The notes beneath the pieces were generated by a model, which did no database searches, was not told the origin of the DNA, and saw only the letters and a program-made list of their open reading frames with translations. Below, in pieces: positions 1 through 64,000 of a stretch of DNA of 64,000 bases; position 1 is the stretch's first letter, and each line of letters begins with the position of its first letter. Origin of the DNA: Mucilaginibacter sp. L294 (GTDB lineage: Bacteria > Bacteroidota > Bacteroidia > Sphingobacteriales > Sphingobacteriaceae); contig NZ_LGEK01000017.1 of assembly GCF_001636615.1 (NCBI RefSeq), positions 124,001-188,000 on the forward strand, written 5' to 3'. The position numbers and the translations under genes are program-made.

Positions 1-539
1 TGGAAGGTTTCGAGGTTAAAAAACTTGACACCGCTATTAAAGAAGCTGATATTGTTGTTACTGCAACAGGTAACAAAAACATCGTTCGCGAGCAACACTT
101 CCGCGCGTTAAAAGACAAAGCCATCGTTTGTAACATTGGCCACTTTGATAACGAGATTGACATGGCCTGGTTAAACGGTGCTTATGGCAGCTCAAAAATT
201 GAGATTAAGCCACAGGTTGATAAATACACTATCGACGGTAAAGACGTTATTGTATTAGCAGAAGGTCGTTTAGTAAACTTAGGTTGCGCTACAGGCCACC
301 CAAGCTTTGTAATGAGTAACTCGTTCACCAACCAAACTTTGGCTCAGATTGAGCTTTGGACAAACGGTGCGGCTTACAAAAATGAAGTTTATACCCTGCC
401 TAAACACCTCGACGAAAAAGTTGCACGTTTACACCTGGAAAAAATTGGTGTTGAGCTGGAAGTTTTAGATCAGGACCAGGCTGAGTACATCGGTGTAACT
501 GTTGAAGGTCCGTTTAAACCGGAGTACTACCGTTACTAA
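1..539 (+). CDS. ahcY: Adenosylhomocysteinase, C-terminal part (cut by window start)
   Basis: Only the last ~179 codons are present; the frame is open from base 3. The enzyme hydrolyses S-adenosylhomocysteine to adenosine and homocysteine, clearing the product inhibitor of methyltransferases. Visible family signatures are ATGNKN followed by [11 protein letters not shown] in the NAD-binding part, the segment [20 protein letters not shown], and the C-terminal tail ending KPEYYRY, where the conserved Lys and Tyr contact the neighbouring subunit's NAD. A heptamer tract and a strong terminator follow the stop, so the transcript ends here. Identification is secure. Confidence 0.96.
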
Positions 540-543
540 GAAA

Positions 544-577
544 TCGAGTCAAGACTCTTAGAGTCAGGAATCAAGAT
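544..577 (+). repeat. Degenerate heptamer tract after ahcY stop
   Basis: Directly after the ahcY stop codon the sequence reads as ~7-bp units resembling AGTCAAG, AGTCAGG, AATCAAG, then ATAAAAA. The same arrangement (heptamers, then ATAAAAG, then a terminator or palindrome) follows ettA and hemH. One unit is 8 bp, so periodicity is imperfect. Confidence 0.5.
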
Positions 578-581
578 AAAA

Positions 582-616
582 AAAAAGGGATATGGTGTGA
601 ACCATGTCCCTTTTTT
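582..616. terminator. Intrinsic terminator (bidirectional)
   Basis: Long stem with arms AAAAGGGATATGGT and ACCATGTCCCTTTT around a GTGA loop, flanked by A and T runs on both sides. It can end ahcY on the plus strand and the DUF5655 gene on the minus strand. Confidence 0.8.
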
Positions 617-630
617 ATTTACCCCATGTT

Positions 631-708
631 GTCATGCTGAACGATAGTGAAGCATCTAATCGCAGGCATGCATGTTCACTAATAGATCCTTCGTTCCTCA
701 GGATGACA
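631..708. repeat. GTCAT-type palindrome, subtype A
   Basis: Left arm begins GTCATGCTGAACGATAG and runs to GAAGCATCTA; right arm begins TAGATCCTTCG and ends CAGGATGAC. Same family as elements near 3001, 15725, 51001, 57740 and 60205. No coding content. Confidence 0.75.
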
Positions 709-724
709 ATTTGTAAGAAAGTGA

Positions 725-1126
725 TTATAACAACTCATACGATCCCCTTATCCAGCTAAATAACTGCGGCCTTAATTCACCTGTATGGCTCAGCCTGATG
801 TGGTTCTCAAACCTGCCCGCGGTAGCGGTGCTTTTTATTACCGGCGGTTCCGTTAGTTGCGTAGCCGAGTAAAACTTCAGGTCGAGCACCTTTTGCATGG
901 GTCGGATAACAAAAAATGTTTGCCTGTGTACAAACGTAATGCAGTTTGGCGTGGTGCCCACCAAAACCTCGGGCCAGTCGGCAACCTCGGCCAGTAGTTT
1001 ATCAAACAATAAAAGCAGTTCATCGGGCTTACCTTTAAACAGGTCGTCCAGACTTACCCGGGCGCAATAATGCCTTTGGCTTTCGTTGGTCAGTTCACGG
1101 TCGCATTTAGGGCAGGTGTAGGCCAT
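725..1126 (-). CDS. DUF5655 domain protein with N-terminal zinc-ribbon-like motif
   Basis: 133 aa. Residues 5-21 carry C-P-K-C and H-Y-C (C5, C8, H19, C21), a probable zinc site. The remainder (about 25-133) matches the DUF5655 type: SLDDLFKGKPDELLLLFDKL, a VGTTPNCITFVHRQTFFVI core, and a C-terminal RGSYELL. The domain's biochemical function is not established. The gene is monocistronic, convergent with ahcY across a terminator and divergent from the aminopeptidase gene. No signal peptide, so probably cytoplasmic. Confidence 0.8.
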   Translation of the reverse strand: MAYTCPKCDRELTNESQRHYCARVSLDDLFKGKPDELLLLFDKLLAEVADWPEVLVGTTPNCITFVHRQTFFVIRPMQKVLDLKFYSATQLTEPPVIKSTATAGRFENHIRLSHTGELRPQLFSWIRGSYELL

Positions 1127-1236
1127 TGTTTATAAACTAATTGTGCTTGTAAGCAATTGAGTAACGAATATATTAAATTATAGTTTGTACGTCCCGCCCA
1201 TATATAACTAAATATTTAGTTTGATGAAAACTGTTA

Positions 1237-1244
1237 TATATTTG
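1237..1244 (+). promoter_or_regulatory. -7 box for aminopeptidase gene
   Basis: TATATTTG matches the Bacteroidota TAnnTTTG -7 element and lies 33 bp before the ATG at 1277. A TTG at 1221-1223 is only 13 bp upstream, shorter than the usual spacer, so the -33 element is uncertain. Confidence 0.45.
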
Positions 1245-1276
1245 TAACTTCAAGCGGTTTTTAACGCCTAAACATA

Positions 1277-2887
1277 ATGAAACTATTAACTAAAACCTTT
1301 TTCGCAGCTGTGGCACTGTGCCTGGGTGCACTAACATCCTTTGCACAAGAGGGCCCAAACGTACCAAAGGATTACCTGAGTAAAGAATTTCATGCCGGCA
1401 GGCGTGAAGCGTTGCGTAAATTAATGCCGCCTAACTCGGTTGCGGTGATATTTGCGTACCCCGAGCGTGTGTTTTCAAACGATGTGGATTACGTTTATCA
1501 TGCCAACCCCGATCTGTATTATTTTTCGGGCTATAAAGAAGCTGATGCTGCTTTGCTGATCTTTAAAGATCAGCAGGGAACGGGAGATACTTCTTATAAC
1601 GAAGTGCTTTTTGTGCGCAAGCGCGATGCACAGCGTGAGCAGTGGACAGGCAGGCGTTTAGGCGTTGAAGGTGCTAAGGCGCAGTTAGGTTTTAAACGTG
1701 TTTATAATGGCAGCGAGTTTGCCAAATTCCCTATCGACTTTAAGAAGTTTACCACCATTATTAACGATGACCTGCCAAATGATGCCGGTAAAGATGAAGA
1801 CCTGGCGGCGCTTATCAAAACATTTAAAGCCAAAGCAGCCCTGCCCGATGTTGATAAAACATTATTGAACGCCCTTACACTGGTAAGTACACGTGCTGTA
1901 CCGGCCAATTTAACCCGCGTTATTGCTTATTTGAAAGCAACTTTAACGCCTGATGTTTACCAGAACAACCCAATTGTACAAGAGCTGGTAAACAAACCGG
2001 ATAGCGCCACTTTAGTAAGCGTAAAAGAAAAAATAAAACAGCAGTATGGCGCAGCCGGCATGTTTAACGATTTTACAGTTGCCCTGCGTGGTATTAAACA
2101 ACCCGAAGAGCTGGCGCTGTTAAGCAAATCGGTACAGTTATCCAGTATTGCGCATGCCGAGGTAATGCGCGCCGTTAAGCCAAACATGAGCGAGCGCGAA
2201 CTGGAAGGGATATTAATGTATGTTCATAGAAAGTACGGTGCCGAGGGTGAAGGCTACCCGCCGATAGTAGGCGTAGGTGCTAACGGCTGTATTCTGCATT
2301 ATGAAGAGAACAACGAACAGGTACTTAATAACCAGCTGGTGCTGATGGATGTAGGTTCGGAATATCATGGCTACTCGGCCGATGTTACCCGTACTGTACC
2401 GCCAAGCGGCAAATTTACCGAAGAGCAAAAAGCTATTTACCAGATAGTTTACGATGCCCAGGAAGAGGTGTTTAAAATGTGTAAAGCAGGCGTGCCCTAT
2501 GCATCGCTCGAAGATAAGACCGGCGAGGTTTTAGCCGCCGGATTAATAAAACTGGGCATTATAAAAGATGCGAAAGAGTTGCGCACTTATTACCCGCATG
2601 GGGTATCGCACCACCTGGGGCTTGATGTACACGACAAAGGATCGTATGCGGGCAACCTGGAAGAAAACATGGTAATTACTGTTGAGCCGGGGATTTATAT
2701 CCCTGCCGGCAGCCCGTGCGACAAAAAATGGTGGAACATAGGCGTACGTATTGAAGATGATGTTGTGATTGGTAAAGATAAGGGTACTATTCTATCATTA
2801 GACGCCCCAAGAAAATGGCAAGATGTTGAGAAAATGGCCGCAGAAAAAAGTATATTTGACGGTGCGAAATTCCCGCCGCTTAAATAG
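1277..2887 (+). CDS. Secreted Xaa-Pro aminopeptidase (M24B, aminopeptidase P family)
   Basis: 536 aa. Removes N-terminal residues preceding proline. A signal peptide spans about residues 1-23 (MKLLTKTFF start, cleavage after SFA), so it is exported. An N-terminal AMP_N domain follows, then the pita-bread catalytic domain. The five expected metal ligands are all visible: D358 and D369 (MDVG...SADVTRT), H445 (HGVSHHLG), E470 (TVEPGIY) and E493 (GVRIEDD), with the normal 11-residue spacing of the two Asp. It likely acts in the periplasm on peptides. Own promoter upstream, strong terminator downstream. Confidence 0.93.
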   Translation: MKLLTKTFFAAVALCLGALTSFAQEGPNVPKDYLSKEFHAGRREALRKLMPPNSVAVIFAYPERVFSNDVDYVYHANPDLYYFSGYKEADAALLIFKDQQGTGDTSYNEVLFVRKRDAQREQWTGRRLGVEGAKAQLGFKRVYNGSEFAKFPIDFKKFTTIINDDLPNDAGKDEDLAALIKTFKAKAALPDVDKTLLNALTLVSTRAVPANLTRVIAYLKATLTPDVYQNNPIVQELVNKPDSATLVSVKEKIKQQYGAAGMFNDFTVALRGIKQPEELALLSKSVQLSSIAHAEVMRAVKPNMSERELEGILMYVHRKYGAEGEGYPPIVGVGANGCILHYEENNEQVLNNQLVLMDVGSEYHGYSADVTRTVPPSGKFTEEQKAIYQIVYDAQEEVFKMCKAGVPYASLEDKTGEVLAAGLIKLGIIKDAKELRTYYPHGVSHHLGLDVHDKGSYAGNLEENMVITVEPGIYIPAGSPCDKKWWNIGVRIEDDVVIGKDKGTILSLDAPRKWQDVEKMAAEKSIFDGAKFPPLK

Positions 2888-2904
2888 GATTTACTACTAT
2901 ATTA

Positions 2905-2936
2905 GAAAGCCCCGACTTGTCGGGGCTTTCTTGTTT
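2905..2936 (+). terminator. Intrinsic terminator after aminopeptidase
   Basis: Perfect 11-bp stem GAAAGCCCCGA / TCGGGGCTTTC with a CTTG loop followed by TTGTTTT. Confidence 0.9.
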
Positions 2937-2945
2937 TATACCCGA

Positions 2946-2990
2946 TTTGTCATGCTGAGCGCTTGTCAGTCTGAGCCTGTCGAAGACTTA
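2946..2990. repeat. Half-elements of GTCAT type
   Basis: TTGTCATGCTGAGCG is followed by CTTGTCAGTCTGAGCCTGTCGAAGACTT. The second piece resembles the element at 53906-53965 in having the TCGACAAGCTCAG-type arm. These are single arms without a clear partner. Confidence 0.45.
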
Positions 2991-3000
2991 TTTCCCCTTT

Positions 3001-3213
3001 GTCATCCTGAGCGATAGCGAAGGATCTAATTAACCTTCTATGTCATTTCGAACGAGCATAGCGAGGAGAAATCTTGTTCATTAGGCAAAGTGTAAGGTAT
3101 GCAAAGTTCGCAACCTGTCATATGAACAAGATTTCTCACTGTCGTTTCGAAATGACATATCACCCTGTCATGCAATGTTCGTCAATAGATGCTTCACTCG
3201 TTCAGCATGACAA
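3001..3213. repeat. GTCAT-type palindrome subtype A interrupted by subtype C
   Basis: Outer arms: GTCATCCTGAGCGATAG...GGATCTA at 3001-3028 and the complementary ATAGATGCTTC...CAGCATGAC near 3184-3211. Between them lies a complete second palindrome (3041-3157). This 336-bp gap between the aminopeptidase and the deacetylase holds only repeats and no gene. Confidence 0.7.
3041..3157. repeat. GTCAT-type palindrome subtype C, nested
   Basis: Left arm TGTCATTTCGAACGA...GAGAAATCTTGTTCAT, right arm ATGAACAAGATTTCTC...TTTCGAAATGACA, about 36-40 bp per arm and a ~40-bp loop. It sits wholly inside the loop of the subtype A palindrome. Confidence 0.8.
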
Positions 3214-3223
3214 AATGTTATAA

Positions 3224-4228
3224 TCACTTCACTTCCGCTTCTTCCTCCACGGTTTCGCGCAGGTCATAAAGCAGCCACTGCTTATTAGCTATTGATGATG
3301 CTTTTGATTGCAGCAGCTTAATAAAATCATTAACGCCTACGGGCTCGTTGCCATTACCATGTATCAATACAATACTGCCCGCCTGTGGTTGCTGGCCTTT
3401 GGCTAACCAGGCATCGGTGCCAATGGGTATCAAGCCAAAATCGGTTATTTTATAAACCAGTTGCTGGTCAGACACCAGCCCCGGGAACCTGAAGAATACT
3501 GACGGTAGCAAACCGTTTGCCAGCATTAGTTTTTCGGTTTCTAAAACCTCGTACTTAATATCGGTGCCGGGTTCAAGCAAAAAGTTTTCTTTAAGCGGGT
3601 TGGTTTTGCTTACGCGATGGTTGTACGAATGATTGATCCAGGTGATGTAGATCTCGTGGTTAGCCTGCAATTGTTTTAGCCAGCTAATATCCTGTACGTG
3701 GTGTTTCATCCACAAACCGCTAACCGATAGGGCGATGGGCACCTGTGGCTCTACTTGTTTAAAACCGTTGATGATATCGGTAAAGATGCGCCTGTCCAAC
3801 GGGCGGTGCGATGGGCATAGGTCGGCCGTAAGGCTGATACCGGTTTCCTTTGGCAAGCCACGTTCTATCCCCGCATCCTGTATCGCTACCGATTGGCTCT
3901 CGGCCTTGCTCAATGCTTTCTGGTAAGGCGTGCTATTGAATAATTTGCGGGCTTCTACCATGCTCATGGGCTTTATTTGATAAAAGCCTGCATCGTTTAC
4001 CTTGGTTTCCAAGGTTTGCGGGTTTACCATCAGCAGGTAAGGTTTGCCGTTGTTTTCAAACCGGCGCAGTATCATCCAGTCTTGCGGGTAGCGTTTGGCC
4101 CATCCAAAATAAACCTCATAATTAGTAATGCGGGTATAGTTGGCCTGTGCGTTAGCATCTGCTACCAAACAAAACAGGGGCAGTAATATTAAAAATGCTT
4201 TAAAGTATCGTTTTACCATATCGTACAA
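3224..4228 (-). CDS. Secreted polysaccharide deacetylase-like protein
   Basis: 334 aa with a signal peptide (hydrophobic AFLILLPLFCLVADANA, about residues 10-27); Met4 is an alternative start. NodB-fold motifs are partly present: TADLC at 134-138 in the place of the usual TFDDG, H200-SYN-H204 as the HxxxH metal pair, RFPG at 247-250, and a late LIHGNGNE. The first Asp of motif 1 (D136) is kept, but the second, normally a metal ligand, is Leu. Activity is therefore uncertain; it may be a deviant or non-catalytic member. It faces pdxJ divergently with ~70 bp between. A cell-wall or polysaccharide role is inferred from the fold only. Confidence 0.72.
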   Translation of the reverse strand: MYDMVKRYFKAFLILLPLFCLVADANAQANYTRITNYEVYFGWAKRYPQDWMILRRFENNGKPYLLMVNPQTLETKVNDAGFYQIKPMSMVEARKLFNSTPYQKALSKAESQSVAIQDAGIERGLPKETGISLTADLCPSHRPLDRRIFTDIINGFKQVEPQVPIALSVSGLWMKHHVQDISWLKQLQANHEIYITWINHSYNHRVSKTNPLKENFLLEPGTDIKYEVLETEKLMLANGLLPSVFFRFPGLVSDQQLVYKITDFGLIPIGTDAWLAKGQQPQAGSIVLIHGNGNEPVGVNDFIKLLQSKASSIANKQWLLYDLRETVEEEAEVK

Positions 4229-4252
4229 ATAACAATCATAAAAATAGTTTAA

Positions 4253-4279
4253 TTGTTATAAACGGAATAATGATATTTG
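4253..4279 (+). promoter_or_regulatory. Probable pdxJ promoter
   Basis: TTG (4253-4255), 16-bp spacer, then GATATTTG, one base off TAnnTTTG. The expected transcription start is ~14 nt before the ATG at 4300. Confidence 0.5.
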
Positions 4280-4299
4280 CCCTATAATATCTGCAAGCT

Positions 4300-5016
4300 A
4301 TGGCCCGATTATCCGTCAACATTAATAAAATAGCCACCCTGCGTAACTCACGCGGCGGCGACAACCCCAATTTGGTACAGGTTGCTAAGGATTGCGAACG
4401 TTTTGGCGCGCAGGGCATAACCGTGCACCCAAGGCCTGATGAAAGGCATATCCGCTACCAGGATGTGTTCGACCTGAAAAAGATAGTGACCACCGAATTT
4501 AACATAGAGGGTAATTGTCAGGAGCAAAAATTTATTGACCTTGTGCTGGCCAGCCAGCCCGAGCAGGTTACCCTGGTACCCGATGTACTGGGCCAGATAA
4601 CATCAAACCATGGCTGGGATACTATAAAAAATCAAGAATATTTAAAGGGCATCATCATGGTGTTTAAAGATGCCGGTATCCGTGTATCCATATTTGTTGA
4701 CCCGATTACTGAGATGGTAGAAGCTGCCGCCACCACAGGTACCGACCGTATTGAACTATACACCGAGGCCTACGCACATAATTACTCCACCGATAAAGAG
4801 GAAGCTATTACACCCTATGTAAAGGCCGCAGAGGTTGCCCACAAACTTGGCCTCGGTATAAACGCCGGGCACGACCTTGATCTGCAAAACCTGCAATACT
4901 TTGCGCAAAACATACCCGCGCTTGATGAAGTAAGCATAGGCCATGCCCTTATAAGCGATGCCCTGTATTATGGCTTAGAGAACACCATCCAAATGTATTT
5001 AAGGCAACTGGCTTAA
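4300..5016 (+). CDS. pdxJ: Pyridoxine 5'-phosphate synthase
   Basis: 238 aa, normal length. PdxJ condenses 3-amino-2-oxopropyl phosphate with 1-deoxy-D-xylulose 5-phosphate to form pyridoxine 5'-phosphate, the last ring-forming step of DXP-dependent vitamin B6 synthesis. Signatures: the N-terminal [41 protein letters not shown], and the C-terminal [12 protein letters not shown] and [13 protein letters not shown]. It is a cytoplasmic TIM barrel. Its stop codon overlaps the stop of the convergent T9SS gene by two bases, and its last codons are duplicated at 8512-8542. Confidence 0.97.
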
Positions 5017-5028
5017 CGTATAATAGTG
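4986..5028. repeat. pdxJ: Duplication junction, pdxJ-side copy
   Basis: The end of pdxJ and the adjoining T9SS 3' end recur at 8512-8554 with a single mismatch over about 43 bp, at an offset of 3526 bp. See the matching entry. Confidence 0.85.
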
Positions 5029-8000
5029 AGATTGCCTGATAGCAGGTTACAGCTTTTCAGGTCGATAATGTAGTAGTATACACCCACAGGTAAGGCTTTG
5101 CCATTGAATGTGCCATCAAATGGTGTGGCATACCCTTTTGATTGAAAAATCATTTTTCCTTCGCGGGTAAATACTTTTACCGTGCCGTTGGTGTAGTTTT
5201 CCATTCCTGTAATTTTCCAATAATCGTTAATGCCATCACCGTTAGGGGTGAAGGTGTTTGCAATATCAGCGCTTGATATACCGGATATCAATACTTTAAA
5301 CTCTTCGCGTGCGCTTTCGCAATTGCCCACATATTGGCTCATGTAATAACTGCGATTGGCCGTTACATTTACTTTAAACCTGCCGTTTTGCTGCTCATCA
5401 ATGGGGGCAGCGCTATTATTATCTTCATATAAACGATAGCCGTATTTGCTATTCGCATTGTTTACAGATAGTAAAGCATTGCCGGGGCTACATAACTGTA
5501 CATCACTCACATTTGGGGGCGGGAGAGCATCAGTCTGATCATAGATGGTGTAAACAAAGCCTTGCTCGCAATTCGAGCCATCGGTTATCTTAAGGTGGTA
5601 TGTTCCTGCCGTAACATTTAACAAATCAGAGGATGCTCCTTTATTTACACCATTATCATCAGTCCAGGTAAAATTAAGTGGTGTTGTGCCGGTAGCCTGG
5701 ATACCTTTAATGCTTCCGGTACCGGCAGAGCAATAATCATCATTTTTATGAATGTTGTTTGTAACAACGGTAAGCCCCGGATCACGTCCAATCGAATAGT
5801 TGATAAGGTATCGTTCGCAGCTGTTACTGATAGCGTAAATATCATACGTGCCGGCATCAATGCCGGTAAGTATAGGCGTTGAGGTATTGATGACCTGCCC
5901 GGTAGCGGTGTTTACCCATTTGTAAGAGTCAGGCAATACACCCGATGGATTCTGAAATATCACTTCTATACTGCCATTATTCTCATCACAGGTAGCATTT
6001 TTAAGTTTTTTGGTAAGGCCAGTGCCGTAGCTTACAGGCGCCTGTCTGGTAATAGCATAAACCGCAGTTTGTTTGCTACAACCATTATTATTAGCTGCAA
6101 TTAAATAATAATTACCGGTTGGCATACCTGTCAGATCAAGGTTGTTTGAAACTGCAATGTTGCCTGCATTATACCAGGTGTATTTTGTGGCTCCTGTTAC
6201 TTGTATATTGCTAATGCCGCCATTATCATATTGGCAGGTGGCTTTATTGATTATTTTTTGAGTTTCATCTATTGTGATGCCATTAACCTCAGGGATCTCT
6301 ATAAATTCAGTAGCAATCGGTGGGCAATTCGCGCTGTTAACGGTAAGCTTGTACCTGCCGGCGGGTACACCCGTAAGGTCTTTATTGTGGCCAACATCAA
6401 CACCTTGCTGGTTTGTCCATAAGTAAGTGCCGGTGCCGGTAACCTGTATATTGGTAATAGCCCCGTCGGCAACATTGCAACTGGCATCCTGTATGTTTTT
6501 AAGGGCTGTGTTTATGGCGATGTCATTGGCAATAAGTATTTCTATTGGCGATGAAGTGATTGGGCCGCAATTGCTATCATCTGTTACAGTTAAAGTGTAT
6601 TTGCCTGCGGGCTGGCCTGTAAGGTATAAATCTGTACCCACTTCGATTTGCTGTTCGTTTTTCCAGCTATATTTTATGATCCCTGTGCCGCCCGTTATAT
6701 TTATGTTTTTTATAGATCCATTTGGCTCGTTACAATTTGCGGATGTTTTAATAGGATTGGAGTCATCTATTCTTGGGCCGCTTTTAATTTCATAAATAGC
6801 CGAAGTGATTGAACAGAATGAATCGTCAACAACTAAATAATATTTGCCGGCTGGTTTATCTATCAAGTCGATAGCGTGCGATACTATTGTGTTGTTTTCA
6901 TCATACCAGGTATAATGTGCCGGCGTATTTACTTTGATACCTTTAACAGAGCCCAACTGGGGGCCGCAAACAGGGGTGACAATTATATCATTAGGCTCAC
7001 TGGTAAATCGTAATATTGAAAATTCTGAAGTGGCACCATTTAAGGTTGATGCTGCTATAATATTGTGGTTTAGTAGCGGGCCGTTATATTGCCATATACC
7101 ATTTGCACCGGTATTTACCGATTTAAATAATTGCTCGGGTTCGCAATTACTACAGGTTAAGCTGTAATAAAGGTCTACCCTGGAGTTTGGTGTAGCTGTG
7201 CCGGATATCGTATTTGTACTGCGATTACTGATTGTGACATAATAATCAGAAGGGTGATAATCGAAACTCTGGGTATCTCCTGTGACCTGGTAAGGATATG
7301 AAATATGATTGCATCTGAATACGTTATTTAAAAGTTCGATATTGTTTGAACCAATATTTAAAACTACACCACTCAACCCTTGCGGAACGGCCTGATTACC
7401 GTATCCTGAAAATAAATTACCGTCTTCTATATTAGGACCGCCTAACATCCCTCCGCCACTACAATAACCAAAAACTATGGCAGAACTAATATTATCAAAC
7501 ACTTTTGTGCCGGTGATGTCAGTGCCAAATTTATTACCATGTATTTTAAGGAAACAGTGTAATTGAATACTTAAGCCACCTGCAACTATATTATTGGCAA
7601 AATCAAACTCCTGCAAAAAAAAGCCTGTAGCTATAATACTTTGAGAAATACTCGGAGCGGGTATAACCTCTGTGCCAAGGTAATTGGTTCCGAACAGGTT
7701 GTTTTTAACAATTAATTTACCCGTATTATGTGGCTGGCCTCTGTTATCTTCCTGAAAAGCAGTTTGACCGTAAATAATATTTCCTTCCGCTTTAGTTTCA
7801 CCGCCAAAAACCAGGTCCCGAACAGCGTCAAAAGCCATATTGCTTGGCTGGTCTCCAGATAAGCCATCGCTTAACAGGCCGCATATGTTGCTGCTAACCT
7901 TAATATTAGAAGAAACATAATCATCCGATAAATACTGAAATTCGGAATTTACACTTAATCCAATTAGGAAGGATTCAAATCTGTTGCCTTTTTCCGGGCT

Positions 8001-8498
8001 CCCGAAAACAAGATTGCTGCTCGAAGTAGCGAAAATTGCATAGCTGGGAGCGGTTAAAATAGGAAAAGCCGGCGTACCGATTTGTATCTTATCTCCGTAA
8101 AAATAAAGGCCATAAATTTCAATGTCTTTTTGTTGTTTAATATAAAATAAGGCCCATGGTGCTATGTTATTATAATAGCTCATCTCAAGCTTGACTTTTG
8201 CGTCTCCAACTCCAAATTTAGTGCCCGATTGCGTTGTGCCGTCAATTGAAAGATTTGAAGAGATCTCAGGTAGTGGAGATACTATAATTATCGTCCTCCC
8301 CGCTTCACTTAGGTCCGGTATGTTAAAATTGATATGATCTTTAACTGCACTACCATTAGCTGCTGCAAGTGTTAGAGCTTCGCGTAGGGTGCCCGGGCCG
8401 CTATCGGCATTGCTGGTAACTACAAAAGTATCTGCTAAAGCAAGGGTGCAAAAAAGTAATAAAAAGACAATTGATAGTAAAAATTTCTTAGCAGGCAT
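5013..8498 (-). CDS. Giant surface protein: beta-helix plus SprB-like repeats, T9SS type B sorting signal
   Basis: 1161 aa. Signal peptide ~1-22 ([16 protein letters not shown]). Next comes a [15 protein letters not shown] segment typical of parallel beta-helix surface proteins, then ~450 residues of helix-like repeats rich in Asn and Gly. About six SprB-like Ig-type repeats follow, each with a C-x3-DGxI start, a YxWxN core and an LTGxPAGxYxLTV end. The C-terminus ([16 protein letters not shown]...LSGNLTIIR) is the gliding-motility-associated type B T9SS signal. The protein is expected to be exported and held at the cell surface; its ligand is unknown. It is the downstream member of a tandem pair, 40 bp after its paralogue and probably co-transcribed. 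Confidence 0.88.
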
Positions 8499-8511
8499 AT
8501 ATCATATAGGG

Positions 8512-8542
8512 CATCCAAATGTATTTAAGGCAGCTGGCTTAA
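8512..8542 (+). pseudogene. pdxJ: Duplicated 3' tail of pdxJ
   Basis: This stretch encodes I-Q-M-Y-L-R-Q-L-A-stop, the last nine residues of pdxJ, differing from the original (4986-5016) at one base. It has no upstream reading frame and is a relic of the tandem duplication that made the T9SS pair. It lies in the 40-bp gap between the two T9SS genes and overlaps the stop of the upstream paralogue. Confidence 0.85.
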
Positions 8543-11500
8543 CGTATAATAGTTACGTTGCCCGATAACAGATCGCAGGGGGTGTTTAGGTTAATGATGT
8601 AATAATAAACGCCTGCCGGTAGTTGAGTGGCTCCCTGCTTACCCTCAAAAGGGGTTGCGTACTGTTTTGATTCGAACACCTTTTGGCCGCCCCTTGTAAA
8701 TACCTGCACCACACTACCCGGGAATTTCTCTAAACCGGTTATCTTCCAGTAATCGTTAACGCCATCCTGGTTAGGGGTAAACGCGTTGCCGAATTTTACA
8801 TCAATCAAAATTACTTCTACGTGTACCCTGGTACGTGCACTTATGCATGTGCCTATGTTGTATGCTACATAATAGTCCCTTGTTTCGGTAACGTTTACAT
8901 TGAACGAGCCTTTTGTATTGGTTTGTAAAGGCGTCGACGAATTGTTGGTGTCATATAACTTATAGGTACCCGCGGCAGGGTTTACCACAGCCAGGTTAAC
9001 AGTTTCCGGCGAGCAGATCCTTTTATCGGTTAGCACCGGCGCCGGCGGGTCATAATGATGATTGCCAACTGCAATATGTTCTATAACAAGCGGTACAGCG
9101 CATGGGGTAGCATCGGTAACCACAAGGCGATAGGTGCTTTCGCCAATGCCATTTAAGGTTGGTGCGTTGCCGCCAACATCCTGCCCGGTTGCTTCGTTTG
9201 TCCATTTATAAGTATAAGGCTGTACCCCACCGGTTACGGCAATACCATCAATATGCCCAAGGTTTTGATCGCACTCATCCTGGGTAGCTACGGGGTTATT
9301 GTTATCTGCAAATGCAAGCAGCGGTGTTTTCTTCACCTCGAAAGGGCCAAGGGTTGAAGGGCAGCCGTATATATCAGTTACCATTACGCTGTAAAAACCA
9401 GGTGCCAGGTCTGTTACCTGATTGCTGTTGCCATTGCTTTGCGGTGTGTTATTCGCATCGATCCATTGAAATGATTGTGGTATTACATTCCCATTAAATT
9501 GCAGGTTAATACTGCCATTACTCAAATCGCAGGTAGCAGCAATAATATTTTGGCTGTAATTAAATGTTTCGGGAGGGAGGGCGTTAATCTGGAAGTAAGC
9601 ATTTTGTTCGCAAACGTATTGTTGCCCATCAATCACTACCGTTCTTTTAGCATAAAGGCGGTAAGTGCCCGGGCTTAAATTACTGCGGTTAGGGTAATTG
9701 TTTAGTGTGGTAGGCATGGTGTTGCCGTTCGGGTCATACCATTGAACAATATCAAAATTACCGGTTATAATAACACCACTTATAGCGCCATTGTTATTCC
9801 CGCAGGTTGTAGGTGTTCTAAAGCCGCCCGATATAGTTATAGAGTTAACCTCCGGCACATAAAAGCTAACTCCAGGTACTGTATAAGGGCTGCACTGGCT
9901 TTGATCAGCTACTTCTAAAGTATACAGGCCGCTTACTACGCCTGTAAGGTCTTTATTAGTACCTACCACAACCCCTGCCTGGTTGCGCCATTTATAGGTA
10001 ATAGGGCCAATGCCTGTATAATAAGTTATGCCGCTTATCGAGCCATTTTTTTCACCGCAACGTGCAGGTACCGCTGTGTAAGACGGATCATAATCAGGCC
10101 CCGGTTTTGGGGTGATAGTAAATGGCGCGGTTGTTACCGAGCAGCCGGCTTCATCAGATATGGTTAGGGTGTAGGTACCACCCGGGAGTACCCCCTGTTT
10201 GCTTGTTAATTTAACTTCACCGGCAGCGTTTTTCCAGGCAAAGGTAATATTGCCGGTACCACCCTGGAAGTTAACATCTACCGGGAAAAACTTTTGGCGA
10301 CATTCCGGGGTAGGCGGGAGGATGTTTTGTATTTTAATCCGCTGGTCGTTTATAATAAAAAGCTTTGTGCTTTTTTGGCAGCCACCGGGATACTGAACGG
10401 TTAGCTGGTAGGTGCCGGGCTGTAGGTTAGCAATGTTTTTAGTGTCGGCTATAGGGGTTAATGAACCGTTTTGCTCTTTTTTGTCCCAGTGGAAAAGCAA
10501 ACCGGTAAATGCCGGTTTTATGGTAACACTGCCTTTGTAATCGCAGGTAAATTGTTTAACCTCAATATCATTATCTTGTATCTCTAATGATGAGAATGGC
10601 GATGTGTTGTTATTACCATCTGTAGCGGTTGCAATAACAGGGCTGCTAATCGTTCCGCTGTATGTCCATTCTCCATTAGCATTAGAGTTTACTGTGGTGA
10701 TATAGGTTTTGCCCTGGCAGTTGGTATAACCGCAGGCATCGGCATAAAATAATTCTATTTTTGAGTTCGGTGTGGCCAAACCGGCTACTTTGGTGCCGCT
10801 AAAATTAAGCACCTTTACAAAAGGAACTGTGTAATAATTTGTTGATACGCTTATACCATATTCTTTATTGCAAAATATGCTGTTGCGGCTTATTAAAGCA
10901 TGGGCATCATTTAAGGCATCAATACCATAGCTGTTAAAGGCTATGATGTTTTTGGCGGCAGCAGCAGTGCCACCAATATTACCCGAGGCATTTGTACCCA
11001 CCCTTATACCTGCGCCGTTGCCCAGGTCGGCGGTGCCGGTTTTATCGGTACCAATTTTATTGCCTTCTATTTCAAATGTGGCGTTATCAATATATATACC
11101 GTAGTAGCGTTGCCCCGATACGATGTTATCAGTGATCTTGGCAATAAGGCCGTTAGTGCCATCAATTAAAATACCATACATTTTGCCAAAAGTGGCAGCT
11201 ACAAACAGCGGGATGTTTTTAAAATCGGCAGTGCCGGCAAAATTGGTACCTATTTTATTATTTTGAATGAGGAGCACATTAGTAGGTGATGCAAAATTAT
11301 AAGTACGTGAAACAGCGATATTGGTAACATTTGCAGATATCACATTGCCCATATTGGCATTAAGCCCCCCTATTGTAGCATTTTGATTGACAGACAAGCT
11401 AATGCCATATATATTGCTGTTTGCGGTAAACCCATCATCCAGCAGGCCTATGATATTGCTTTGTATTTTAATTTCACTAACACCATTGTAGTAGTTGTTA

Positions 11501-12069
11501 TAGGAATTTGTAATGGCATAGCTATTGCCGCTAATTACGTTTCCTTTACCGGGCGCTCCTATGGTGATAAACGAGGCATCCCCGGTAATAAAAATACCCG
11601 AATTTGCGTAGATACTGGGATTGTCAACCCTGGTTATTTTGTCAAAATTGCGAATGTATAGTCCATATATTTCAATGTTTTTTGCGGCCACATAACCATT
11701 ATAAATATCACCATTGATATTTAAACCGTTAAAATTAGCGGGAGATGTTTCGGGCTCAATAACAACCTTAGCGTCGGATACGCCAAAAACAGCGCCTGCT
11801 TGCGTGGTGCCATCAATGATCAGGTTTGATGAAACATAAGGTAATTGTGTTTTTAACCTGATGATGCGATCTGATACCAGCGACCCAGGTAGAGCAAACC
11901 GGATAATATCCTGCGTGGCAATACCATTGGCTGCCGCATTGGTTAAGGCTTCGCGTAAAGTGCCCGGCCCGGCATCGGCATTACTGGTAACGGTGAACGT
12001 AGCACCGAAACACAAGTGAGCGCAGAATAATATTATCGTGATGAGTAGTAAAGGTTTCTTCAAAAGCAT
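8539..12069 (-). CDS. Giant surface protein, paralogue of the neighbour; T9SS type B sorting signal
   Basis: 1176 aa from the Met at 12069, chosen because it starts a clean signal peptide (MLLKKPLLLITIILFCAHLC); an in-frame ATG 51 bp upstream would bury the signal. Same architecture as the 5013-8498 product: [15 protein letters not shown], an Asn/Gly-rich beta-helix region with a KIGTDKTGTAD-type repeat, about six SprB-like repeats, and C-terminal NAFTPNQDGVNDYWKI...LSGNVTIIR. The two diverge strongly in the middle, so the duplication is not recent for most of the protein, though both C-terminal ends are close. First gene of the pair, divergent from gcvP. Confidence 0.88.
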   Translation of the reverse strand: MLLKKPLLLITIILFCAHLCFGATFTVTSNADAGPGTLREALTNAAANGIATQDIIRFALPGSLVSDRIIRLKTQLPYVSSNLIIDGTTQAGAVFGVSDAKVVIEPETSPANFNGLNINGDIYNGYVAAKNIEIYGLYIRNFDKITRVDNPSIYANSGIFITGDASFITIGAPGKGNVISGNSYAITNSYNNYYNGVSEIKIQSNIIGLLDDGFTANSNIYGISLSVNQNATIGGLNANMGNVISANVTNIAVSRTYNFASPTNVLLIQNNKIGTNFAGTADFKNIPLFVAATFGKMYGILIDGTNGLIAKITDNIVSGQRYYGIYIDNATFEIEGNKIGTDKTGTADLGNGAGIRVGTNASGNIGGTAAAAKNIIAFNSYGIDALNDAHALISRNSIFCNKEYGISVSTNYYTVPFVKVLNFSGTKVAGLATPNSKIELFYADACGYTNCQGKTYITTVNSNANGEWTYSGTISSPVIATATDGNNNTSPFSSLEIQDNDIEVKQFTCDYKGSVTIKPAFTGLLFHWDKKEQNGSLTPIADTKNIANLQPGTYQLTVQYPGGCQKSTKLFIINDQRIKIQNILPPTPECRQKFFPVDVNFQGGTGNITFAWKNAAGEVKLTSKQGVLPGGTYTLTISDEAGCSVTTAPFTITPKPGPDYDPSYTAVPARCGEKNGSISGITYYTGIGPITYKWRNQAGVVVGTNKDLTGVVSGLYTLEVADQSQCSPYTVPGVSFYVPEVNSITISGGFRTPTTCGNNNGAISGVIITGNFDIVQWYDPNGNTMPTTLNNYPNRSNLSPGTYRLYAKRTVVIDGQQYVCEQNAYFQINALPPETFNYSQNIIAATCDLSNGSINLQFNGNVIPQSFQWIDANNTPQSNGNSNQVTDLAPGFYSVMVTDIYGCPSTLGPFEVKKTPLLAFADNNNPVATQDECDQNLGHIDGIAVTGGVQPYTYKWTNEATGQDVGGNAPTLNGIGESTYRLVVTDATPCAVPLVIEHIAVGNHHYDPPAPVLTDKRICSPETVNLAVVNPAAGTYKLYDTNNSSTPLQTNTKGSFNVNVTETRDYYVAYNIGTCISARTRVHVEVILIDVKFGNAFTPNQDGVNDYWKITGLEKFPGSVVQVFTRGGQKVFESKQYATPFEGKQGATQLPAGVYYYIINLNTPCDLLSGNVTIIR

Positions 12070-12135
12070 AAAAAATGAGTATCGTAAAGATATATATTTT
12101 CTAAGTAAAACCAGTGTCACTATCGTATTACCTGA

Positions 12136-12165
12136 TTGTTATTCAACTGGTAAATTGTACCTTTG
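12136..12165 (+). promoter_or_regulatory. gcvP: gcvP promoter
   Basis: TTG (12136-12138), 19-bp spacer, TACCTTTG (12158-12165): a full match to the Bacteroidota consensus. Start of transcription is expected near 12172, ~23 nt before the ATG at 12195. This supports the shorter gene start. Confidence 0.75.
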
Positions 12166-12194
12166 CACTAAATTTTAAGGGACACCCATTTTCA

Positions 12195-15104
12195 ATGAAG
12201 CTGAACGTAGATTACCAGGAAAAATTCCAGCAAAGGCACATAGCGCCAAACCAGGCAGATACCGATAAAATGTTAAAAACTATCGGTGTAAATACGCTTG
12301 ATGAATTGATAGACGAGACCGTACCGGCCAAAATACGATTGAAAAAACCACTGAATTTGCCGGCTGCAAAAAGCGAGTTTGATTATCTGAACACGCTTAA
12401 ACAAACGGCTTCAAAAAACAAGGTGTTTAAATCATACATCGGCCAGGGTTATTATGATGTAATTGTACCGGGCGTTATACAGCGCAACATACTGGAAAAC
12501 CCCGGATGGTACACCCAATACACCCCTTACCAGGCCGAAATTGCACAGGGCCGTTTACAGGCACTGTTAAACTTCCAAACCATGGTTATTGATTTAACCG
12601 GGATGGAAATAGCCAATGCATCGTTACTGGATGAAGGTACCGCCGCGGCCGAAGCGATGTTTATGCAGTACAGCTTACGCAAAAACAACACCGCTAATGT
12701 TTTCTTCGTATCCGAAGAAGTGTTCCCGCAAACTATTGATATTTTAAAAACCCGCAGCGAGCCTTATGGCATAAAACTGCAAATTGGCGACCACCGTACC
12801 GTACAATTAACCGACGATATGTTCGGTGCCATTGTACAATACCCTGCAGGTGAAGGCCAGGTTTATAACTATGCCGATTTTGCCAACGCACTGCATGCAA
12901 AAAATATAAAATTAACCGTTGTTGCCGATATTATGAGCCTTATCCTGTTAACCCCTCCGGGCGAATGGGGTGCGGATATTGTGGTGGGCAGCACCCAGCG
13001 CTTTGGCGTACCAATGGGTTTTGGCGGCCCGCATGCTGCATTTTTTGCAACTAAAGAAGAATACAAACGCTCTATCCCCGGCCGTATCATTGGTGTAACT
13101 ATTGATAGCGCAGGTAACTATGCTTTGCGTATGGCATTGCAAACCCGCGAGCAGCACATCCGCAGGGATAAGGCAACCTCAAATATTTGTACCGCGCAGG
13201 CCTTACTGGCTATTATGGCCGGTATGTACGCCGTGTACCACGGCCCGCAAGGTTTAAAACTAATAGCCCAGCGCATCCACGGGTTAACCGTATTGCTGGC
13301 TAATTCTTTAAAAGAACTTGGTTACGAGCAATTGAACGATACTTACTTTGATACCCTGAAAGTTGAGCTTGGCGTTTTAGCGGGCCCGGTAAAATCAGAG
13401 GCGTTAAATAACGAACTTAACCTTAATTACAAAGGTACGGTAGCAACCATCTCTATTGATGAAACTACATCGCCGGAGGATATTAAAACCATCGTTCGTT
13501 TCTTCGCGAAGGTGAAAGGCAAAAACTTTGCTGATTCGAACTACGAAACACTTAAGAAAAGTGTAGAAGGTATTATCCCCGCCGAATTGCAGCGTACATC
13601 AGCCTACTTAACACACGGTTTGTTTAACTCGCACCATTCAGAACATGAAATGCTGCGTTACATCAAAGCGCTGGAGGCAAAAGATCTTTCGCTTTGCCAC
13701 TCCATGATCGCTTTAGGGTCATGCACCATGAAACTGAACGCTACCACCGAAATGGTACCGGTTACCTGGGCCGAGTTTAGCAAGATGCACCCATTTGCAC
13801 CAACCGACCAGGTTGGCGGCTACATGCAGCTGTTTGACGAACTGAACCGTTGGTTAAGCGAAATTACCGGCTTTGCAGCCATGAGCCTGCAGCCAAATGC
13901 AGGTGCACAGGGCGAATATGCGGGCTTAATGGTTATCCGCGCTTATCATAATGATAGGGGCGACCATCACCGTAACATTGCGCTGATCCCATCATCGGCA
14001 CACGGAACCAACCCTGCATCGGCAGCTATGGCTGGGATGAAAATTGTGGTGGTGAAATGCGATGATAACGGTAACATTGATGTTGCCGATATGAAAGCCA
14101 AGGCCGAGCAATATAAAAATGAGTTATCATGCTTAATGGTAACCTACCCATCAACCCATGGTGTGTTCGAGGAATCTATCATCGAGATCTGCGAAATTAT
14201 CCATGCGAATGGCGGCCAGGTTTATATGGATGGCGCTAACATGAACGCGCAGGTAGGCTTAACAAGTCCGGCCAATATTGGTGCCGATGTTTGTCACCTT
14301 AACTTACACAAAACCTTTTGTATACCACACGGTGGTGGTGGCCCGGGCATGGGCCCAATTGGTGTAGCTAAGCACTTGGTGCCTTACTTACCAGGTCACG
14401 CGGTGGTTGATATTGATAATGGCAAAGCTATCCACGCGGTATCTGCCGCGCCATGGGGCTCTGCATCAATCCTGATCATATCACACGCCTACATCGCTAT
14501 GATGGGTGGCGACGGTTTAACCAATGCTACCCGTTATGCTATACTGAATGCCAACTATATTAAAACACGCTTAAAAGATCATTACAACGTATTGTACACC
14601 GGCGCTAAAGGCCGTTGCGCGCACGAGATGATCCTGGATTGCCGTTCGTTTAAAACATTTGGCGTTGAGGTTACCGATATTGCCAAACGTTTAATGGATT
14701 ATGGTTTCCACGCGCCAACGGTATCGTTCCCGGTTGCGGGTACGGTGATGATTGAGCCAACCGAATCTGAACCAAAGCACGAGCTTGACCGTTTCTGCGA
14801 TGCCATGATCTCTATCCGCCATGAAATTGAGGATGTAGCGAATGGCGTGTCAGACAAAACGGATAACCCGTTAAAGAACGCGCCACACACCGCAGCTGTA
14901 ATTACCGGCAACGAGTGGGAGCACCCATACACCCGCCAAAAAGCGGCTTACCCGCTGCCTTATGTTGCGCAGTTTAAATTCTGGCCGTCTGTTGGCAGGG
15001 TTAATGATACCTATGGCGACCGGACGCTGATCTGTTCATGCCCGCCGCTAACCGATTACGAGTTTGAAGAAAGCGAAGTAACCACACCCGAATACGGAAC
15101 ATGA
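12195..15104 (+). CDS. gcvP: Glycine dehydrogenase (decarboxylating), P protein of the glycine cleavage system
   Basis: 969 aa, the single-chain form. It decarboxylates glycine with pyridoxal phosphate and passes the aminomethyl group to the lipoylated H protein. The PLP lysine is K706 in [16 protein letters not shown]; other signatures are FIGQGYYD-like [10 protein letters not shown] near the N-terminus, [16 protein letters not shown] and the SCTMKLNAT segment. I chose the ATG at 12195 rather than 12114 because a complete promoter lies between them and homologues begin near [11 protein letters not shown]. GcvH and GcvT are not in the window. A terminator follows at 15155. Confidence 0.97.
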
Positions 15105-15115
15105 TTGTAATGTGT

Positions 15116-15131
15116 CCCGGTAGCTATCGGG
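15116..15131. repeat. CCCGRTAGCTATCGGG palindrome, copy 1
   Basis: Sixteen-base palindrome with one mismatch, repeated perfectly at 20694-20709. Lies between the gcvP stop and its terminator. Confidence 0.6.
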
Positions 15132-15154
15132 ATGCAGATAAAATAACTAAATTG

Positions 15155-15181
15155 AGGCTCCTTATTTGAGGGGCCTTTTTT
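15155..15181 (+). terminator. gcvP terminator
   Basis: Seven-bp stem AGGCTCC / GGGGCCT (one G-U) with TTATTT-type loop and a T run. The first ATG of the next gene directly abuts the T run. Confidence 0.75.
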
Positions 15182-15610
15182 ATGGAAGCAGCTATGACAG
15201 GCAAAGACAGGAGGATTTTAATGGATGAGGCGATTAAGAATATTGTTATTCCCTTTTTAAGAGCGGAGGGGTTTAAAGGTTCATACCCCCATTTTACGCG
15301 GGTTAAACATGATCGAATTAATTTATTGACATTTCAATTTAGTTTGTATTCATCCAAATTTGTAGTGGAGATAGCAAACTGTCCGAGTACTGGCTCTATC
15401 GTAACGGGAAAGCAAATTGAGCCTTCAAAATGTCGGGTTCATTATGAAGGTAAGCGCCTAAGAATAGGTAGTATTAAAAATAAAACGGATTATTGGTTTG
15501 ATTTTAATAAGGAGATTCTATTTTCTAATATTTATAAGAAGAGGGCAAAAGAGATTATTGCGCTTTGGCCCGAGGCAGAAAAATGGTGGATGGAAGATTC
15601 TCGTGCGTAA
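15182..15610 (+). CDS. DUF4304-like protein
   Basis: 142 aa from the first ATG; starts at 15194 (MTGKD) or 15221 (MDEAI) are more plausible because 15182 touches the preceding terminator. The pattern FLRAEGFKGSYPHFTRV, then INLLTFQFS and KFVVEIANC, ending with LWPEAEKWW, fits DUF4304, a family of small cytoplasmic proteins of unknown role, often found singly. It has lower GC than gcvP. No partner gene is adjacent. Family call moderate, function unknown. Confidence 0.65.
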   Translation: MEAAMTGKDRRILMDEAIKNIVIPFLRAEGFKGSYPHFTRVKHDRINLLTFQFSLYSSKFVVEIANCPSTGSIVTGKQIEPSKCRVHYEGKRLRIGSIKNKTDYWFDFNKEILFSNIYKKRAKEIIALWPEAEKWWMEDSRA

Positions 15611-15681
15611 CGTATCCAGCAAGTGCCAGGATAGAAGCCTTTGCCATGTATTCAAAACATATACGATATCTGTCCTCACTA

Positions 15682-15704
15682 TTGTTGGTGAGGATACCAA
15701 CAGC
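15682..15704. repeat. TTGTTGGTG-type hairpin
   Basis: TTGTTGGTG then ATACCAACAG, related to the hairpins at 15834 and 16384. Confidence 0.4.
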
Positions 15705-15724
15705 AGTGGAAATATAAACGATTT

Positions 15725-15817
15725 GTCATGCTGAACGCAGTGAAGCATCTATTAGTGAACTGTGCACAACCGCTTGCATGGCGGCAATTAGATTCTTCGC
15801 GCTTGCTCAGAATGACA
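15725..15817. repeat. GTCAT-type palindrome, subtype A
   Basis: GTCATGCTGAACGCAGTGAAGCATCTATTAG on the left; TAGATTCTTCGCGCTTGCTCAGAATGAC on the right. Non-coding. Confidence 0.7.
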
Positions 15818-15821
15818 AGGT

Positions 15822-15869
15822 GCCCTTCCCGCCCATGTTGATAATGTCAACAACAAGCCGGGATGCATT
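15822..15869 (+). repeat. Direct repeat flanking PepSY gene, copy 1
   Basis: GCCCTTCCCGCCC, then a degenerate TGTTG/CAACA hairpin, then AACAAGCCGGGATGCAT. It recurs in the same orientation at 16372-16419. Its end overlaps the stop codon of the gene between the copies. Confidence 0.65.
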
Positions 15870-16311
15870 AATCGGCAACTTGCTTAATAAATTTACCTGC
15901 TGAGGTGTACCATAACGTAGCATCGGGTGCTCCGTCCAAACCAATTTTATAGGTTATAACGCCTGATGTATTTATCCACGTTACATCATCGATTGTTGCT
16001 TTAGGATATTTAGCGTTAATGTTTGCAGTTATTGCCTGCGGTAGAGAAGAGTTAGGAATATCCTTTTCAAAGGAAATAACTTTACCAGAAGGGGTATACG
16101 TTGCTTTGTGATCAACAGAACCCATATCAAAAGAGACTTTATAATTAGATCCGGATTTTTTCCAGTCAATATCGCTCGCCGAGGCATACTGTTTATTAAA
16201 GGCCGCTTTAACGGCAGACGGGACGTTTCTTGATTTTATATCCTGTGCATTGATTAATACAACAACTCCCAATAGAAAGCAAATTGTTAAAAATAATTTT
16301 TTGTAGTTCAT
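15868..16311 (-). CDS. Secreted PepSY-like protein (two repeats)
   Basis: 147 aa. Signal peptide about 1-22 (LFLTICFLLGVVVLINA). The mature part has two PepSY-like halves: VPSAVKAAFNKQYASASDIDWKK...YKVSF, then LPQAITANINAKYPKATIDDVTW...ITYKI, the usual pattern of the Bacteroidota 'PepSY-like' beta-lactamase-inhibitor-fold proteins. Probably periplasmic; role unknown. It lies alone between two direct repeats of ~48 bp, one of which contains part of its stop codon. Confidence 0.75.
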   Translation of the reverse strand: MNYKKLFLTICFLLGVVVLINAQDIKSRNVPSAVKAAFNKQYASASDIDWKKSGSNYKVSFDMGSVDHKATYTPSGKVISFEKDIPNSSLPQAITANINAKYPKATIDDVTWINTSGVITYKIGLDGAPDATLWYTSAGKFIKQVAD

Positions 16312-16371
16312 TCATTTATAACATCTTGCTTTAAATAAGGTTTGCCTGTGGGTTACATTACGGTAGTGAAG

Positions 16372-16419
16372 GCCCTTCCCGCCCTTGTTGGTGTTGTCAC
16401 CAACAAGCCGCCATGCATA
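16372..16419 (+). repeat. Direct repeat flanking PepSY gene, copy 2
   Basis: GCCCTTCCCGCCC, a perfect hairpin CTTGTTGGTG / CACCAACAAG with a TTGT loop (16384-16407), then CCGCCATGCATAA. The rest of the 321-bp gap to the response regulator holds nothing I can identify beyond a weak TTAGTTTG near 16606. Confidence 0.65.
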
Positions 16420-16632
16420 AACTATTTGTATCAATTATGCTACTATGTAACACAAACGGGCCAATTCCCGTAAACAAAATTACCTTAGCCGAATAAGAAC
16501 TATAATGTTGTTATTTGCGTAATTAAATGTAATTGTAGGTTTAACAGTTGCGTATAGATAACTTTACAAAAAAAATAGCGTTACAACTTGTAGGAATATA
16601 ACCTTTTAGTTTGCATTTCCGTATAAATAGAT

Positions 16633-17052
16633 ATGAGCCCTAATAACGACAAGACAGTAAGCGTTTTATTGGTTGACGACGACGAAATAAACAACTTTAT
16701 ATCTATAAAGCTGATCAAGAAGGCTTTGACCAATTCTGATATTATGGCATGCCTTAACGGCAAATTTGCGATAGACCAACTGGCTGATATACAGCGTAAA
16801 GATCCTGAAAAGCTGCCCGATTATATCCTGCTGGATATTAATATGCCTATTATGAACGGTTGGGAATTTTTAGATGAATATAAGCGCCTAAACCTCGATC
16901 CGCTTGGCAAAAGCAAGATCTATATTATCTCTTCATCGGTATTTAGTAATGATATTAACAAGGCGCGTTCATACCCGCTTGTTAAAGATTTTATCTCAAA
17001 ACCGCTTAACGTAGAAAAAATTAAAGAACTTTTTGGCGTATCATCAAACTAA
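16633..17052 (+). CDS. Single-domain response regulator
   Basis: 139 aa, a stand-alone receiver domain with no output domain. The acidic pocket is D15-D17 (VLLVDDDE), the phospho-acceptor is D68 (YILLDINMP), the switch Ser is in IYIISSSVFS, and the conserved Lys is in FISKPL. Such CheY-like proteins in this phylum usually take phosphate from hybrid or orphan histidine kinases; no kinase is encoded nearby. Convergent with the metallo-hydrolase gene with a 4-bp overlap of stop regions. Confidence 0.9.
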   Translation: MSPNNDKTVSVLLVDDDEINNFISIKLIKKALTNSDIMACLNGKFAIDQLADIQRKDPEKLPDYILLDINMPIMNGWEFLDEYKRLNLDPLGKSKIYIISSSVFSNDINKARSYPLVKDFISKPLNVEKIKELFGVSSN

Positions 17053-17837
17053 ACAGCGGTTACGGTAAACACTTCGTCCTGGTAGTTAACTGTGCCTATG
17101 GCTGTTGCCCTTGCGTGGTAAAATAAACATATATCTCCTTCTGCTGCCGCTTTTTTGCCGTATTGTATGCGCAGCTCGGCAGAGCGGTGCCCGTCATAAT
17201 CATACTTAGCTACAAATTTTCTGATCAATTGCTCGGGCTCGGGCAGTTCATCGCCCCCAAAAAACACTTTTTGCCCTTCCAGGTCTATCCAAAACACCTG
17301 GTGAAATTTACTGTGGCCAGATGATAGCTCATATTTAATGCCCGGCTTATATTCGCCGCTGCCTTCCACAAAATCAATTTTGGCGCTGGCCTGTAATGCC
17401 TCAAATATTTCTTTATGGTAGGATGTTGAAGCGCCCGAGAGGCCAAACGTAAATTCATCGCGCTGTATAACATGTGTTGCCTGCGGGAAACTGGGTTCCA
17501 GTTTGCCGTTACGCTCAACCACCAGGCCACCCGAGTGGTCATAGTGCAGGTGCGACATCAAAACCAGGGTAACATCTTCCGGCTCGAAACCGGCATTGCG
17601 GATGTGCTGGTGCAAAAGCAGCTCATCGCGGGTGTCTTTATAACCAAGGCCGGCATCAAGCACCATCAGGTCATCGGCCGTTTTTATCAGGAACGGATTA
17701 ACATGGATGAACAGCGAGCCGGGGCGGTCTCTTTTACTATCAGTTTCGGGATTAAAGGGGATGAATTTTTTAGTGGCATCAACCGAGTATGAGCCTTCGC
17801 CCAACGCAAAAATTTCCATAGCGTAATGTTTGTACAA
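17049..17837 (-). CDS. MBL-fold metallo-hydrolase
   Basis: 262 aa, or 256 aa if it starts at Met7 (17819). The metallo-beta-lactamase motif SHLHYDHSGG gives H96, H98, D100, H101. A later SGHSKFHQ and FFGGDELPE supply the further His and bridging Asp. It lacks a signal peptide, so it is cytoplasmic. The pattern resembles the lactonase / glyoxalase-II-like group, but the substrate cannot be named. Monocistronic, convergent with the response regulator. Confidence 0.82.
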   Translation of the reverse strand: MYKHYAMEIFALGEGSYSVDATKKFIPFNPETDSKRDRPGSLFIHVNPFLIKTADDLMVLDAGLGYKDTRDELLLHQHIRNAGFEPEDVTLVLMSHLHYDHSGGLVVERNGKLEPSFPQATHVIQRDEFTFGLSGASTSYHKEIFEALQASAKIDFVEGSGEYKPGIKYELSSGHSKFHQVFWIDLEGQKVFFGGDELPEPEQLIRKFVAKYDYDGHRSAELRIQYGKKAAAEGDICLFYHARATAIGTVNYQDEVFTVTAV

Positions 17838-17923
17838 ATATAAGGTGCAGGAATTTAAAGCAGGAACATTGCGTCAGAAATGACATTAGCTGTAACGTTT
17901 GATATTAGTTTTCGTCTATTATT

Positions 17924-18033
17924 TAATCACAGAGAGCACGAAGTTTACACAGAGGTAGCAGAGATTACCTCACCTTTAGTAAGTAAGAACTCTGTGAACT
18001 TTGTGATTTTTCTTTGTGCTCTCTGTGGTTAAT
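17924..18033. repeat. Palindrome with ~9-bp tandem arms (CACAGAGAG family)
   Basis: Left arm CACAGAGAG, CACGAAGTT, then CACAGAGGT; right arm on the opposite strand CACAGAGAG, CACAAAGAA, CACAAAGTT, CACAGAGTT. Same family as 45008-45157. It ends ~25 bp before the blaI promoter. Confidence 0.75.
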
Positions 18034-18056
18034 TTGAAAATATTTTAAATTAAATT

Positions 18057-18086
18057 TTGATATACGAAAACTATCGTACATATTTG
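18057..18086 (+). promoter_or_regulatory. blaI-like gene promoter
   Basis: TTG (18057-18059), 19-bp spacer, CATATTTG (18079-18086), one base off consensus. Transcription should start near 18093. Confidence 0.65.
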
Positions 18087-18103
18087 TACGAAGAAATTCG
18101 TAT
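18062..18103. promoter_or_regulatory. Nested palindromic operator, predicted BlaI-type
   Basis: Inner dyad CGTACA-TATT-TGTACG (18075-18090) and outer dyad ATACGAA (18062-18068) / TTCGTAT (18097-18103). Both are perfect and share one centre between 18082 and 18083, on top of the -7 box. BlaI/MecI repressors bind TACA/TGTA dyads at their own promoters, so autoregulation is the natural reading. Confidence 0.75.
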
Positions 18104-18115
18104 AACTTTTATAAC

Positions 18116-18490
18116 ATGGATTTGAAACCGACAGAAAGCGAACTTGAGATATTACAAGTGATTTGGAAAAAGGGGCAGTGCAGCGTTCGTGATGTGCATG
18201 AGGAATTGTCAAAAAATAAGGATTCGGGCTATACCACCACCCTTAAACTGATGCAGATAATGCACGAAAAAGGTTTGGTTGAGCGCGATACCAATGCTAA
18301 AACACACTTGTACAAAGCGCTGATCAGCCGTGCGCAGGCACAGCAGGGCGCGCTTGATAAAATTATATCAACCGTGTTTAAAGGGTCAACGTCTGACCTG
18401 GTGATACAGGCCCTGGGCCAGCACCGCGCATCAAAAGATGAAATAGACGCGATAAAAAGTTTTTTAGACCAGTTTGAGAATAGAGATTAG
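18116..18490 (+). CDS. BlaI/MecI/CopY family transcriptional repressor
   Basis: 124 aa. A winged helix (about 1-75: LKPTESELEILQVIWKKGQCSVRDVHEEL, then GYTTTLKLMQIMHEKGLVERD) is followed by a dimerisation tail. Family members repress genes for beta-lactam, copper or envelope responses and are relieved by cleavage by an M56 protease. The M56 gene follows 73 bp downstream and a matching operator lies upstream. The last codons (from 18476) are themselves part of a heptamer repeat tract. Confidence 0.93.
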   Translation: MDLKPTESELEILQVIWKKGQCSVRDVHEELSKNKDSGYTTTLKLMQIMHEKGLVERDTNAKTHLYKALISRAQAQQGALDKIISTVFKGSTSDLVIQALGQHRASKDEIDAIKSFLDQFENRD

Positions 18491-18559
18491 GATTGGAAAT
18501 TAGTGGTTTAGGTTAGAGTTTAAAGTTTAGGACTTAGGATTTAGAACTTAGAATTTCAA
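18476..18559 (+). repeat. Twelve-unit degenerate heptamer tract across the blaI-like stop codon
   Basis: Reading in 7-bp steps from 18476 gives GAGAATA, GAGATTA, GGATTGG, AAATTAG, TGGTTTA, GGTTAGA, GTTTAAA, GTTTAGG, ACTTAGG, ATTTAGA, ACTTAGA, ATTTCAA. The first two units encode the end of the repressor and its stop. It fills the gap to the M56 gene. Confidence 0.7.
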
Positions 18560-18563
18560 TAAA

Positions 18564-20639
18564 ATGGAAAACATGCTATACAACATCAGCCAGGTTTTAG
18601 GGATAACCATCATCCACTCATTGTGGCAGGGCTTGCTTATTTATTTCCTGCTAAGGGTTGTGCTGCTGTTTACAGCGGGGTTCCCGGCTTCTAAAAAATA
18701 TTTATTGGCAGTAAGCAGCCTTTTAGCCATAACAGGCTGGTTTGTTTACACGCTGATAAACGAAATACAGATATACGATTGGCTGGCGAAGCCATCAACC
18801 CTGGCTAATATGCCGCTGGTGCTTGAGCTGCCCGCCAATATGCGCCACTTTAATGATGCTACCATACGTTATTATTATAGTATTGAAAAATACCTGCCAT
18901 ATGTTACTGCTGTGTATGTTTTAGGTTTAATGCTAAACATGGCAAGGGTTGTACTGGCCCACAGAAAGATCCGTACCATTAAGCGTACCATGAGCCTGGG
19001 GATACAGCTGCAACAGCAAATAGGCAATTTTGCAAAAAAACTAAATATCACCCAAAAAGTAAGGGTTGGCTTTAGCCAGATGGTTGATGTACCCTGCATT
19101 GTGGGCTTTTTAAAGCCGGTGATACTTTTGCCCATAACCTTATCTACCTACCTGGAAGCCGAAGAAATTGAAGCCATATTAATGCACGAACTGGCTCATA
19201 TTAAACGTAACGACTACATTATTAACCTGCTGCAGCAAGTTATAACCACGTTGTTATTCTTTAATCCGTGCGTGTTACTTATCAATAAAATAATAGGGGA
19301 AGAACGTGAAAACAGCTGCGACGATTTAGTTGTAGACAGCACCCAAGCCCCCATTGTGTATGCAAAAGCTTTATTCAAATTAGAGCAAAACCGCCAAAAC
19401 GAGTTGCAGTTAGCGTTGGCTGTAACAGGTAAAAAGTATCAATTATTAAACCGAATCGAAAGGATCATGAAAACAAAAAAACAAATGCCAAGCATCCGGC
19501 CAACATTAGTGGCCATGCTTATATTAACGATAGGCGTAAGCAGTTTAGCCCTGCTTAACCCCGAAATAGCGCAGGGTAAAATATCTGTAAAAGCAATAAC
19601 CCCCGAAGTAATAAAAGGCTTTATTACCGATACCATCCCGGCAAAAAAAGCTGTAAAAGCAAAAAGGAATGCCGAAAAAGCAGCGATCAAAAGCCAGGCA
19701 TCAACTAAGGCAAAAATAAAAGCAGAAATTGCCAACGAAAGGGCCAACGGCAAAAGCACATATAGTTACAGTTATAACGATGGTTATCGTTATAACGTAG
19801 GGATGAACGACCCGCAATTAGAAAAACTAAGCAAAGAGGTTGAACGCCATGGTGATGCTATTGGCAAGTATTACGATAGTCCCGAGTTTAAAGCCAAAAG
19901 CGAAGAAATGGATAAGCTTGGTAAACAAATAGATGCCTTTTATAATAGCCCTGAAATAAAACAAGCAACCGCCAACCAGGAAAAGGCTGCTGCCGAATAT
20001 GAGAAGAGTTGGGGCGGAAGAAGCGCGGATATGGAGAAGACCGGCAAACAAATGGAGGGTTTAGGTAAACAAATAGAAACTTATTTTAATACCCCTGAGT
20101 TTAAAGCGGTAAATGATAAGCTGAAGAAAAAATATAATATAAGCTACGATGGTTATAATGATAGCCGCAGTGAAAATTATAAGAAATACCAAGCCGAATT
20201 AGATCAAAACTTATCGCCGGAAATAAAGGAAACAACAGCCCAAATGAGAAAATTGGGCGAGCAGATGCGTGGCTTAAGCAATAGCCCCGATGCGGTTAAA
20301 CAACGTGATGAAATGCGTGCCGCCGGCGAAAACATGCGCAAAGCGTATAACAACCCCGATATTAAAGCAACGCAGGAAAGAATGCGTAAGATTGGGCAGG
20401 AGATGCGCGATTATACCGCTAACCCGGATATGAAGAGAGAAAAGGATGAGCTACGTGCAGCTTCGGATAGGTTAAGGGCTTATACTCAATCGCCAGAGTT
20501 TAAAAAGAAGTTAGCCGAGTTCAGGAAAACTCATCCGTCTAACGTTTATTACTGGGATAACAAGGATGCACAGGAGTATGTAGAAAAACCACAGGCACCT
20601 GAGAAACCCGAAGCACCGGAAAAACCTGAGAACAATTAG
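18564..20639 (+). CDS. M56 (BlaR1-type) membrane metalloprotease with repetitive C-terminal domain
   Basis: 691 aa. The N-terminal ~310 residues are the BlaR1/MecR1 peptidase: TM segments near 10-30, 40-60, 110-130 and ~315-335, and the zinc site H208-ELAH with flanking LMHELAHIKRND. The usual penicillin-binding sensor is absent. In its place, residues ~370-691 are a highly charged, helical region with roughly ten degenerate repeats of an NSPEFK / NTPEFK / NNPDIK motif spaced 20-30 residues apart. The tail is PEKPEAPEKPE. It presumably cleaves the BlaI-type repressor; the signal sensed is unknown but probably periplasmic. Confidence 0.88.
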   Translation: MENMLYNISQVLGITIIHSLWQGLLIYFLLRVVLLFTAGFPASKKYLLAVSSLLAITGWFVYTLINEIQIYDWLAKPSTLANMPLVLELPANMRHFNDATIRYYYSIEKYLPYVTAVYVLGLMLNMARVVLAHRKIRTIKRTMSLGIQLQQQIGNFAKKLNITQKVRVGFSQMVDVPCIVGFLKPVILLPITLSTYLEAEEIEAILMHELAHIKRNDYIINLLQQVITTLLFFNPCVLLINKIIGEERENSCDDLVVDSTQAPIVYAKALFKLEQNRQNELQLALAVTGKKYQLLNRIERIMKTKKQMPSIRPTLVAMLILTIGVSSLALLNPEIAQGKISVKAITPEVIKGFITDTIPAKKAVKAKRNAEKAAIKSQASTKAKIKAEIANERANGKSTYSYSYNDGYRYNVGMNDPQLEKLSKEVERHGDAIGKYYDSPEFKAKSEEMDKLGKQIDAFYNSPEIKQATANQEKAAAEYEKSWGGRSADMEKTGKQMEGLGKQIETYFNTPEFKAVNDKLKKKYNISYDGYNDSRSENYKKYQAELDQNLSPEIKETTAQMRKLGEQMRGLSNSPDAVKQRDEMRAAGENMRKAYNNPDIKATQERMRKIGQEMRDYTANPDMKREKDELRAASDRLRAYTQSPEFKKKLAEFRKTHPSNVYYWDNKDAQEYVEKPQAPEKPEAPEKPENN

Positions 20640-20646
20640 TATTTGG

Positions 20647-20729
20647 AGAATGGTTGATTAAGTGAGGAGTGAATGGGTTAGAACCGTTCACCTCCCGATA
20701 GCTATCGGGACAACTTAATCAACCATTCC
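20647..20729. repeat. Compound palindrome after M56 gene
   Basis: Outer arms GAATGGTTGATTAAGT (20647) and ACTTAATCAACCATTC (from about 20713). Inside are GAGGAGTGAATGG / CCGTTCACCTC and the perfect CCCGATAGCTATCGGG (20694-20709), which matches 15116-15131. It could act as a terminator for the M56 gene. Confidence 0.7.
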
Positions 20730-20761
20730 TCAATGCAAATCCTATTAAAATTAGTAATTTA

Positions 20762-20789
20762 GTATCCTCAAAAAAGGGATACTTTTTTT
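20762..20789 (+). terminator. Hairpin with T run abutting recN start
   Basis: GTATCC / GGATAC stem around TCAAAAAAG, then seven T. The recN ATG is the next codon. It may end the M56 transcript or lie in the recN leader. Confidence 0.6.
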
Positions 20790-22445
20790 ATGCTTCAAAA
20801 GTTAACCATACAAAATTACGCGCTGATAGATAACCTCGAGATCAACCTTGATAAGGGACTGAATATACTTACCGGTGAAACTGGCGCGGGTAAATCGATC
20901 ATTTTAGGGGCTTTGTCGCTCATACTGGGGCAGCGCGCAGAAAGCCGTTACTTTTTTAATCAGCAAAAAAAATGTGTGATAGAAGGCTCATTCAAAGTTG
21001 CCGGTTTTCATCTGAAAAACTTTTTTGAGGATAACGACCTGGATTACGAAGGCGAAACCGTTTTACGCCGCGAGATCTCGGCCGATGGTAAATCGCGCGC
21101 GTTTGTGAACGATACCCCTGTTAACCTTACCCAGATCAAAAACCTGGGCGAAAAGCTGATAGATATCCACTCACAACATGCCACCCGCGAAATTAACGAC
21201 CCGGAGTTTCAACTGCTGGTGGTTGATGGCGTTGCCGGGCACCACGAGTTACTGCGCAGCTATCAAACCAAATACCGGGCGTATAAAAAATCGCTTAAGC
21301 AGCTTGATGAGCTGATAGCACAAAACGATAAAGCCAAAGCCGACCTGGATTACTATCAGTTTCAGTTTGATGAGCTGGAAAAGGCAGGTATAGCTGCCGA
21401 TGAGCAGGAGGGACTTGAAAAAGAGCTGGCAACCCTTAACAACGCCGAAGAAATAAAACGGAATCTGCTGGGCGCACATTACCTGATGCATGGGGGCGAA
21501 ACATCTGCCATTATACAACTGCGCGAGGCTGGGCAACAACTCTCTACCATAGAAATGTATAACCCCGATGTAGAAGAGCTGCACGAGCGCTTAAAAAGCA
21601 CCCTTATCGAACTAAAGGATATAGCCGCCGAACTGGAGAATATAGAACAGCGCACTTTTACCAATGAGCCCCGTGCCGAAGAGGTTAATACCCGTTTAAG
21701 CTTGTTATACAACCTGCAAAAAAAGCACAGGGTAAACGGCAACGCTGAGTTGCTGGCTATCCAGGAAGATCTGTCGGACAAGATACAGCAGGCCGTGTTT
21801 GGCGATGAGGCTGTTGAGAAACTACAGAAACAGATCAACGCAGATAAACAGGAACTGGAAGGCATCGCCCATGAATTATCTGCCAATCGCAAAAAAGCTA
21901 TACCTGTAATACAGCAAAAAGTATTAGCCAACCTAACCGAAATGGGTATGGGTAATTCTGCCTTAGAGATAGAGCAATCCTCACTGGCTGATTTGGGCGC
22001 TAACGGTATTGATACCATCCGCTTTATGTTCTCGGCCAACAAAGGCCATGCCCTGGCGGATATGAGCAAGGTAGCATCGGGTGGCGAGTTGAGCAGGCTG
22101 ATGCTGAGCATCAAATCTATCATAGCTGAATACACCGCCTTGCCAACCATTATTTTTGATGAGATCGATACAGGCGTAAGCGGGGAGGTTGCTAATAAGG
22201 TGGGGCAGGTAATGGAGCGCCTGTCGCAAAACCTGCAGGTAATAACCATAACCCACCTGCCGCAAATTGCCGGTAAAGGCAAAAGCCATTACTTTGTGTA
22301 TAAAGACGATACCGAATCGGTCACTAAAACCCGCATTAAAAAATTGAGCGATAACGAACGTGTGCAGGAAATAGCCAAAATGCTAAGCGGCGACAGCCCC
22401 GGCGAAAGCGCATTGCAAAACGCAAGGGAGTTACTGGGCGTTTAA
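20790..22445 (+). CDS. recN: DNA repair protein RecN
   Basis: 551 aa, normal length. SMC-like ATPase acting in double-strand-break repair. Walker A is G29-ETGAGKS (29-36) after the canonical start MLQKLTIQNYALID; the C-terminal half carries the signature KVASGGELSRLMLS and Walker B TIIFDEIDTGVSGE, with coiled coil between (~150-350) and the final ITHLPQIAGKGKSHY. The start is fixed by family conservation, which puts the initiation codon directly against a hairpin T run. No SOS-type box is visible. Confidence 0.96.
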   Translation: MLQKLTIQNYALIDNLEINLDKGLNILTGETGAGKSIILGALSLILGQRAESRYFFNQQKKCVIEGSFKVAGFHLKNFFEDNDLDYEGETVLRREISADGKSRAFVNDTPVNLTQIKNLGEKLIDIHSQHATREINDPEFQLLVVDGVAGHHELLRSYQTKYRAYKKSLKQLDELIAQNDKAKADLDYYQFQFDELEKAGIAADEQEGLEKELATLNNAEEIKRNLLGAHYLMHGGETSAIIQLREAGQQLSTIEMYNPDVEELHERLKSTLIELKDIAAELENIEQRTFTNEPRAEEVNTRLSLLYNLQKKHRVNGNAELLAIQEDLSDKIQQAVFGDEAVEKLQKQINADKQELEGIAHELSANRKKAIPVIQQKVLANLTEMGMGNSALEIEQSSLADLGANGIDTIRFMFSANKGHALADMSKVASGGELSRLMLSIKSIIAEYTALPTIIFDEIDTGVSGEVANKVGQVMERLSQNLQVITITHLPQIAGKGKSHYFVYKDDTESVTKTRIKKLSDNERVQEIAKMLSGDSPGESALQNARELLGV

Positions 22446-22482
22446 TATTGCTGCCGCATCAAATTCTGAAACACATTATATT

Positions 22483-22920
22483 ATGAAAAATAAATTTCAC
22501 CTGCCAACATTTTTGGTTACTTCGTTATGTTTCTTATTGTTGTTTTCAGTAGGCTTTATTGTAATTCCTCAGGATAAAGGCTACATACTTGAGCATGAAA
22601 ACAACATTGCAACTGAGGATGCAGGGCCGCATAACGGAGGGGGCAAAACAACAGCCTACCCCTTTTTTAAAGATTTTAAAGATACCAGGTTGGTGTTCCG
22701 TAAACGTGTGCTGCACCCCGGTTCGTCAATAGGTTATCATTTACATAATGAGCAGGAGATATATTATATAATAAATGGTAACGGTAAGTTAGATATGAAC
22801 GGTAAAGTAATACCCGTAAGCGCAGGTGATGCTTTGTTAACCCTGCCGGGTAGTTCGCATGGGTTAAAGCCTGCAGGAAACGAAGATTTGACGGTGTTGA
22901 TTGCCTATAGAAATAATTGA
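22483..22920 (+). CDS. Secreted or membrane-anchored cupin protein
   Basis: 145 aa. A single hydrophobic N-terminal segment (FLVTSLCFLLLFSVGFIVI) is a signal peptide or anchor. The cupin barrel follows, with metal-site pattern GYHLHNEQEIYYIINGNG and the second motif PGSSHGL. Substrate unknown; the family includes sugar isomerases and small-molecule-binding proteins. It lies 37 bp after recN and 68 bp before fabI, which has its own promoter. Confidence 0.78.
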   Translation: MKNKFHLPTFLVTSLCFLLLFSVGFIVIPQDKGYILEHENNIATEDAGPHNGGGKTTAYPFFKDFKDTRLVFRKRVLHPGSSIGYHLHNEQEIYYIINGNGKLDMNGKVIPVSAGDALLTLPGSSHGLKPAGNEDLTVLIAYRNN

Positions 22921-22957
22921 CAGCTTAATGTATCATTTTATACTAAGAATATTTATA

Positions 22958-22965
22958 TAACTTTG
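22958..22965 (+). promoter_or_regulatory. fabI: fabI -7 box
   Basis: TAACTTTG matches TAnnTTTG, 24 bp before the ATG at 22989. Upstream TTT at the right distance is only a weak -33. Confidence 0.5.
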
Positions 22966-22988
22966 CCCCACTTATAAAACTAAAAACA

Positions 22989-23801
22989 ATGGCTTACAAT
23001 TTATTAAAAGGTAAAAAGGGAATTATTTTTGGTGCGCTTAATGAGCAATCTATAGCCTGGAAAGTGGCACAACGCTGCCACGAAGAAGGTGCCGAAATAG
23101 TTTTAACCAACTCGCCGCTGGCATTGCGCATGGGCGAACTGAATAAACTTGCAGAGGAATGTAATGCCCCTGTTATCCCGGCTGATGTAACCAGCAATGA
23201 GGATGTTACCAACCTGTTCACCAAAAGCATAGAGCATTTTGGCGGTGGTGTTGATTTTGTGCTACACTCGATAGGTATGAGCGTAAACGTGCGCAAAGGC
23301 ATCCACTATACCGAAAACAATTATGATTTTACCCACAAAGGGCTTGATATATCTGCACTGAGTTTTCACCGTGTATTACAAACAGCCATGAAGCTGGATG
23401 CTATAAACGAGTGGGGATCGGTAGTGGCCTTAACTTACATTGCTGCACAGCGTGTATTCCCTGATTATAATGATATGGCCGATAATAAGGCTTACCTGGA
23501 GAGCATAGCCCGTAATTTTGGCTACCAGTACGGCGTTAAAAAACACGTGCGTATCAACACCGTATCGCAATCGCCAACACGTACTACTGCGGGTAGCGGT
23601 GTAAAAGGTTTCGATGGCTTTGTTAACTATGCAGAAAAGATGAGTCCGCTGGGTAATGCTGATGCTAACCAGTGTGCTGATTATTGCGTAAGCTTATTTA
23701 GCGACCTTACCAAAATGGTTACCATGCAGAATTTATTTCACGATGGTGGCTTCTCTTTCACCGGTGTAACTGCTGCCGTGATAGAGCAAATGGAGAAATA
23801 A
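22989..23801 (+). CDS. fabI: Enoyl-[acyl-carrier-protein] reductase (NADH)
   Basis: 270 aa. Reduces trans-2-enoyl-ACP in each round of fatty acid elongation. SDR fold with atypical nucleotide site GALNEQSIAWKVAQ, and the FabI catalytic pair Y-x6-K seen in DYNDMADNKAYLE. Other signatures: FVLHSIGMS and INTVSQSPTRTTAGSG. Soluble cytoplasmic enzyme, normally essential. Ends before a strong bidirectional terminator. Confidence 0.95.
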   Translation: MAYNLLKGKKGIIFGALNEQSIAWKVAQRCHEEGAEIVLTNSPLALRMGELNKLAEECNAPVIPADVTSNEDVTNLFTKSIEHFGGGVDFVLHSIGMSVNVRKGIHYTENNYDFTHKGLDISALSFHRVLQTAMKLDAINEWGSVVALTYIAAQRVFPDYNDMADNKAYLESIARNFGYQYGVKKHVRINTVSQSPTRTTAGSGVKGFDGFVNYAEKMSPLGNADANQCADYCVSLFSDLTKMVTMQNLFHDGGFSFTGVTAAVIEQMEK

Positions 23802-23821
23802 GAGAAATTATACATAACAAA

Positions 23822-23854
23822 AAAAGGCCTTCGGATATCCGAAGGCCTTTTGCG
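23822..23854. terminator. Bidirectional terminator, fabI / lipoprotein
   Basis: AAAAGGCCTTCGGA / TCCGAAGGCCTTTT, a near perfect 14-bp palindrome between convergent genes. Confidence 0.92.
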
Positions 23855-23866
23855 TTGATTAATCTT

Positions 23867-24250
23867 TTAGTCTATCAAAACAATCTTCAAACTAAGGGTT
23901 GGTGGTTTTGGAGTTACAGAATTGCCATCACTATTTTGTGCGTCTAAGTAAACATGGCCGCCTGTGTAGGTAAAACGGTAAGAAATACCGCCATATACCG
24001 AAGGTAAGGCTTCATATTCGCCATTTCCAAGGTCGTTATAAACAAGTACTGCACCGCTACGGTCATAATAGTCATCAATTTCTGGTACAGAAACATCGGC
24101 AGAATAAGTCAAACCGCCATCGGTTGTAGTCCAATTGTTGGCTTTAGCGAAGATTGGTAATGCGCCGGGCGCAACAACCGTTTCTTTTTTACATGATGCG
24201 GCTGTCAGCGCAATAATTGACACGCATAGGATAGATAATAATTTTTTCAT
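23867..24250 (-). CDS. Small predicted lipoprotein of unknown function
   Basis: 127 aa from the Met at 24250, chosen because it gives a lipoprotein signal (MKKLLSILCVSIIALTAASC, lipobox TAASC). A longer frame starting at 24295 would put 15 non-hydrophobic residues in front. The mature part is ~108 aa, beta-rich, with DDYYDRSGAVLVYNDL and a C-terminal PPTLSLKIVLID strand; this resembles small Bacteroidota lipoproteins of unknown role. Likely outer-membrane anchored. Confidence 0.7.
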   Translation of the reverse strand: MKKLLSILCVSIIALTAASCKKETVVAPGALPIFAKANNWTTTDGGLTYSADVSVPEIDDYYDRSGAVLVYNDLGNGEYEALPSVYGGISYRFTYTGGHVYLDAQNSDGNSVTPKPPTLSLKIVLID

Positions 24251-24459
24251 ATGTGATTTGTTTTTTGGCCATAAACCGGTTATGACAACTATCATAACGG
24301 TTAAATAACGCGTTTATGTATATAAGAACAAATATCATGCAAAAGGTTTAACTAACTAATTTATTAGTTGAATTTATTTTTGATGAAACGTTGCTATCGC
24401 TTACCTGCCTGGTTCAAATTACTACCACATCATATCGATCAGGATATAGAGGATAGTAA

Positions 24460-24651
24460 TTACGGGCAATAGGGAGCTTTGATTTTATTAACGAAAACAT
24501 CTTTTTTGATATCCACGGCACTATTTTAAACCCTACAGGCGCCCTTTTCAGGTATAAATGGGGAGCCAGCCGCGTGGCAGAATTATTACCAATTGATTAT
24601 TTGCCACCAATAAGGGAAGAAAAAGCCCGAAAGCTTATGGTTAGTTTTTAA
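24460..24651 (+). pseudogene. Remnant coding fragment, no start codon
   Basis: An open frame of 63 codons without ATG, starting after a stop at 24457. It reads ...FFDIHGTILNPTGA, then FRYKWGASRVAELLP and a PPIREEKARKLM end, and has protein-like composition. The upstream part is absent; 24251-24459 shows no continuation. It may be the C-terminal scrap of a lost gene. I cannot name the family. Confidence 0.4.
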
Positions 24652-24670
24652 GACAAAAATGCTGTCTCTT

Positions 24671-24705
24671 AAAGCCCGCTTACATTTTGCAAGCGGGCTT
24701 TTTAT
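24671..24705. terminator. clpC terminator
   Basis: AAAGCCCGCTT / AAGCGGGCTTT, an 11-bp perfect stem with T-rich sequence on one side and A-rich on the other; sits just after the clpC stop. Confidence 0.88.
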
Positions 24706-24721
24706 TTATTTAAAAGAGTTG

Positions 24722-27259
24722 TTACTTCTGTTCTTCCTCTTCTTTTGGTTTTGCGTCGTCATTCTTTTTGTCAACAACCTTTATTTCGTTGGCCTCTTTG
24801 TCAAAGTCAACCATCAGGGTATCGCCTTCGGTCAATTCACCTTTCAATATTTCTTCGGCAATTGGGTCTTCCAGGTATTTCTGGATGGCGCGTTTAAGCG
24901 GCCTTGCACCAAACTGCGAATCGTAACCCTTTTCGGCAATGAACTCTTTGGCAGCTAAAGTAAGCTCTATTTTGTAACCAAGGCTGTTTACACGGCCAAA
25001 CAAGAAACCTAATTCGATATCGATGATCTTGAAGATCTCGTCTTTACCTAATGAGTTAAACACAATAACATCATCAATACGGTTCAAAAACTCAGGGGCG
25101 AAAGCGCGTTTTAAAGCGTTCTCTATCACACCACGGGAGTGTGAATCGGCCTGTGTTGTTTTCGCGCTGGTGCTGAAACCTACACCCTGGCCAAAGTCTT
25201 TCAACTGGCGTGCGCCGATGTTGGATGTCATGATGATGATGGTGTTCCTGAAATCAACCTTGCGGCCTAATGAATCAGTCAGCTGGCCTTCATCCAATAC
25301 CTGCAGCAGTATGTTAAATACATCCGGGTGGGCTTTCTCAATCTCATCCAGCAATACTACAGCATATGGTTTGCGGCGTACCTTTTCGGTCAATTGTCCG
25401 CCTTCTTCATAACCAACATAGCCCGGAGGCGCACCCACTAAACGTGATACCGCGAATTTCTCCATGTACTCGCTCATATCAATCTGTATCAGCGCGTCTT
25501 CGGTATCAAACATAAAGCGTGCAAGCTCTTTAGCCAATTCGGTTTTACCCACGCCGGTAGGGCCCAGGAATATGAACGAGCCGATAGGCTTTTTAGGATC
25601 TTTCAATCCCGCACGGGTACGTTGTATGGCACGGGTAAGCTTTTTAATAGCCTCTTCCTGGCCTATGATCTTGGTGCCGATGGTTTCGCCCATAGCAAGC
25701 AGCTTAGCGCTGTCTGCCTGGCCAACACGCTGTACCGGGATGCCGGTCATCATGCTTACCACTTCGGCAACATTATCTTCTGTTACCGTGTAACGTTTTG
25801 ATTTTGTTTCGGCTTCCCAAAGCGCTTTGGCCTGGTCAAGCTCTTCAAGCAAATGTTTCTCGGTATCGCGCAATTTGGCCGCTTCCTCATATTTCTGGCT
25901 GCGAACCACTTTGTTCTTCTCGATCTTGATCTGCTCAATTTTTTGCTCAATATCCAAAATTTCCTGCGGAACGTGGATATTGGTCAAATGCACACGCGAG
26001 CCTGATTCGTCCAAAGCATCAATAGCCTTGTCCGGTAAAAAGCGATCAGTGATATATCTTGTAGTTAAAGTAACACAAGCCTGTATAGCCTCGTCGGTAT
26101 AAGTTACACCGTGGTGCTCTTCGTATTTATCTTTGATACGGGTTAATATCTCAACTGTTTCATCAGGAGTGGCCGGTTCAACCATTACCTTTTGGAAACG
26201 GCGGTCTAAAGCGCCATCTTTTTCGATGTACTGGCGATATTCATCTAATGTTGTTGCGCCAATGCACTGGATCTCGCCACGTGCCAAAGCCGGTTTAAAC
26301 ATATTTGATGCATCAAGCGAGCCCGATGCGCCGCCTGCGCCAACTATAGTATGTATCTCATCAATAAATAAAATTACATCCGGCGATTTTTCAAGCTCGT
26401 TCATCACGGCTTTCATCCGCTCTTCAAACTGGCCGCGGTATTTTGTACCTGCCACTAATGAGGCAAGGTCTAAAGTAACTACGCGTTTGTTAAACAATAC
26501 ACGCGATACCTTACGCTGTACAATACGCAATGCCAAACCTTCGGCAATGGCGCTTTTACCAACGCCCGGTTCACCTATCAGGATAGGGTTGTTCTTTTTA
26601 CGGCGGGATAATATTTGTGATACACGTTCAATTTCTTTTTCGCGGCCTACAATAGGGTCAAGCTTGCCTTCTTCGGCAGCTTTTGTCAGGTCGCGGCCAA
26701 AATTGTCAAGTACCGGTGTTTTCGATTTTATATCAGAAACTTTTTTAGGCTGAGTGAATGAGTCGTCTTCTTTAAAGTCGTCATCGCCACCTGTTGATGA
26801 GCCCGGCATTTCGTCGGTAACATCGTTTTTGTTGGCTTCCACTTCGCTTTTAAATACTTCGTAGTTAACATTAAACTGCATCAGTATCTGCGAAGCAATG
26901 TTATCCTCATCGCGCAGGATAGACAAAAGCAAATGCTCGGTGCCTATTACATCGCTTTTAAAGATCTTAGCTTCAAGATAGGTTATCTTTAAAACCTTTT
27001 CGGCTTGTTTGGTTAACGGGATACTGCCAATATGTACATTAGTGCCAATTGTTCCTTTTACAGCATCCTCAACAGCACGGCGTAGTTTAGCGGTATCAAC
27101 GGTTAGCCCTTTCAATAGTTTAATTGCCACACCATCGCCATCGCGAATAAGGCCAAGTAAAAGGTGTTCAGTCCCAATATAATCATGGCCAAGGCGCAAC
27201 GCCTCCTCCCTGCTGTACTGTATCACATCCTTAACCCGTGGCGAAAATTTAGCTTCCAT
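24722..27259 (-). CDS. clpC: ATP-dependent Clp protease ATP-binding subunit ClpC
   Basis: 845 aa. Hsp100 unfoldase that feeds substrates to ClpP. Domains: two N-terminal Clp-N repeats (~1-145, both with IGTEHLLL), AAA1 with Walker A G229-EPGVGKS, a middle region with UVR-like heptads (KNKVVRSQKYEEAAKLRDTE), AAA2 with GPTGVGKT near 575, and the ClpC-type C-terminal D2-small domain. The tail (KKNDDAKPKEEEEQK) is acidic and charged. The UVR-like element marks it as ClpC rather than ClpB. Own promoter. Confidence 0.96.
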   Translation of the reverse strand: MEAKFSPRVKDVIQYSREEALRLGHDYIGTEHLLLGLIRDGDGVAIKLLKGLTVDTAKLRRAVEDAVKGTIGTNVHIGSIPLTKQAEKVLKITYLEAKIFKSDVIGTEHLLLSILRDEDNIASQILMQFNVNYEVFKSEVEANKNDVTDEMPGSSTGGDDDFKEDDSFTQPKKVSDIKSKTPVLDNFGRDLTKAAEEGKLDPIVGREKEIERVSQILSRRKKNNPILIGEPGVGKSAIAEGLALRIVQRKVSRVLFNKRVVTLDLASLVAGTKYRGQFEERMKAVMNELEKSPDVILFIDEIHTIVGAGGASGSLDASNMFKPALARGEIQCIGATTLDEYRQYIEKDGALDRRFQKVMVEPATPDETVEILTRIKDKYEEHHGVTYTDEAIQACVTLTTRYITDRFLPDKAIDALDESGSRVHLTNIHVPQEILDIEQKIEQIKIEKNKVVRSQKYEEAAKLRDTEKHLLEELDQAKALWEAETKSKRYTVTEDNVAEVVSMMTGIPVQRVGQADSAKLLAMGETIGTKIIGQEEAIKKLTRAIQRTRAGLKDPKKPIGSFIFLGPTGVGKTELAKELARFMFDTEDALIQIDMSEYMEKFAVSRLVGAPPGYVGYEEGGQLTEKVRRKPYAVVLLDEIEKAHPDVFNILLQVLDEGQLTDSLGRKVDFRNTIIIMTSNIGARQLKDFGQGVGFSTSAKTTQADSHSRGVIENALKRAFAPEFLNRIDDVIVFNSLGKDEIFKIIDIELGFLFGRVNSLGYKIELTLAAKEFIAEKGYDSQFGARPLKRAIQKYLEDPIAEEILKGELTEGDTLMVDFDKEANEIKVVDKKNDDAKPKEEEEQK

Positions 27260-27284
27260 ATATACCTTTCTGATTATGATCGTC

Positions 27285-27314
27285 CTAATCTATAAATTTG
27301 TTTTTATCTGTCAA
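27285..27314 (-). promoter_or_regulatory. clpC: clpC promoter
   Basis: On the minus strand: TTG (27314-27312), 19-bp spacer, TAGATTAG (27292-27285), two steps from the TAnnTTTG consensus. Start expected ~20 nt before the ATG. Confidence 0.45.
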
Positions 27315-27468
27315 GGCGATTGTAAGAACATTTATCAACAATATTGCCAACTTTTTAGCTTTAGCGGTAAGAGACAATTTAATGATATACGGCCTGTTAA
27401 AATAAAACCAAAAGAGCCGGGATTTTATCCCTGAAACCCACAAAACGCCTTGAGTACTAATATTAAAT

Positions 27469-27515
27469 GGTTAAACTGTTATTATTTGATATGATGATCA
27501 TCAAATAGTTTAACC
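27469..27515. promoter_or_regulatory. Palindrome between divergent clpC and ettA
   Basis: GGTTAAACT...ATTTGAT, ATGATG-type loop, ATCAAAT-AGTTTAACC. The two arm pieces are contiguous on the right and separated by six bases on the left. The remainder of the 489-bp gap (27260-27748) shows only promoter elements. Could be an operator or a structured leader; function unknown. Confidence 0.4.
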
Positions 27516-27711
27516 CGGTTACGAGTTATATTAAACTAATATAACAAAGCAGGGCAAATAGTCACTTTATATATGACAATACGGCATGCCTGGTGGAAAG
27601 GTTTGCTGCAAATACCCGCGCCTTTAACAAACCAAGCGATTTACATTGAAAGATACAAATTAAGTGATGAAATAGTGGTGAAATTTATCCACCAATCCAC
27701 ATTTCAAGTTA

Positions 27712-27719
27712 TATATTTG
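27712..27719 (+). promoter_or_regulatory. ettA: ettA -7 box
   Basis: TATATTTG, full TAnnTTTG match, 29 bp before the ATG; no good TTG upstream. Confidence 0.45.
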
Positions 27720-27748
27720 CTCTCCCTAAGTAGAAATACGTAAATTTT

Positions 27749-29431
27749 ATGGCAGACGAGAAGATCATATTTTCAATGGCAGGGGTAAGCAAAGTTTACC
27801 CACCTCAAAAAACAGTATTAAAAAACATTTACCTGTCGTTTTTTTACGGCGCTAAAATTGGCGTTATCGGTTTAAACGGCTCTGGTAAATCATCATTGTT
27901 GAAAATTATTGCAGGCATTGATAAGACCAATATTGGCGAAGTGGTGTTTTCGCCGGGTTACACCGTTGGCTACCTGAGCCAGGAGCCCGAGCTTGACCCC
28001 GACAAAACCGTTAAGGAAATTGTTGAGGAAGGCGTTGCCGCTACCACCGCGCTTTTAAAGGAATACGAAGAGATAAACGAGAAATTCGGTTTAGAAGAAT
28101 ACTACGGCGATGCCGATAAAATGGATAAGCTGATGGCCCGCCAGGGCGAATTGCAGGATCAGATTGATGCTGTAAACGCGTGGGAGCTTGATGTAAAGCT
28201 GGAACGTGCTATGGATGCCCTGCGCTGCCCCGAGCCGGATACCAAAATTTCGGTACTATCGGGTGGTGAACGCCGCCGCGTGGCTTTATGCCGCTTGCTT
28301 TTACAGGAGCCCGATGTTTTATTGCTGGATGAGCCTACCAACCACCTGGATGCCGAATCTATCGACTGGCTGGAGCAGCACCTTAAACAATATAAAGGGA
28401 CTGTTATTGCCGTAACGCACGACAGGTATTTCCTGGATAACGTTGCCGGCTGGATCCTGGAGCTTGACCGTGGCGAAGGTTTACCGTGGAAGGGGAATTA
28501 CTCCTCATGGTTGGATCAAAAATCAAAACGATTAGCGCAGGAAGATAAAACCGAAAGCAAACGCCAGAAAACTTTGGAGCGCGAGCTGGAGTGGGTGCGT
28601 ATGGGGGCTAAAGGCCGCCATGCCAAATCAAAAGCGCGTTTATCAAACTACGATAAATTAGCATCCGAAGAAACCAAGGAAAGGGAAGAAAAACTGGAGT
28701 TGTTCATTCCGCCGGGCCCGCGTTTGGGTAATATCGTTATCGAGGCAAACGGCGTTACCAAAGCTTATGGCGATAAGGTATTGTTCGAGAACCTTAACTT
28801 CTCGTTACCTCCGGCAGGTATAGTTGGTATTATTGGCCCCAATGGGGCGGGTAAAACTACGCTGTTCCGCCTAATTACCGGGCAGGACCAGCCGGATGCG
28901 GGTACTTTCCGTGTAGGGGATACCGTTGCGCTTGGTTATGTTGACCAGTTACATGATGACCTTGACCCTAACAAATCCGTTTGGGAGAACGTAACCGATG
29001 GATTGGATAATATTATGGTAGGTAACCGCCCGTTAAACTCGCGCGCTTATGTATCAAAATTCAACTTTAACGGTGCCGATCAGCAGAAAAAAGTAGGCGT
29101 GCTATCAGGCGGTGAGCGTAACCGTGTGCATTTGGCTATTACGCTTAAAAAAGGATCGAACGTATTACTGCTGGATGAGCCAACGAATGATATCGACGTA
29201 AATACCTTGCGTTCGTTAGAAGAAGCTTTAGAAAACTTTGGTGGCTGTGCGGTAATTATCAGTCACGACCGCTGGTTCCTGGATAGGGTTTGTACCCACA
29301 TCCTGGCGTTTGAGGGTAACTCGCAGGTTTACTTCTTTGAGGGTAACTACAGCGATTACGAAGAGAACTATAAAAAACGAGTTGGCGATGTAACACCAAA
29401 AAGGTTGAAGTATAAAAAGCTGACGGTGTAA
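27749..29431 (+). CDS. ettA: Energy-dependent translational throttle protein EttA (ABC-F)
   Basis: 560 aa, soluble, with two ABC domains and no membrane segments. Binds the ribosomal E site and gates entry into elongation according to ATP/ADP. First Walker A G41-LNGSGKS, signature LSGGERRRVAL, Walker B LLLDEPTNHLD; second Walker A GPNGAGKT, LSGGERNRVHL and LLLDEPTNDID. The linker contains the EttA-type KSKRLAQEDK...KGRHAKSKARLSNYDKL. A heptamer tract and terminator follow the stop. Confidence 0.96.
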   Translation: MADEKIIFSMAGVSKVYPPQKTVLKNIYLSFFYGAKIGVIGLNGSGKSSLLKIIAGIDKTNIGEVVFSPGYTVGYLSQEPELDPDKTVKEIVEEGVAATTALLKEYEEINEKFGLEEYYGDADKMDKLMARQGELQDQIDAVNAWELDVKLERAMDALRCPEPDTKISVLSGGERRRVALCRLLLQEPDVLLLDEPTNHLDAESIDWLEQHLKQYKGTVIAVTHDRYFLDNVAGWILELDRGEGLPWKGNYSSWLDQKSKRLAQEDKTESKRQKTLERELEWVRMGAKGRHAKSKARLSNYDKLASEETKEREEKLELFIPPGPRLGNIVIEANGVTKAYGDKVLFENLNFSLPPAGIVGIIGPNGAGKTTLFRLITGQDQPDAGTFRVGDTVALGYVDQLHDDLDPNKSVWENVTDGLDNIMVGNRPLNSRAYVSKFNFNGADQQKKVGVLSGGERNRVHLAITLKKGSNVLLLDEPTNDIDVNTLRSLEEALENFGGCAVIISHDRWFLDRVCTHILAFEGNSQVYFFEGNYSDYEENYKKRVGDVTPKRLKYKKLTV

Positions 29432-29457
29432 ATTAGAATCAGGAGACAAGATAGAAA
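29432..29457 (+). repeat. Heptamer tract after ettA stop
   Basis: Units AATCAGG, AGACAAG, ATAGAAA between the stop codon and the terminator stem; same layout as after ahcY and hemH. Confidence 0.4.
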
Positions 29458-29489
29458 AGCCCGGGTGTGATAGCAGCCGGGCTTTCTTG
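29456..29489 (+). terminator. ettA terminator
   Basis: AAAGCCCGG / CCGGGCTTT with a 12-base loop followed by CTTGTTT. Confidence 0.85.
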
Positions 29490-29506
29490 TTTCCACACAA
29501 CCCGCG

Positions 29507-29604
29507 CGTCATTGCGAGGTACGAAGCAATCTCTTTGGGACAATTATACGCCTTGCATAAACGAATAACTTAAAGAGATTGCCACGCTATCGCTCGCAAT
29601 GACG
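29507..29604. repeat. GTCAT-type palindrome, subtype B
   Basis: CGTCATTGCGAGGTACGAAGCAATCTCTT on the left; AAGAGATTGCCACGC...GCTCGCAATGACG on the right. Loop contains ACGCCTTGCATAA, shared with the copy at 52261 (ATCGCCTTGCATA). Confidence 0.82.
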
Positions 29605-29609
29605 AGTGG

Positions 29610-30479
29610 TTAAATTTTCAATGCCGGATACTTCTTTTTATAAGTCTTAAACGCTATCCAAATCCCCGCACCGGCCAGTATTAATACCCAAAGGTTTGCC
29701 AGGCCAAGTATCAGTTCGGTAAATAGGAACCAACCATTGCTCAGCGCCATCAGTAGCCTGTTAAAGAAAGGCATTTTATATGCCGATGGATCATCGTTAG
29801 CAATGCGCTCTTTATAAATGGTATTGCTTTGGTAAAAGTTAAGGCTAACTACGCTAAAGTTTACCGCTTCGTCAATTTTTTGATTGTTAATCTGTCCATC
29901 AATCATGTCATCTTTTAACCACAATACCGCTTCGGGGTCTTTGATTTTTATTTTGCCTGTTTTTTGCTGGGCAACCATTTCGCGGCGGTTCTTTAGTTTT
30001 AGCTTCGCTGATAGGTAGTCGAGCGATTTATCCTCGATATCCATCTTGCGCGCTGTAACATAGATGCCCATGTGGCTAACATGGTTCATAAAATCTTCCA
30101 GCTTTTCTGAAGGGATTTTCACCGTCATATCGGCAGTAGTGTTAAATGCTGATACCCGCATCACCGAATCATTATTCAGTCTGATATCCTCGCTTCGCTC
30201 AATTGATGACCCCATCTGGTGATGTATCACCAGGCCATTTAATTTAGCTGTGATATGAGAAATAGAATCGCCGGTTTGCTGAACGTTTTTTACCTTAAAG
30301 CTCATGTCGGCAGTTTTTACCAATTTAGGTTTGGCATTGGCCGCGGTGTCGCTTGCGCTGCTAACGCCTGCTGTATCGGCACTGCTACTGTTGTTTGCGA
30401 TTTCATAACTACCATTCCTGCCTTTGCAGGCTGCGAGCAAGGCTATGCCTGCTATCGCGATAAAGATCTTTGTTTTCAT
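29610..30479 (-). CDS. DUF4349 lipoprotein with C-terminal membrane segment
   Basis: 289 aa. Lipoprotein signal with lipobox LLAAC (C18). A Ser/Ala-rich linker leads to the DUF4349 domain (~55-235: LVKTADMSFKVKNV, IPSEKLEDFMNHV, MDIEDKSLDYLSAKLKLKNRREM). Next come a TM segment near 255-277 (LGLANLWVLILAGAGIWIAF) and a basic tail. Function unknown; envelope location. Upstream, 30492-30525 holds an ATTGGTTTA / TAAACCAAT inverted repeat that could be its operator or a leader hairpin. Confidence 0.85.
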   Translation of the reverse strand: MKTKIFIAIAGIALLAACKGRNGSYEIANNSSSADTAGVSSASDTAANAKPKLVKTADMSFKVKNVQQTGDSISHITAKLNGLVIHHQMGSSIERSEDIRLNNDSVMRVSAFNTTADMTVKIPSEKLEDFMNHVSHMGIYVTARKMDIEDKSLDYLSAKLKLKNRREMVAQQKTGKIKIKDPEAVLWLKDDMIDGQINNQKIDEAVNFSVVSLNFYQSNTIYKERIANDDPSAYKMPFFNRLLMALSNGWFLFTELILGLANLWVLILAGAGIWIAFKTYKKKYPALKI

Positions 30480-30491
30480 AATTGTTGATTT

Positions 30492-30525
30492 ATTGGTTTA
30501 GTATTGATACCAACCATAAACCAAT
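30492..30525. promoter_or_regulatory. Inverted repeat upstream of the DUF4349 gene
   Basis: ATTGGTTTA...TAAACCAAT with 16 bases between, just before the start codon at 30479 on the minus strand. Regulatory role speculative. Confidence 0.35.
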
Positions 30526-30626
30526 AGTAACCCTGTTAATTTTTGATAATCAAAATGTTACAATGAGAGAGAAAGAGAAGCAGGACGATAACAAGTGGTA
30601 GTAGTAATTCCATAAGCATTGGTAGC

Positions 30627-31188
30627 ACCAACAATACAACTGGATATGGGTTTACAGGAATGCCCATTATTTCAAATGCAAAATCTCACTATGTTATTAA
30701 TCTGTCCCGAAGCATCAATAAGACATTATAAATAATTGTTACTTTAACGGGAGGGCGCGGGTGACCCGTCAACTGGCGCGGATTCTGCAAATTATGGCGA
30801 TACGGGATAGGTTCTGATGGAAAAATATGGAGAGCCGATTCTTATACAAAGAGCTATTTTAGGTTGGGGGTCTTATGAATATTATAGCTTTCCTCAACCA
30901 TTGCAAGGGGCTTTGGATGAATTTAGAATTTACAAAAGATGCCTCACGAAAATGGAAGCAGCAATAAATTTCAACTCGGGAACGGGCAATAATCCCAGCG
31001 AGACAGAGCATTTGGTTTGTTGGTTCCAATTTGAAGAGTTTGAAACCTTGGATTTTTCATCTGAACAAAACGACAGTAATATGCAACTCGGTATTCGCGA
31101 TATGAGCGGGAATAATAATCATCTATTACCAGTAGGTGGTATTATTACAGATGCTAATGCTCCTGGTTATGTATTACAGCGTTTTTAA
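30627..31188 (+). pseudogene. Decayed LamG-domain surface protein
   Basis: Three pieces in different frames look like one broken gene. 30627-30734 reads GSTNNTTGYGFTGMPIIS-like and stops; ~30759-30806 reads D-P-S-T-G-A-D-S-A-N-Y-G-D-T-G then stops. 30817-31188 is a 123-codon frame with PLQGALDEFRIYKRCL, the typical end of a LamG/concanavalin domain, followed by LVCWFQFEEFETLDFSS...DMSGNNNHLLPVG, the typical start of another. No signal peptide or sorting domain remains. Assignment of the first two pieces to the same gene is uncertain. Confidence 0.5.
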
Positions 31189-32124
31189 ATATGTTATCCT
31201 TTTGGAAGCTTTTAAACATGGTTGTTCTATTAGCAGATAAAAAAAGTAGGAAAACAAAATGCTGACAAAAAATCCGACAAAAAATTCAACTCCTTTAAAT
31301 AGAATTGTTTTAGGCCATAAGGTTCCGAGATACACAACCGTTCGGCTTCCAACAATGTCATGAGTTAAATAAAGGGAAAAGGAAATTTTTGAAAGGAAGC
31401 TAATTATAATATTTGCCTTTAAAGGTAGCATAAGGATGGATAGTGCTATTGAAGCTGTAATTGTTTGCAACCATCCAAGTGTAATAACACCACACGCGGC
31501 AATTAAAAGGCAAAAACATATAAACACCTGCATTGATAGCATTTTGGTTTTATACTGAAAAAATAAAATGCCAAGTGCGAACAGTGGAAAAAAGCTTATC
31601 AAATTCGGCCCGATACGAAATGCGGAAATTATACATAAAGATAAAATTACGAACGGGCCGTATTTGTGAGAAATAATGGGGTAAAAAAAAGCTATGAATA
31701 AATAAAACTGAAATTCTATTCCCAATGTCCAGTACACTGGGTTTAGATATTCTTTGCCTGTGAAGCTGTTCAGATATGCCAAATGAAACATTACGTTATT
31801 CCAGTCGACGATATAATTATTCAAACTGATATAGTTGACCAATAAGACAAGGCATATTGAGATAATATAAGGGGGTTCAATTCTTAAAATTCTTTTTAAT
31901 ATAAATATGCCGGATGATCTCAAGGTGTAATTTTTCGGTATTGCCCAACAAATAATAAATCCAGATAATAGGAAAAACATTTGAACACCAAGCCACCCGT
32001 ATTTCAAAACGGGTAAAACCTTACCGCCCAAATGGAATACAACAACTGACAATGAAGCTATTGCCCTGATATAGTCAACTTGTGTTAAATGTGGCTTAGT
32101 AGTAGTGGTAATAATTTCACCCAT
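31174..32124 (-). CDS. Acyltransferase family 3 membrane protein
   Basis: 316 aa from the Met at 32124 (MGEIITTTTKP); the frame is open 90 bp further, but the extra residues do not fit the family. About ten TM helices. Acyltransferase-3 marks: YIRAIASLSVVVFHLGGK (catalytic His), the WLGVQMFFLLSGF motif and R-K near ILKRILRIEPPYI. These proteins O-acylate exopolysaccharide, O-antigen or other surface glycans. The gene is markedly more AT-rich than its neighbours, suggesting acquisition. Its 3' end overlaps the LamG remnant by 15 bp. Confidence 0.85.
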   Translation of the reverse strand: MGEIITTTTKPHLTQVDYIRAIASLSVVVFHLGGKVLPVLKYGWLGVQMFFLLSGFIICWAIPKNYTLRSSGIFILKRILRIEPPYIISICLVLLVNYISLNNYIVDWNNVMFHLAYLNSFTGKEYLNPVYWTLGIEFQFYLFIAFFYPIISHKYGPFVILSLCIISAFRIGPNLISFFPLFALGILFFQYKTKMLSMQVFICFCLLIAACGVITLGWLQTITASIALSILMLPLKANIIISFLSKISFSLYLTHDIVGSRTVVYLGTLWPKTILFKGVEFFVGFFVSILFSYFFYLLIEQPCLKASKRITYLKTL

Positions 32125-32214
32125 GCTGTGGCGGTAAATGGCAATAAAAGCAATAAAATTACGAAATAGGGAATAGCTTTTAATGAGGTGATGGGTTTTA
32201 ATGCAAAACTCCAT

Positions 32215-32525
32215 TCCTAAGTAAGATGCTTAAGCAATCGGATTTTTTTTAATAGCTTTAAAGAGAGTTTAAGCGGCTATTTAAAAGTGTTTTCAAAAGC
32301 GAAGGGGCAAAAGAGCACTTTATTTCTACTGGAAACAGGCCAATTTTAAGCTCTGCAATCAGTCGGATTTAATTAAAAGAGTGATTAAAAACCTTACAAA
32401 TGGTTTTAAATTTACTTACAAGTCGATTCCGCGATCTTACAAGCAGGAAAGAGGTAATTGCAAGAAGTGTAGCAACTTGGTAAAGGCAGCTCTATTTTGT
32501 TAGCATATGTAAAAAATGAAAACAC
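32215..32525. other. Non-coding gap, no recognised feature
   Basis: AT-rich sequence between the acyltransferase and the GTTCACG element. I see no gene, tRNA or clear promoter. A weak TATTTTG lies near 32494. Confidence 0.5.
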
Positions 32526-32630
32526 TGATTATGAGGCAGATGCAGGTGTTCACGCGCACGCATGGCAGTGAACGTGAACACTTCGTAGTTATCGGGAGCG
32601 TTTCAAGGCGTTTCAAGGGCGATTTTGGGA
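32526..32630 (+). repeat. GTTCACG element, copy 1
   Basis: Begins TGATTATGAGGCAGATGCAG, contains GTGTTCACG (32546-32554) and CGTGAACAC (32573-32581) as a 9-bp inverted repeat with an 18-bp loop, then a G-rich run GGGAGCGTTTCAAGGCG and AAGGGCGATTTTGGG. It aligns along ~105 bp with 50881-50986 in the same orientation. Confidence 0.7.
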
Positions 32631-32718
32631 CGTGTTTGCAGGGCCTGAATAAAGCATTTAAATACCGCTTTTTATCCTGTTGCCCAAAGCATCCCTGTGA
32701 AGAAAATAGTGAAGTATC

Positions 32719-32747
32719 AAAAAAGCCCCGCATTGCTGCAGGGCTTT
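32719..32747 (-). terminator. dnaA terminator
   Basis: AAAGCCCTGCA / TGCGGGGCTTT stem read on the minus strand, followed by TTTTTTGATAC; located ~20 bp after the dnaA stop. Confidence 0.85.
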
Positions 32748-32767
32748 GTAATATCTAACAAGTCGGA

Positions 32768-34192
32768 TTACGACATTTTTAGTTTCTTCTGAATATCGGC
32801 TACGTAGCCTTTGAATTTTTTATCGGTATCAATCAAATCCTCAACAGTTTGGCAGGCGTAAATAACGGTAGAGTGGTCGCGGCCGCCGAAGAAGTTACCA
32901 ATTGATTTTAATGAGCTTTTGGTATGTGCCTTAGCCAGGTACATTGATATTTGGCGGGCCTGTACAATTTCGCGTTTACGTGTTTGCGATTTTACCATCT
33001 CTATAGGAACTTCAAAGTACTCGCAAACAAGGCTCTGAATGTATTCCATTGAAATTTCTTTTGAAGAGTTTTTTACAAAATTCTTCAGCATTTGCTTGGC
33101 CAGGTTCAGGTCAATCTCCTTACGGTTAAGGGTAGATTGTGCCAGTAATGATACCATTGCGCCTTCCAGCTCGCGTACATTGTTATCTATGTTGTGGGCA
33201 ACATATTCAACCACATCGTTTGATAGTTCGATACCATCCTGGTAGATCTTGTTCTTCAGGATAGCCATACGGGTTTCCAGGTCAGGGATCTGCAGATCGG
33301 CGGAAAGGCCCCATTTAAAACGCGATAGCAAACGTTCTTCTAAACCGGCCAGGTCCTTAGGCGCTTTATCTGAAGTGATGATCAGTTGTTTGCCGCTTTG
33401 GTGCAGGTGGTTAAATATATGGAAGAAGAAATCCTGTGTTTTTTCTTTACCGGCAAAGTTGTGCACATCATCCATGATCAGTACATCTATCGCCTGGTAA
33501 AAGTTCACAAAATCGTTTATGTTATTATGCTTAAGGGCATCAACAAATTGCTGGGTGAATTTTTCGCAGCTTACATAAAGTACAAGCTTATCTGGCAGGG
33601 TGCGTTTAATTTCGTTACCAATAGCCTGGGCCAGGTGGGTTTTGCCAAGGCCAACGCCACCGTATATCATTAGCGGGTTAAATGATGTACCGCCGGGTTT
33701 GGCAGCAACAGCATAACCGGCAGAACGCGCCAAACGGTTGCAATCGCCTTCAACAAAATTCTCGAAGGTGTAGTTGCGGTTTAGCTGCGGGTCTACATTC
33801 AGCTTTTTTAAGCCCGGTATTACAAACGGATTTTTAATATCCTTATTTATAGAAATAGGTATCGGCATAGACTGATTTTTTGATTCAGCACCATTTCCAT
33901 TCGAGGGCATGTTGGTCGTATATGGTTTGCTTGATGACTGCTCAACAACAATGTTATACTCTAAACGGCCTTCGTCGCCTAATTGTTTTTTTATTGTTTT
34001 GCGCAGCAAGCCTACATAGTGCTCTTCCAACCACTCATAAAAGAATAAACTTGGTACCTGTATCGTTAAAACGCTACCCTCCATACGCAAAGCCTTTATT
34101 GGTTCGAACCAGGTTTTAAAGCTTTGTGCCGGTATGTTGTCTTTTATGATTTGAAGGCAGCTATTCCAAACGTTAGTACAAGTTTTTTCCAT
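32768..34192 (-). CDS. dnaA: Chromosomal replication initiator protein DnaA
   Basis: 474 aa. Domain I (1-85) with TWFEPIKAL; variable linker (85-135); AAA+ domain with Walker A GGVGLGKT (178-185), Walker B IDVLIMDDVHNF and sensor LLSRFKWGL. C-terminal domain IV carries the DnaA-box-binding motif GGRDHSTVIYA. It binds DnaA boxes at oriC and opens DNA; it also regulates transcription. No dnaN or rpmH is adjacent, as is common in this phylum. Confidence 0.97.
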   Translation of the reverse strand: MEKTCTNVWNSCLQIIKDNIPAQSFKTWFEPIKALRMEGSVLTIQVPSLFFYEWLEEHYVGLLRKTIKKQLGDEGRLEYNIVVEQSSSKPYTTNMPSNGNGAESKNQSMPIPISINKDIKNPFVIPGLKKLNVDPQLNRNYTFENFVEGDCNRLARSAGYAVAAKPGGTSFNPLMIYGGVGLGKTHLAQAIGNEIKRTLPDKLVLYVSCEKFTQQFVDALKHNNINDFVNFYQAIDVLIMDDVHNFAGKEKTQDFFFHIFNHLHQSGKQLIITSDKAPKDLAGLEERLLSRFKWGLSADLQIPDLETRMAILKNKIYQDGIELSNDVVEYVAHNIDNNVRELEGAMVSLLAQSTLNRKEIDLNLAKQMLKNFVKNSSKEISMEYIQSLVCEYFEVPIEMVKSQTRKREIVQARQISMYLAKAHTKSSLKSIGNFFGGRDHSTVIYACQTVEDLIDTDKKFKGYVADIQKKLKMS

Positions 34193-34501
34193 AGAAGTAT
34201 TAGTAATATCTTGATTTACAGTCCCCGAAGAGGCGATTTTTTCGGCCGTTTCGGAACATCGAATATTCTAAAAAAAAGCGGATAAAAAAATAAATTTTAA
34301 GAAATATATTTATAAAAATTACGCCCTTTTATTACGAATATTAAAGTTATTAACATTATATTTCGCATGTAGAATGCGGTTTTATGCGTCAGTTTTGCTG
34401 TATTGCGGTTTTGAAAGTTTAAACATCGGTGCTTTTAAAAATGTGGATTATTTTTCAATAAATAAATTTGAAAAATCCTTAATTAGGAAGACAATTTTTC
34501 A
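34193..34501. other. AT-rich dnaA upstream region
   Basis: About 300 bp without a gene and strongly AT-rich at 34261-34320. One near-match DnaA box occurs on the minus strand (TAATCCACA, 34450-34442). With only one imperfect box I do not call an origin; it may be the dnaA promoter region with autoregulation. Confidence 0.35.
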
Positions 34502-36049
34502 TTAGTATTCACCAAACACATTCCGCATTACATCTGCTATTTCTCCAAGCGTGGCATAGCACTCAACCGCCGTTAAAATATAGGGCATCAAATTATCTTT
34601 TCCCCGGGCTGCAACTGTTAAATTCTGAAGCGCTTTTTGCACCTCATCATTATTTCGCTCCTCTTTTAAACGGATAAGCTTATCCATTTGTTGCCTGCGG
34701 ATGGCATCATCAACCCTGAATACGTTTTGGGCAACCTCTTCCTGCTGGGTGAATTTGTTAACGCCAACCAGTGCCTGATCGCCGCTTTCTATATCGTTTT
34801 GGTATTGATAAGCTGCGGCTGCTATTTCCTGCTGAATGTAATCCTGCTCAATGGCTTTTACCGAACCGCCCATGGCATCTATCTTATCTATATATAACTG
34901 CGCGGCGGTTTCCAGCTCATCTGTTAAGGCCTCAATAAAATAAGAACCCGCCAATGGGTCAACCGTATCGGTTACACCGCTCTCAAAAGCAATGATCTGC
35001 TGGGTGCGCAGGGCAATTTTTGCGGCGGCCTCGGTTGGCAGTGATAAAGCCTCGTCGTAACCATTGGTATGCAGCGATTGTGTACCGCCCAACACCGCGG
35101 CCAATGCCTGCATACTTACCCGCACTACATTGTTCATAGGTTGCTGGGCAGTAAGGGTTGATCCCCCCGTTTGGGTATGAAAACGCAATTTTTGTGCACC
35201 CGGGTCGGTAGCGCCAAGCTCTTTAGTAATATGTGCCCACATACGGCGGGCAGCCCTGAATTTGGCTATCTCTTCAAAAAAATTATTGTGGCAGTTAAAG
35301 AAGAAAGAAAGGCGTTTGGCAAATATGTTTATATCCAATCCTTTTTCTAAAGCAGCCTTTAAATAGGTTTTACCGTTGGCCAGGGTAAAGGCCAGTTCCT
35401 GCACGGCGGTTGAGCCGGCTTCGCGGATGTGGTAGCCTGATATAGATATGGTGTTCCACTTAGGCACTTCCTTGCTGCAATACTCAAAAATATCGGTAAT
35501 TAGGCGCATGGATGGCGTAGGTGGATAAATGTAGGTACCCCTTGCCGCGTACTCCTTTAATATATCATTCTGGATGGTGCCCGAGATCTGCTTCAGATCT
35601 GCCCCTTGTTTTTTTGCTAACGCGATGTACATGGCCAGCAGGATGGATGCCGTAGCATTGATGGTCATGCTGGTGGTGATATCCTTTAATTGGATACCAT
35701 CAAACAATATCTCAATATCTTTTAAGGAATCTATCGCTACACCCACCTTGCCTACTTCACCTTCGGATAGTTCATGGTCACTATCATAACCTATTTGGGT
35801 GGGCAGGTCAAACGCAACCGAGAGGCCCATGGTTCCCTGCCCTAATAAATAATGGTACCGTTTGTTGCTTTCTTCGGCGGTAGAAAAACCAGCGTACTGG
35901 CGCATGGTCCAGGGTTTGCCCCGATACATATCTTTCTGGATGCCGCGTGTGTAGGGGAACTGGCCGGGCAGTTCGGTCATGCCGGATGGTTCTGTATAAA
36001 CCTCCTTAAGCTCGATGCCCGAAATGGTTTTGAATTTTTTATCGGCCAT
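34502..36049 (-). CDS. Methylmalonyl-CoA mutase family, catalytic subunit without B12 domain
   Basis: 515 aa. TIM-barrel substrate domain of the mutase: [23 protein letters not shown], the [21 protein letters not shown] segment, [24 protein letters not shown] and [19 protein letters not shown]. It converts methylmalonyl-CoA to succinyl-CoA with adenosylcobalamin. The chain stops before any C-terminal cobalamin domain (no DxHxxG). It therefore resembles the split type, where a separate small subunit binds B12; no such gene is in this window. Followed 6 bp upstream by the 36055 gene, likely one operon. Confidence 0.9.
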
Positions 36050-36054
36050 GGTGC

Positions 36055-36585
36055 TTAAAATATATTATCAAGATCTTTCCTTACCAGGTTGGTAGCTATA
36101 TCGTAAGGGTCTTGTTCCAGTTTGCTTAAATGGGTTAGTATCACCTTGCCCAGATCAAGGCCGGTGGCGTTATCAGGCATTGTTTTTACGGCGCTGGTTA
36201 TCAGCGCCAGGGTATCGCTTTTTACACGTTGTACTACAGACCAGGCCTGTGTGCTTACATAAATTTGCTGGGTAACGTTATGCTGGTATTCGGTACGGAT
36301 CTCATTTAATATAATACTGTTCAATTCGGCAGCACTGTAACCGTTACCGTTTAAACGGATCAACATATTTGAGGGGTTAATCCTGTCAATAAATAATACT
36401 AAACGCTCGTAAGCCTGTAAACGCAGCGGCAAGGTTTGGTTAGCTATTGCCTTTTTAAACTCCAGTGTTTGCAGGGCGGTAGTTTTATCAAGATAGGGTT
36501 TTAACATATAAAAGGCTACATATACAATGCCTATGCCGGCAACGGTATATTTTAAAATATCAAGCAGGTAGCTGTATAGTATCAT
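36055..36585 (-). CDS. Conserved membrane-anchored protein of unknown function
   Basis: 176 aa. One N-terminal TM segment (~5-28, [18 protein letters not shown]), then a cytoplasmic helical domain: [43 protein letters not shown] and a [22 protein letters not shown] end. Similar short proteins sit beside mutase genes in related bacteria, as far as I recall. It lies 5 bp from the mutase start and is probably co-transcribed with it. I do not recognise a function. Confidence 0.6.
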
Positions 36586-36677
36586 GTTTTATTAATGTTA
36601 TGCGGAGGTCATAAATAAACCGGTCTGTGCAAAAATCCGCATTTTACCTTATATTTGTGTAGTTAATTAAAAATAAG

Positions 36678-37031
36678 ATGAGCGCTATTGTTGAAACCCT
36701 GACAGCACCCGTTACTTTTACCGAAGGTGCCGTAAAAGAACTTTTTAAATTAAAAGACCAGCAAGAACTGAGCGATGATTTTGGCTTGCGCGTAGGCGTT
36801 GAAGGCGGTGGCTGCTCGGGCATGAACTATGTTTTGGGTTTCGACCAGAAGAAGGACGGCGACCAGGAGTTTATGATTGACGGTATTAAAACCTATATGC
36901 ACAAAGCGCATGGCCTGTACCTTGCCGGTATGCAAATAGATTTTCAGAATGGGTTAAACGCACGTGGCTTTACCTTTAATAACCCCAATGCTGCCAGCAC
37001 TTGCGGCTGTGGCACTTCGTTCTCGGTATAA
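36678..37031 (+). CDS. A-type iron-sulfur carrier (HesB/IscA/SufA family)
   Basis: 117 aa. The three ligand cysteines are C46 (VEGGGCSGMNY), C109 and C111 (STCGCGTSF). It accepts Fe-S clusters from the assembly scaffold and delivers them to target proteins. Length and motif order are normal; which subclass (IscA, SufA or ErpA) is not decided by sequence alone. It has its own transcription unit and a terminator. Confidence 0.93.
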   Translation: MSAIVETLTAPVTFTEGAVKELFKLKDQQELSDDFGLRVGVEGGGCSGMNYVLGFDQKKDGDQEFMIDGIKTYMHKAHGLYLAGMQIDFQNGLNARGFTFNNPNAASTCGCGTSFSV

Positions 37032-37051
37032 GCTAATTAAACAGATATTTT

Positions 37052-37086
37052 AAAAGGCTCCTGCACAAGGGGCCTTTTTTGTTTTT
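37052..37086 (+). terminator. Terminator after the Fe-S carrier gene
   Basis: AAAGGCTCC / GGGGCCTTT with a seven-base loop and a T run; same sequence style as the gcvP terminator. Confidence 0.82.
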
Positions 37087-37213
37087 AGGCAAACAGTAAC
37101 AGGTGTTTGTCGCTTGTTTTTTAGCAATCAATACCAGCAAATAATTAGCCGGTCATCTGTAACAAACCACGGCTCTTTATAGTCATACCGTCGAGTTTTT
37201 TTATATTTATGGC

Positions 37214-38455
37214 ATGCCGGTAAAAACAACCTTTAAAGAAAACGTATCCATTGCACTCCAATCCATTAGTGGTAACAGGTTGCGTACCTCGCTTACTGCT
37301 TTAATTATTGCCATTGGCATTATGGCGCTGGTAGGTATTTTAACAGCAATTGAAGGGATTAAGCAATTTACAAATGATGCTTTTGCAGGGTTGGGCGCAA
37401 ACTCATTTACCATTCAAAACAGGGGTAGTGGCATTAGTTTTGGTAATGGCGGCCACCGCAAAGTGTACACTTCAATAACATATGCACAGGCAGAACGGTT
37501 TACTAAACTGTATAAATTGCCGGCGCGTATTAGTGTTGACCTTAGTGTTACAGGCACAGCAGTTGCCAAATACAATAGCATCAAATCAAACCCTAACATT
37601 TCTGTAACGGGTAGTAACGATAATTACCTGGCTATAAAAGGACATAAACTGTCCCTTGGCCGTAACTTTTCGGCCTCGGAACTGGAGCATGGTGCAAATG
37701 TGGCAATAGTTGGCGACGAGGTTAAGATCAAGCTGTTTAAAAATGAAGACCCGATAAATAAATACATATTGCTGGGCAGTAATAAGTTTCGTGTTATTGG
37801 GGTTGTTGCAGCTAAAGGGAGCAATAGCTTTGGTGGCGATAAATTTTGTGTTGTGCCTTTAGCAAAGGCAAGGCAAATGGTAGATACCTCCAGGAAGCTA
37901 TCGTACGCTATTACCGTAAATGTGAATAGCCCTGATGTGCTTGACGCCAACATAGGCGAGGCAACATCATTAATGAGAAATATACGTGGCCTTAGTATTG
38001 GCCGCGACGATAATTTTGAAATATCACGCAGCGATTCTATTCAGCAGGAGCTATCGGGCCAGCTAACAGGTATAACCGTGGCTGGTTTTGCTATTGGTGC
38101 CATCACCCTTATTGGTGCCGCCATTGGTTTAATGAATATAATGCTGGTATCGGTAACAGAGCGTACACGCGAAATTGGTTTACGAAAGGCCATTGGTGCC
38201 ACGCCATCGGTTATACGCAAGCAGTTCTTGATAGAGGCTATTGTAATTTGCCTTATCGGCGGGTTTGGTGGCATCGTATTAGGTATGGCCATTGGTAACC
38301 TCATAGCGGTGCAAATTAGCGGTACTTTTGTAGTACCGTGGGTTTGGCTGTTCTGTGCCATAGCTTTGTGTACTTTTATAGGCTTGGCTTCGGGCTTTTA
38401 TCCCGCTAAAAAAGCGGCACGGCTTGATCCTGTTGAGGCGTTGAGGTACGAGTAA
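37214..38455 (+). CDS. ABC transporter permease (MacB/FtsX type)
   Basis: 413 aa. N-terminal TM (~24-46, SLTALIIAIGIMALVGIL), a large periplasmic MacB-type core domain (~50-280), and the FtsX domain with three TM segments near 285-310, 335-360 and 375-400 joined by TERTREIGLRKAIGATPSVIRKQFLIEA. The C-terminus ends PAKKAARLDPVEALRYE, as usual. Partners would be a LolD-like ATPase and possibly a periplasmic adaptor, but neither is adjacent. Efflux or lipoprotein transport is inferred from the family only. Confidence 0.88.
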   Translation: MPVKTTFKENVSIALQSISGNRLRTSLTALIIAIGIMALVGILTAIEGIKQFTNDAFAGLGANSFTIQNRGSGISFGNGGHRKVYTSITYAQAERFTKLYKLPARISVDLSVTGTAVAKYNSIKSNPNISVTGSNDNYLAIKGHKLSLGRNFSASELEHGANVAIVGDEVKIKLFKNEDPINKYILLGSNKFRVIGVVAAKGSNSFGGDKFCVVPLAKARQMVDTSRKLSYAITVNVNSPDVLDANIGEATSLMRNIRGLSIGRDDNFEISRSDSIQQELSGQLTGITVAGFAIGAITLIGAAIGLMNIMLVSVTERTREIGLRKAIGATPSVIRKQFLIEAIVICLIGGFGGIVLGMAIGNLIAVQISGTFVVPWVWLFCAIALCTFIGLASGFYPAKKAARLDPVEALRYE

Positions 38456-38529
38456 GAAATGTGCAAATGTGAAGATATGCGGATGTGCAAATTCCTATCA
38501 TCTGCATATCTTCATATTCGCATATTTCC
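38456..38529. repeat. Palindrome with 8-bp tandem arms between convergent genes
   Basis: Left arm: GAAATGTG, CAAATGTG, AAGATATG, CGGATGTG, CAAATTCC. Right arm on the minus strand: GAAATATG, CGAATATG, AAGATATG, CAGATGAT. Each arm is an octamer array; it begins with the base after the permease stop and reaches the stop region of the next gene. A terminator role is possible. Confidence 0.8.
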
Positions 38530-39266
38530 TAAAGCATCACATTTTTCAACGGATAATCAAAAAGTAGTTTTTCCAGGTAAGGCCTGCTCAGGGTGGCTTC
38601 AAAAGCAGCCGCATGGCGGGGGTGGTGCATATCGCTCGATATAAAATCAACCAGCTGGTTATCTACCATTTCTTCGGCTATTTTTTTGGCGTGGTTGCCG
38701 TAATACCCGGATAATGAAATGGTATTCAGCTGCAGATCGCAGCCCCAGCTGCGTATATTTTTCATCTGCTCAATATCCATATAGTTATAACGCTCGGGGT
38801 GTGCCAGTATGGGTTTGTAACCGGCATCCTTCATTTTTTGGATCATGGCGATCAGGTTGGGCGGTTGCGTAACAAACGAAAGCTCAAAAAGTACATAGTT
38901 ATCGCCCATGGTAAATACCTTATGGTCGGCAACACGTTTTTCAAAAGTTTCATCAAAATAATGCTCGGCAGCTGCCGAAATATCAATATCTATATTTTGT
39001 TCTTTTAAAGCCGCTTTAAGTGTAGTTAAAGCATTGCCAATGCTATCGGCATCGTTACGGTAATAATCTATCATAACATGCGGGGTGGCAATGATTTTTT
39101 TGATTCCCAGCGACATCATTTTTTTGATCAGAAAGATAGATTCTTCCACGTTCTGCGCGCCATCATCAATACCCGGTAATACATGCGAATGCATATCTGT
39201 AATAACAGTGCTATAATCAAAGCTTACCGTTCTTTGAACTTCCCTCTTCTTAAATAATCCGAACAT
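38529..39266 (-). CDS. CpsB/CapC-type PHP phosphatase
   Basis: 245 aa. PHP-fold manganese-dependent tyrosine phosphatase family with metal motifs DMHSHVLPGIDDGA, an IIATPHV segment, AEHYFDE, LAHPERY and a late SSDMHHP. In Gram-positive capsule loci such enzymes control a tyrosine kinase; in Bacteroidota they sit in exopolysaccharide regions. No kinase gene is present here. It is the last gene of a five-gene minus-strand operon for nucleotide sugars, 2 bp after rfbB. Confidence 0.88.
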   Translation of the reverse strand: MFGLFKKREVQRTVSFDYSTVITDMHSHVLPGIDDGAQNVEESIFLIKKMMSLGIKKIIATPHVMIDYYRNDADSIGNALTTLKAALKEQNIDIDISAAAEHYFDETFEKRVADHKVFTMGDNYVLFELSFVTQPPNLIAMIQKMKDAGYKPILAHPERYNYMDIEQMKNIRSWGCDLQLNTISLSGYYGNHAKKIAEEMVDNQLVDFISSDMHHPRHAAAFEATLSRPYLEKLLFDYPLKNVML

Positions 39267-39268
39267 TT

Positions 39269-40321
39269 TTAACGATTAGTATATTGGCTTTTGTAATAAT
39301 CCTGGTAATGGCCCGATGTTACATCATTAAGCCATTGCTCATTTGCAAGGTACCAGTCAACTGTTTTTTCAAGCCCTTCTTCAAACGTTATAGATGGTTC
39401 CCAACCTAATTCGTTCTTCAATTTGGTGGCATCTATAGCATACCTCAGATCGTGCCCGGCCCTGTCTGTTACATAGGTTATCAGCTCTGCCGATTCTCCC
39501 TGCCTGCGCCCCAGCTTGGTATCCAGTATGCTGCATAACAGTTTTATCAGGTCAATGTTTTTCCATTCGTTGTGGCCGCCAATATTATAGGTAGAGCCGG
39601 CTTTTGCTTTATGAAATATTACATCAATTGCCCGGGCGTGGTCTTCTACCCAAAGCCAATCGCGCACGTTTTCGCCTTTACCGTAAACTGGTACAGGTTT
39701 GCCTTGTTTAATATTATTAATAGCCAGCGGGATCAATTTCTCAGGGAAATGGTACGACCCATAGTTGTTTGAGCAGTTTGATATTACTGTGCCTAAGCCA
39801 TAGGTATCAAAGTAAGCCCTCACAAAATGGTCTGAACTTGCTTTTGATGCCGAGTAGGGCGAATGTGGGTCATAAGCGGTCTCTTCGGTAAACATATCGG
39901 TATCGCCAAGGGTGCCGTAAACCTCGTCGGTAGATACATGATAGAAACGTTTTTTATCGTACTGGCCTTTCCAAAGGTTTTTGGCGGCATTAAGCAGGTT
40001 AACCGTGCCAACCACATTGGTCATCACAAAATCGAGCGGGTTGGTAATCGAGCGGTCCACATGCGACTCGGCCGCCAGGTGGATCACCGCATCCGGTTGT
40101 TCCCGCTCAAAAAGGTTTATTATAAATTCAAGGTCAACAATATCGCCTTTTACAAAACGGTAGTTGGGCTTATGCTCAATATCTGTAAGATTAGCCAGGT
40201 TGCCTGCATAAGTAAGCTTATCCAGGTTAATAATAGTATAATCAGGATAATTGTTTACAAATCGGCGCACCACGTGCGAACCTATAAAACCGGCACCACC
40301 TGTAATAATTATCTTCTTCAT
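39269..40321 (-). CDS. rfbB: dTDP-glucose 4,6-dehydratase
   Basis: 350 aa from the Met at 40321, where the family start MKKIIITGGAGFIGSHV lies; an open frame 132 bp further overlaps galE and is not supported. Converts dTDP-glucose to dTDP-4-keto-6-deoxyglucose. Rossmann motif GGAGFIGSH, ESHVDRSI, TDEVYG and YSASKASSDH give the Ser/Thr-Tyr-Lys triad, with RfbB-type ENVRDWLWVEDH. The other dTDP-rhamnose enzymes (RfbA, C, D) are not in the window. Confidence 0.93.
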   Translation of the reverse strand: MKKIIITGGAGFIGSHVVRRFVNNYPDYTIINLDKLTYAGNLANLTDIEHKPNYRFVKGDIVDLEFIINLFEREQPDAVIHLAAESHVDRSITNPLDFVMTNVVGTVNLLNAAKNLWKGQYDKKRFYHVSTDEVYGTLGDTDMFTEETAYDPHSPYSASKASSDHFVRAYFDTYGLGTVISNCSNNYGSYHFPEKLIPLAINNIKQGKPVPVYGKGENVRDWLWVEDHARAIDVIFHKAKAGSTYNIGGHNEWKNIDLIKLLCSILDTKLGRRQGESAELITYVTDRAGHDLRYAIDATKLKNELGWEPSITFEEGLEKTVDWYLANEQWLNDVTSGHYQDYYKSQYTNR

Positions 40322-40335
40322 AGCCACAATATTGA

Positions 40336-41355
40336 TTATAACGGATTTTGGGCAATATATTGTTCCCAGGCCCATGCAGACGACATCATAATGTTGAGGT
40401 CGCGTTCGGCGGTCCAGTTTAGTTTTTCGGTTGATTTGGTTACGTTGCCCCAAACCTTCTCAATATCACCCTCGCGTGCAGCACCTATCTGGTAATTTAG
40501 CTTTACACCTGTAGCATTTTCAAAGGCGCGTATCACTTCTAAAACCGAATAACCGTTACCTGTTCCGATGTTAAACACATCATAACCTTTAAAGGTTTCT
40601 TTTTCCATTAGTTTAAGCGCAGCAACGTGTGCCTTAGCTAAATCAACCACGTGAATATAATCGCGGATACAGCTACCATCGGGCGTGTTGTACTGATTGC
40701 CAAATACAGTTATTTTTTCGCGTTTGCCAGCGGCTGTTTGTGTAATAAATGGCACCAGGTTTTGCGGAACACCAATTGGTAACTCACCAATTAAAGAGCT
40801 ATCGTGCGCGCCCACAGGGTTAAAATAACGTAATGCAATTACTTTATAGCTGGTGCCGGCAGCTACCATATCTTTCAATATCTCTTCTGCTATTTGTTTG
40901 GTATTACCATATGGCGATTCGGCCGGTTTAACAGGGGCGTCTTCGGTTACGGGTAAAATATCCGGCTGGCCGTAAACAGTACAGCTTGATGAGAATACAA
41001 AATTTAAAGCTTTGCCATTGTAGGCTTTAAGCAAGTTTATAAGCGAAAAGAAGTTGTTGTAGTAGTATTTTAAAGGATTTGCTACCGATTCGCCAACGGC
41101 TTTTGATGCAGCAAAGTGAATGATGCCTGCAACGTCGGGCTGTTTGGCTGCAAAATCTTTCACCGCGGCTTCATCACATAGGTTAAATTCGTAAAAGTCG
41201 GGCTTGTATCCAATAATACGGGCCACTTGGTCCAGCATTTTAATGTTTGAGTTTGATAGGTCATCGATAATTATTGGGTCGTAGCCCGCGTTAACCAACT
41301 CAACAACTGTGTGGGTGCCGATAAAACCTAAGCCGCCCGTTACTAAAATTTTCAT
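40336..41355 (-). CDS. galE: UDP-glucose 4-epimerase
   Basis: 339 aa. Interconverts UDP-glucose and UDP-galactose. Marks: GGLGFIGTHTV, FAASKAVGES, SSSCTVYG, the YGNTKQ catalytic Tyr-Lys, and NIGTGNGYSVLEV. Normal length. Fifteen bp before rfbB and 70 bp after the UDP-xylose synthase gene, all on the minus strand. Confidence 0.95.
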   Translation of the reverse strand: MKILVTGGLGFIGTHTVVELVNAGYDPIIIDDLSNSNIKMLDQVARIIGYKPDFYEFNLCDEAAVKDFAAKQPDVAGIIHFAASKAVGESVANPLKYYYNNFFSLINLLKAYNGKALNFVFSSSCTVYGQPDILPVTEDAPVKPAESPYGNTKQIAEEILKDMVAAGTSYKVIALRYFNPVGAHDSSLIGELPIGVPQNLVPFITQTAAGKREKITVFGNQYNTPDGSCIRDYIHVVDLAKAHVAALKLMEKETFKGYDVFNIGTGNGYSVLEVIRAFENATGVKLNYQIGAAREGDIEKVWGNVTKSTEKLNWTAERDLNIMMSSAWAWEQYIAQNPL

Positions 41356-41425
41356 AGGGATATTTTAAATAGATTTAAGGTAGGCGCATACCTTATGGTA
41401 CGCGCCCTATGAAATGCCGAAAATA

Positions 41426-42412
41426 CTACTGTTTATTGAAGTACGTGAAATCTTTGTGCAGTATTTCTTTCTCTGGCAACGATTTAAAGTACTCGTAAGT
41501 GATTTTTAAGCCTTCACTACGCGATACTTTTGGTTCCCAACCCAAAATTGCGCGTGCTTTGGTAATATCCGGGCGGCGCTGTTTAGGGTCGTCGGTTGGT
41601 AAAGGCAGGCTTATCATCTGCTGGTCGGTACCGGTAAGTTTGATGATCTCCTCGCCAAACTCGCGGATGGTAATTTCATCAGGGTTACCAATATTCATCG
41701 GCTGGGCGTAATCGCTGTGCAGCAAACGGTAAATCCCTTCTACCAAATCGTCCACATAGCAAAACGACCGGGTTTGCGAGCCATCACCAAACATGGTTAA
41801 TGGTTCGCCGCGCAGGGCCTGGCCTATAAAAGCAGGTAATACACGCCCGTCATTAAGGCGCATACGTGGGCCATAAGTATTAAAGATGCGGATAATCCTG
41901 GTCTCTAAACCGTGGAAGGTATGGTAAGCCATAGTGATGGCTTCCTGAAAACGCTTTGCCTCATCATAAACACCACGTGGCCCAACAGGGTTAACATTAC
42001 CCCAGTATTCTTCTGGCTGTGGGTTTACATTAGGGTCGCCATATACTTCAGATGTTGAAGCAATAAGCATCCTTGCGCCTTTGCTGCGGGCTAAACCTAA
42101 CAGGTTATGTGTACCTAATGATCCTACCTTTAAAGTTTGGATAGGGATTTTCAGGTAATCGATTGGGCTTGCGGGCGATGCAAAATGCAGGATATAATTT
42201 AATTCGCCGGGTACATGCACAAACGTAGAAACATCGTGATTGTAAAACTCAAAATTCTCCAGTTTAAACAAGTGCTCTATATTGCGCAGATCGCCTGTTA
42301 TCAGGTTATCCATACCAATAACATGGTAATCTTCTTTGATAAACCTGTCGCACAGGTGCGAGCCTAAAAAACCGGCTGCACCGGTTATTAAAATACGTTT
42401 GCGTTGTGCCAT
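41426..42412 (-). CDS. UDP-glucuronate decarboxylase (UDP-xylose synthase)
   Basis: 328 aa. Makes UDP-xylose from UDP-glucuronate. NAD site [12 protein letters not shown], then the family-specific [20 protein letters not shown], the [13 protein letters not shown] triad and [11 protein letters not shown]-terminal [14 protein letters not shown] is also typical of UXS. It lacks a membrane anchor. Its start overlaps the last base of the UDP-glucose dehydrogenase gene, so the product of that enzyme goes straight to this one. Confidence 0.94.
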
Positions 42413-43722
42413 TAGATAATTATTTTTCTGCCTATGCTGTTGTAATAGAAGCCAAGATCTATCATTTTTTGAAGATCGTAAAGGTTACGGCCGTCAAATA
42501 TAACCTTACTTTTTAAAAGCTCGCTTATGCGGTCAAAATCAGGCGTGCGGAATGCCGACCATTCGGTAACGATCAGTAATGCATCGGCGTTATTTAATAT
42601 TTCATAAGCATCAGCACCGTAGGTTATTTTATCGCCAAGCAGGGTTTTTACATTGTTCATGCCTTCAGGGTCAAACACGCTTACGGTTGCACCTTCTTTC
42701 AGTAATTCGTCAATGATATACAAAGCAGGTGCTTCGCGTATGTCGTCTGTTTCGGGTTTAAAGGCAAGGCCCCACATGGCAAAGTGTTTGCCTTTAAGGC
42801 CGTCTTTGTAGTATTTTTTTAATTTTTGCACCAGCACCTTTTTCTGGATCTCGTTAACTTCCATTACAGAGTTAAGGATCTTGAAATCATACTTGTTCTC
42901 CTCGGCCGATTTTGCCAGCGCCTGTACATCTTTAGGGAAACAGCTACCACCATAACCAATACCCGAGAAAAGGAAGCGGTTACCAATACGGTTGTCGGCA
43001 CCAATACCACGGCGCACCATATCCACATCGGCGCCAACCAGTTCGCAAAGGTTGGCTACCTCGTTCATGAATGATATTTTGGTTGCCAGGAAAGAGTTGG
43101 CAGCATATTTTGTCAGTTCGGATGAGCGTTCGTCCATAAATATTACCGGGTTACCCTGGCGTACGTATGGTGCATAAAGTTCGCCCATTAATTTACGTGC
43201 GCGTTCGTCAGTAGTACCAACAACCACACGGTCGGGCTTCATGAAATCTTCAACAGCTACACCTTCGCGTAAAAACTCGGGGTTTGATACCACCGCAAAT
43301 TCAACGCTGGTGTTTTCGTTCATTACCGCAGTAACTTTATCGGCAGTACCAACCGGCACGGTAGATTTTGTTACAATAACCTTATAATCGGTTATCAGTT
43401 TTGCAATATCCTTTGCTGCGCCTAAAACGTAGCTCAAGTCGGCAGAGCCATCACCACCCGGGGGCGTTGGCAGGGCCAGGAAAATGATTTGCGCGTCGGC
43501 AACAGCATCGGCCAGGTTGTTGGTAAACAGTAATCTTTTTTGGCTGATATTACGATGGAAAAGTAACTCCAGGCCAGGCTCATAAATAGGAAGTTGACCA
43601 TCCTGCATCATTTTTACCTTTTGCTCATTAATATCAACACAGGTAACCTGGTTGCCCGTTTCGGCCAAACATGTACCCGTTACCAAACCAACATAACCTG
43701 TTCCAACAACAGCTATTTTCAT
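42412..43722 (-). CDS. ugd: UDP-glucose 6-dehydrogenase
   Basis: 436 aa. Oxidises UDP-glucose to UDP-glucuronate with two NAD+. N-terminal [18 protein letters not shown], the catalytic Cys in [12 protein letters not shown] (near residue 260) and the C-terminal FDPEGM...LIVTEW are all standard. First gene of the operon ugd, UXS, galE, rfbB, CpsB-like. Possible -7 box TATCTTCG at 43770-43763 on the minus strand. Confidence 0.96.
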
Positions 43723-43762
43723 AAATACTTTTTATTATTAATGTTATTACTTTTATGCCGAA

Positions 43763-43770
43763 CGAAGATA
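43763..43770 (-). promoter_or_regulatory. ugd: Possible ugd operon -7 box
   Basis: TATCTTCG on the minus strand fits TAnnTTYG, 40 bp before the ugd ATG. The -33 element is weak. Confidence 0.35.
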
Positions 43771-43787
43771 GTAATACAATTTAGAAA

Positions 43788-45002
43788 ATGCTTGTACTAT
43801 ATAACATCGGCATCACAATATACTACACCATTGTGTATGTGGTATCTCTTTATAAAAACAAAGCCAAGTTGTGGATAAAGGGCCGTAGCGGGCAGCAGGT
43901 GCAACAATTAAAATCAAGCATTTGGTTTCATTTTGCCTCATTGGGCGAATTTGAACAGGGCAGGCCTGTTCTGGAGGCCGTTAAAAATGATTACCCGCAA
44001 CATCCAATAGTTGTAACTTTTTTTTCGCCATCGGGATATGAAGTACGTAAGAATACCCCGCTTGCTGATGCTGTGTATTATTTACCCCTTGATAGGGCTG
44101 CTAATGCACAAAAATTCATCAGCACCATTAACCCGGTGATGGCTATTTTTACCAAGTACGAATATTGGTACCACTTTTTTAACCAACTGCACCAACAACA
44201 TGTGCCGCTTTATATTATATCGGGCATATTTAGGCCGGGGCAGGTGTTTTTTAAATGGTATGGCGGCCTGCATCGCAAAATGCTGAAAATGGTAACCTGG
44301 TTTTTTGTGCAGGATATTTCATCAAAACATTTACTGCACGATGCCGGCATAACCAATGTAACCATCAGCGGCGACACCCGGTTTGACAGGGTATGGGCCA
44401 ATGCGCAGCAGCCAAAATCATTAAAGTATGTAGCTGAATTTAAGAACGGCCAAAAACTGTTCATAGCCGGAAGCACCTGGCCTGACGATGAAAAACTGAT
44501 AGCCGCACTGGTAACCCAACACCCCGACTGGAAATTCATCATCGCCCCGCATGAAATTGGCGAGGATAAAATAGCCGGGCTGGTAAACATCCTGCCAAAA
44601 GAAACTACCATCAAGTTTTCCGAGATCTCACATCTCACATCTCACATCTCATGTCTTATCATTGATAACATCGGCATGCTCTCGTCGCTTTACCAATATG
44701 CCGATATAGCTTATATAGGTGGTGGTTTTGGCGCGGGTATCCACAATACGCTGGAGGCCGCGGCCTTTGGTATGCCGGTGATATTTGGCCCTAAATACGA
44801 TAAGTTTAAAGAAGCCCGGGATCTGGTGGAATTAAAGGCTGGTTTTAGTATTAACAGCCAGGAAGAACTGGATGCTGTTGCGGGGTTATTAATGAACGAT
44901 GAAACTACCCGCAGTACATCTGCTTTTGATGCAAAGAAATATGTGAAACAGCATATAGGTGCTACCGGGGCGATAATGAAGTATATTAAAGAAATGCATT
45001 AG
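43788..45002 (+). CDS. waaA: 3-deoxy-D-manno-octulosonic acid (Kdo) transferase
   Basis: 404 aa. Transfers Kdo from CMP-Kdo to lipid A precursor at the inner membrane. N-terminal hydrophobic segment, then IWFHFASLGEFEQGRP (the conserved Glu region), FTKYEYW, SGDTRFDR, IAGSTWPDDE, and C-terminal IGGGFGAGIHNTLEAA with GMPVIFGP. Residues about 279-290 (EISHLTSHISCL) are encoded by five 7-bp tandem repeats and look like an in-frame insertion in a loop that normally joins the two Rossmann sub-domains. The family fold seems otherwise intact. Confidence 0.93.
   Translation: MLVLYNIGITIYYTIVYVVSLYKNKAKLWIKGRSGQQVQQLKSSIWFHFASLGEFEQGRPVLEAVKNDYPQHPIVVTFFSPSGYEVRKNTPLADAVYYLPLDRAANAQKFISTINPVMAIFTKYEYWYHFFNQLHQQHVPLYIISGIFRPGQVFFKWYGGLHRKMLKMVTWFFVQDISSKHLLHDAGITNVTISGDTRFDRVWANAQQPKSLKYVAEFKNGQKLFIAGSTWPDDEKLIAALVTQHPDWKFIIAPHEIGEDKIAGLVNILPKETTIKFSEISHLTSHISCLIIDNIGMLSSLYQYADIAYIGGGFGAGIHNTLEAAAFGMPVIFGPKYDKFKEARDLVELKAGFSINSQEELDAVAGLLMNDETTRSTSAFDAKKYVKQHIGATGAIMKYIKEMH
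44622..44656 (+). repeat. waaA: Five heptamers inside waaA
   Basis: GAGATCT, CACATCT, CACATCT, CACATCT, CATGTCT: thirty-five bases in 7-bp units. The units match the right arm of the palindrome at 58068-58144 (CACATCT, AAGTCT, CATATCT). Confidence 0.8.
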
Positions 45003-45007
45003 TTTTA

Positions 45008-45157
45008 TTAACCACAAAGAACACAGAGAAAAACCACAGAGGCCACAAAGAAAACCTCTGTGATTAATGAAAGCTTTCTGGTTTGATAATCAGTTTACCA
45101 AAGCCATAAAAATAATCTCTGTGTTCTTTGTGAAACCTCTGTGTCCTCTGTGGTTAA
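45008..45157. repeat. Palindrome with ~9-bp tandem arms (CACAAAGAA family)
   Basis: Left: CACAAAGAA, CACAGAGAA, then CACAGAGGC, CACAAAGAA. Right on the opposite strand: CACAGAGGA, CACAGAGGT-type units and CACAAAGAA, CACAGAG. About 150 bp, filling the gap after waaA. Same family as 17924-18033. Confidence 0.78.
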
Positions 45158-45211
45158 ATAACCAACAACCAAATCCCAAACATTCACTAACATTTTCTTA
45201 ATATTGCCGCT

Positions 45212-46030
45212 ATGGGTTTTCTGGACATCCCCGGCTTAGGTAAGGCACACTTTCATGAATACGGCAGCGGCAGCAAACCCATGCTGGCTTTCCACGGGTA
45301 TGGCATGACGGGGAGGCAATTTCACGTGCTCGAAAAATCCATCTTACAGGAGTACCACGTTTACGGTTTCGATCATTTCTTTCATGGCGAAAGCAAATTA
45401 AGCGGGTGGACAGAGCAACAAATTACCACTGGTATGCCCCGGGCAATGGTGCGCGAATATGTAGAGGAATGGTTTAAACTACACGGCAGGCAACGCATCT
45501 CTGTAATGGGTTATTCCATCGGTGCCAATATCGCGCTGATATTGGTTGAGGAATATGCCGACCTGATAGATGAAGTGATATTAATGGCACCTGACGGGCT
45601 TTCCGTTTATAAAGGTTTTGAGATACTGCTGCACAAACCCTGGGGCAGGTATATGTTTAAAACCGTTACCAAAAGCAAATGGCTGGCACCAACTATGCTT
45701 AAAAACCTGAAAAAGGTGAAATTTATTGACGATAGCCTGTACCAGATAGCCTATAATGAAATTGATACCGAACAAAAACGGCAGGATGTTTATTATACCC
45801 TAAACCTCATCCGTTTGTTAAAACCCGATACCACTAAAGTAGCCGCACTTATTAACCAGCATCACATTAAATGCCGGCTGATATTTGGCAAGCACGATAA
45901 TTTGTTCCCGATGAAGGCCGCTTTGCCTTTTATTGGCAGTATTGAAAACGCCGAAGTGCACGAAGTTAATATGGGGCATTGGCTGGTTACTAAACAATTG
46001 GATGAGTATTTAGTAAATTTACAGCAATGA
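45212..46030 (+). CDS. Alpha/beta hydrolase
   Basis: 272 aa. Alpha/beta hydrolase fold with the oxyanion HGYGMTG, nucleophile elbow MGYSIGAN, and a late FGKHDNLFP with NMGHWL giving Asp and His of the triad. No signal peptide. The substrate cannot be told. Its stop overlaps the next start by 4 bp (ATGA), so it is the first gene of a tightly packed five-gene operon with two acyltransferases, a glycosyltransferase and a CruF-like protein. An esterase or acyl-transfer role in lipid or carotenoid tailoring is inferred from that context. Confidence 0.82.
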   Translation: MGFLDIPGLGKAHFHEYGSGSKPMLAFHGYGMTGRQFHVLEKSILQEYHVYGFDHFFHGESKLSGWTEQQITTGMPRAMVREYVEEWFKLHGRQRISVMGYSIGANIALILVEEYADLIDEVILMAPDGLSVYKGFEILLHKPWGRYMFKTVTKSKWLAPTMLKNLKKVKFIDDSLYQIAYNEIDTEQKRQDVYYTLNLIRLLKPDTTKVAALINQHHIKCRLIFGKHDNLFPMKAALPFIGSIENAEVHEVNMGHWLVTKQLDEYLVNLQQ

Positions 46031-46650
46031 TACCCGCCCGCAGAGTAAAACTTTTTAGCAACTGGTTTGCCATATACATGCGTTACCGCATGCGCCGGGC
46101 TTTTAACCGCCTGGTAGTAACACCGTTTACCCCAAAACCGGGGCATTCGGTATTGCTGCTGTGTAACCACTTTAGCTGGTGGGATGGCCTTTGGGGCAAT
46201 TACCTGGCTTACTGGCACCTGGACAGGTACTTGTATATTATGATGCAGGAAGACCACCTGCAAAAGCGGATGCTATTGAACCTGTTTGGTGGTTTTTCCA
46301 TCAACCGGTCATCCCGCGAGATGGTGAAATCATTACAATACGCAGCCGGGTTATTGAATAATCCCGAAAATCTGGTGGTTGTTTTCCCGCAGGGCGAACT
46401 GATATCAAACCATACTGCCGAAATTAAAGTAGAAAAAGGTATTGAGCGCCTTATTAAAAATATAAAAGGCCCCTGCCAGATAGTGTATAACTGCGCGCTG
46501 ATAGACTACTTTGAAAGCCTTAAACCATCGGTTTTTTTTCATTTATATGATTGCGGCGTAGCCGGCGAGGTTCCATTTGATGAACTCATAGCCAAAATAA
46601 ATACCTTTCACCAGCATGCGTTAAAAGCGCAAATAGATGTAGCGCATTAA
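46027..46650 (+). CDS. Lysophospholipid-type acyltransferase (PlsC fold), first of a pair
   Basis: 207 aa. PlsC-type motif NHFSWWDG (HxxxxD), the substrate-binding INRSSREM, FPQGEL and a VEKGIERLIK helix. It transfers an acyl chain from acyl-CoA or acyl-ACP to a hydroxyl. Short for a membrane PlsC and with few hydrophobic segments. A close paralogue follows 2 bp later; both share the INRSS/VDKNS, YAAxLL and FPQGxL patterns. The acceptor is unknown: glycerophospholipid, or a carotenoid glycoside as in the CruD-type step. Confidence 0.85.
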   Translation: MIPARRVKLFSNWFAIYMRYRMRRAFNRLVVTPFTPKPGHSVLLLCNHFSWWDGLWGNYLAYWHLDRYLYIMMQEDHLQKRMLLNLFGGFSINRSSREMVKSLQYAAGLLNNPENLVVVFPQGELISNHTAEIKVEKGIERLIKNIKGPCQIVYNCALIDYFESLKPSVFFHLYDCGVAGEVPFDELIAKINTFHQHALKAQIDVAH

Positions 46651-46652
46651 GC

Positions 46653-47282
46653 ATGTTGTACCCCAAGAAAAACCCGGTTGCCAAATGGATATTTAAAGCC
46701 TACGTAAAATGGCTTGTTGGGAAGGAGTTTCATGAATATATATACAACCCGATCGGGGTTGATCGGCACCGGTCGATATTACTGATAGCAAACCACTTTA
46801 GTTTTTGGGATGGCCTCGTCTTATTTTGCCTTAACCAAAAATTGTTTAAAAAGAAGTTTCATGTAATGATATTACAGGAAACAGCGCAAAAATTAGGAGC
46901 GTTAAGATACGGTGGGGCATTTTCGGTCGATAAAAATTCAAGGAGTATGCTGCAATCATTAGATTATGCAGCACAACTGCTGGCTGATCCCGCCAACCTG
47001 GTGTTGATGTTTCCGCAAGGCAAGCTGTTTTCAAACTTTGTTGGCCGGGTTAAGTTTGAAAAAGGCATCATAAAACTGATAGAAAAAGCCGGGGATAACT
47101 GCCAGGTAGTTTTCGCTGCAACATTTATTCAATATTTAAAGCACAAAAAGCCCACTGTTACCGTTTATTTAAAGAACGAGCCCGGTAATTTTGCCGGTGA
47201 TAGTATTGATGCCCTGCAAAACAGCTACCAGCAACATTACGAACAAGCAAAGCAGCAGCACACTGAAATTGATATAAAGTGA
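46653..47282 (+). CDS. Lysophospholipid-type acyltransferase (PlsC fold), second of a pair
   Basis: 209 aa. Motifs NHFSFWDG, VDKNSRSML, FPQGKLFSNF and VKFEKGIIKLIEK mirror the preceding gene, so the two arose by tandem duplication. Its end overlaps the following GTG start by 4 bp. Two acyltransferases in a row suggest two acyl positions or two acceptors. No lipid A or phospholipid gene is in this operon. Confidence 0.85.
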   Translation: MLYPKKNPVAKWIFKAYVKWLVGKEFHEYIYNPIGVDRHRSILLIANHFSFWDGLVLFCLNQKLFKKKFHVMILQETAQKLGALRYGGAFSVDKNSRSMLQSLDYAAQLLADPANLVLMFPQGKLFSNFVGRVKFEKGIIKLIEKAGDNCQVVFAATFIQYLKHKKPTVTVYLKNEPGNFAGDSIDALQNSYQQHYEQAKQQHTEIDIK

Positions 47283-48367
47283 TCACAGCCCTTTTAGTAA
47301 CCTTTATTTTTTTAATACTGCGCTTTACGGTTACACTGTTCAATTTTTTATCGAACCCTAAATTACCGCGGATAGGTAAGTATTACGAGGATAAGGTATC
47401 TATCCTTATCCCCGCCCGTAACGAGGCTGGTGATATCCTTACCCTGCTGCAATCAATAACCCAACAAAACTACCAGAACTATGAGGTAATTGTGCTTGAC
47501 GATAGTTCTACCGACAATACTTTTGCGCTTTGCGAAGAATTTGCGCGGTTGCACAAAAACTTTAAGGTAATAAAAGGCAAAGCATTACCTGCCGGTTGGC
47601 TGGGGAAAAATTATGCCTGCTACCAACTGGCCCAACAGGCTACCGGTAGTTATTTTTTGTTTTTAGATGCTGATGAAAAGGTAGAAAATGGGCTGATAAA
47701 CAGTGCCGTCCACCGCATGAATTTGCGGGGGCTGAGCTTGCTGAGCCTGTTTACCAACCAAACCATGGTAACCCCCGGCGAAAATATGGTGGTGCCGCTG
47801 ATGCATTATATATTATTAAACCTGCTGCCGTTAAGGCTGGTTTACCTGGTTAAAAGCGCGGCCGTTGCCGCCGCCAGCGGGCAATTCATGCTTTTTAATG
47901 CCGATGATTATATCAAGTACCAATGGCATCAGTTAGTGAAAAATAAAGTGGTAGAGGATGTAGAGATCATGAAGCTGGTAAAAGCATCTAAATTAAACGG
48001 CGAAGCACTGTTGGCTAATGGTATGATAAGCTGCCGGATGTATAAGGGATATAATGAGGCTGTTAATGGCTTTGGTAAGAATTTTTTAGCAGCATTTAAT
48101 TATAATGTTTTTGGCTTTTTAATTTACCTGCTGCTTATTATTGGTGGCCCCGCAGTGGTAATTATGACCATGAACCTGAATTTTATAGCGATGATGGCCG
48201 GGCTTATTATGCTTACCCGTATTATGATATCGTTAACTGCGGGGCAAAACGCATGGCTTAACGTACTTTTGCACCCAATACAAATGCTGAGCCTATTGCT
48301 CATTGGTTTTACATCAATACAAAAACATCTTACCAAAACCACCGTATGGAAAGGCCGAAAGATCTGA
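47279..48367 (+). CDS. Membrane glycosyltransferase family 2, carotenoid-type context
   Basis: 362 aa with a GTG start, chosen because it overlaps the previous stop (GTGA) and begins an N-terminal TM segment. GT-A core: VSILIPARNEAGDI, VLDDSSTDNTF, and FLDADEKV as the DxD-like motif, then KNKVVEDVEIMK. Three C-terminal TM helices (~280-350) anchor it. In cyanobacteria and Chlorobi such GT2 proteins sit beside CruF and glycosylate the carotenoid 2'-OH or 1'-OH (CruG/CruC type). The CruF-like gene overlaps its end by 22 bp, supporting that role; the sugar is unknown. Confidence 0.8.
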   Translation: MITALLVTFIFLILRFTVTLFNFLSNPKLPRIGKYYEDKVSILIPARNEAGDILTLLQSITQQNYQNYEVIVLDDSSTDNTFALCEEFARLHKNFKVIKGKALPAGWLGKNYACYQLAQQATGSYFLFLDADEKVENGLINSAVHRMNLRGLSLLSLFTNQTMVTPGENMVVPLMHYILLNLLPLRLVYLVKSAAVAAASGQFMLFNADDYIKYQWHQLVKNKVVEDVEIMKLVKASKLNGEALLANGMISCRMYKGYNEAVNGFGKNFLAAFNYNVFGFLIYLLLIIGGPAVVIMTMNLNFIAMMAGLIMLTRIMISLTAGQNAWLNVLLHPIQMLSLLLIGFTSIQKHLTKTTVWKGRKI

Positions 48368-49002
48368 CTATTTCACCGCGCATAGCCATCGTTATTATTA
48401 TACTATTCCATCTGGTGGGCCTGATAGGGTTATCTGTACCTGCTACAAGGGGGCTGTTCTTAAGTATAGTTCCCTTTCATTTACTGTTAATGCTGGCGGT
48501 AATTACATTAGGCCATCATAAGCTAAGCAGCAGGTTTGGGCTATTTATCCTCATCATATTTTGGCTGGGCTTTATTGCCGAGTGGGTAGGGGTGCATAAA
48601 GGCTGGCTGTTTGGTAATTATGCTTACGACGGCACCCTCGGCCTTAAATTATCGGGCATCCCGTTGATGATAGGGGTGAATTGGTTTTTACTGATCTATG
48701 CCACAGGGGTAACTATGCAGCGCAGCAGACTAAAAAGCGCATTTTTCAGAATAATAGCCGGCGCCGGTATATTGGTTTTGCTTGATGTTTTGATTGAGCC
48801 TGTTGCCATCAGGTTTAACTATTGGCATTGGAACACCGGCAGCATCCCCTTAAAAAATTACGCTTGCTGGTTTTTGGTAAGTGCCGTAATGCTTTATTTA
48901 TTTGAACTATTTAGGTTTAAAAGGCAAAGCATTGCCGCACCGGTATTGCTGGTAACCGAGTTTGTGTTTTTTGGATTGCTGAATTTGCTGGTGCTGGTAT
49001 AG
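48346..49002 (+). CDS. cruF: CruF-like carotenoid 1',2'-hydratase
   Basis: 218 aa, polytopic with about seven TM helices. Family marks: GFIAEWVGVHKGWLFGNYAYD, SGIPLMIGVNWFLLIYATG, DVLIEPVAIRFNYWHW. CruF adds water to the end double bond of a monocyclic carotenoid, giving a 1'-hydroxy group that can be glycosylated. It overlaps the glycosyltransferase gene by 22 bp and precedes ispH-crtW, so the whole region is a carotenoid-tailoring locus. The Bacteroidota 'carotenoid biosynthesis protein' family is the alternative broader name. Confidence 0.78.
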   Translation: MERPKDLTISPRIAIVIIILFHLVGLIGLSVPATRGLFLSIVPFHLLLMLAVITLGHHKLSSRFGLFILIIFWLGFIAEWVGVHKGWLFGNYAYDGTLGLKLSGIPLMIGVNWFLLIYATGVTMQRSRLKSAFFRIIAGAGILVLLDVLIEPVAIRFNYWHWNTGSIPLKNYACWFLVSAVMLYLFELFRFKRQSIAAPVLLVTEFVFFGLLNLLVLV

Positions 49003-49009
49003 TTTTTTT

Positions 49010-49077
49010 CTCTCGCAAAGACGCAGAGACGCAAAAGCAGGTCAAATATCATTGCGTCTTAGCGTCTTTGCGAGAAA
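49010..49077. repeat. Palindrome with 8-bp tandem arms (CGCAAAGA family)
   Basis: Left arm CTCGCAAAGA, CGCAGAGA, CGCAAAAG; right arm on the opposite strand CTCGCAAAGA, CGCTAAGA, CGCAATGA. Non-coding, between cruF and ispH. Confidence 0.82.
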
Positions 49078-49129
49078 TAATTGACCAATACGCTAAACCT
49101 TTTTACATTCAGCTTAATAATTTAATACG

Positions 49130-49137
49130 TATTTTTG
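49130..49137 (+). promoter_or_regulatory. ispH: ispH -7 box
   Basis: TATTTTTG fits TAnnTTTG and lies 8 bp before the ATG at 49145. Transcription would then start at or within a base or two of the start codon, implying a leaderless or near-leaderless mRNA. Confidence 0.5.
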
Positions 49138-49144
49138 CAACAAC

Positions 49145-49996
49145 ATGGGTGATTATCAGCTACAGGTTACTATCGACCAGGATTCGGGCTTTTGCTTTGG
49201 GGTGGTTTACGCCATTGATATGGCCGAGGAGATATTGGCCGAAGACGGTTACCTGTATTGCCTTGGCGATATTGTACACAACGATGAAGAGGTAGAACGC
49301 CTGAAAGCCCAGGGCCTGCGCATTATTGAGCATGCCGAACTCGCCAGCCTGCGTAACGAGAAGGTACTGATACGTGCGCATGGTGAAGCGCCCGAAACCT
49401 ATAAAATTGCTTTAGAGAATAACATTACGCTGATAGATGCATCGTGCCCGGTGGTTTTAAAACTACAAAACCGCATCAAAACATCGTACGATAATAACGA
49501 GCAGATATTGATATTTGGCAAGCATGGCCATGCCGAGGTTGTGGGCCTGCAAGGGCAAACCAATGGTGATGCCCTGGTGTTTCAGGATATTGCCGAACTG
49601 GATGATGCCGACCTGCCCCCCAGCTTTACGCTGTACAGCCAAACTACCAAAAGCATGGAAAAATTTTACCATGTAAAAGAGCAACTGCTTTCGCGCGGGT
49701 ATGAGGTTAAGGCTAACGATACCATTTGCCGCCAGGTAAGCAACCGCGATAAAGATTTGCCGACCTTTGCTGTAAAATTTAATAAGGTGGTGTTTGTATC
49801 GGGCAAAAAATCATCAAACGGGAAAGTGCTTTACGAGGTATGCCGCAAGCATAACCCCGATACCTACTTTGTGTCATCAATATCCGAATTGGATAAAAGC
49901 ATGTTTAATCCCGGCGATAAAATAGGCATAGCCGGCGCTACATCAACCCCTATGTGGCTAATGCAACAGGTAAAGGCCGAACTGGAAAGCTATTAA
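49145..49996 (+). CDS. ispH: 4-hydroxy-3-methylbut-2-enyl diphosphate reductase
   Basis: 283 aa. Last enzyme of the MEP pathway, making isopentenyl and dimethylallyl diphosphate with a [4Fe-4S] cluster. Three cluster cysteines are seen: C17 (GFCFGV), the Cys of DASCPVV (~102) and that of NDTICRQVSNR (~196). Other marks: HGEAPE, FGKHGHAEVVG, SGKKSSNGK, GIAGATSTP. It supplies precursors to the flanking carotenoid genes. The crtW start lies 43 bp inside its 3' end. Confidence 0.96.
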   Translation: MGDYQLQVTIDQDSGFCFGVVYAIDMAEEILAEDGYLYCLGDIVHNDEEVERLKAQGLRIIEHAELASLRNEKVLIRAHGEAPETYKIALENNITLIDASCPVVLKLQNRIKTSYDNNEQILIFGKHGHAEVVGLQGQTNGDALVFQDIAELDDADLPPSFTLYSQTTKSMEKFYHVKEQLLSRGYEVKANDTICRQVSNRDKDLPTFAVKFNKVVFVSGKKSSNGKVLYEVCRKHNPDTYFVSSISELDKSMFNPGDKIGIAGATSTPMWLMQQVKAELESY

Positions 49997-50700
49997 CAGC
50001 ACGCTATTTGCTGTATAAAAACATCTTGCAAAAATCACCATCATATACCGGATTATTTATTGCCCTGCTGGTACTGGGTAGCTGGGTTACATCAACCATA
50101 TTGCTGATGCAATGGCAGGTTGATTTTGCCAGCCCGCTGCTGTACTTATTTGTTTTGGTGCAGATGCACCTTTACACCGGCCTGTTCATTACCGCGCACG
50201 ATGCCATGCACGGTACCATAGCCCCCAATAAAAGTATAAATGATGGTATAGGCTTTATCTGCACGTTCTTCTACGCCTCGTTTTGGTACCCTAAGTTATA
50301 CACCAAACACCACCAGCACCATAACCACGTACATACCGATGCCGACCCGGATTACCATAACGGCGGGTTTTTTAGCTGGTATGTAAGGTTTATCCGCAAC
50401 TATCTGTCGATATGGCAAATTGTGGTGATGGCCATACTTTTCAATGTGTTTAAGATCTGGGTTCCGCAGCCTAATTTGATTTTGTTTTGGGTTGTACCAT
50501 CGCTATTAAGCACTCTGCAGTTATTTTATTTTGGTACATACTTGCCCCACAAAGGCGAACACGATAACAAGCACCAGTCGCGCAGTTTTAAGCGCAACCA
50601 TTTTCTGGCGTTCTTTTCCTGCTACTTTTTCGGGTATCATTATGAGCACCATGATGCACCGTGGGTGCCCTGGTGGAAGTTGTGGCGTGTGAAAAGCTAA
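49954..50700 (+). CDS. crtW: Fatty acid desaturase family, CrtW-type beta-carotene ketolase
   Basis: 248 aa from the ATG at 49954, which overlaps ispH by 43 bp; internal TTG starts (e.g. ~50006) are possible. Membrane di-iron enzyme: HDAMHGT, HHQHHNHVHTDADPDYH, HKGEHDN and YHYEHHDAPWVPWW give the eight-plus His ligands. The LYTGLFITAHDAMHGT and VPWWKLW segments are like CrtW ketolases, which introduce the 4-keto group of canthaxanthin or astaxanthin-type rings. Four TM helices. Functional call is from motif plus carotenoid context. Confidence 0.85.
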   Translation: MANATGKGRTGKLLTARYLLYKNILQKSPSYTGLFIALLVLGSWVTSTILLMQWQVDFASPLLYLFVLVQMHLYTGLFITAHDAMHGTIAPNKSINDGIGFICTFFYASFWYPKLYTKHHQHHNHVHTDADPDYHNGGFFSWYVRFIRNYLSIWQIVVMAILFNVFKIWVPQPNLILFWVVPSLLSTLQLFYFGTYLPHKGEHDNKHQSRSFKRNHFLAFFSCYFFGYHYEHHDAPWVPWWKLWRVKS

Positions 50701-50880
50701 CGCAAACACCTCCCTTTGGTATGCTGAGTTATAGAATTCCGGCGGGACTTTGCAGGGGAAATGACATAGAAAAGGGGGAGTAACCCTATATGCTGCCAAT
50801 GGTAGCACATTTTGCCAGTGTTCAATAATAGTAAAGTGCTGATTTTTAGTCTGTTGCTATACGAAATAATATAAAATTAT
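50701..50880. other. Non-coding gap after crtW, no recognised feature
   Basis: The 473-bp gap between crtW and hemH begins with ~180 bp in which I see nothing, then holds the GTTCACG element, a GTCAT palindrome and the hemH promoter. Confidence 0.5.
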
Positions 50881-50986
50881 TGATTATCAGTCAATTACAG
50901 GCGTTCACGGGTGTTCACGACAGTGAACGTGAACACTTCGGGGGTTTTGAGGGCGGTTGAGGGCGTTTTAAGGGCGGTTTTAGGTG
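50881..50986 (+). repeat. GTTCACG element, copy 2
   Basis: TGATTATCAGTCAATTACAG, then GCGTTCACG (50901) and GTGTTCACG (50911-50919) pairing with CGTGAACAC (50928-50936), then a ~10-11 bp tandem series GGGGTTTTGA, GGGCGGTTGA, GGGCGTTTTAA, GGGCGGTTTTA. Homologous to 32526-32630. Confidence 0.72.
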
Positions 50987-51000
50987 ATATTGCGGTTCGA

Positions 51001-51083
51001 CATGCTCCCCATTTGAGCGTGAAGCATCTAATTGCAGATATGCATCCCCGCTAATAGATCCTTCACTATCGTTCAGGATGACA
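51001..51083. repeat. GTCAT-type palindrome, subtype A (degenerate left arm)
   Basis: CATGCTCCCCATTTGAGCGTGAAGCATCTA style left arm and TAGATCCTTCACTATCG...CAGGATGAC right arm. Confidence 0.6.
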
Positions 51084-51131
51084 AGGGGGATTCTCCCTAT
51101 CATCATTTTGCAATAATGACTACCGTCACAA

Positions 51132-51159
51132 TTGGTTAGGGTGTTTTTTATTACATTTG
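51132..51159 (+). promoter_or_regulatory. hemH: hemH promoter
   Basis: TTG (51132-51134), 17-bp spacer, TACATTTG (51152-51159). It overlaps the extra N-terminal codons of the longer open frame, which fixes the start at 51174 and leaves a leader of about 8 nt. Confidence 0.72.
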
Positions 51160-51173
51160 CACCCGAAATTATT

Positions 51174-52193
51174 ATGGCAAAAAAGGGAGTTTTACTGGTA
51201 AACTTAGGTACGCCTGATAGTCCGTCGACAGCGGATGTACGTAAGTATTTGAATGAGTTTTTGATGGATCCGCGGGTTATTGATGTTAACCCCGTACTAC
51301 GTACCTTTTTGGTAAAAACCGTTATTGTACCTTTCAGGGCGCCAAAATCGGCCAAGCTTTACCAGGCTATCTGGGATAAAGAAACCGGCTCGCCATTATT
51401 GCATTATAGCTTATTACAACAAGCCGCCCTGCAACAACGCCTTGGCAATGAATACATGGTTGAACTGGCTATGAGGTATCAAAACCCGTCGATAGAATCG
51501 GCATTGCAGCGCTTAAAAGATGCTTTGGTGAGCGAGATCCAGGTGATCCCTTTGTTTCCGCAATATGCCTCGGCAAGTACGGGTTCGGTACAGGAGAAGA
51601 TCATGCGCCTGGTTAAGGAGTGGCAAACCATCCCTAATATATCATTCATCAACTCGTTTCATGATAACGAACTTATGATTGAAACCTTTGCCGATAATGC
51701 GCAGAAGTACAATCCTGACACTTACGATCATATCCTGTTCAGTTTTCATGGCCTGCCACAGCGCCAGCTAAAAAAATGCGATCATACCCACAGCTACTGC
51801 CTGCAGGTTGATGGGTGCTGCAATACTTTGAATGATACCAATAAATTGTGCTACTCGGCACAATCGCACGATACGGCAAGGTTAATTGCCAATAAAATGA
51901 ACCTGTCGAAAGAAAAGTTCACCGTATGCTTTCAATCGCGCCTGGGCAGCGACCCATGGGTACAACCCTACACCAGCGAGGTGATTGCTCAAATGGCTAA
52001 AGAGGGAAAAAAACGCCTGCTGGTATTTTGCCCGGCCTTTGTAAGCGACTGCCTGGAAACCGTTTTTGAAGTAACCCACGAATACGGCGACGAATTTAAA
52101 GCCCTTGGCGGCGAGCATGTGCAGTTGGTAGAGAGCTTGAATGATTCGCCGAAATGGATAGAAGCTTTGGAGAAAATGGTTTTGGAGGGATAA
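51174..52193 (+). CDS. hemH: Ferrochelatase
   Basis: 339 aa from 51174 (MAKKGVLLVNLGTPDSP). Inserts Fe2+ into protoporphyrin IX (or coproporphyrin III in other lineages). Metal-site H192 in FSFHGLP, and the second face with CPAFVSDCLETVFE including the catalytic Glu. A cysteine-rich stretch follows (C202, C209, C215, C216, C226), which could bind an Fe-S cluster as in some bacterial ferrochelatases; that is inference. A heptamer tract lies after the stop. Confidence 0.95.
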   Translation: MAKKGVLLVNLGTPDSPSTADVRKYLNEFLMDPRVIDVNPVLRTFLVKTVIVPFRAPKSAKLYQAIWDKETGSPLLHYSLLQQAALQQRLGNEYMVELAMRYQNPSIESALQRLKDALVSEIQVIPLFPQYASASTGSVQEKIMRLVKEWQTIPNISFINSFHDNELMIETFADNAQKYNPDTYDHILFSFHGLPQRQLKKCDHTHSYCLQVDGCCNTLNDTNKLCYSAQSHDTARLIANKMNLSKEKFTVCFQSRLGSDPWVQPYTSEVIAQMAKEGKKRLLVFCPAFVSDCLETVFEVTHEYGDEFKALGGEHVQLVESLNDSPKWIEALEKMVLEG

Positions 52194-52195
52194 GA

Positions 52196-52250
52196 GAAGT
52201 TTAAAGTAGAGTCAAGAGGTAGGAATTAAGAGCCAAGATAAAAGCGGCTT
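52196..52250 (+). repeat. Heptamer tract after hemH stop
   Basis: In 7-bp register: AGTCAAG, AGGTAGG, AATTAAG, AGCCAAG, ATAAAAG, preceded by less regular AGTTTAA. Same order of events as after ahcY and ettA. Confidence 0.55.
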
Positions 52251-52260
52251 TCTGCCCGCG

Positions 52261-52357
52261 CGTCATTGCGAGGAACGAAGCAATCTCTTGACTATGCATG
52301 ATCGCCTTGCATATTAATACTTTTCTATCGGGAGATTGCTTCGTTCCTCGCAATGGC
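52261..52357. repeat. GTCAT-type palindrome, subtype B
   Basis: CGTCATTGCGAGGAACGAAGCAATCTC left arm, GAGATTGCTTCGTTCCTCGCAATGGCG right arm, loop with ATCGCCTTGCATA as in the 29507 copy. Confidence 0.85.
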
Positions 52358-52376
52358 GGGTTGTTAATAATGACGG

Positions 52377-53849
52377 TTAGTCTACAACCTCACTCACGAT
52401 CTTCGCCGATAGCAAACAAAGCGGGATCCCACCACCAGGATGTACGCTGCCCCCGCAAAAATATAATCCCTGTACTTTTGATGATTGATTGGCATGCCTC
52501 AAAAATGCCGCGAACTGGTTGTTAGAACTGGTGCCGTAAATAGACCCCTTGTATGATGATGTTTTGCTTTCGATACTGCGCGGATCAAGGATGCTTTCGT
52601 TAACAATAAGCGGGCCGATATTTTCACCTAACAAACGGGATAGCTTGGCAATAATATTCTTACGGGCATCAGCAATCAATTTATCCCAGTCCTGCCCGTT
52701 ATTGGCGGGTACGTTGATCATCACAAACCAGTTTTCGCATTCTGCCGGTGCATCATTGGGTTTTAGTTTTGAGCTGATGTTGAGATAAACAGTTGGGTCG
52801 GTATAAATATCCTGTTGTTTCCAGATGTGTTCAAATTCGGCTTTATAATCAGCGCTAAAGAATATGTTATGCAGGTCGAGTACGGGGAACTGTTTCTTTA
52901 TCCCCCAATAAAATATCAACGCCGAACTGCTGCGTTCCTGGTTTAATGTTTTCTTTGGATGTAGTTGCGGATGTTTACTGAGCAGCCGGTTGTAGGTAAA
53001 CCACACATCCATGTTAGATACCACAACATCAGCCAAAATATTTTCACCCTTTGCACGGATGCCTTTTGCCAAGCCATTAATAACTACGATCTCATCAACG
53101 GGATAGTTATACCGGAAATTTACGCCCAGTTCTTCAGCCAGTTTTACCAGGCTTTGGGTAATGCTATACATGCCACCGTCAGGGAAATACGCGCCGAAGT
53201 GATGTTCCAGATGTGGTATCACGTTTAAGGTTGCCGGCGCCTGGTATGGGTCGGAGCCATTGTATGTGGCATAGCGGTCGAAAAGCTGCACCACACGTAC
53301 ATCCTTAAAGCTAGTTGCATTAGCCTTATGCATGGTACGGAATGGGTCTATCTTCGGGAATCTAAATATCGATCTGAGCGTATCCCACCGCAAATAAGTT
53401 TTCAGCTTGTGCAGCGACCGCTCTAAAAAAACATGATTAGTAATGCTGTAAATATCCCGGCTGTTGGCCAGGTGTTTTACTACGGATGCGGCGGGTTCGC
53501 CGGTTTTGTTTTCTATTTCCTCCGCGAACTTTTTAGTATCGGCGTAAGCGTTGATGCGGGAGCTGTCTTCGTAAAAGTATTTGCAAACCATATCCAGCTT
53601 TTGATAAGTGAAATAGTCGGCAGGGTTTTTACCGGCCAGTGTAAAAAGTTCATCCACATATTGCGGCATGGTGAACAGGCTTGGCCCGGCATCAAAACGG
53701 TAACCGTGCTGCTCAATCTGGGAGAGTTTACCTCCCGGGTAACTGTTAGCGTCGTAAACCTTAACAGTATAACCCTTAACCGCCAAACGGATAGCCGTAG
53801 CTATGCCCGCTATACCGGCACCAATAATTACAGCTTTTTGTTGAGGCAT
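52377..53849 (-). CDS. crtD: CrtI-family carotenoid desaturase, CrtD-like
   Basis: 490 aa from the Met at 53849 (MPQQKAVIIGAGIAGIATAIRLA); the open frame continues 81 bp upstream through a GTCAT-like repeat and is rejected. FAD-binding GAGIAGIAT near the N-terminus, PGGKLSQIEQHGYRFDAGPS, and C-terminal GLYFCGGSVHPGGGIPLCLLSAK. The GPSLFTMP and ALIFYWGI segments resemble the 1'-hydroxy-carotenoid 3',4'-desaturases of this phylum, which act after CruF. A phytoene desaturase role cannot be excluded. Convergent with hemH. Confidence 0.72.
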   Translation of the reverse strand: MPQQKAVIIGAGIAGIATAIRLAVKGYTVKVYDANSYPGGKLSQIEQHGYRFDAGPSLFTMPQYVDELFTLAGKNPADYFTYQKLDMVCKYFYEDSSRINAYADTKKFAEEIENKTGEPAASVVKHLANSRDIYSITNHVFLERSLHKLKTYLRWDTLRSIFRFPKIDPFRTMHKANATSFKDVRVVQLFDRYATYNGSDPYQAPATLNVIPHLEHHFGAYFPDGGMYSITQSLVKLAEELGVNFRYNYPVDEIVVINGLAKGIRAKGENILADVVVSNMDVWFTYNRLLSKHPQLHPKKTLNQERSSSALIFYWGIKKQFPVLDLHNIFFSADYKAEFEHIWKQQDIYTDPTVYLNISSKLKPNDAPAECENWFVMINVPANNGQDWDKLIADARKNIIAKLSRLLGENIGPLIVNESILDPRSIESKTSSYKGSIYGTSSNNQFAAFLRHANQSSKVQGLYFCGGSVHPGGGIPLCLLSAKIVSEVVD

Positions 53850-53905
53850 GGGGTAAAGATAAAGAAAACCCCTAACCCCCTGAAGGGGGAATAGAATAAA
53901 CATGA

Positions 53906-53965
53906 TGTCATGGTGAGCCTGCCTAACCATTAACGGACTAATCCTTCGACAAGCTCAGGATGGGA
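53906..53965. repeat. GTCAT-type element, divergent subtype
   Basis: GTCATGGTGAGCCTGCC...TAATCCTTCGACAAGCTCAGGATGGGA, sharing the TCGACAAGCTCAG arm with 2962-2990. It sits upstream of the CrtD-like gene and is read through by the rejected N-terminal extension. Confidence 0.5.
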
Positions 53966-53973
53966 AATTCCTT

Positions 53974-54750
53974 TTAGTTTTTTACCTTTTCGAAATACTT
54001 ACCGGTGAATTTATAAGTAATAAGTTTCCTGGTCATGTTTCCTTTTGCATCAACCAGTGGTATTTTGATAGTTTTGGTAGTTGCGTCGAATGTAATGGTT
54101 GGCCTTTTTCCATATGGTACGTAAGCTATTGAACCAAAATCGTAATCGTAAAAAATCTTGCTGTTAATGCCAGACTGAGTCTTGATGAGTTTTACATTTT
54201 GGTTTAATTTATCATTCTCAATAGCGAAAATTTTAATTCCGGTACCTGCGTACCTGGAAGAATATATTGCACCATAAATGCCTAAATAATAGGTTTTATT
54301 GCCGGTTTTAAATGTGTAAAGGTTGCTATAAAATGGAATATAAATATCGTTAGTTCCGGTTAGCAAAACAGCGTTTGTTTTATCCCCGGTTCTATACTGT
54401 ATGACGTTTGCAAACTCGCGCATTGTTCCCCCACCTCCGGTATCCCACGAATAGATCCTGAATAAACCATCAGTGGAAGTGAACATGTCAAGGCGCTCTT
54501 TTTTTAATGAAGTAAATGGTTCATTAATTGTAAAAGCATAATTTTCAGTGTAATTTTTTAATTTCTTCCCAAACGCATCGGTCGCATTTTCAAGTGAATC
54601 ATCACCCGCATCACTTCTTTTCTGGTCCCAATAACCTATCCTCTTAAACGATTTCAACAAATCAGCTTCAATCGCTTTTGGGCTTTGCGCAAACGTGGGT
54701 TTTGAGAAGACAACGGCCGCAATTAGCAGCAATATTTTAGCAGGTTTCAT
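53974..54750 (-). CDS. Secreted protein of unknown function
   Basis: 258 aa. Signal peptide ~1-21 (ILLLIAAVVFSKPTFA). The mature part starts with KAIEADLLKSFKRIGYWDQKRSD and a Tyr/Asp-rich beta region (IYSWDTGGGGTMREFANVIQY, LYTFKTGNKTYYLGIYGAIY), ending with LITYKFTGKYFEKVKN. I do not recognise a named family. Monocistronic between the CrtD-like gene and asd, each with its own unit. Confidence 0.65.
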   Translation of the reverse strand: MKPAKILLLIAAVVFSKPTFAQSPKAIEADLLKSFKRIGYWDQKRSDAGDDSLENATDAFGKKLKNYTENYAFTINEPFTSLKKERLDMFTSTDGLFRIYSWDTGGGGTMREFANVIQYRTGDKTNAVLLTGTNDIYIPFYSNLYTFKTGNKTYYLGIYGAIYSSRYAGTGIKIFAIENDKLNQNVKLIKTQSGINSKIFYDYDFGSIAYVPYGKRPTITFDATTKTIKIPLVDAKGNMTRKLITYKFTGKYFEKVKN

Positions 54751-54760
54751 TAGAAATAAA

Positions 54761-54792
54761 AATAGGGATAATCATCAGATCATCCCTATTAA
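54761..54792 (-). terminator. asd terminator
   Basis: AATAGGGATGAT / ATTATCCCTATT stem read on the minus strand, then TTTTATTTC. Lies ~30 bp after the asd stop. Confidence 0.78.
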
Positions 54793-54819
54793 ATATGTGG
54801 TAAAGAAATTAATCTTTAA

Positions 54820-55827
54820 CTATGCTTCTACAGCCTGCCCAATCAAATGCTTGGCAGCTAAATACTCTGCAATTTGCACCGCGTTGGTTGCTGCGCCTTT
54901 ACGCAAGTTATCTGATACTATCCAGCAGTTAAGGGTGTTGTCCTGTGTTTCGTCGCGGCGAAGGCGGCCAACAAAAACATCATCCTTATCATGCGCATCA
55001 AGCGGCATTGGGTATTTCAGGTTAGCAGGGTCATCAACTACTACAATACCCGGCGATTGTGCTAAAAGCTCGCGCACTTCGCTCAGGTCAAAGTCATGCA
55101 AAAACTCAATGTTTACCGATTCTGAGTGGCCGCCCATAACCGGGATGCGCACGGTAGTTGCAGTAACCTTAATGCTATCGTCGCCCATTATTTTTTTGGT
55201 TTCTAATATCATTTTCATCTCCTCTTTGGTGTAACCGTTTTCGGTAAATACATCAATCTGAGGGATCACGTTAAGGTCGATAGTGTACGGATAAACCTTT
55301 GGGCCATCAATACCTTTGCGCTCGTTAAAAAGCTGTTCAACCGCTTTAACACCGGTACCGGTTACCGATTGGTAGGTTGATACCACAACGCGTTTAATTT
55401 TGTATTTATCGTGCAGGGGCTTTAAGGCCACTACCAATTGTATGGTTGAGCAGTTTGGGTTAGCAATGATCTTGTCATCAGCAGTCAACACATCGGCATT
55501 TACTTCGGGTACAACCAGTTTTTTGGTTGGGTCCATACGCCAGGCCGATGAATTATCAATAACAGTAACGCCGGCTGCTGCAAAAAGCGGCGCCTGCTCT
55601 AATGAAGTGCTGCCGCCCGCGCTAAAAATAGCTACATCGGGCTTCATCTTTATCGCATCCTCAACAGAAACCACCTTAAACTGCTTATCCTTAAAAGTAA
55701 TTTCTTTACCAATACTTTTAGCGGAAGCTACGGGAATTAATTCTGTAACGGGGAAGTTGCGTTCTGTAAGAACCTGCAACATTTTAGTGCCTACCAGCCC
55801 GGTGGCACCTACTACTGCGACTTTCAT
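54820..55827 (-). CDS. asd: Aspartate-semialdehyde dehydrogenase
   Basis: 335 aa. Reduces aspartyl-4-phosphate to aspartate semialdehyde with NADPH, on the route to lysine, threonine, methionine and meso-diaminopimelate. GATGLVGTKML start, catalytic C126 in NPNCSTIQLV, the SAGGSTS and ERKGIDGPKVYPY segments, R/H pair in VRIPVMGGHSES. Normal length. Monocistronic. Confidence 0.96.
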   Translation of the reverse strand: MKVAVVGATGLVGTKMLQVLTERNFPVTELIPVASAKSIGKEITFKDKQFKVVSVEDAIKMKPDVAIFSAGGSTSLEQAPLFAAAGVTVIDNSSAWRMDPTKKLVVPEVNADVLTADDKIIANPNCSTIQLVVALKPLHDKYKIKRVVVSTYQSVTGTGVKAVEQLFNERKGIDGPKVYPYTIDLNVIPQIDVFTENGYTKEEMKMILETKKIMGDDSIKVTATTVRIPVMGGHSESVNIEFLHDFDLSEVRELLAQSPGIVVVDDPANLKYPMPLDAHDKDDVFVGRLRRDETQDNTLNCWIVSDNLRKGAATNAVQIAEYLAAKHLIGQAVEA

Positions 55828-55960
55828 TTTGTTGTGTGATTATTAAATAAAACTAAACTCCAAATATGCGAAAAATTTTCGTTTTATTCACCAGTTTGTC
55901 TACCAATTTAGTATATAAACCTTTGTTTTTGTAAAGATTAAAGGTTTTGATGCAAATTTT

Positions 55961-55968
55961 TACCTTTG
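55961..55968 (+). promoter_or_regulatory. -7 box for the threonine dehydrogenase gene
   Basis: TACCTTTG, a full TAnnTTTG match 20 bp before the ATG. No TTG at the right distance. Confidence 0.45.
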
Positions 55969-55987
55969 TACCCAAACCCGTGATCGC

Positions 55988-56938
55988 ATGAGCGAAAAGA
56001 TTTTAGTTATAGGTGCCAATGGGCAAATTGGTACCGAACTGGTAACCGCATTAAGAGGCATTCATGGTGCAGAAAATGTTATCGCATCAGATATAAACAG
56101 CCCTAATTATGCCATCCGTAATAGCGGCCCGTTCGAGTTCGCGAACGTGATGGATAAGGATAACCTGCATCATTTATTTGATAAGCACCGCCCTACGCAA
56201 GTGTATTTGCTGGCAGCTATATTATCTGCCGTAGGCGAGCAAAAACCTAAAATGGCCTGGGACCTGAACATGACAGGCCTGCTGCACATACTTGATTTTG
56301 CGGTGGAGTTTAAAACCGCAAAAGTTTTCTGGCCAAGCTCCATTGCGGTATTTGGCCCGCATTCGCCGCAATATAACACACCGCAATACTGCGTAATGGA
56401 CCCTAACACGGTTTATGGTTTTAGCAAACTGGCAGGCGAACGCTGGTGCGAATATTATTTTGAAAAATATGGCCTGGATGTACGCAGCATCCGTTACCCT
56501 GGCCTTATTGGCTGGCGCGCTAACCCGGGTGGCGGCACTACTGATTATGCCGTGCATATTTTTCACGAAGCGTTAAAAAAAGGTAAATATCAGGGTTTCC
56601 TGTCATCACAAACGGCTTTGCCTATGATGTATATGGACGATGCCATCCGTGCTACCATTAGTTTAATGGATGCCCCGGCAGAAAGCATCCACATCCGGTC
56701 GAGCTATAACCTGGCCGGGATCAGCTTTACACCCGAGCAACTGGCCGAAGAGATAAAAAAACACCTGCCCGGTTTTGAAATGAGCTATGCAGATAGCGAC
56801 CCAAGGCAGGCCATTGCCGATAGTTGGCCAAAATCAATAGATGATACACGGGCACAGCAGGACTGGGGCTGGGCTTTAGAGTACGATCTTCCGAAGATAA
56901 CGGAGGATATGCTGACCAACCTGAAAAAGATTATTTAA
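55988..56938 (+). CDS. L-threonine 3-dehydrogenase, SDR (epimerase-like) type
   Basis: 316 aa. Oxidises L-threonine to 2-amino-3-ketobutyrate with NAD+. Extended SDR fold: GANGQIGTELV, AAILSAVGEQKP, WPSSIAVFGP, the catalytic YGFSKLAGERW, RYPGLIGWRANPGGGTTDYAVHIF which is specific for the short-chain type. It pairs logically with gcvP (threonine to glycine to one-carbon units), though not adjacent. Followed 21 bp later by the YebC gene. Confidence 0.92.
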   Translation: MSEKILVIGANGQIGTELVTALRGIHGAENVIASDINSPNYAIRNSGPFEFANVMDKDNLHHLFDKHRPTQVYLLAAILSAVGEQKPKMAWDLNMTGLLHILDFAVEFKTAKVFWPSSIAVFGPHSPQYNTPQYCVMDPNTVYGFSKLAGERWCEYYFEKYGLDVRSIRYPGLIGWRANPGGGTTDYAVHIFHEALKKGKYQGFLSSQTALPMMYMDDAIRATISLMDAPAESIHIRSSYNLAGISFTPEQLAEEIKKHLPGFEMSYADSDPRQAIADSWPKSIDDTRAQQDWGWALEYDLPKITEDMLTNLKKII

Positions 56939-56998
56939 GAAAACAATATTATATTCGCCATGGCCTATAGTCCATGGGCCATGGACAAACCAATACAT

Positions 56999-57724
56999 AT
57001 GGGAAGAGCATTCGAATTCCGTAAAGAAAGAAAATTTAAGCGCTGGGCCAAAATGGCAGTGCAGTTTACCCGTTTGGGTAAAGAGATTGTAATGGCGGTT
57101 AAAGCCGGCGGCGGCGACCCTAACACCAACTCGCGCTTGCGTACGGCTGTCCAAAACTCAAAGGCGGTTAATATGCCTAAGGATAGGGTAGAGGCTGCTA
57201 TAAAACGCGCTACCAGCCGCGACGAAAAAGATTACGAAGAAATTGTATACGAAGGATACGCGCAGCACGGTGTGGCTATATTGGTAGAAACTGCTACCGA
57301 TAACCTTAACCGTACCGTTGCCAACGTGCGCAGCTACTTTACCAAATATGGCGGTACGCTGGGTAAAACAGGTTCGCTTGATTTTATCTTCAGCCGTAAA
57401 TCGGTATTTACCTTTGACCCGGGCGACCGCGACCTGGAAGAACTGGAATTTGAACTGATTGATGCCGGGCTGGAAGACCTTTTTGTGGAGGCAGACGAAG
57501 AAGGAAACGATGTAGCTGTTTTACACACTGCTTTTGAAGATTTCGGTAAAATGCAAAAAGCGCTGGAAGAGATCGGTATCGAAACAAAATCGGCCAAGCT
57601 GGAGCGTGTTGCACAATCAAACATATCGGTAACCGAAGAGCAGTCTGTTGATGTTTTCAAGATCATCGACCGTTTAGAGGAAGACGACGACGTGCAGGCG
57701 GTTTATCATAACATGGCGGAGTAA
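56999..57724 (+). CDS. YebC/PmpR family protein
   Basis: 241 aa from the ATG at 56999 (MGRAFEFRKERKFKRWAKMA). The family start; the upstream ATG at 56960 is unlikely because a TATATTCG -7-like box lies at 56949. The family has DNA-binding or translation-associated roles (YebC-type proteins assist ribosomes at polyproline in some bacteria). Conserved GGDPNTNSRLRTAVQNSKAVNMPKD, YEGYAQHGVAILVE and TDNLNRTVANVRSYFTKYGG. Cytoplasmic. Confidence 0.9.
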   Translation: MGRAFEFRKERKFKRWAKMAVQFTRLGKEIVMAVKAGGGDPNTNSRLRTAVQNSKAVNMPKDRVEAAIKRATSRDEKDYEEIVYEGYAQHGVAILVETATDNLNRTVANVRSYFTKYGGTLGKTGSLDFIFSRKSVFTFDPGDRDLEELEFELIDAGLEDLFVEADEEGNDVAVLHTAFEDFGKMQKALEEIGIETKSAKLERVAQSNISVTEEQSVDVFKIIDRLEEDDDVQAVYHNMAE

Positions 57725-57739
57725 ATAATTTCACCACTT

Positions 57740-57833
57740 GTCATGCTGAACATAGTGAAGCATCTATTCGCCGACATACATATCGGTAATGCACAGTTAG
57801 CGAATAGATCCTTCGCTCTCGCTCAGGATGACA
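57740..57833. repeat. GTCAT-type palindrome, subtype A
   Basis: GTCATGCTGAACATAGTGAAGCATCTATTCG left arm; CGAATAGATCCTTCGCTCTCGCTCAGGATGAC right arm. Perfectly alignable with 60205-60265. Confidence 0.78.
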
Positions 57834-57851
57834 AATTAAGTTAAAAACATT

Positions 57852-58067
57852 ATGCCACTATTTTCATCAAGCAAGCAGGAAAAAAAAGTTAAGGTAACCT
57901 TTGCCAATGGTTTGCTTTTTGTGGAGAAAGCAGATGGTAAGCAACAGGCGTTCCCGCTGGAATGGTTCCCCAAACTGATGAACGCTACCGACGAGGAGCG
58001 TGAAGACTGGAAACAAACCGCAAACGGCATCCACTTTAATGGGCTGGATGTGGACGTTGCACTGTAA
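57852..58067 (+). CDS. DUF2442 protein
   Basis: 71 aa. A compact basic-acidic fold: VKVTFANGLLFVEKADGKQQAFPLEWFPKL and the end GIHFNGLDVDVAL, typical of DUF2442, small proteins often found near toxin-antitoxin loci or alone. No toxin partner is adjacent here. Heptamers begin at the base after its stop. Confidence 0.75.
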   Translation: MPLFSSSKQEKKVKVTFANGLLFVEKADGKQQAFPLEWFPKLMNATDEEREDWKQTANGIHFNGLDVDVAL

Positions 58068-58144
58068 GAGATTTGAGAATAGAGATATGAGATATGAGAT
58101 AAAAGGGCTTCGGTCTCACATCTCAAGTCTCATATCTTATATCT
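58068..58144. repeat. Palindrome with 7-bp tandem arms
   Basis: GAGATTT, GAGAATA, GAGATAT, GAGATAT, GAGATAA from 58068, then AAGGGCTTCGG; the right arm on the opposite strand reads AGATATA, AGATATG, AGACTTG, AGATGTG, AGACC. Begins right after the DUF2442 stop and ends ~10 bp before the next start. Its CACATCT units match the tract inside waaA. Confidence 0.85.
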
Positions 58145-58153
58145 AAATAAAGC

Positions 58154-59167
58154 ATGACTTTCGAAGAGTTTTTTAATAAGAAGCGGATAGACCTGGTTGC
58201 CTTAAAGGCAGCAGAGCCGGGCCTGTTTACTGAATTTGAAAAACACTTTACCCAAATGGGCGAAAAAAGCTTCGACCATACCAAAAAATACTGGTTCAAC
58301 AAATTAAGGTTGCAATACCACCTGGCGCCCGAGCTTAAGCCCGAGAAAATGCACCAGGAGAATCAGCTGGCCGAGCAAACCATCGTTGAAACATTAACCG
58401 ATAGTATCCCGGCACCATCAACAGGTTTTAAACCAAGGTTTAAACCGGCAATGGCAAGCAATCCCTCAGAACCTGCAGCTGAGCAAACACATGTATCGGG
58501 AGCTGAACAACCCGCCACACTGCAAACCGAAGCCCCCGCAGAAACAACTACGCCAATACCTGGCTTTAAGCCACGTTTTAATGCGAAGATGGTAGCGCCA
58601 AAACCTGTGGAAGCGGATGAGGTAAAACCAGCGCAAGAACCTGCTGCAGAAACGGCAACTCCATCGGAAAGTGCAACACCAAAACCCGGATTTAAGCCGC
58701 GCTTTAATATGAAAACGGCTGCCCCACAACCAGCTGAAATGGCTGATAATAAAATAGAACCGGATCAGGCTGCTACAGCGGATACAGAAACAGCCTCAGC
58801 GGCAGAAACGCCAGCTACTGCACCAAAACCTGGTTTTAAACCGCGTTTCAATATGAAAACGATGGCACCGAAATCAGCAGAGGAAAAAACAGAACCTGAA
58901 CCAGCAGAGAAACCGGCAGATGTTACAGACCCCGCACCTGAGGCTACCCCAAAAGTTGGTTTTAAGCCGAGGTTTAATGCTAAAACAATGGCGCCTAAAA
59001 CAGCTGTCGAAGAGAAAAAAGAAGAGGTTGAACAGCCGGTTGTAGAAGCAAAACCTGCTGACGCAGAACAAACAGAAAACCCGGCGGAAACACCGGTTGC
59101 ACCAAAAATTGGCTTTAAACCCAGGTTTAACGCCAAAACCACCAAACCACAACCACCCCAAGAATAG
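58154..59167 (+). CDS. Repetitive protein with six GFKPRF motifs
   Basis: 337 aa. Residues 1-60 form a small helical domain (MTFEEFFNKKRIDLVALKAA, then SFDHTKKYWFNKLRLQYHL). The rest is Pro/Ala/Glu/Thr-rich linker with six copies of a GFKPRF motif at residues 91, 137, 179, 227, 269 and 320. Each is followed by N-[AM]-K-T-x-A-P or similar and spaced 42-51 residues apart. No signal peptide or TM, so cytoplasmic. The motif array with disordered linkers suggests multivalent binding to a partner. I do not recognise the family. It is followed 6 bp later by a 133-aa gene, so the two are likely co-expressed. Confidence 0.8.
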   Translation: MTFEEFFNKKRIDLVALKAAEPGLFTEFEKHFTQMGEKSFDHTKKYWFNKLRLQYHLAPELKPEKMHQENQLAEQTIVETLTDSIPAPSTGFKPRFKPAMASNPSEPAAEQTHVSGAEQPATLQTEAPAETTTPIPGFKPRFNAKMVAPKPVEADEVKPAQEPAAETATPSESATPKPGFKPRFNMKTAAPQPAEMADNKIEPDQAATADTETASAAETPATAPKPGFKPRFNMKTMAPKSAEEKTEPEPAEKPADVTDPAPEATPKVGFKPRFNAKTMAPKTAVEEKKEEVEQPVVEAKPADAEQTENPAETPVAPKIGFKPRFNAKTTKPQPPQE

Positions 59168-59173
59168 TGTAAT

Positions 59174-59575
59174 ATGGAAACTGAAGATCTTTTTAATGAA
59201 CGCAGGGGCGCAGAAGAACAGCCAAAAAAAGATAGTCCGCTGGTTAGTTTAGAGCGCGACCTTAAATTCTTTAACGAATCTATCCGCGAGGTGGCGGTAG
59301 AGATCATGGTAGAAGGCCTGTCATTGCACCCGATATTCATCGCCCATCAGCATGAAATTAAACTGGGCGAACTGATACTTGACAGGATAGAGCTAAACAC
59401 CGCATGGAGCATCCATGCATCCACCATCGAGGAGTTTACAGAGCGCGGTATCATCAAAGCCGAACTGAAAGAACGTTTCCTATCTACCTATAAAAACCCT
59501 AACGATTTTATGTGCCTGTTTGTGGTAGTACCCGAGGGGGCAAATTTTGTTTATTACCCGTACGTAAAGAGTTGA
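59174..59575 (+). CDS. Conserved protein of unknown function
   Basis: 133 aa. Starts METEDLFNERRGAEEQPKKD (disordered), then an alpha-beta domain: SLERDLKFFNESIREVAVEIM, then LHPIFIAHQHEIKLGELILD, AWSIHASTIEEFTERGIIK and FMCLFVVVPEGANFVYYPY. No signal or TM. Placed 6 bp after the GFKPRF protein gene and probably translated with it. I do not recognise a named function. Confidence 0.65.
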   Translation: METEDLFNERRGAEEQPKKDSPLVSLERDLKFFNESIREVAVEIMVEGLSLHPIFIAHQHEIKLGELILDRIELNTAWSIHASTIEEFTERGIIKAELKERFLSTYKNPNDFMCLFVVVPEGANFVYYPYVKS

Positions 59576-59676
59576 GGATTGTTGGAACGTTTGAAAGTTG
59601 AAATGTTCCGTTATATTTACATATCAAAAGGCGCTTTAACTTTACAACGTTTAAACCTTATAACATTTCAACATCG
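59576..59676. repeat. Palindrome with 8-bp tandem arms (GTTGAAAT family)
   Basis: Left arm GTTGGAAC, GTTTGAAA, GTTGAAAT, GTTCCGTT; right arm on the opposite strand GTTGAAAT, GTTATAAG, GTTTAAAC, GTTGTAAA, GTTAAAGC. Octamers in strict step on both sides; lies in the 106-bp gap before the phosphoribosyltransferase. Confidence 0.82.
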
Positions 59677-59681
59677 TCACC

Positions 59682-60191
59682 ATGTCTGATAAAAAGATCC
59701 TGATATTAAACCAGCAGCAAATACAGCAAAAGATAGATCGTATTGCTTACCAGATATTGGAAGATAATTTTGATGAAAAAGAGATCCTGATCGCCGGGAT
59801 CCTTCCGCGCGGTAACCACGTGGCGCAGAGGTTAAAAACAATATTAGATAAAATAGCACCGTTCTCCAGCCGTTTATTAACCATTGAGCTTGATAAACAA
59901 AGCAGCCAGCTACACGCCAAAATTGATTTTGATGTGCAGGATTGTAGCAACAAGGTTATTGTTTTGGTAGATGATGTGCTAAACAGCGGCAAAACCCTTG
60001 CTTATGGTTTCGGTGTGTTTTTGGATGTGCCACTTAAAAAACTACGCACCGTTGTACTGATAGACCGCAACCACAAAAACTTCCCGGTAACTACCGATTA
60101 TGCTGGTATTGCCCTGTCAACCGTTATAAAAGAGCATGTTGACGTTGTGCTTGATGTAGCAGGGCAGGAAGATGCCGTTTATTTGAGGTAG
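59682..60191 (+). CDS. Phosphoribosyltransferase (PyrR-like)
   Basis: 169 aa. Type I PRTase fold with the PRPP-binding motif VIVLVDDVLNSGKTL; upstream IAGILPRGNHVAQRL and downstream VDVVLDVAGQEDAVY. Family members salvage bases or, as PyrR, regulate pyrimidine genes while having uracil PRTase activity. No pyr gene is adjacent, so a regulator role cannot be decided. Cytoplasmic. Confidence 0.85.
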   Translation: MSDKKILILNQQQIQQKIDRIAYQILEDNFDEKEILIAGILPRGNHVAQRLKTILDKIAPFSSRLLTIELDKQSSQLHAKIDFDVQDCSNKVIVLVDDVLNSGKTLAYGFGVFLDVPLKKLRTVVLIDRNHKNFPVTTDYAGIALSTVIKEHVDVVLDVAGQEDAVYLR

Positions 60192-60204
60192 TTGCCCCTC
60201 ATTT

Positions 60205-60265
60205 GTCATGCTGAACGATAGTGAAGCATCTATTCACCGATAGATCTTCGCTCACTCAGGATGAC
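60205..60265. repeat. GTCAT-type palindrome, subtype A (compact)
   Basis: GTCATGCTGAACGATAGTGAAGCATCTATTC and the complementary ATAGATCTTCGCTCACTCAGGATGAC with only a few bases of loop; the tightest example of subtype A. Confidence 0.8.
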
Positions 60266-60277
60266 AGCCTGGTTGGG

Positions 60278-60784
60278 TTAACTCAACTTCAACACTTCCA
60301 CCAACTTCTCCACACTCATATCAATCCCGCTAATGGTATGTTTAGCTTTCAGATAAAAGCCTTCGCGTTCGGCTAATTTGTATTCTATAAACTCAACCAG
60401 TTTATCGCCTGTTTTCCCCTGCAATACAGGGCGTGGTGTTTTGGCGTTCTCTAACCTGCTGGCTAATGCCTTTGGCGATAATTGGATATAGAGCGACTGC
60501 CCATGGCTGTTTATCCAGTCCATATTGTCAAAAAAACAAGGAAGGCCGCCGCCGGTTGATACCACCGTATTTTCGGAATAATCCGTGGTTTTTAAAATTT
60601 CAGATTCCAGTTTTCGGAATGCTTCTTCCCCATGTGATGCAAAATATTCGGCCACGGTTGCGCCCGCTTTTGCTTCAAGCGTATGGTCAAGATCGATAAA
60701 TTCATATCCTAAACCCACTGCCAGTTTGCGGCCCCATGAGGTTTTGCCGCAACCCATAAATCCAACTAAAAATATCAGGCCCAT
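60278..60784 (-). CDS. aroK: Shikimate kinase
   Basis: 168 aa. Phosphorylates shikimate on the way to chorismate. P-loop GFMGCGKT (8-15), the shikimate-binding DLDHTLE and FRKLESEIL, and the GGGLPCF glycine-rich motif. Length is normal. Its start shares a base with the end of the DoxX gene, so aroK is the last gene of a three-gene minus-strand unit. Confidence 0.94.
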   Translation of the reverse strand: MGLIFLVGFMGCGKTSWGRKLAVGLGYEFIDLDHTLEAKAGATVAEYFASHGEEAFRKLESEILKTTDYSENTVVSTGGGLPCFFDNMDWINSHGQSLYIQLSPKALASRLENAKTPRPVLQGKTGDKLVEFIEYKLAEREGFYLKAKHTISGIDMSVEKLVEVLKLS

Positions 60785-61935
60785 TATTGTTTGCTCAGGT
60801 AGTTTTTAACAAGGTCGTCATACTTGGGCATGTTATGAAAATGCCATTTGTTTACCACCGTACCGTTTTTTAATAATATGATCCCGGGGTTTGCACGCAC
60901 CATGGTTTTAAGTGGTACGCCATCGGCATAAAATATTTCGCTTACCAGTTTATGCTCTTTAGCAAATTGCTGTGCCTGCTCCGGCGCGTTTGATGTTAAA
61001 AAAATGGTACGTGTATTATAGTTTTGAGCAAGGTTAACAGCCAGCGCGTTGATGCGGTTAACGGCATCTTCATTCGTATGGTCAAGGTTATAAGCAACAA
61101 TAACCAGGCTGTAAAACGGGTTGCTCAACAATTCTTCATTATAATTATTGCCCTGTGCATCCTGTATGTTAAGGTCACGTATTTTGGGTTCGAAACCTTT
61201 TTTAACCAGGCGGCTTTCGGGAGTGCCCTGTACTTCCCAATTGGTATCCTTCCATATGCCCGTTTTAAGGTATTCCTTATCGGTCATGGTTTTGCTTGCG
61301 TTTGTCTTTTTATTTTTTAAGATGTAGGTAACCTCAAATTCATCAGGTACAGCACCAAGAGGGGTTTTCATTTCCTGCAGGATGTTTGCGCCAATTTTGT
61401 AGGGGAGGAAATCAACCACCGGCAAAAAGTTATAAGTATAAAGTCCGAAGCCGATAGATACAACCGCCGCACCGATGAGCAGTTTATCGCCTGTTTTGGC
61501 ATTGGCTAACGATTTAATGCTTTTACGGTTTACAAACAGCACCAATACCAGCAGCAATAATACCATGTCTTTTGTGAACGACTGCCACGGCGTAAGCGGG
61601 ATGGCATCGCCAAAACAGCCGCAGGTTTGCACTACTTTAAAATATGCCGAGTAAAAAGTAAGGAATGCGAAAAAGATGATAAGAAGCAGTAAGCCCCAAA
61701 CTACTTTTACGGCACGGGCACCAACCAGCAGGGCAAAGCCCAGTATCATTTCCAGCGCGCAAAGGATAATGGCCATGCTTAAAGCGAACCCATTTAGCCA
61801 GGTGATATGGAACACCTCGAAATATTCTTCCAGTTTATAAGAAAACCCAAGCGGGTCGTTCGCTTTGATCAGGCCCGAGAAAATGAACAATAAGCCAACG
61901 GCTATTCTGCAAAACCAAACTAAACCGTTTTTCAT
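60784..61935 (-). CDS. DoxX/MauE-like membrane protein with thioredoxin-like C-terminus (BT_3928 type)
   Basis: 383 aa. Four to five TM helices in the first ~180 residues (VWFCRIAVGLLFIFSGLIKANDPLG, a MILGFALLVGARAVKVVWG stretch, CGCFGDAIPL between). A periplasmic domain follows, with NPFYSLVIVAYNLDHTNEDAVNRI and a C-terminal redox-like fold (GTVVNKWHFHNMP) resembling thioredoxin but with no CxxC seen. Named after the Bacteroides BT_3928 family, role unknown; it may be part of a thiol-redox or quinone-linked system. Same operon as DUF1599 and aroK. Confidence 0.82.
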   Translation of the reverse strand: MKNGLVWFCRIAVGLLFIFSGLIKANDPLGFSYKLEEYFEVFHITWLNGFALSMAIILCALEMILGFALLVGARAVKVVWGLLLLIIFFAFLTFYSAYFKVVQTCGCFGDAIPLTPWQSFTKDMVLLLLVLVLFVNRKSIKSLANAKTGDKLLIGAAVVSIGFGLYTYNFLPVVDFLPYKIGANILQEMKTPLGAVPDEFEVTYILKNKKTNASKTMTDKEYLKTGIWKDTNWEVQGTPESRLVKKGFEPKIRDLNIQDAQGNNYNEELLSNPFYSLVIVAYNLDHTNEDAVNRINALAVNLAQNYNTRTIFLTSNAPEQAQQFAKEHKLVSEIFYADGVPLKTMVRANPGIILLKNGTVVNKWHFHNMPKYDDLVKNYLSKQ

Positions 61936-62519
61936 TTTACTCCCAATTTTATCAGCGCGAACACCGCGTAGTTCAGCATATCCTGGTAGTTGGCCTTTAC
62001 CCCTTCGGATGCCAGGGTTTGGCCTTTGTTATCTTCTATCTGTTTAACCCGAAGCAGTTTCATCAGTATCAGGTCGGTTAATGAGCTGATGCGCATATCG
62101 CGCCATGCCTCGCCATAATCGTGGTTCTTGGCAAACATTAGCTCCTTGGTTTCGGTAACTTTACTGTCAAATATCATTTCCACATCGTCGGCATTCAATT
62201 CGGTAGGGGTTTCGGGGCCGCAATCCAGCTGCATCATGGCTATAACGCAATAGTTTACTATGCCAATATATTCGCCGGTAATATCCTCGCCAACCTTTGA
62301 TACCTGTTTTTCCTCCAATGTACGGATGCGCTGGGCTTTTATAAAGATCTGATCGGTGATAGATTGGATACGCAGTATGCGCCAGGCGGTACCATAATCG
62401 CGGGTTTTTTTGATAAAAAGCCCTTTGCAAACATTTATTACCGCTTCGTATTCTTCTGCTGTGTTGCTCAAGATGATTTGTTGTAAATTTGTAATCGTTG
62501 TAAGGTTTAAGCCGTTCAA
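61932..62519 (-). CDS. DUF1599 protein with internal duplication
   Basis: 195 aa. Two similar halves, each with K-x2-DYGxAWRxxR then SxTDxIxxK: FIKKTRDYGTAWRILRIQSITDQIFIK in the first, FAKNHDYGEAWRDMRISSLTDLILMK in the second. The family has been linked to nucleotide or base modification by association, without established activity. First gene of the operon with the DoxX-like gene and aroK (overlaps it by 4 bp), divergent from folP with 17 bp between. Confidence 0.82.
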   Translation of the reverse strand: MNGLNLTTITNLQQIILSNTAEEYEAVINVCKGLFIKKTRDYGTAWRILRIQSITDQIFIKAQRIRTLEEKQVSKVGEDITGEYIGIVNYCVIAMMQLDCGPETPTELNADDVEMIFDSKVTETKELMFAKNHDYGEAWRDMRISSLTDLILMKLLRVKQIEDNKGQTLASEGVKANYQDMLNYAVFALIKLGVK

Positions 62520-62536
62520 CGTTTTAACCTAATTCA

Positions 62537-63397
62537 ATGGCTAAAGATACATTTTTTCAGAAAAAGGTAACCATAAATGCAGGTGGTAAATTGATAGATC
62601 TGTCCAGGCCAAAGGTGATGGGCATCATCAATATCACGCCCGATTCCTTTTATGCCGATAGTAGGAAAACCAGTGCCGAAGATGTACGTTTACAGGCCGA
62701 AAAAATGCTAACTGAGGGCGCTATTTTCCTCGATTTGGGCGCCTATTCGTCGCGTCCGGGCGCTGCTGATATCTCTGAACAGGAAGAAACCGACCGCCTG
62801 TTGCCCGCCGTTGAAGCTATCGTTGCAAATTATCCCGAAGCCATTTTATCTATCGATACCTTCCGCGCCGGTGTTGCCGAAGCCGCCATAAAAGCAGGGG
62901 CGCATATCATCAACGATATCTCTGGCGGGGAACTGGACGAAAATATGTTTGCCACAGTTGCACGCCTGCAAGTGCCTTATATTTTAATGCACATGAAAGG
63001 CAACCCGCAAACCATGCAGCAACTGGCTCATTATGAGGATGTTTTTGCTGAGGTATTTGATTATTTTGTACAGAAGATCTATCGGCTAAAGCAATTGGGC
63101 GTGCATGATATTATCCTCGACCCGGGTTTTGGCTTTGCCAAACAGCGTGAGCATAGCTATGCGCTGATGAACCAGATGAACGAATTTGAACGCTTACAAT
63201 TACCCCTATTGGCCGGCATCTCCCGCAAAAAAATGATTTACAGTTTGTTAGGCGTTACAGCCGAACAGGTTTTGAATGGCACTACCGCACTAAACACCAT
63301 CGCGCTGATGAAAGGCGCAAGCATTTTGCGCGTGCATGATGTAAGGGAGGCGGTAGAGGCGGTTAAGATCTACAACGCTGTTACTTTTTTACTCTAA
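62537..63397 (+). CDS. folP: Dihydropteroate synthase
   Basis: 286 aa. Joins p-aminobenzoate to 6-hydroxymethyl-7,8-dihydropterin diphosphate; the target of sulfonamides. TIM barrel with NITPDSF (32-38), the LDLGAYSSRPGA pterin site, INDISGG and the ILDPGFGFAK signature, then LAGISRKKMI and a late IALMKGASILRVHD. No change in the usual drug-site residues is obvious. It converges with the next gene, overlapping by 17 bp. Confidence 0.96.
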   Translation: MAKDTFFQKKVTINAGGKLIDLSRPKVMGIINITPDSFYADSRKTSAEDVRLQAEKMLTEGAIFLDLGAYSSRPGAADISEQEETDRLLPAVEAIVANYPEAILSIDTFRAGVAEAAIKAGAHIINDISGGELDENMFATVARLQVPYILMHMKGNPQTMQQLAHYEDVFAEVFDYFVQKIYRLKQLGVHDIILDPGFGFAKQREHSYALMNQMNEFERLQLPLLAGISRKKMIYSLLGVTAEQVLNGTTALNTIALMKGASILRVHDVREAVEAVKIYNAVTFLL

Positions 63398-63785
63398 CGT
63401 ATTGGTAAGACGGTCCGTCGGCTGCAGAGCTGCCAATGTGGATGGTGTCGAGTGTAAAACTAAACGCGTCTGTGTATGCCGGGTCGGTGAGGGTAATGGT
63501 ACCGTATCTCAGGTTTTTTTCTTCGCCTGTGAAACGAACTGAAAATTTACCTTGTTTTTCAATGGCATTATCGGTGTATTTGATGTAAGTGCTATCTGGC
63601 TTAAAAGTGAATTTATTGCCATTACCTTTGGCAAAGGTTTGAGGCTGGCCCCAGCCACCATATATGGCTCGTAATTCCCATGTGCCGAAAATTACGCCCC
63701 GGTCGTCAATAATAACTTTAGTTTTATCCTTTTTACAAGATGCAAGGCAGATAATTGCAGCCACTAACAGTAATGCTTTTTTCAT
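63381..63785 (-). CDS. Small predicted lipoprotein (lipocalin-like size)
   Basis: 134 aa. Signal with lipobox near LASC (MKKALLLVAAIICLASC, C17), then GTWELRAIYGGWGQPQTFAKGNGNKF and STYIKYTDNA: a single small beta-barrel, similar in layout to lipocalin-like lipoproteins of this phylum. Function unknown; probably envelope-anchored. Its 3' end overlaps folP by 17 bp. Confidence 0.75.
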   Translation of the reverse strand: MKKALLLVAAIICLASCKKDKTKVIIDDRGVIFGTWELRAIYGGWGQPQTFAKGNGNKFTFKPDSTYIKYTDNAIEKQGKFSVRFTGEEKNLRYGTITLTDPAYTDAFSFTLDTIHIGSSAADGPSYQYVRVKK

Positions 63786-63871
63786 ATCAATTGAGTTTAT
63801 AAAGCTATTACGGTTATTTGCTTACAGGTGATACAGAAGAGAGGGTTAAATGATTGTTAAGATATTGTAAA

Positions 63872-64000
63872 CTAATTAATTATCAGCTCCGGCATCTTTA
63901 AAATGGAATCTACATACTCGCGGTTATTGGCCAGGCGGGGTACCTTATGCTGCCCGCCTATTTTGCCTTTTTCTTTCATCCAGTTGAAGAAAGTGTTTTG
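63872..64000 (-). CDS. GH3-like protein, C-terminal end (cut by window end)
   Basis: Only the last 42 codons are inside the window: ...FNWMKEKGKIGGQHKVPRL and the tail EYVDSILKMPELIIN. The GGQHKVPRL segment is characteristic of GH3 auxin-responsive-promoter-family acyl-acid-amido synthetase-like proteins found in Bacteroidota. Substrate unknown. Confidence 0.72.
   Translation of the reverse strand, partial: QNTFFNWMKEKGKIGGQHKVPRLANNREYVDSILKMPELIIN

Follow-up and report, generated by a model that had tools for sequence, protein, structure and literature searches.

Between the housekeeping genes pdxJ and gcvP of Mucilaginibacter sp. L294, in the 64,000-nucleotide stretch of DNA analysed here (the window), lie two genes for giant T9SS cargo proteins, A and B, with a near-perfect second copy of the end of pdxJ between them (gene order pdxJ (+), A (-), B (-), then gcvP (+)). 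On our reading of the sequence, a gene of the A lineage was probably inserted between pdxJ and B, stranding the old pdxJ tail behind B. The event is of a known kind and is neatly recorded, with one testable twist, the promoter that the stranded tail may supply. The features on which the argument turns are as follows.

4300..5016, + strand: pdxJ (pyridoxine 5'-phosphate synthase), full length (PF03740, 3.5e-94; NF003626, 3.4e-107)
4986..5027, + strand: repeat, reference copy: 31 bp from the end of pdxJ and the next 11 bp (3' end of gene A)
5013..8498, - strand: gene A, 1161-aa T9SS type B cargo of the putative newcomer lineage, sister of the G107 (MAG RYN_316) gene
8499..8511, - strand: 5' leader apparently retained by gene A, CCCTATATGATAT, close to the CCCTATATCATC of the G107 gene
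8511..8512: joint, where the A leader adjoins the pdxJ tail
8512..8542, + strand: pdxJ tail relic, nine codons and a stop without an upstream gene
8516..8523, - strand: TACATTTG within the relic, a candidate -7 box matching Bacteroidota TAnnTTTG at 6/6 positions
8539..12069, - strand: gene B, 1176-aa T9SS type B cargo, putatively resident, with the M. rigui gene as its sister

The stranded pdxJ tail

A direct repeat search of the window finds positions 4986-5027 again at 8512-8553, with one mismatch and an offset of 3526; extended further from 4986/8512, the direct repeat runs at 87% over 67 nt. Exact runs of 21 nt (4986-5006) and 20 nt (5008-5027) flank the mismatch (5007/8533), and base 43 of the repeat (5028/8554) is a second mismatch, so that the one-mismatch stretch measures 42 bp. 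An earlier note on this DNA had carried it to 5028 and 8554: its repeat and offset stand, but the ends move to 5027 and 8553. The relic itself translates as IQMYLRQLA-stop and differs from the pdxJ tail at 1 of 31 positions, a synonymous change (CAA/CAG), which bears out the claim that the last nine residues of pdxJ and their stop recur with no gene upstream. Likewise as described, pdxJ and gene A share 2 bp of their stop codons (5014-5016, +, and 5013-5015, -, respectively), and the idea that a pdxJ tail was carried along since the 3' border of the T9SS gene overlaps pdxJ fits 8512-8542, which is just such a stranded tail. Overlap between the stop codons of pdxJ and the adjoining cargo gene is frequent in Mucilaginibacter.

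Searched with the repeat at the DNA level, the host genome (G000) yields two sites only, the original and the relic (E 7.1e-17 for the latter), and it contains one pdxJ match. The pdxJ-only tail score reaches 28.5 at the relic, compared with maxima of 13.5 in the other 100 loci and 15.5 in the shuffled controls (10 shuffles per locus), placing the relic above all controls and hence well beyond chance. It is present in 1 of 101 pdxJ loci, a set made up of the window and 100 loci fetched from among 143 genomes that match pdxJ. The check that the earlier note proposed, whether relatives with a single gene lack the relic, comes out as expected: none of the 100 other loci has it, including 42 with one cargo C-terminus. 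Among those 100 loci the other multi-gene arrays contain no pdxJ-tail relic by DNA, and at the protein level none of 14 further joints between genes in multi-gene loci exceeds the shuffled 95% level for the pdxJ tail.

A pattern search of 149 genomes shows the relic's 20-base tail to be identical in M. rigui (G049) and in five further genomes (G087, G105, G117, G120 and G136); its codons are therefore ordinary, and the source of the relic is not assignable by sequence. The tail pattern matched in 89 of the 149 genomes, the other 60 being ones in which a pattern search could not reveal a relic. Besides the host, two genomes (G094 and G126) have two matches each, the second on another contig, and in one (G039) the sole match lies off its pdxJ contig.

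Two cargo lineages at a variable locus

Both A and B are T9SS type B cargo, with a C-terminal domain above the curated cut-off in each: TIGR04131 scores 68.5 bits in A and 50.8 in B (cut-off 35), and CHU_C (PF13585) scores 78.5 and 75.7 (cut-off 27). The likeness to this class is that of the sorting domain. Both also contain Ig_7 domains, and the SprB repeat is over the Pfam cut-off in B only and under it in A. Gene B is taken to start at an ATG; an upstream GTG would lengthen it to 12120. The host encodes SprA, the T9SS translocon component searched, at 2610 bits, a protein found in 0 of 14 control genomes. Our literature search on T9SS type B cargo in Mucilaginibacter found no paper. The earlier note had described a shared architecture with strong divergence in the middle: the domains are indeed shared, but at 37% protein identity (470 bits) the divergence runs along the whole length.

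By sequence comparison A and B represent two lineages, both old, within one family of T9SS cargo. Among the matches listed, the nearest relative of A is the G107 gene, from another Mucilaginibacter (59% identity, 1412 bits), and as a relative of A gene B is outscored by at least 42 matches from other genomes, partial ones included, in a ranking where at most four candidates per genome were scored; the nearest relative found for B is the M. rigui gene, at 80-81% identity. A pairs with G107 at a support of 100 both in a 67-gene tree, from which genes were dropped if shorter than 450 aa or lacking the C-terminal motif, and in a 20-gene tree under a mixture model, and B pairs with M. rigui at 83 and 97, respectively, with M. 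aurantiaciroseus (G007) next. Constraining A and B to be sisters costs 693 log-likelihood units and is rejected (p-AU 1.08e-5) in a test on 20 of the 67 genes, picked after the first tree, for a pair that the earlier note had proposed. The tandem duplication of one gene by which that note explained the locus accordingly does not hold for the most part, as the two copies are not each other's nearest relatives.

A version of the duplication model in which the copies of one tandemly duplicated gene diverged while gene conversion kept their borders alike would account for the shared architecture and the near-identical borders, but we consider it highly improbable: besides the rejected sisterhood, B shares 80-81% identity with the M. 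rigui gene and yet 37% with A, and the close match ends 11 bp beyond the pdxJ stop. Gene conversion or another exchange at the borders, which the earlier note had also invoked, is not needed, since after base 5027 the similarity of the copies falls to the level of coding ends and CGTATAATAGT, common to both copies, is also present in M. rigui, leaving no conversion tract that calls for explanation. Instead, the relic would be near-perfect because the joint is young, and A and B would be so divergent because their lineages are old.

Along the DNA, sliding identity places pdxJ, B and gcvP nearest to M. rigui at 77-92%, with one gcvP bin tied. Gene A is mostly best aligned to G107, at 79-83% where aligned within 5001-6500 and patchily beyond; at its 5' end another genome (G145) is level with G107, and its alignment to M. 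rigui covers 254 bases only, at the 3' end. On these comparisons the region mostly resembles M. rigui, with A as the one exception.

The fetched stretch reached gcvP in 95 of the 101 loci. Cargo C-termini between the two housekeeping genes, counted by tblastn with an overcount in at least two loci (L072 and L153), number zero, one, two and three in 40, 42, 9 and 4 loci, the window being among the nine, and 11 loci besides the window contain two or three genes that reach 450 aa. The pdxJ-gcvP interval of Mucilaginibacter (L033-L072, L103-L162) is in this sense a variable slot for zero to three giant T9SS cargo genes. In M. rigui and M. aurantiaciroseus a single B-type gene stands against pdxJ with overlapping stop codons; as B occurs there alone, the B state is probably ancestral in the clade and A the later addition. 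B-lineage genes lie against pdxJ in these two species and second in the array in five other loci (L046, L072, L135, L141 and L154), indicating that the order of genes in the slot has changed. The spacer from cargo gene to gcvP is about 720 bp in M. rigui (L033) and mostly about 100-200 bp in the other single-gene loci listed.

The joint and the proposed insertion

The 13-nt leader of A is similar to that of the G107 gene and dissimilar to that of B, which suggests that the joint was probably made with an A-type gene; the M. rigui leader, ACCTATTTTTT, has a few bases in common with it. Directly upstream of the A leader, where G107 has its -7 region, runs the pdxJ tail in reverse, so that in the present map an A-type promoter region is absent upstream of the leader, and B-type sequence directly follows the relic. 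Inspected by eye, with G107 as a proxy for the donor upstream sequence, the pdxJ continuation and the A-type upstream share no run across 8511/8512, with a short ATACnTTT resemblance beside the joint.

This map would be explained by a single illegitimate joint in which an A-type leader was attached to a pdxJ-B chromosome. The ancestor would have been pdxJ-B-gcvP, like M. rigui and M. aurantiaciroseus, and A, of another lineage of the same cargo family, would have entered between pdxJ and B. On the pdxJ side the incoming DNA may have paired with the recipient's pdxJ end, whereas on the other side the A leader appears to have been linked to the resident pdxJ at a point 31 bp short of the end of its stop codon and with no clear homology, a process that would amount to homology-facilitated illegitimate recombination (HFIR). 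The predicted outcome is pdxJ-A-[pdxJ tail]-B-gcvP, with pdxJ intact and a 31-bp scar behind B. Sliding identity reveals no clear donor tract: taken as a whole pdxJ resembles M. rigui, and its final 60-base bin, matching M. rigui at 50/60 and G107 at 52/60, does not discriminate. The homologous side would thus lie within the last tens of bases of pdxJ, or else the donor was near-conspecific. The G107 gene, just 59% identical to A, does not single out a donor, and the native upstream of A is seen by proxy only. The host has dprA and comEC, as do 10 of the 14 control genomes; these genes permit transformation without demonstrating it and say little.

To HFIR, as outlined in PMC3240628, the resemblance would lie in the one illegitimate joint; in L294 a scar alone is seen, and the homologous end, donor and transfer route are conjectural. 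In the orphan immunity arrays of the Vibrio cholerae T6SS, by the growth proposed in PMC5361080, a horizontally acquired module is likewise added next to an older one, with a conserved border as its presumed anchor; here the older gene is whole, and the leftover is the 3' end of a housekeeping neighbour. Allelic exchange of surface proteins between lineages in Porphyromonas gingivalis, as summarized in PMC5266723, offers a further parallel, in a member of the Bacteroidota, in that surface-protein variants move between lineages, but in L294 the alleles are stacked rather than swapped.

An identical final map would result from two steps, a tandem duplication that left the relic and a later allelic exchange that replaced one copy by the other lineage, and the tree suggests that lineages at this locus follow no single order. 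Such a history requires two events, however, and with an A-like leader at the joint and B-type sequence beyond the relic, the swap would have to have ended within tens of bases; we regard it as unlikely.

The map could also be an assembly artefact, in which pdxJ-A-gcvP and pdxJ-B-gcvP alleles of mixed cells were laid end to end and the relic is a branch-point k-mer. The assembly is a draft of 285 contigs, the start of the relic lies exactly 21 nt ahead of the sole mismatch, as fits an assembly-graph branch, and the end of A falls within about 1 nt of the point where A-type (G107 as proxy) and B leaders diverge. Against this, the draft has the look of an isolate assembly (99.95% completeness, 0.08% contamination, contigs as short as 383 bp), the joint contains no N, a blunt join would give the assembly graph no overlap to use, and eleven other loci also have two or three genes of 450 aa or more. 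A scan of 587,854 bases of the host genome (582,317 unmasked, about 11% of the genome) returned 34 rows of exact repeats of at least 20 nt within 10 kb, two of them the pdxJ repeat; of the 16 rows inspected for open frames and flanking identity, 15 concerned other repeat pairs, and none of these 15 was recognised as the stranded end of a neighbouring gene. Three are adjacent pairs of diverged frames with short exact matches (C3 (L214), C4 (L215) and C20 (L231), at offsets of 1324, 1566 and 774). They look like ordinary paralogues and are probably tandem ones, but they weaken any claim that nothing similar exists and to that extent speak for the artefact, which we judge fairly unlikely. Insertion of an A-lineage gene remains our preferred reading.

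A candidate promoter in the relic

Gene A begins 40 nt past the stop of B on the same strand, and TACATTTG sits within the relic 17 nt before the ATG of A. Expression of A could therefore come from read-through from the promoter of B, which is the plain guess, and/or from the TACATTTG box at what would be its native distance. The counterpart box of the G107 gene, TACCTTTA, matches at 5/6 positions and likewise stands at 17 nt, although some box-to-ATG distances in the family are doubtful because some start codons are. In Flavobacterium psychrophilum the -7 box covers -12 to -5, according to PMC9723704, and the same spacing would put the predicted +1 at 8511, at the joint itself. The match was noticed after the fact, and among 717 simulated cuts through pdxJ in antisense, 5 yield a 6/6 box at 15-19 nt and 52 a box of at least 5/6. 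By eye, the relic shows no obvious counterpart of the TTTTAC-like -33 element that lies upstream of many family genes. The proposal that a newly inserted surface gene took its core promoter from the 3' coding end of a housekeeping gene in antisense is accordingly tentative, and we hold it to be possible but doubtful.

Upstream of many cargo genes a GTGACAATGGTTTTACA-like element recurs, with the TTTTACA beginning some 19 nt ahead of the -7 box, and by its sequence it looks like a shared -33 region or an operator.

If the insertion is real, the locus preserves a readable scar of a variable surface-gene locus in the Bacteroidota growing from one gene to two, and of growth in which genes from distinct lineages are stacked between constant housekeeping neighbours, not copied. 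It would also make a modest, testable example of antisense coding sequence turned into a promoter. Should the promoter reading hold, insertions here would have been filtered by landing behind an antisense box, and such a box would be available wherever the Gln-Met-Tyr of pdxJ is written CAA ATG TA(T/C).

Elsewhere in the window, short dispersed TTGTCATGCTGAGCG-type repeats occur in direct orientation at 629-648, 2947-2966 and 2999-3018 and inverted at 697-722 and 3198-3217, and resemble REP elements.
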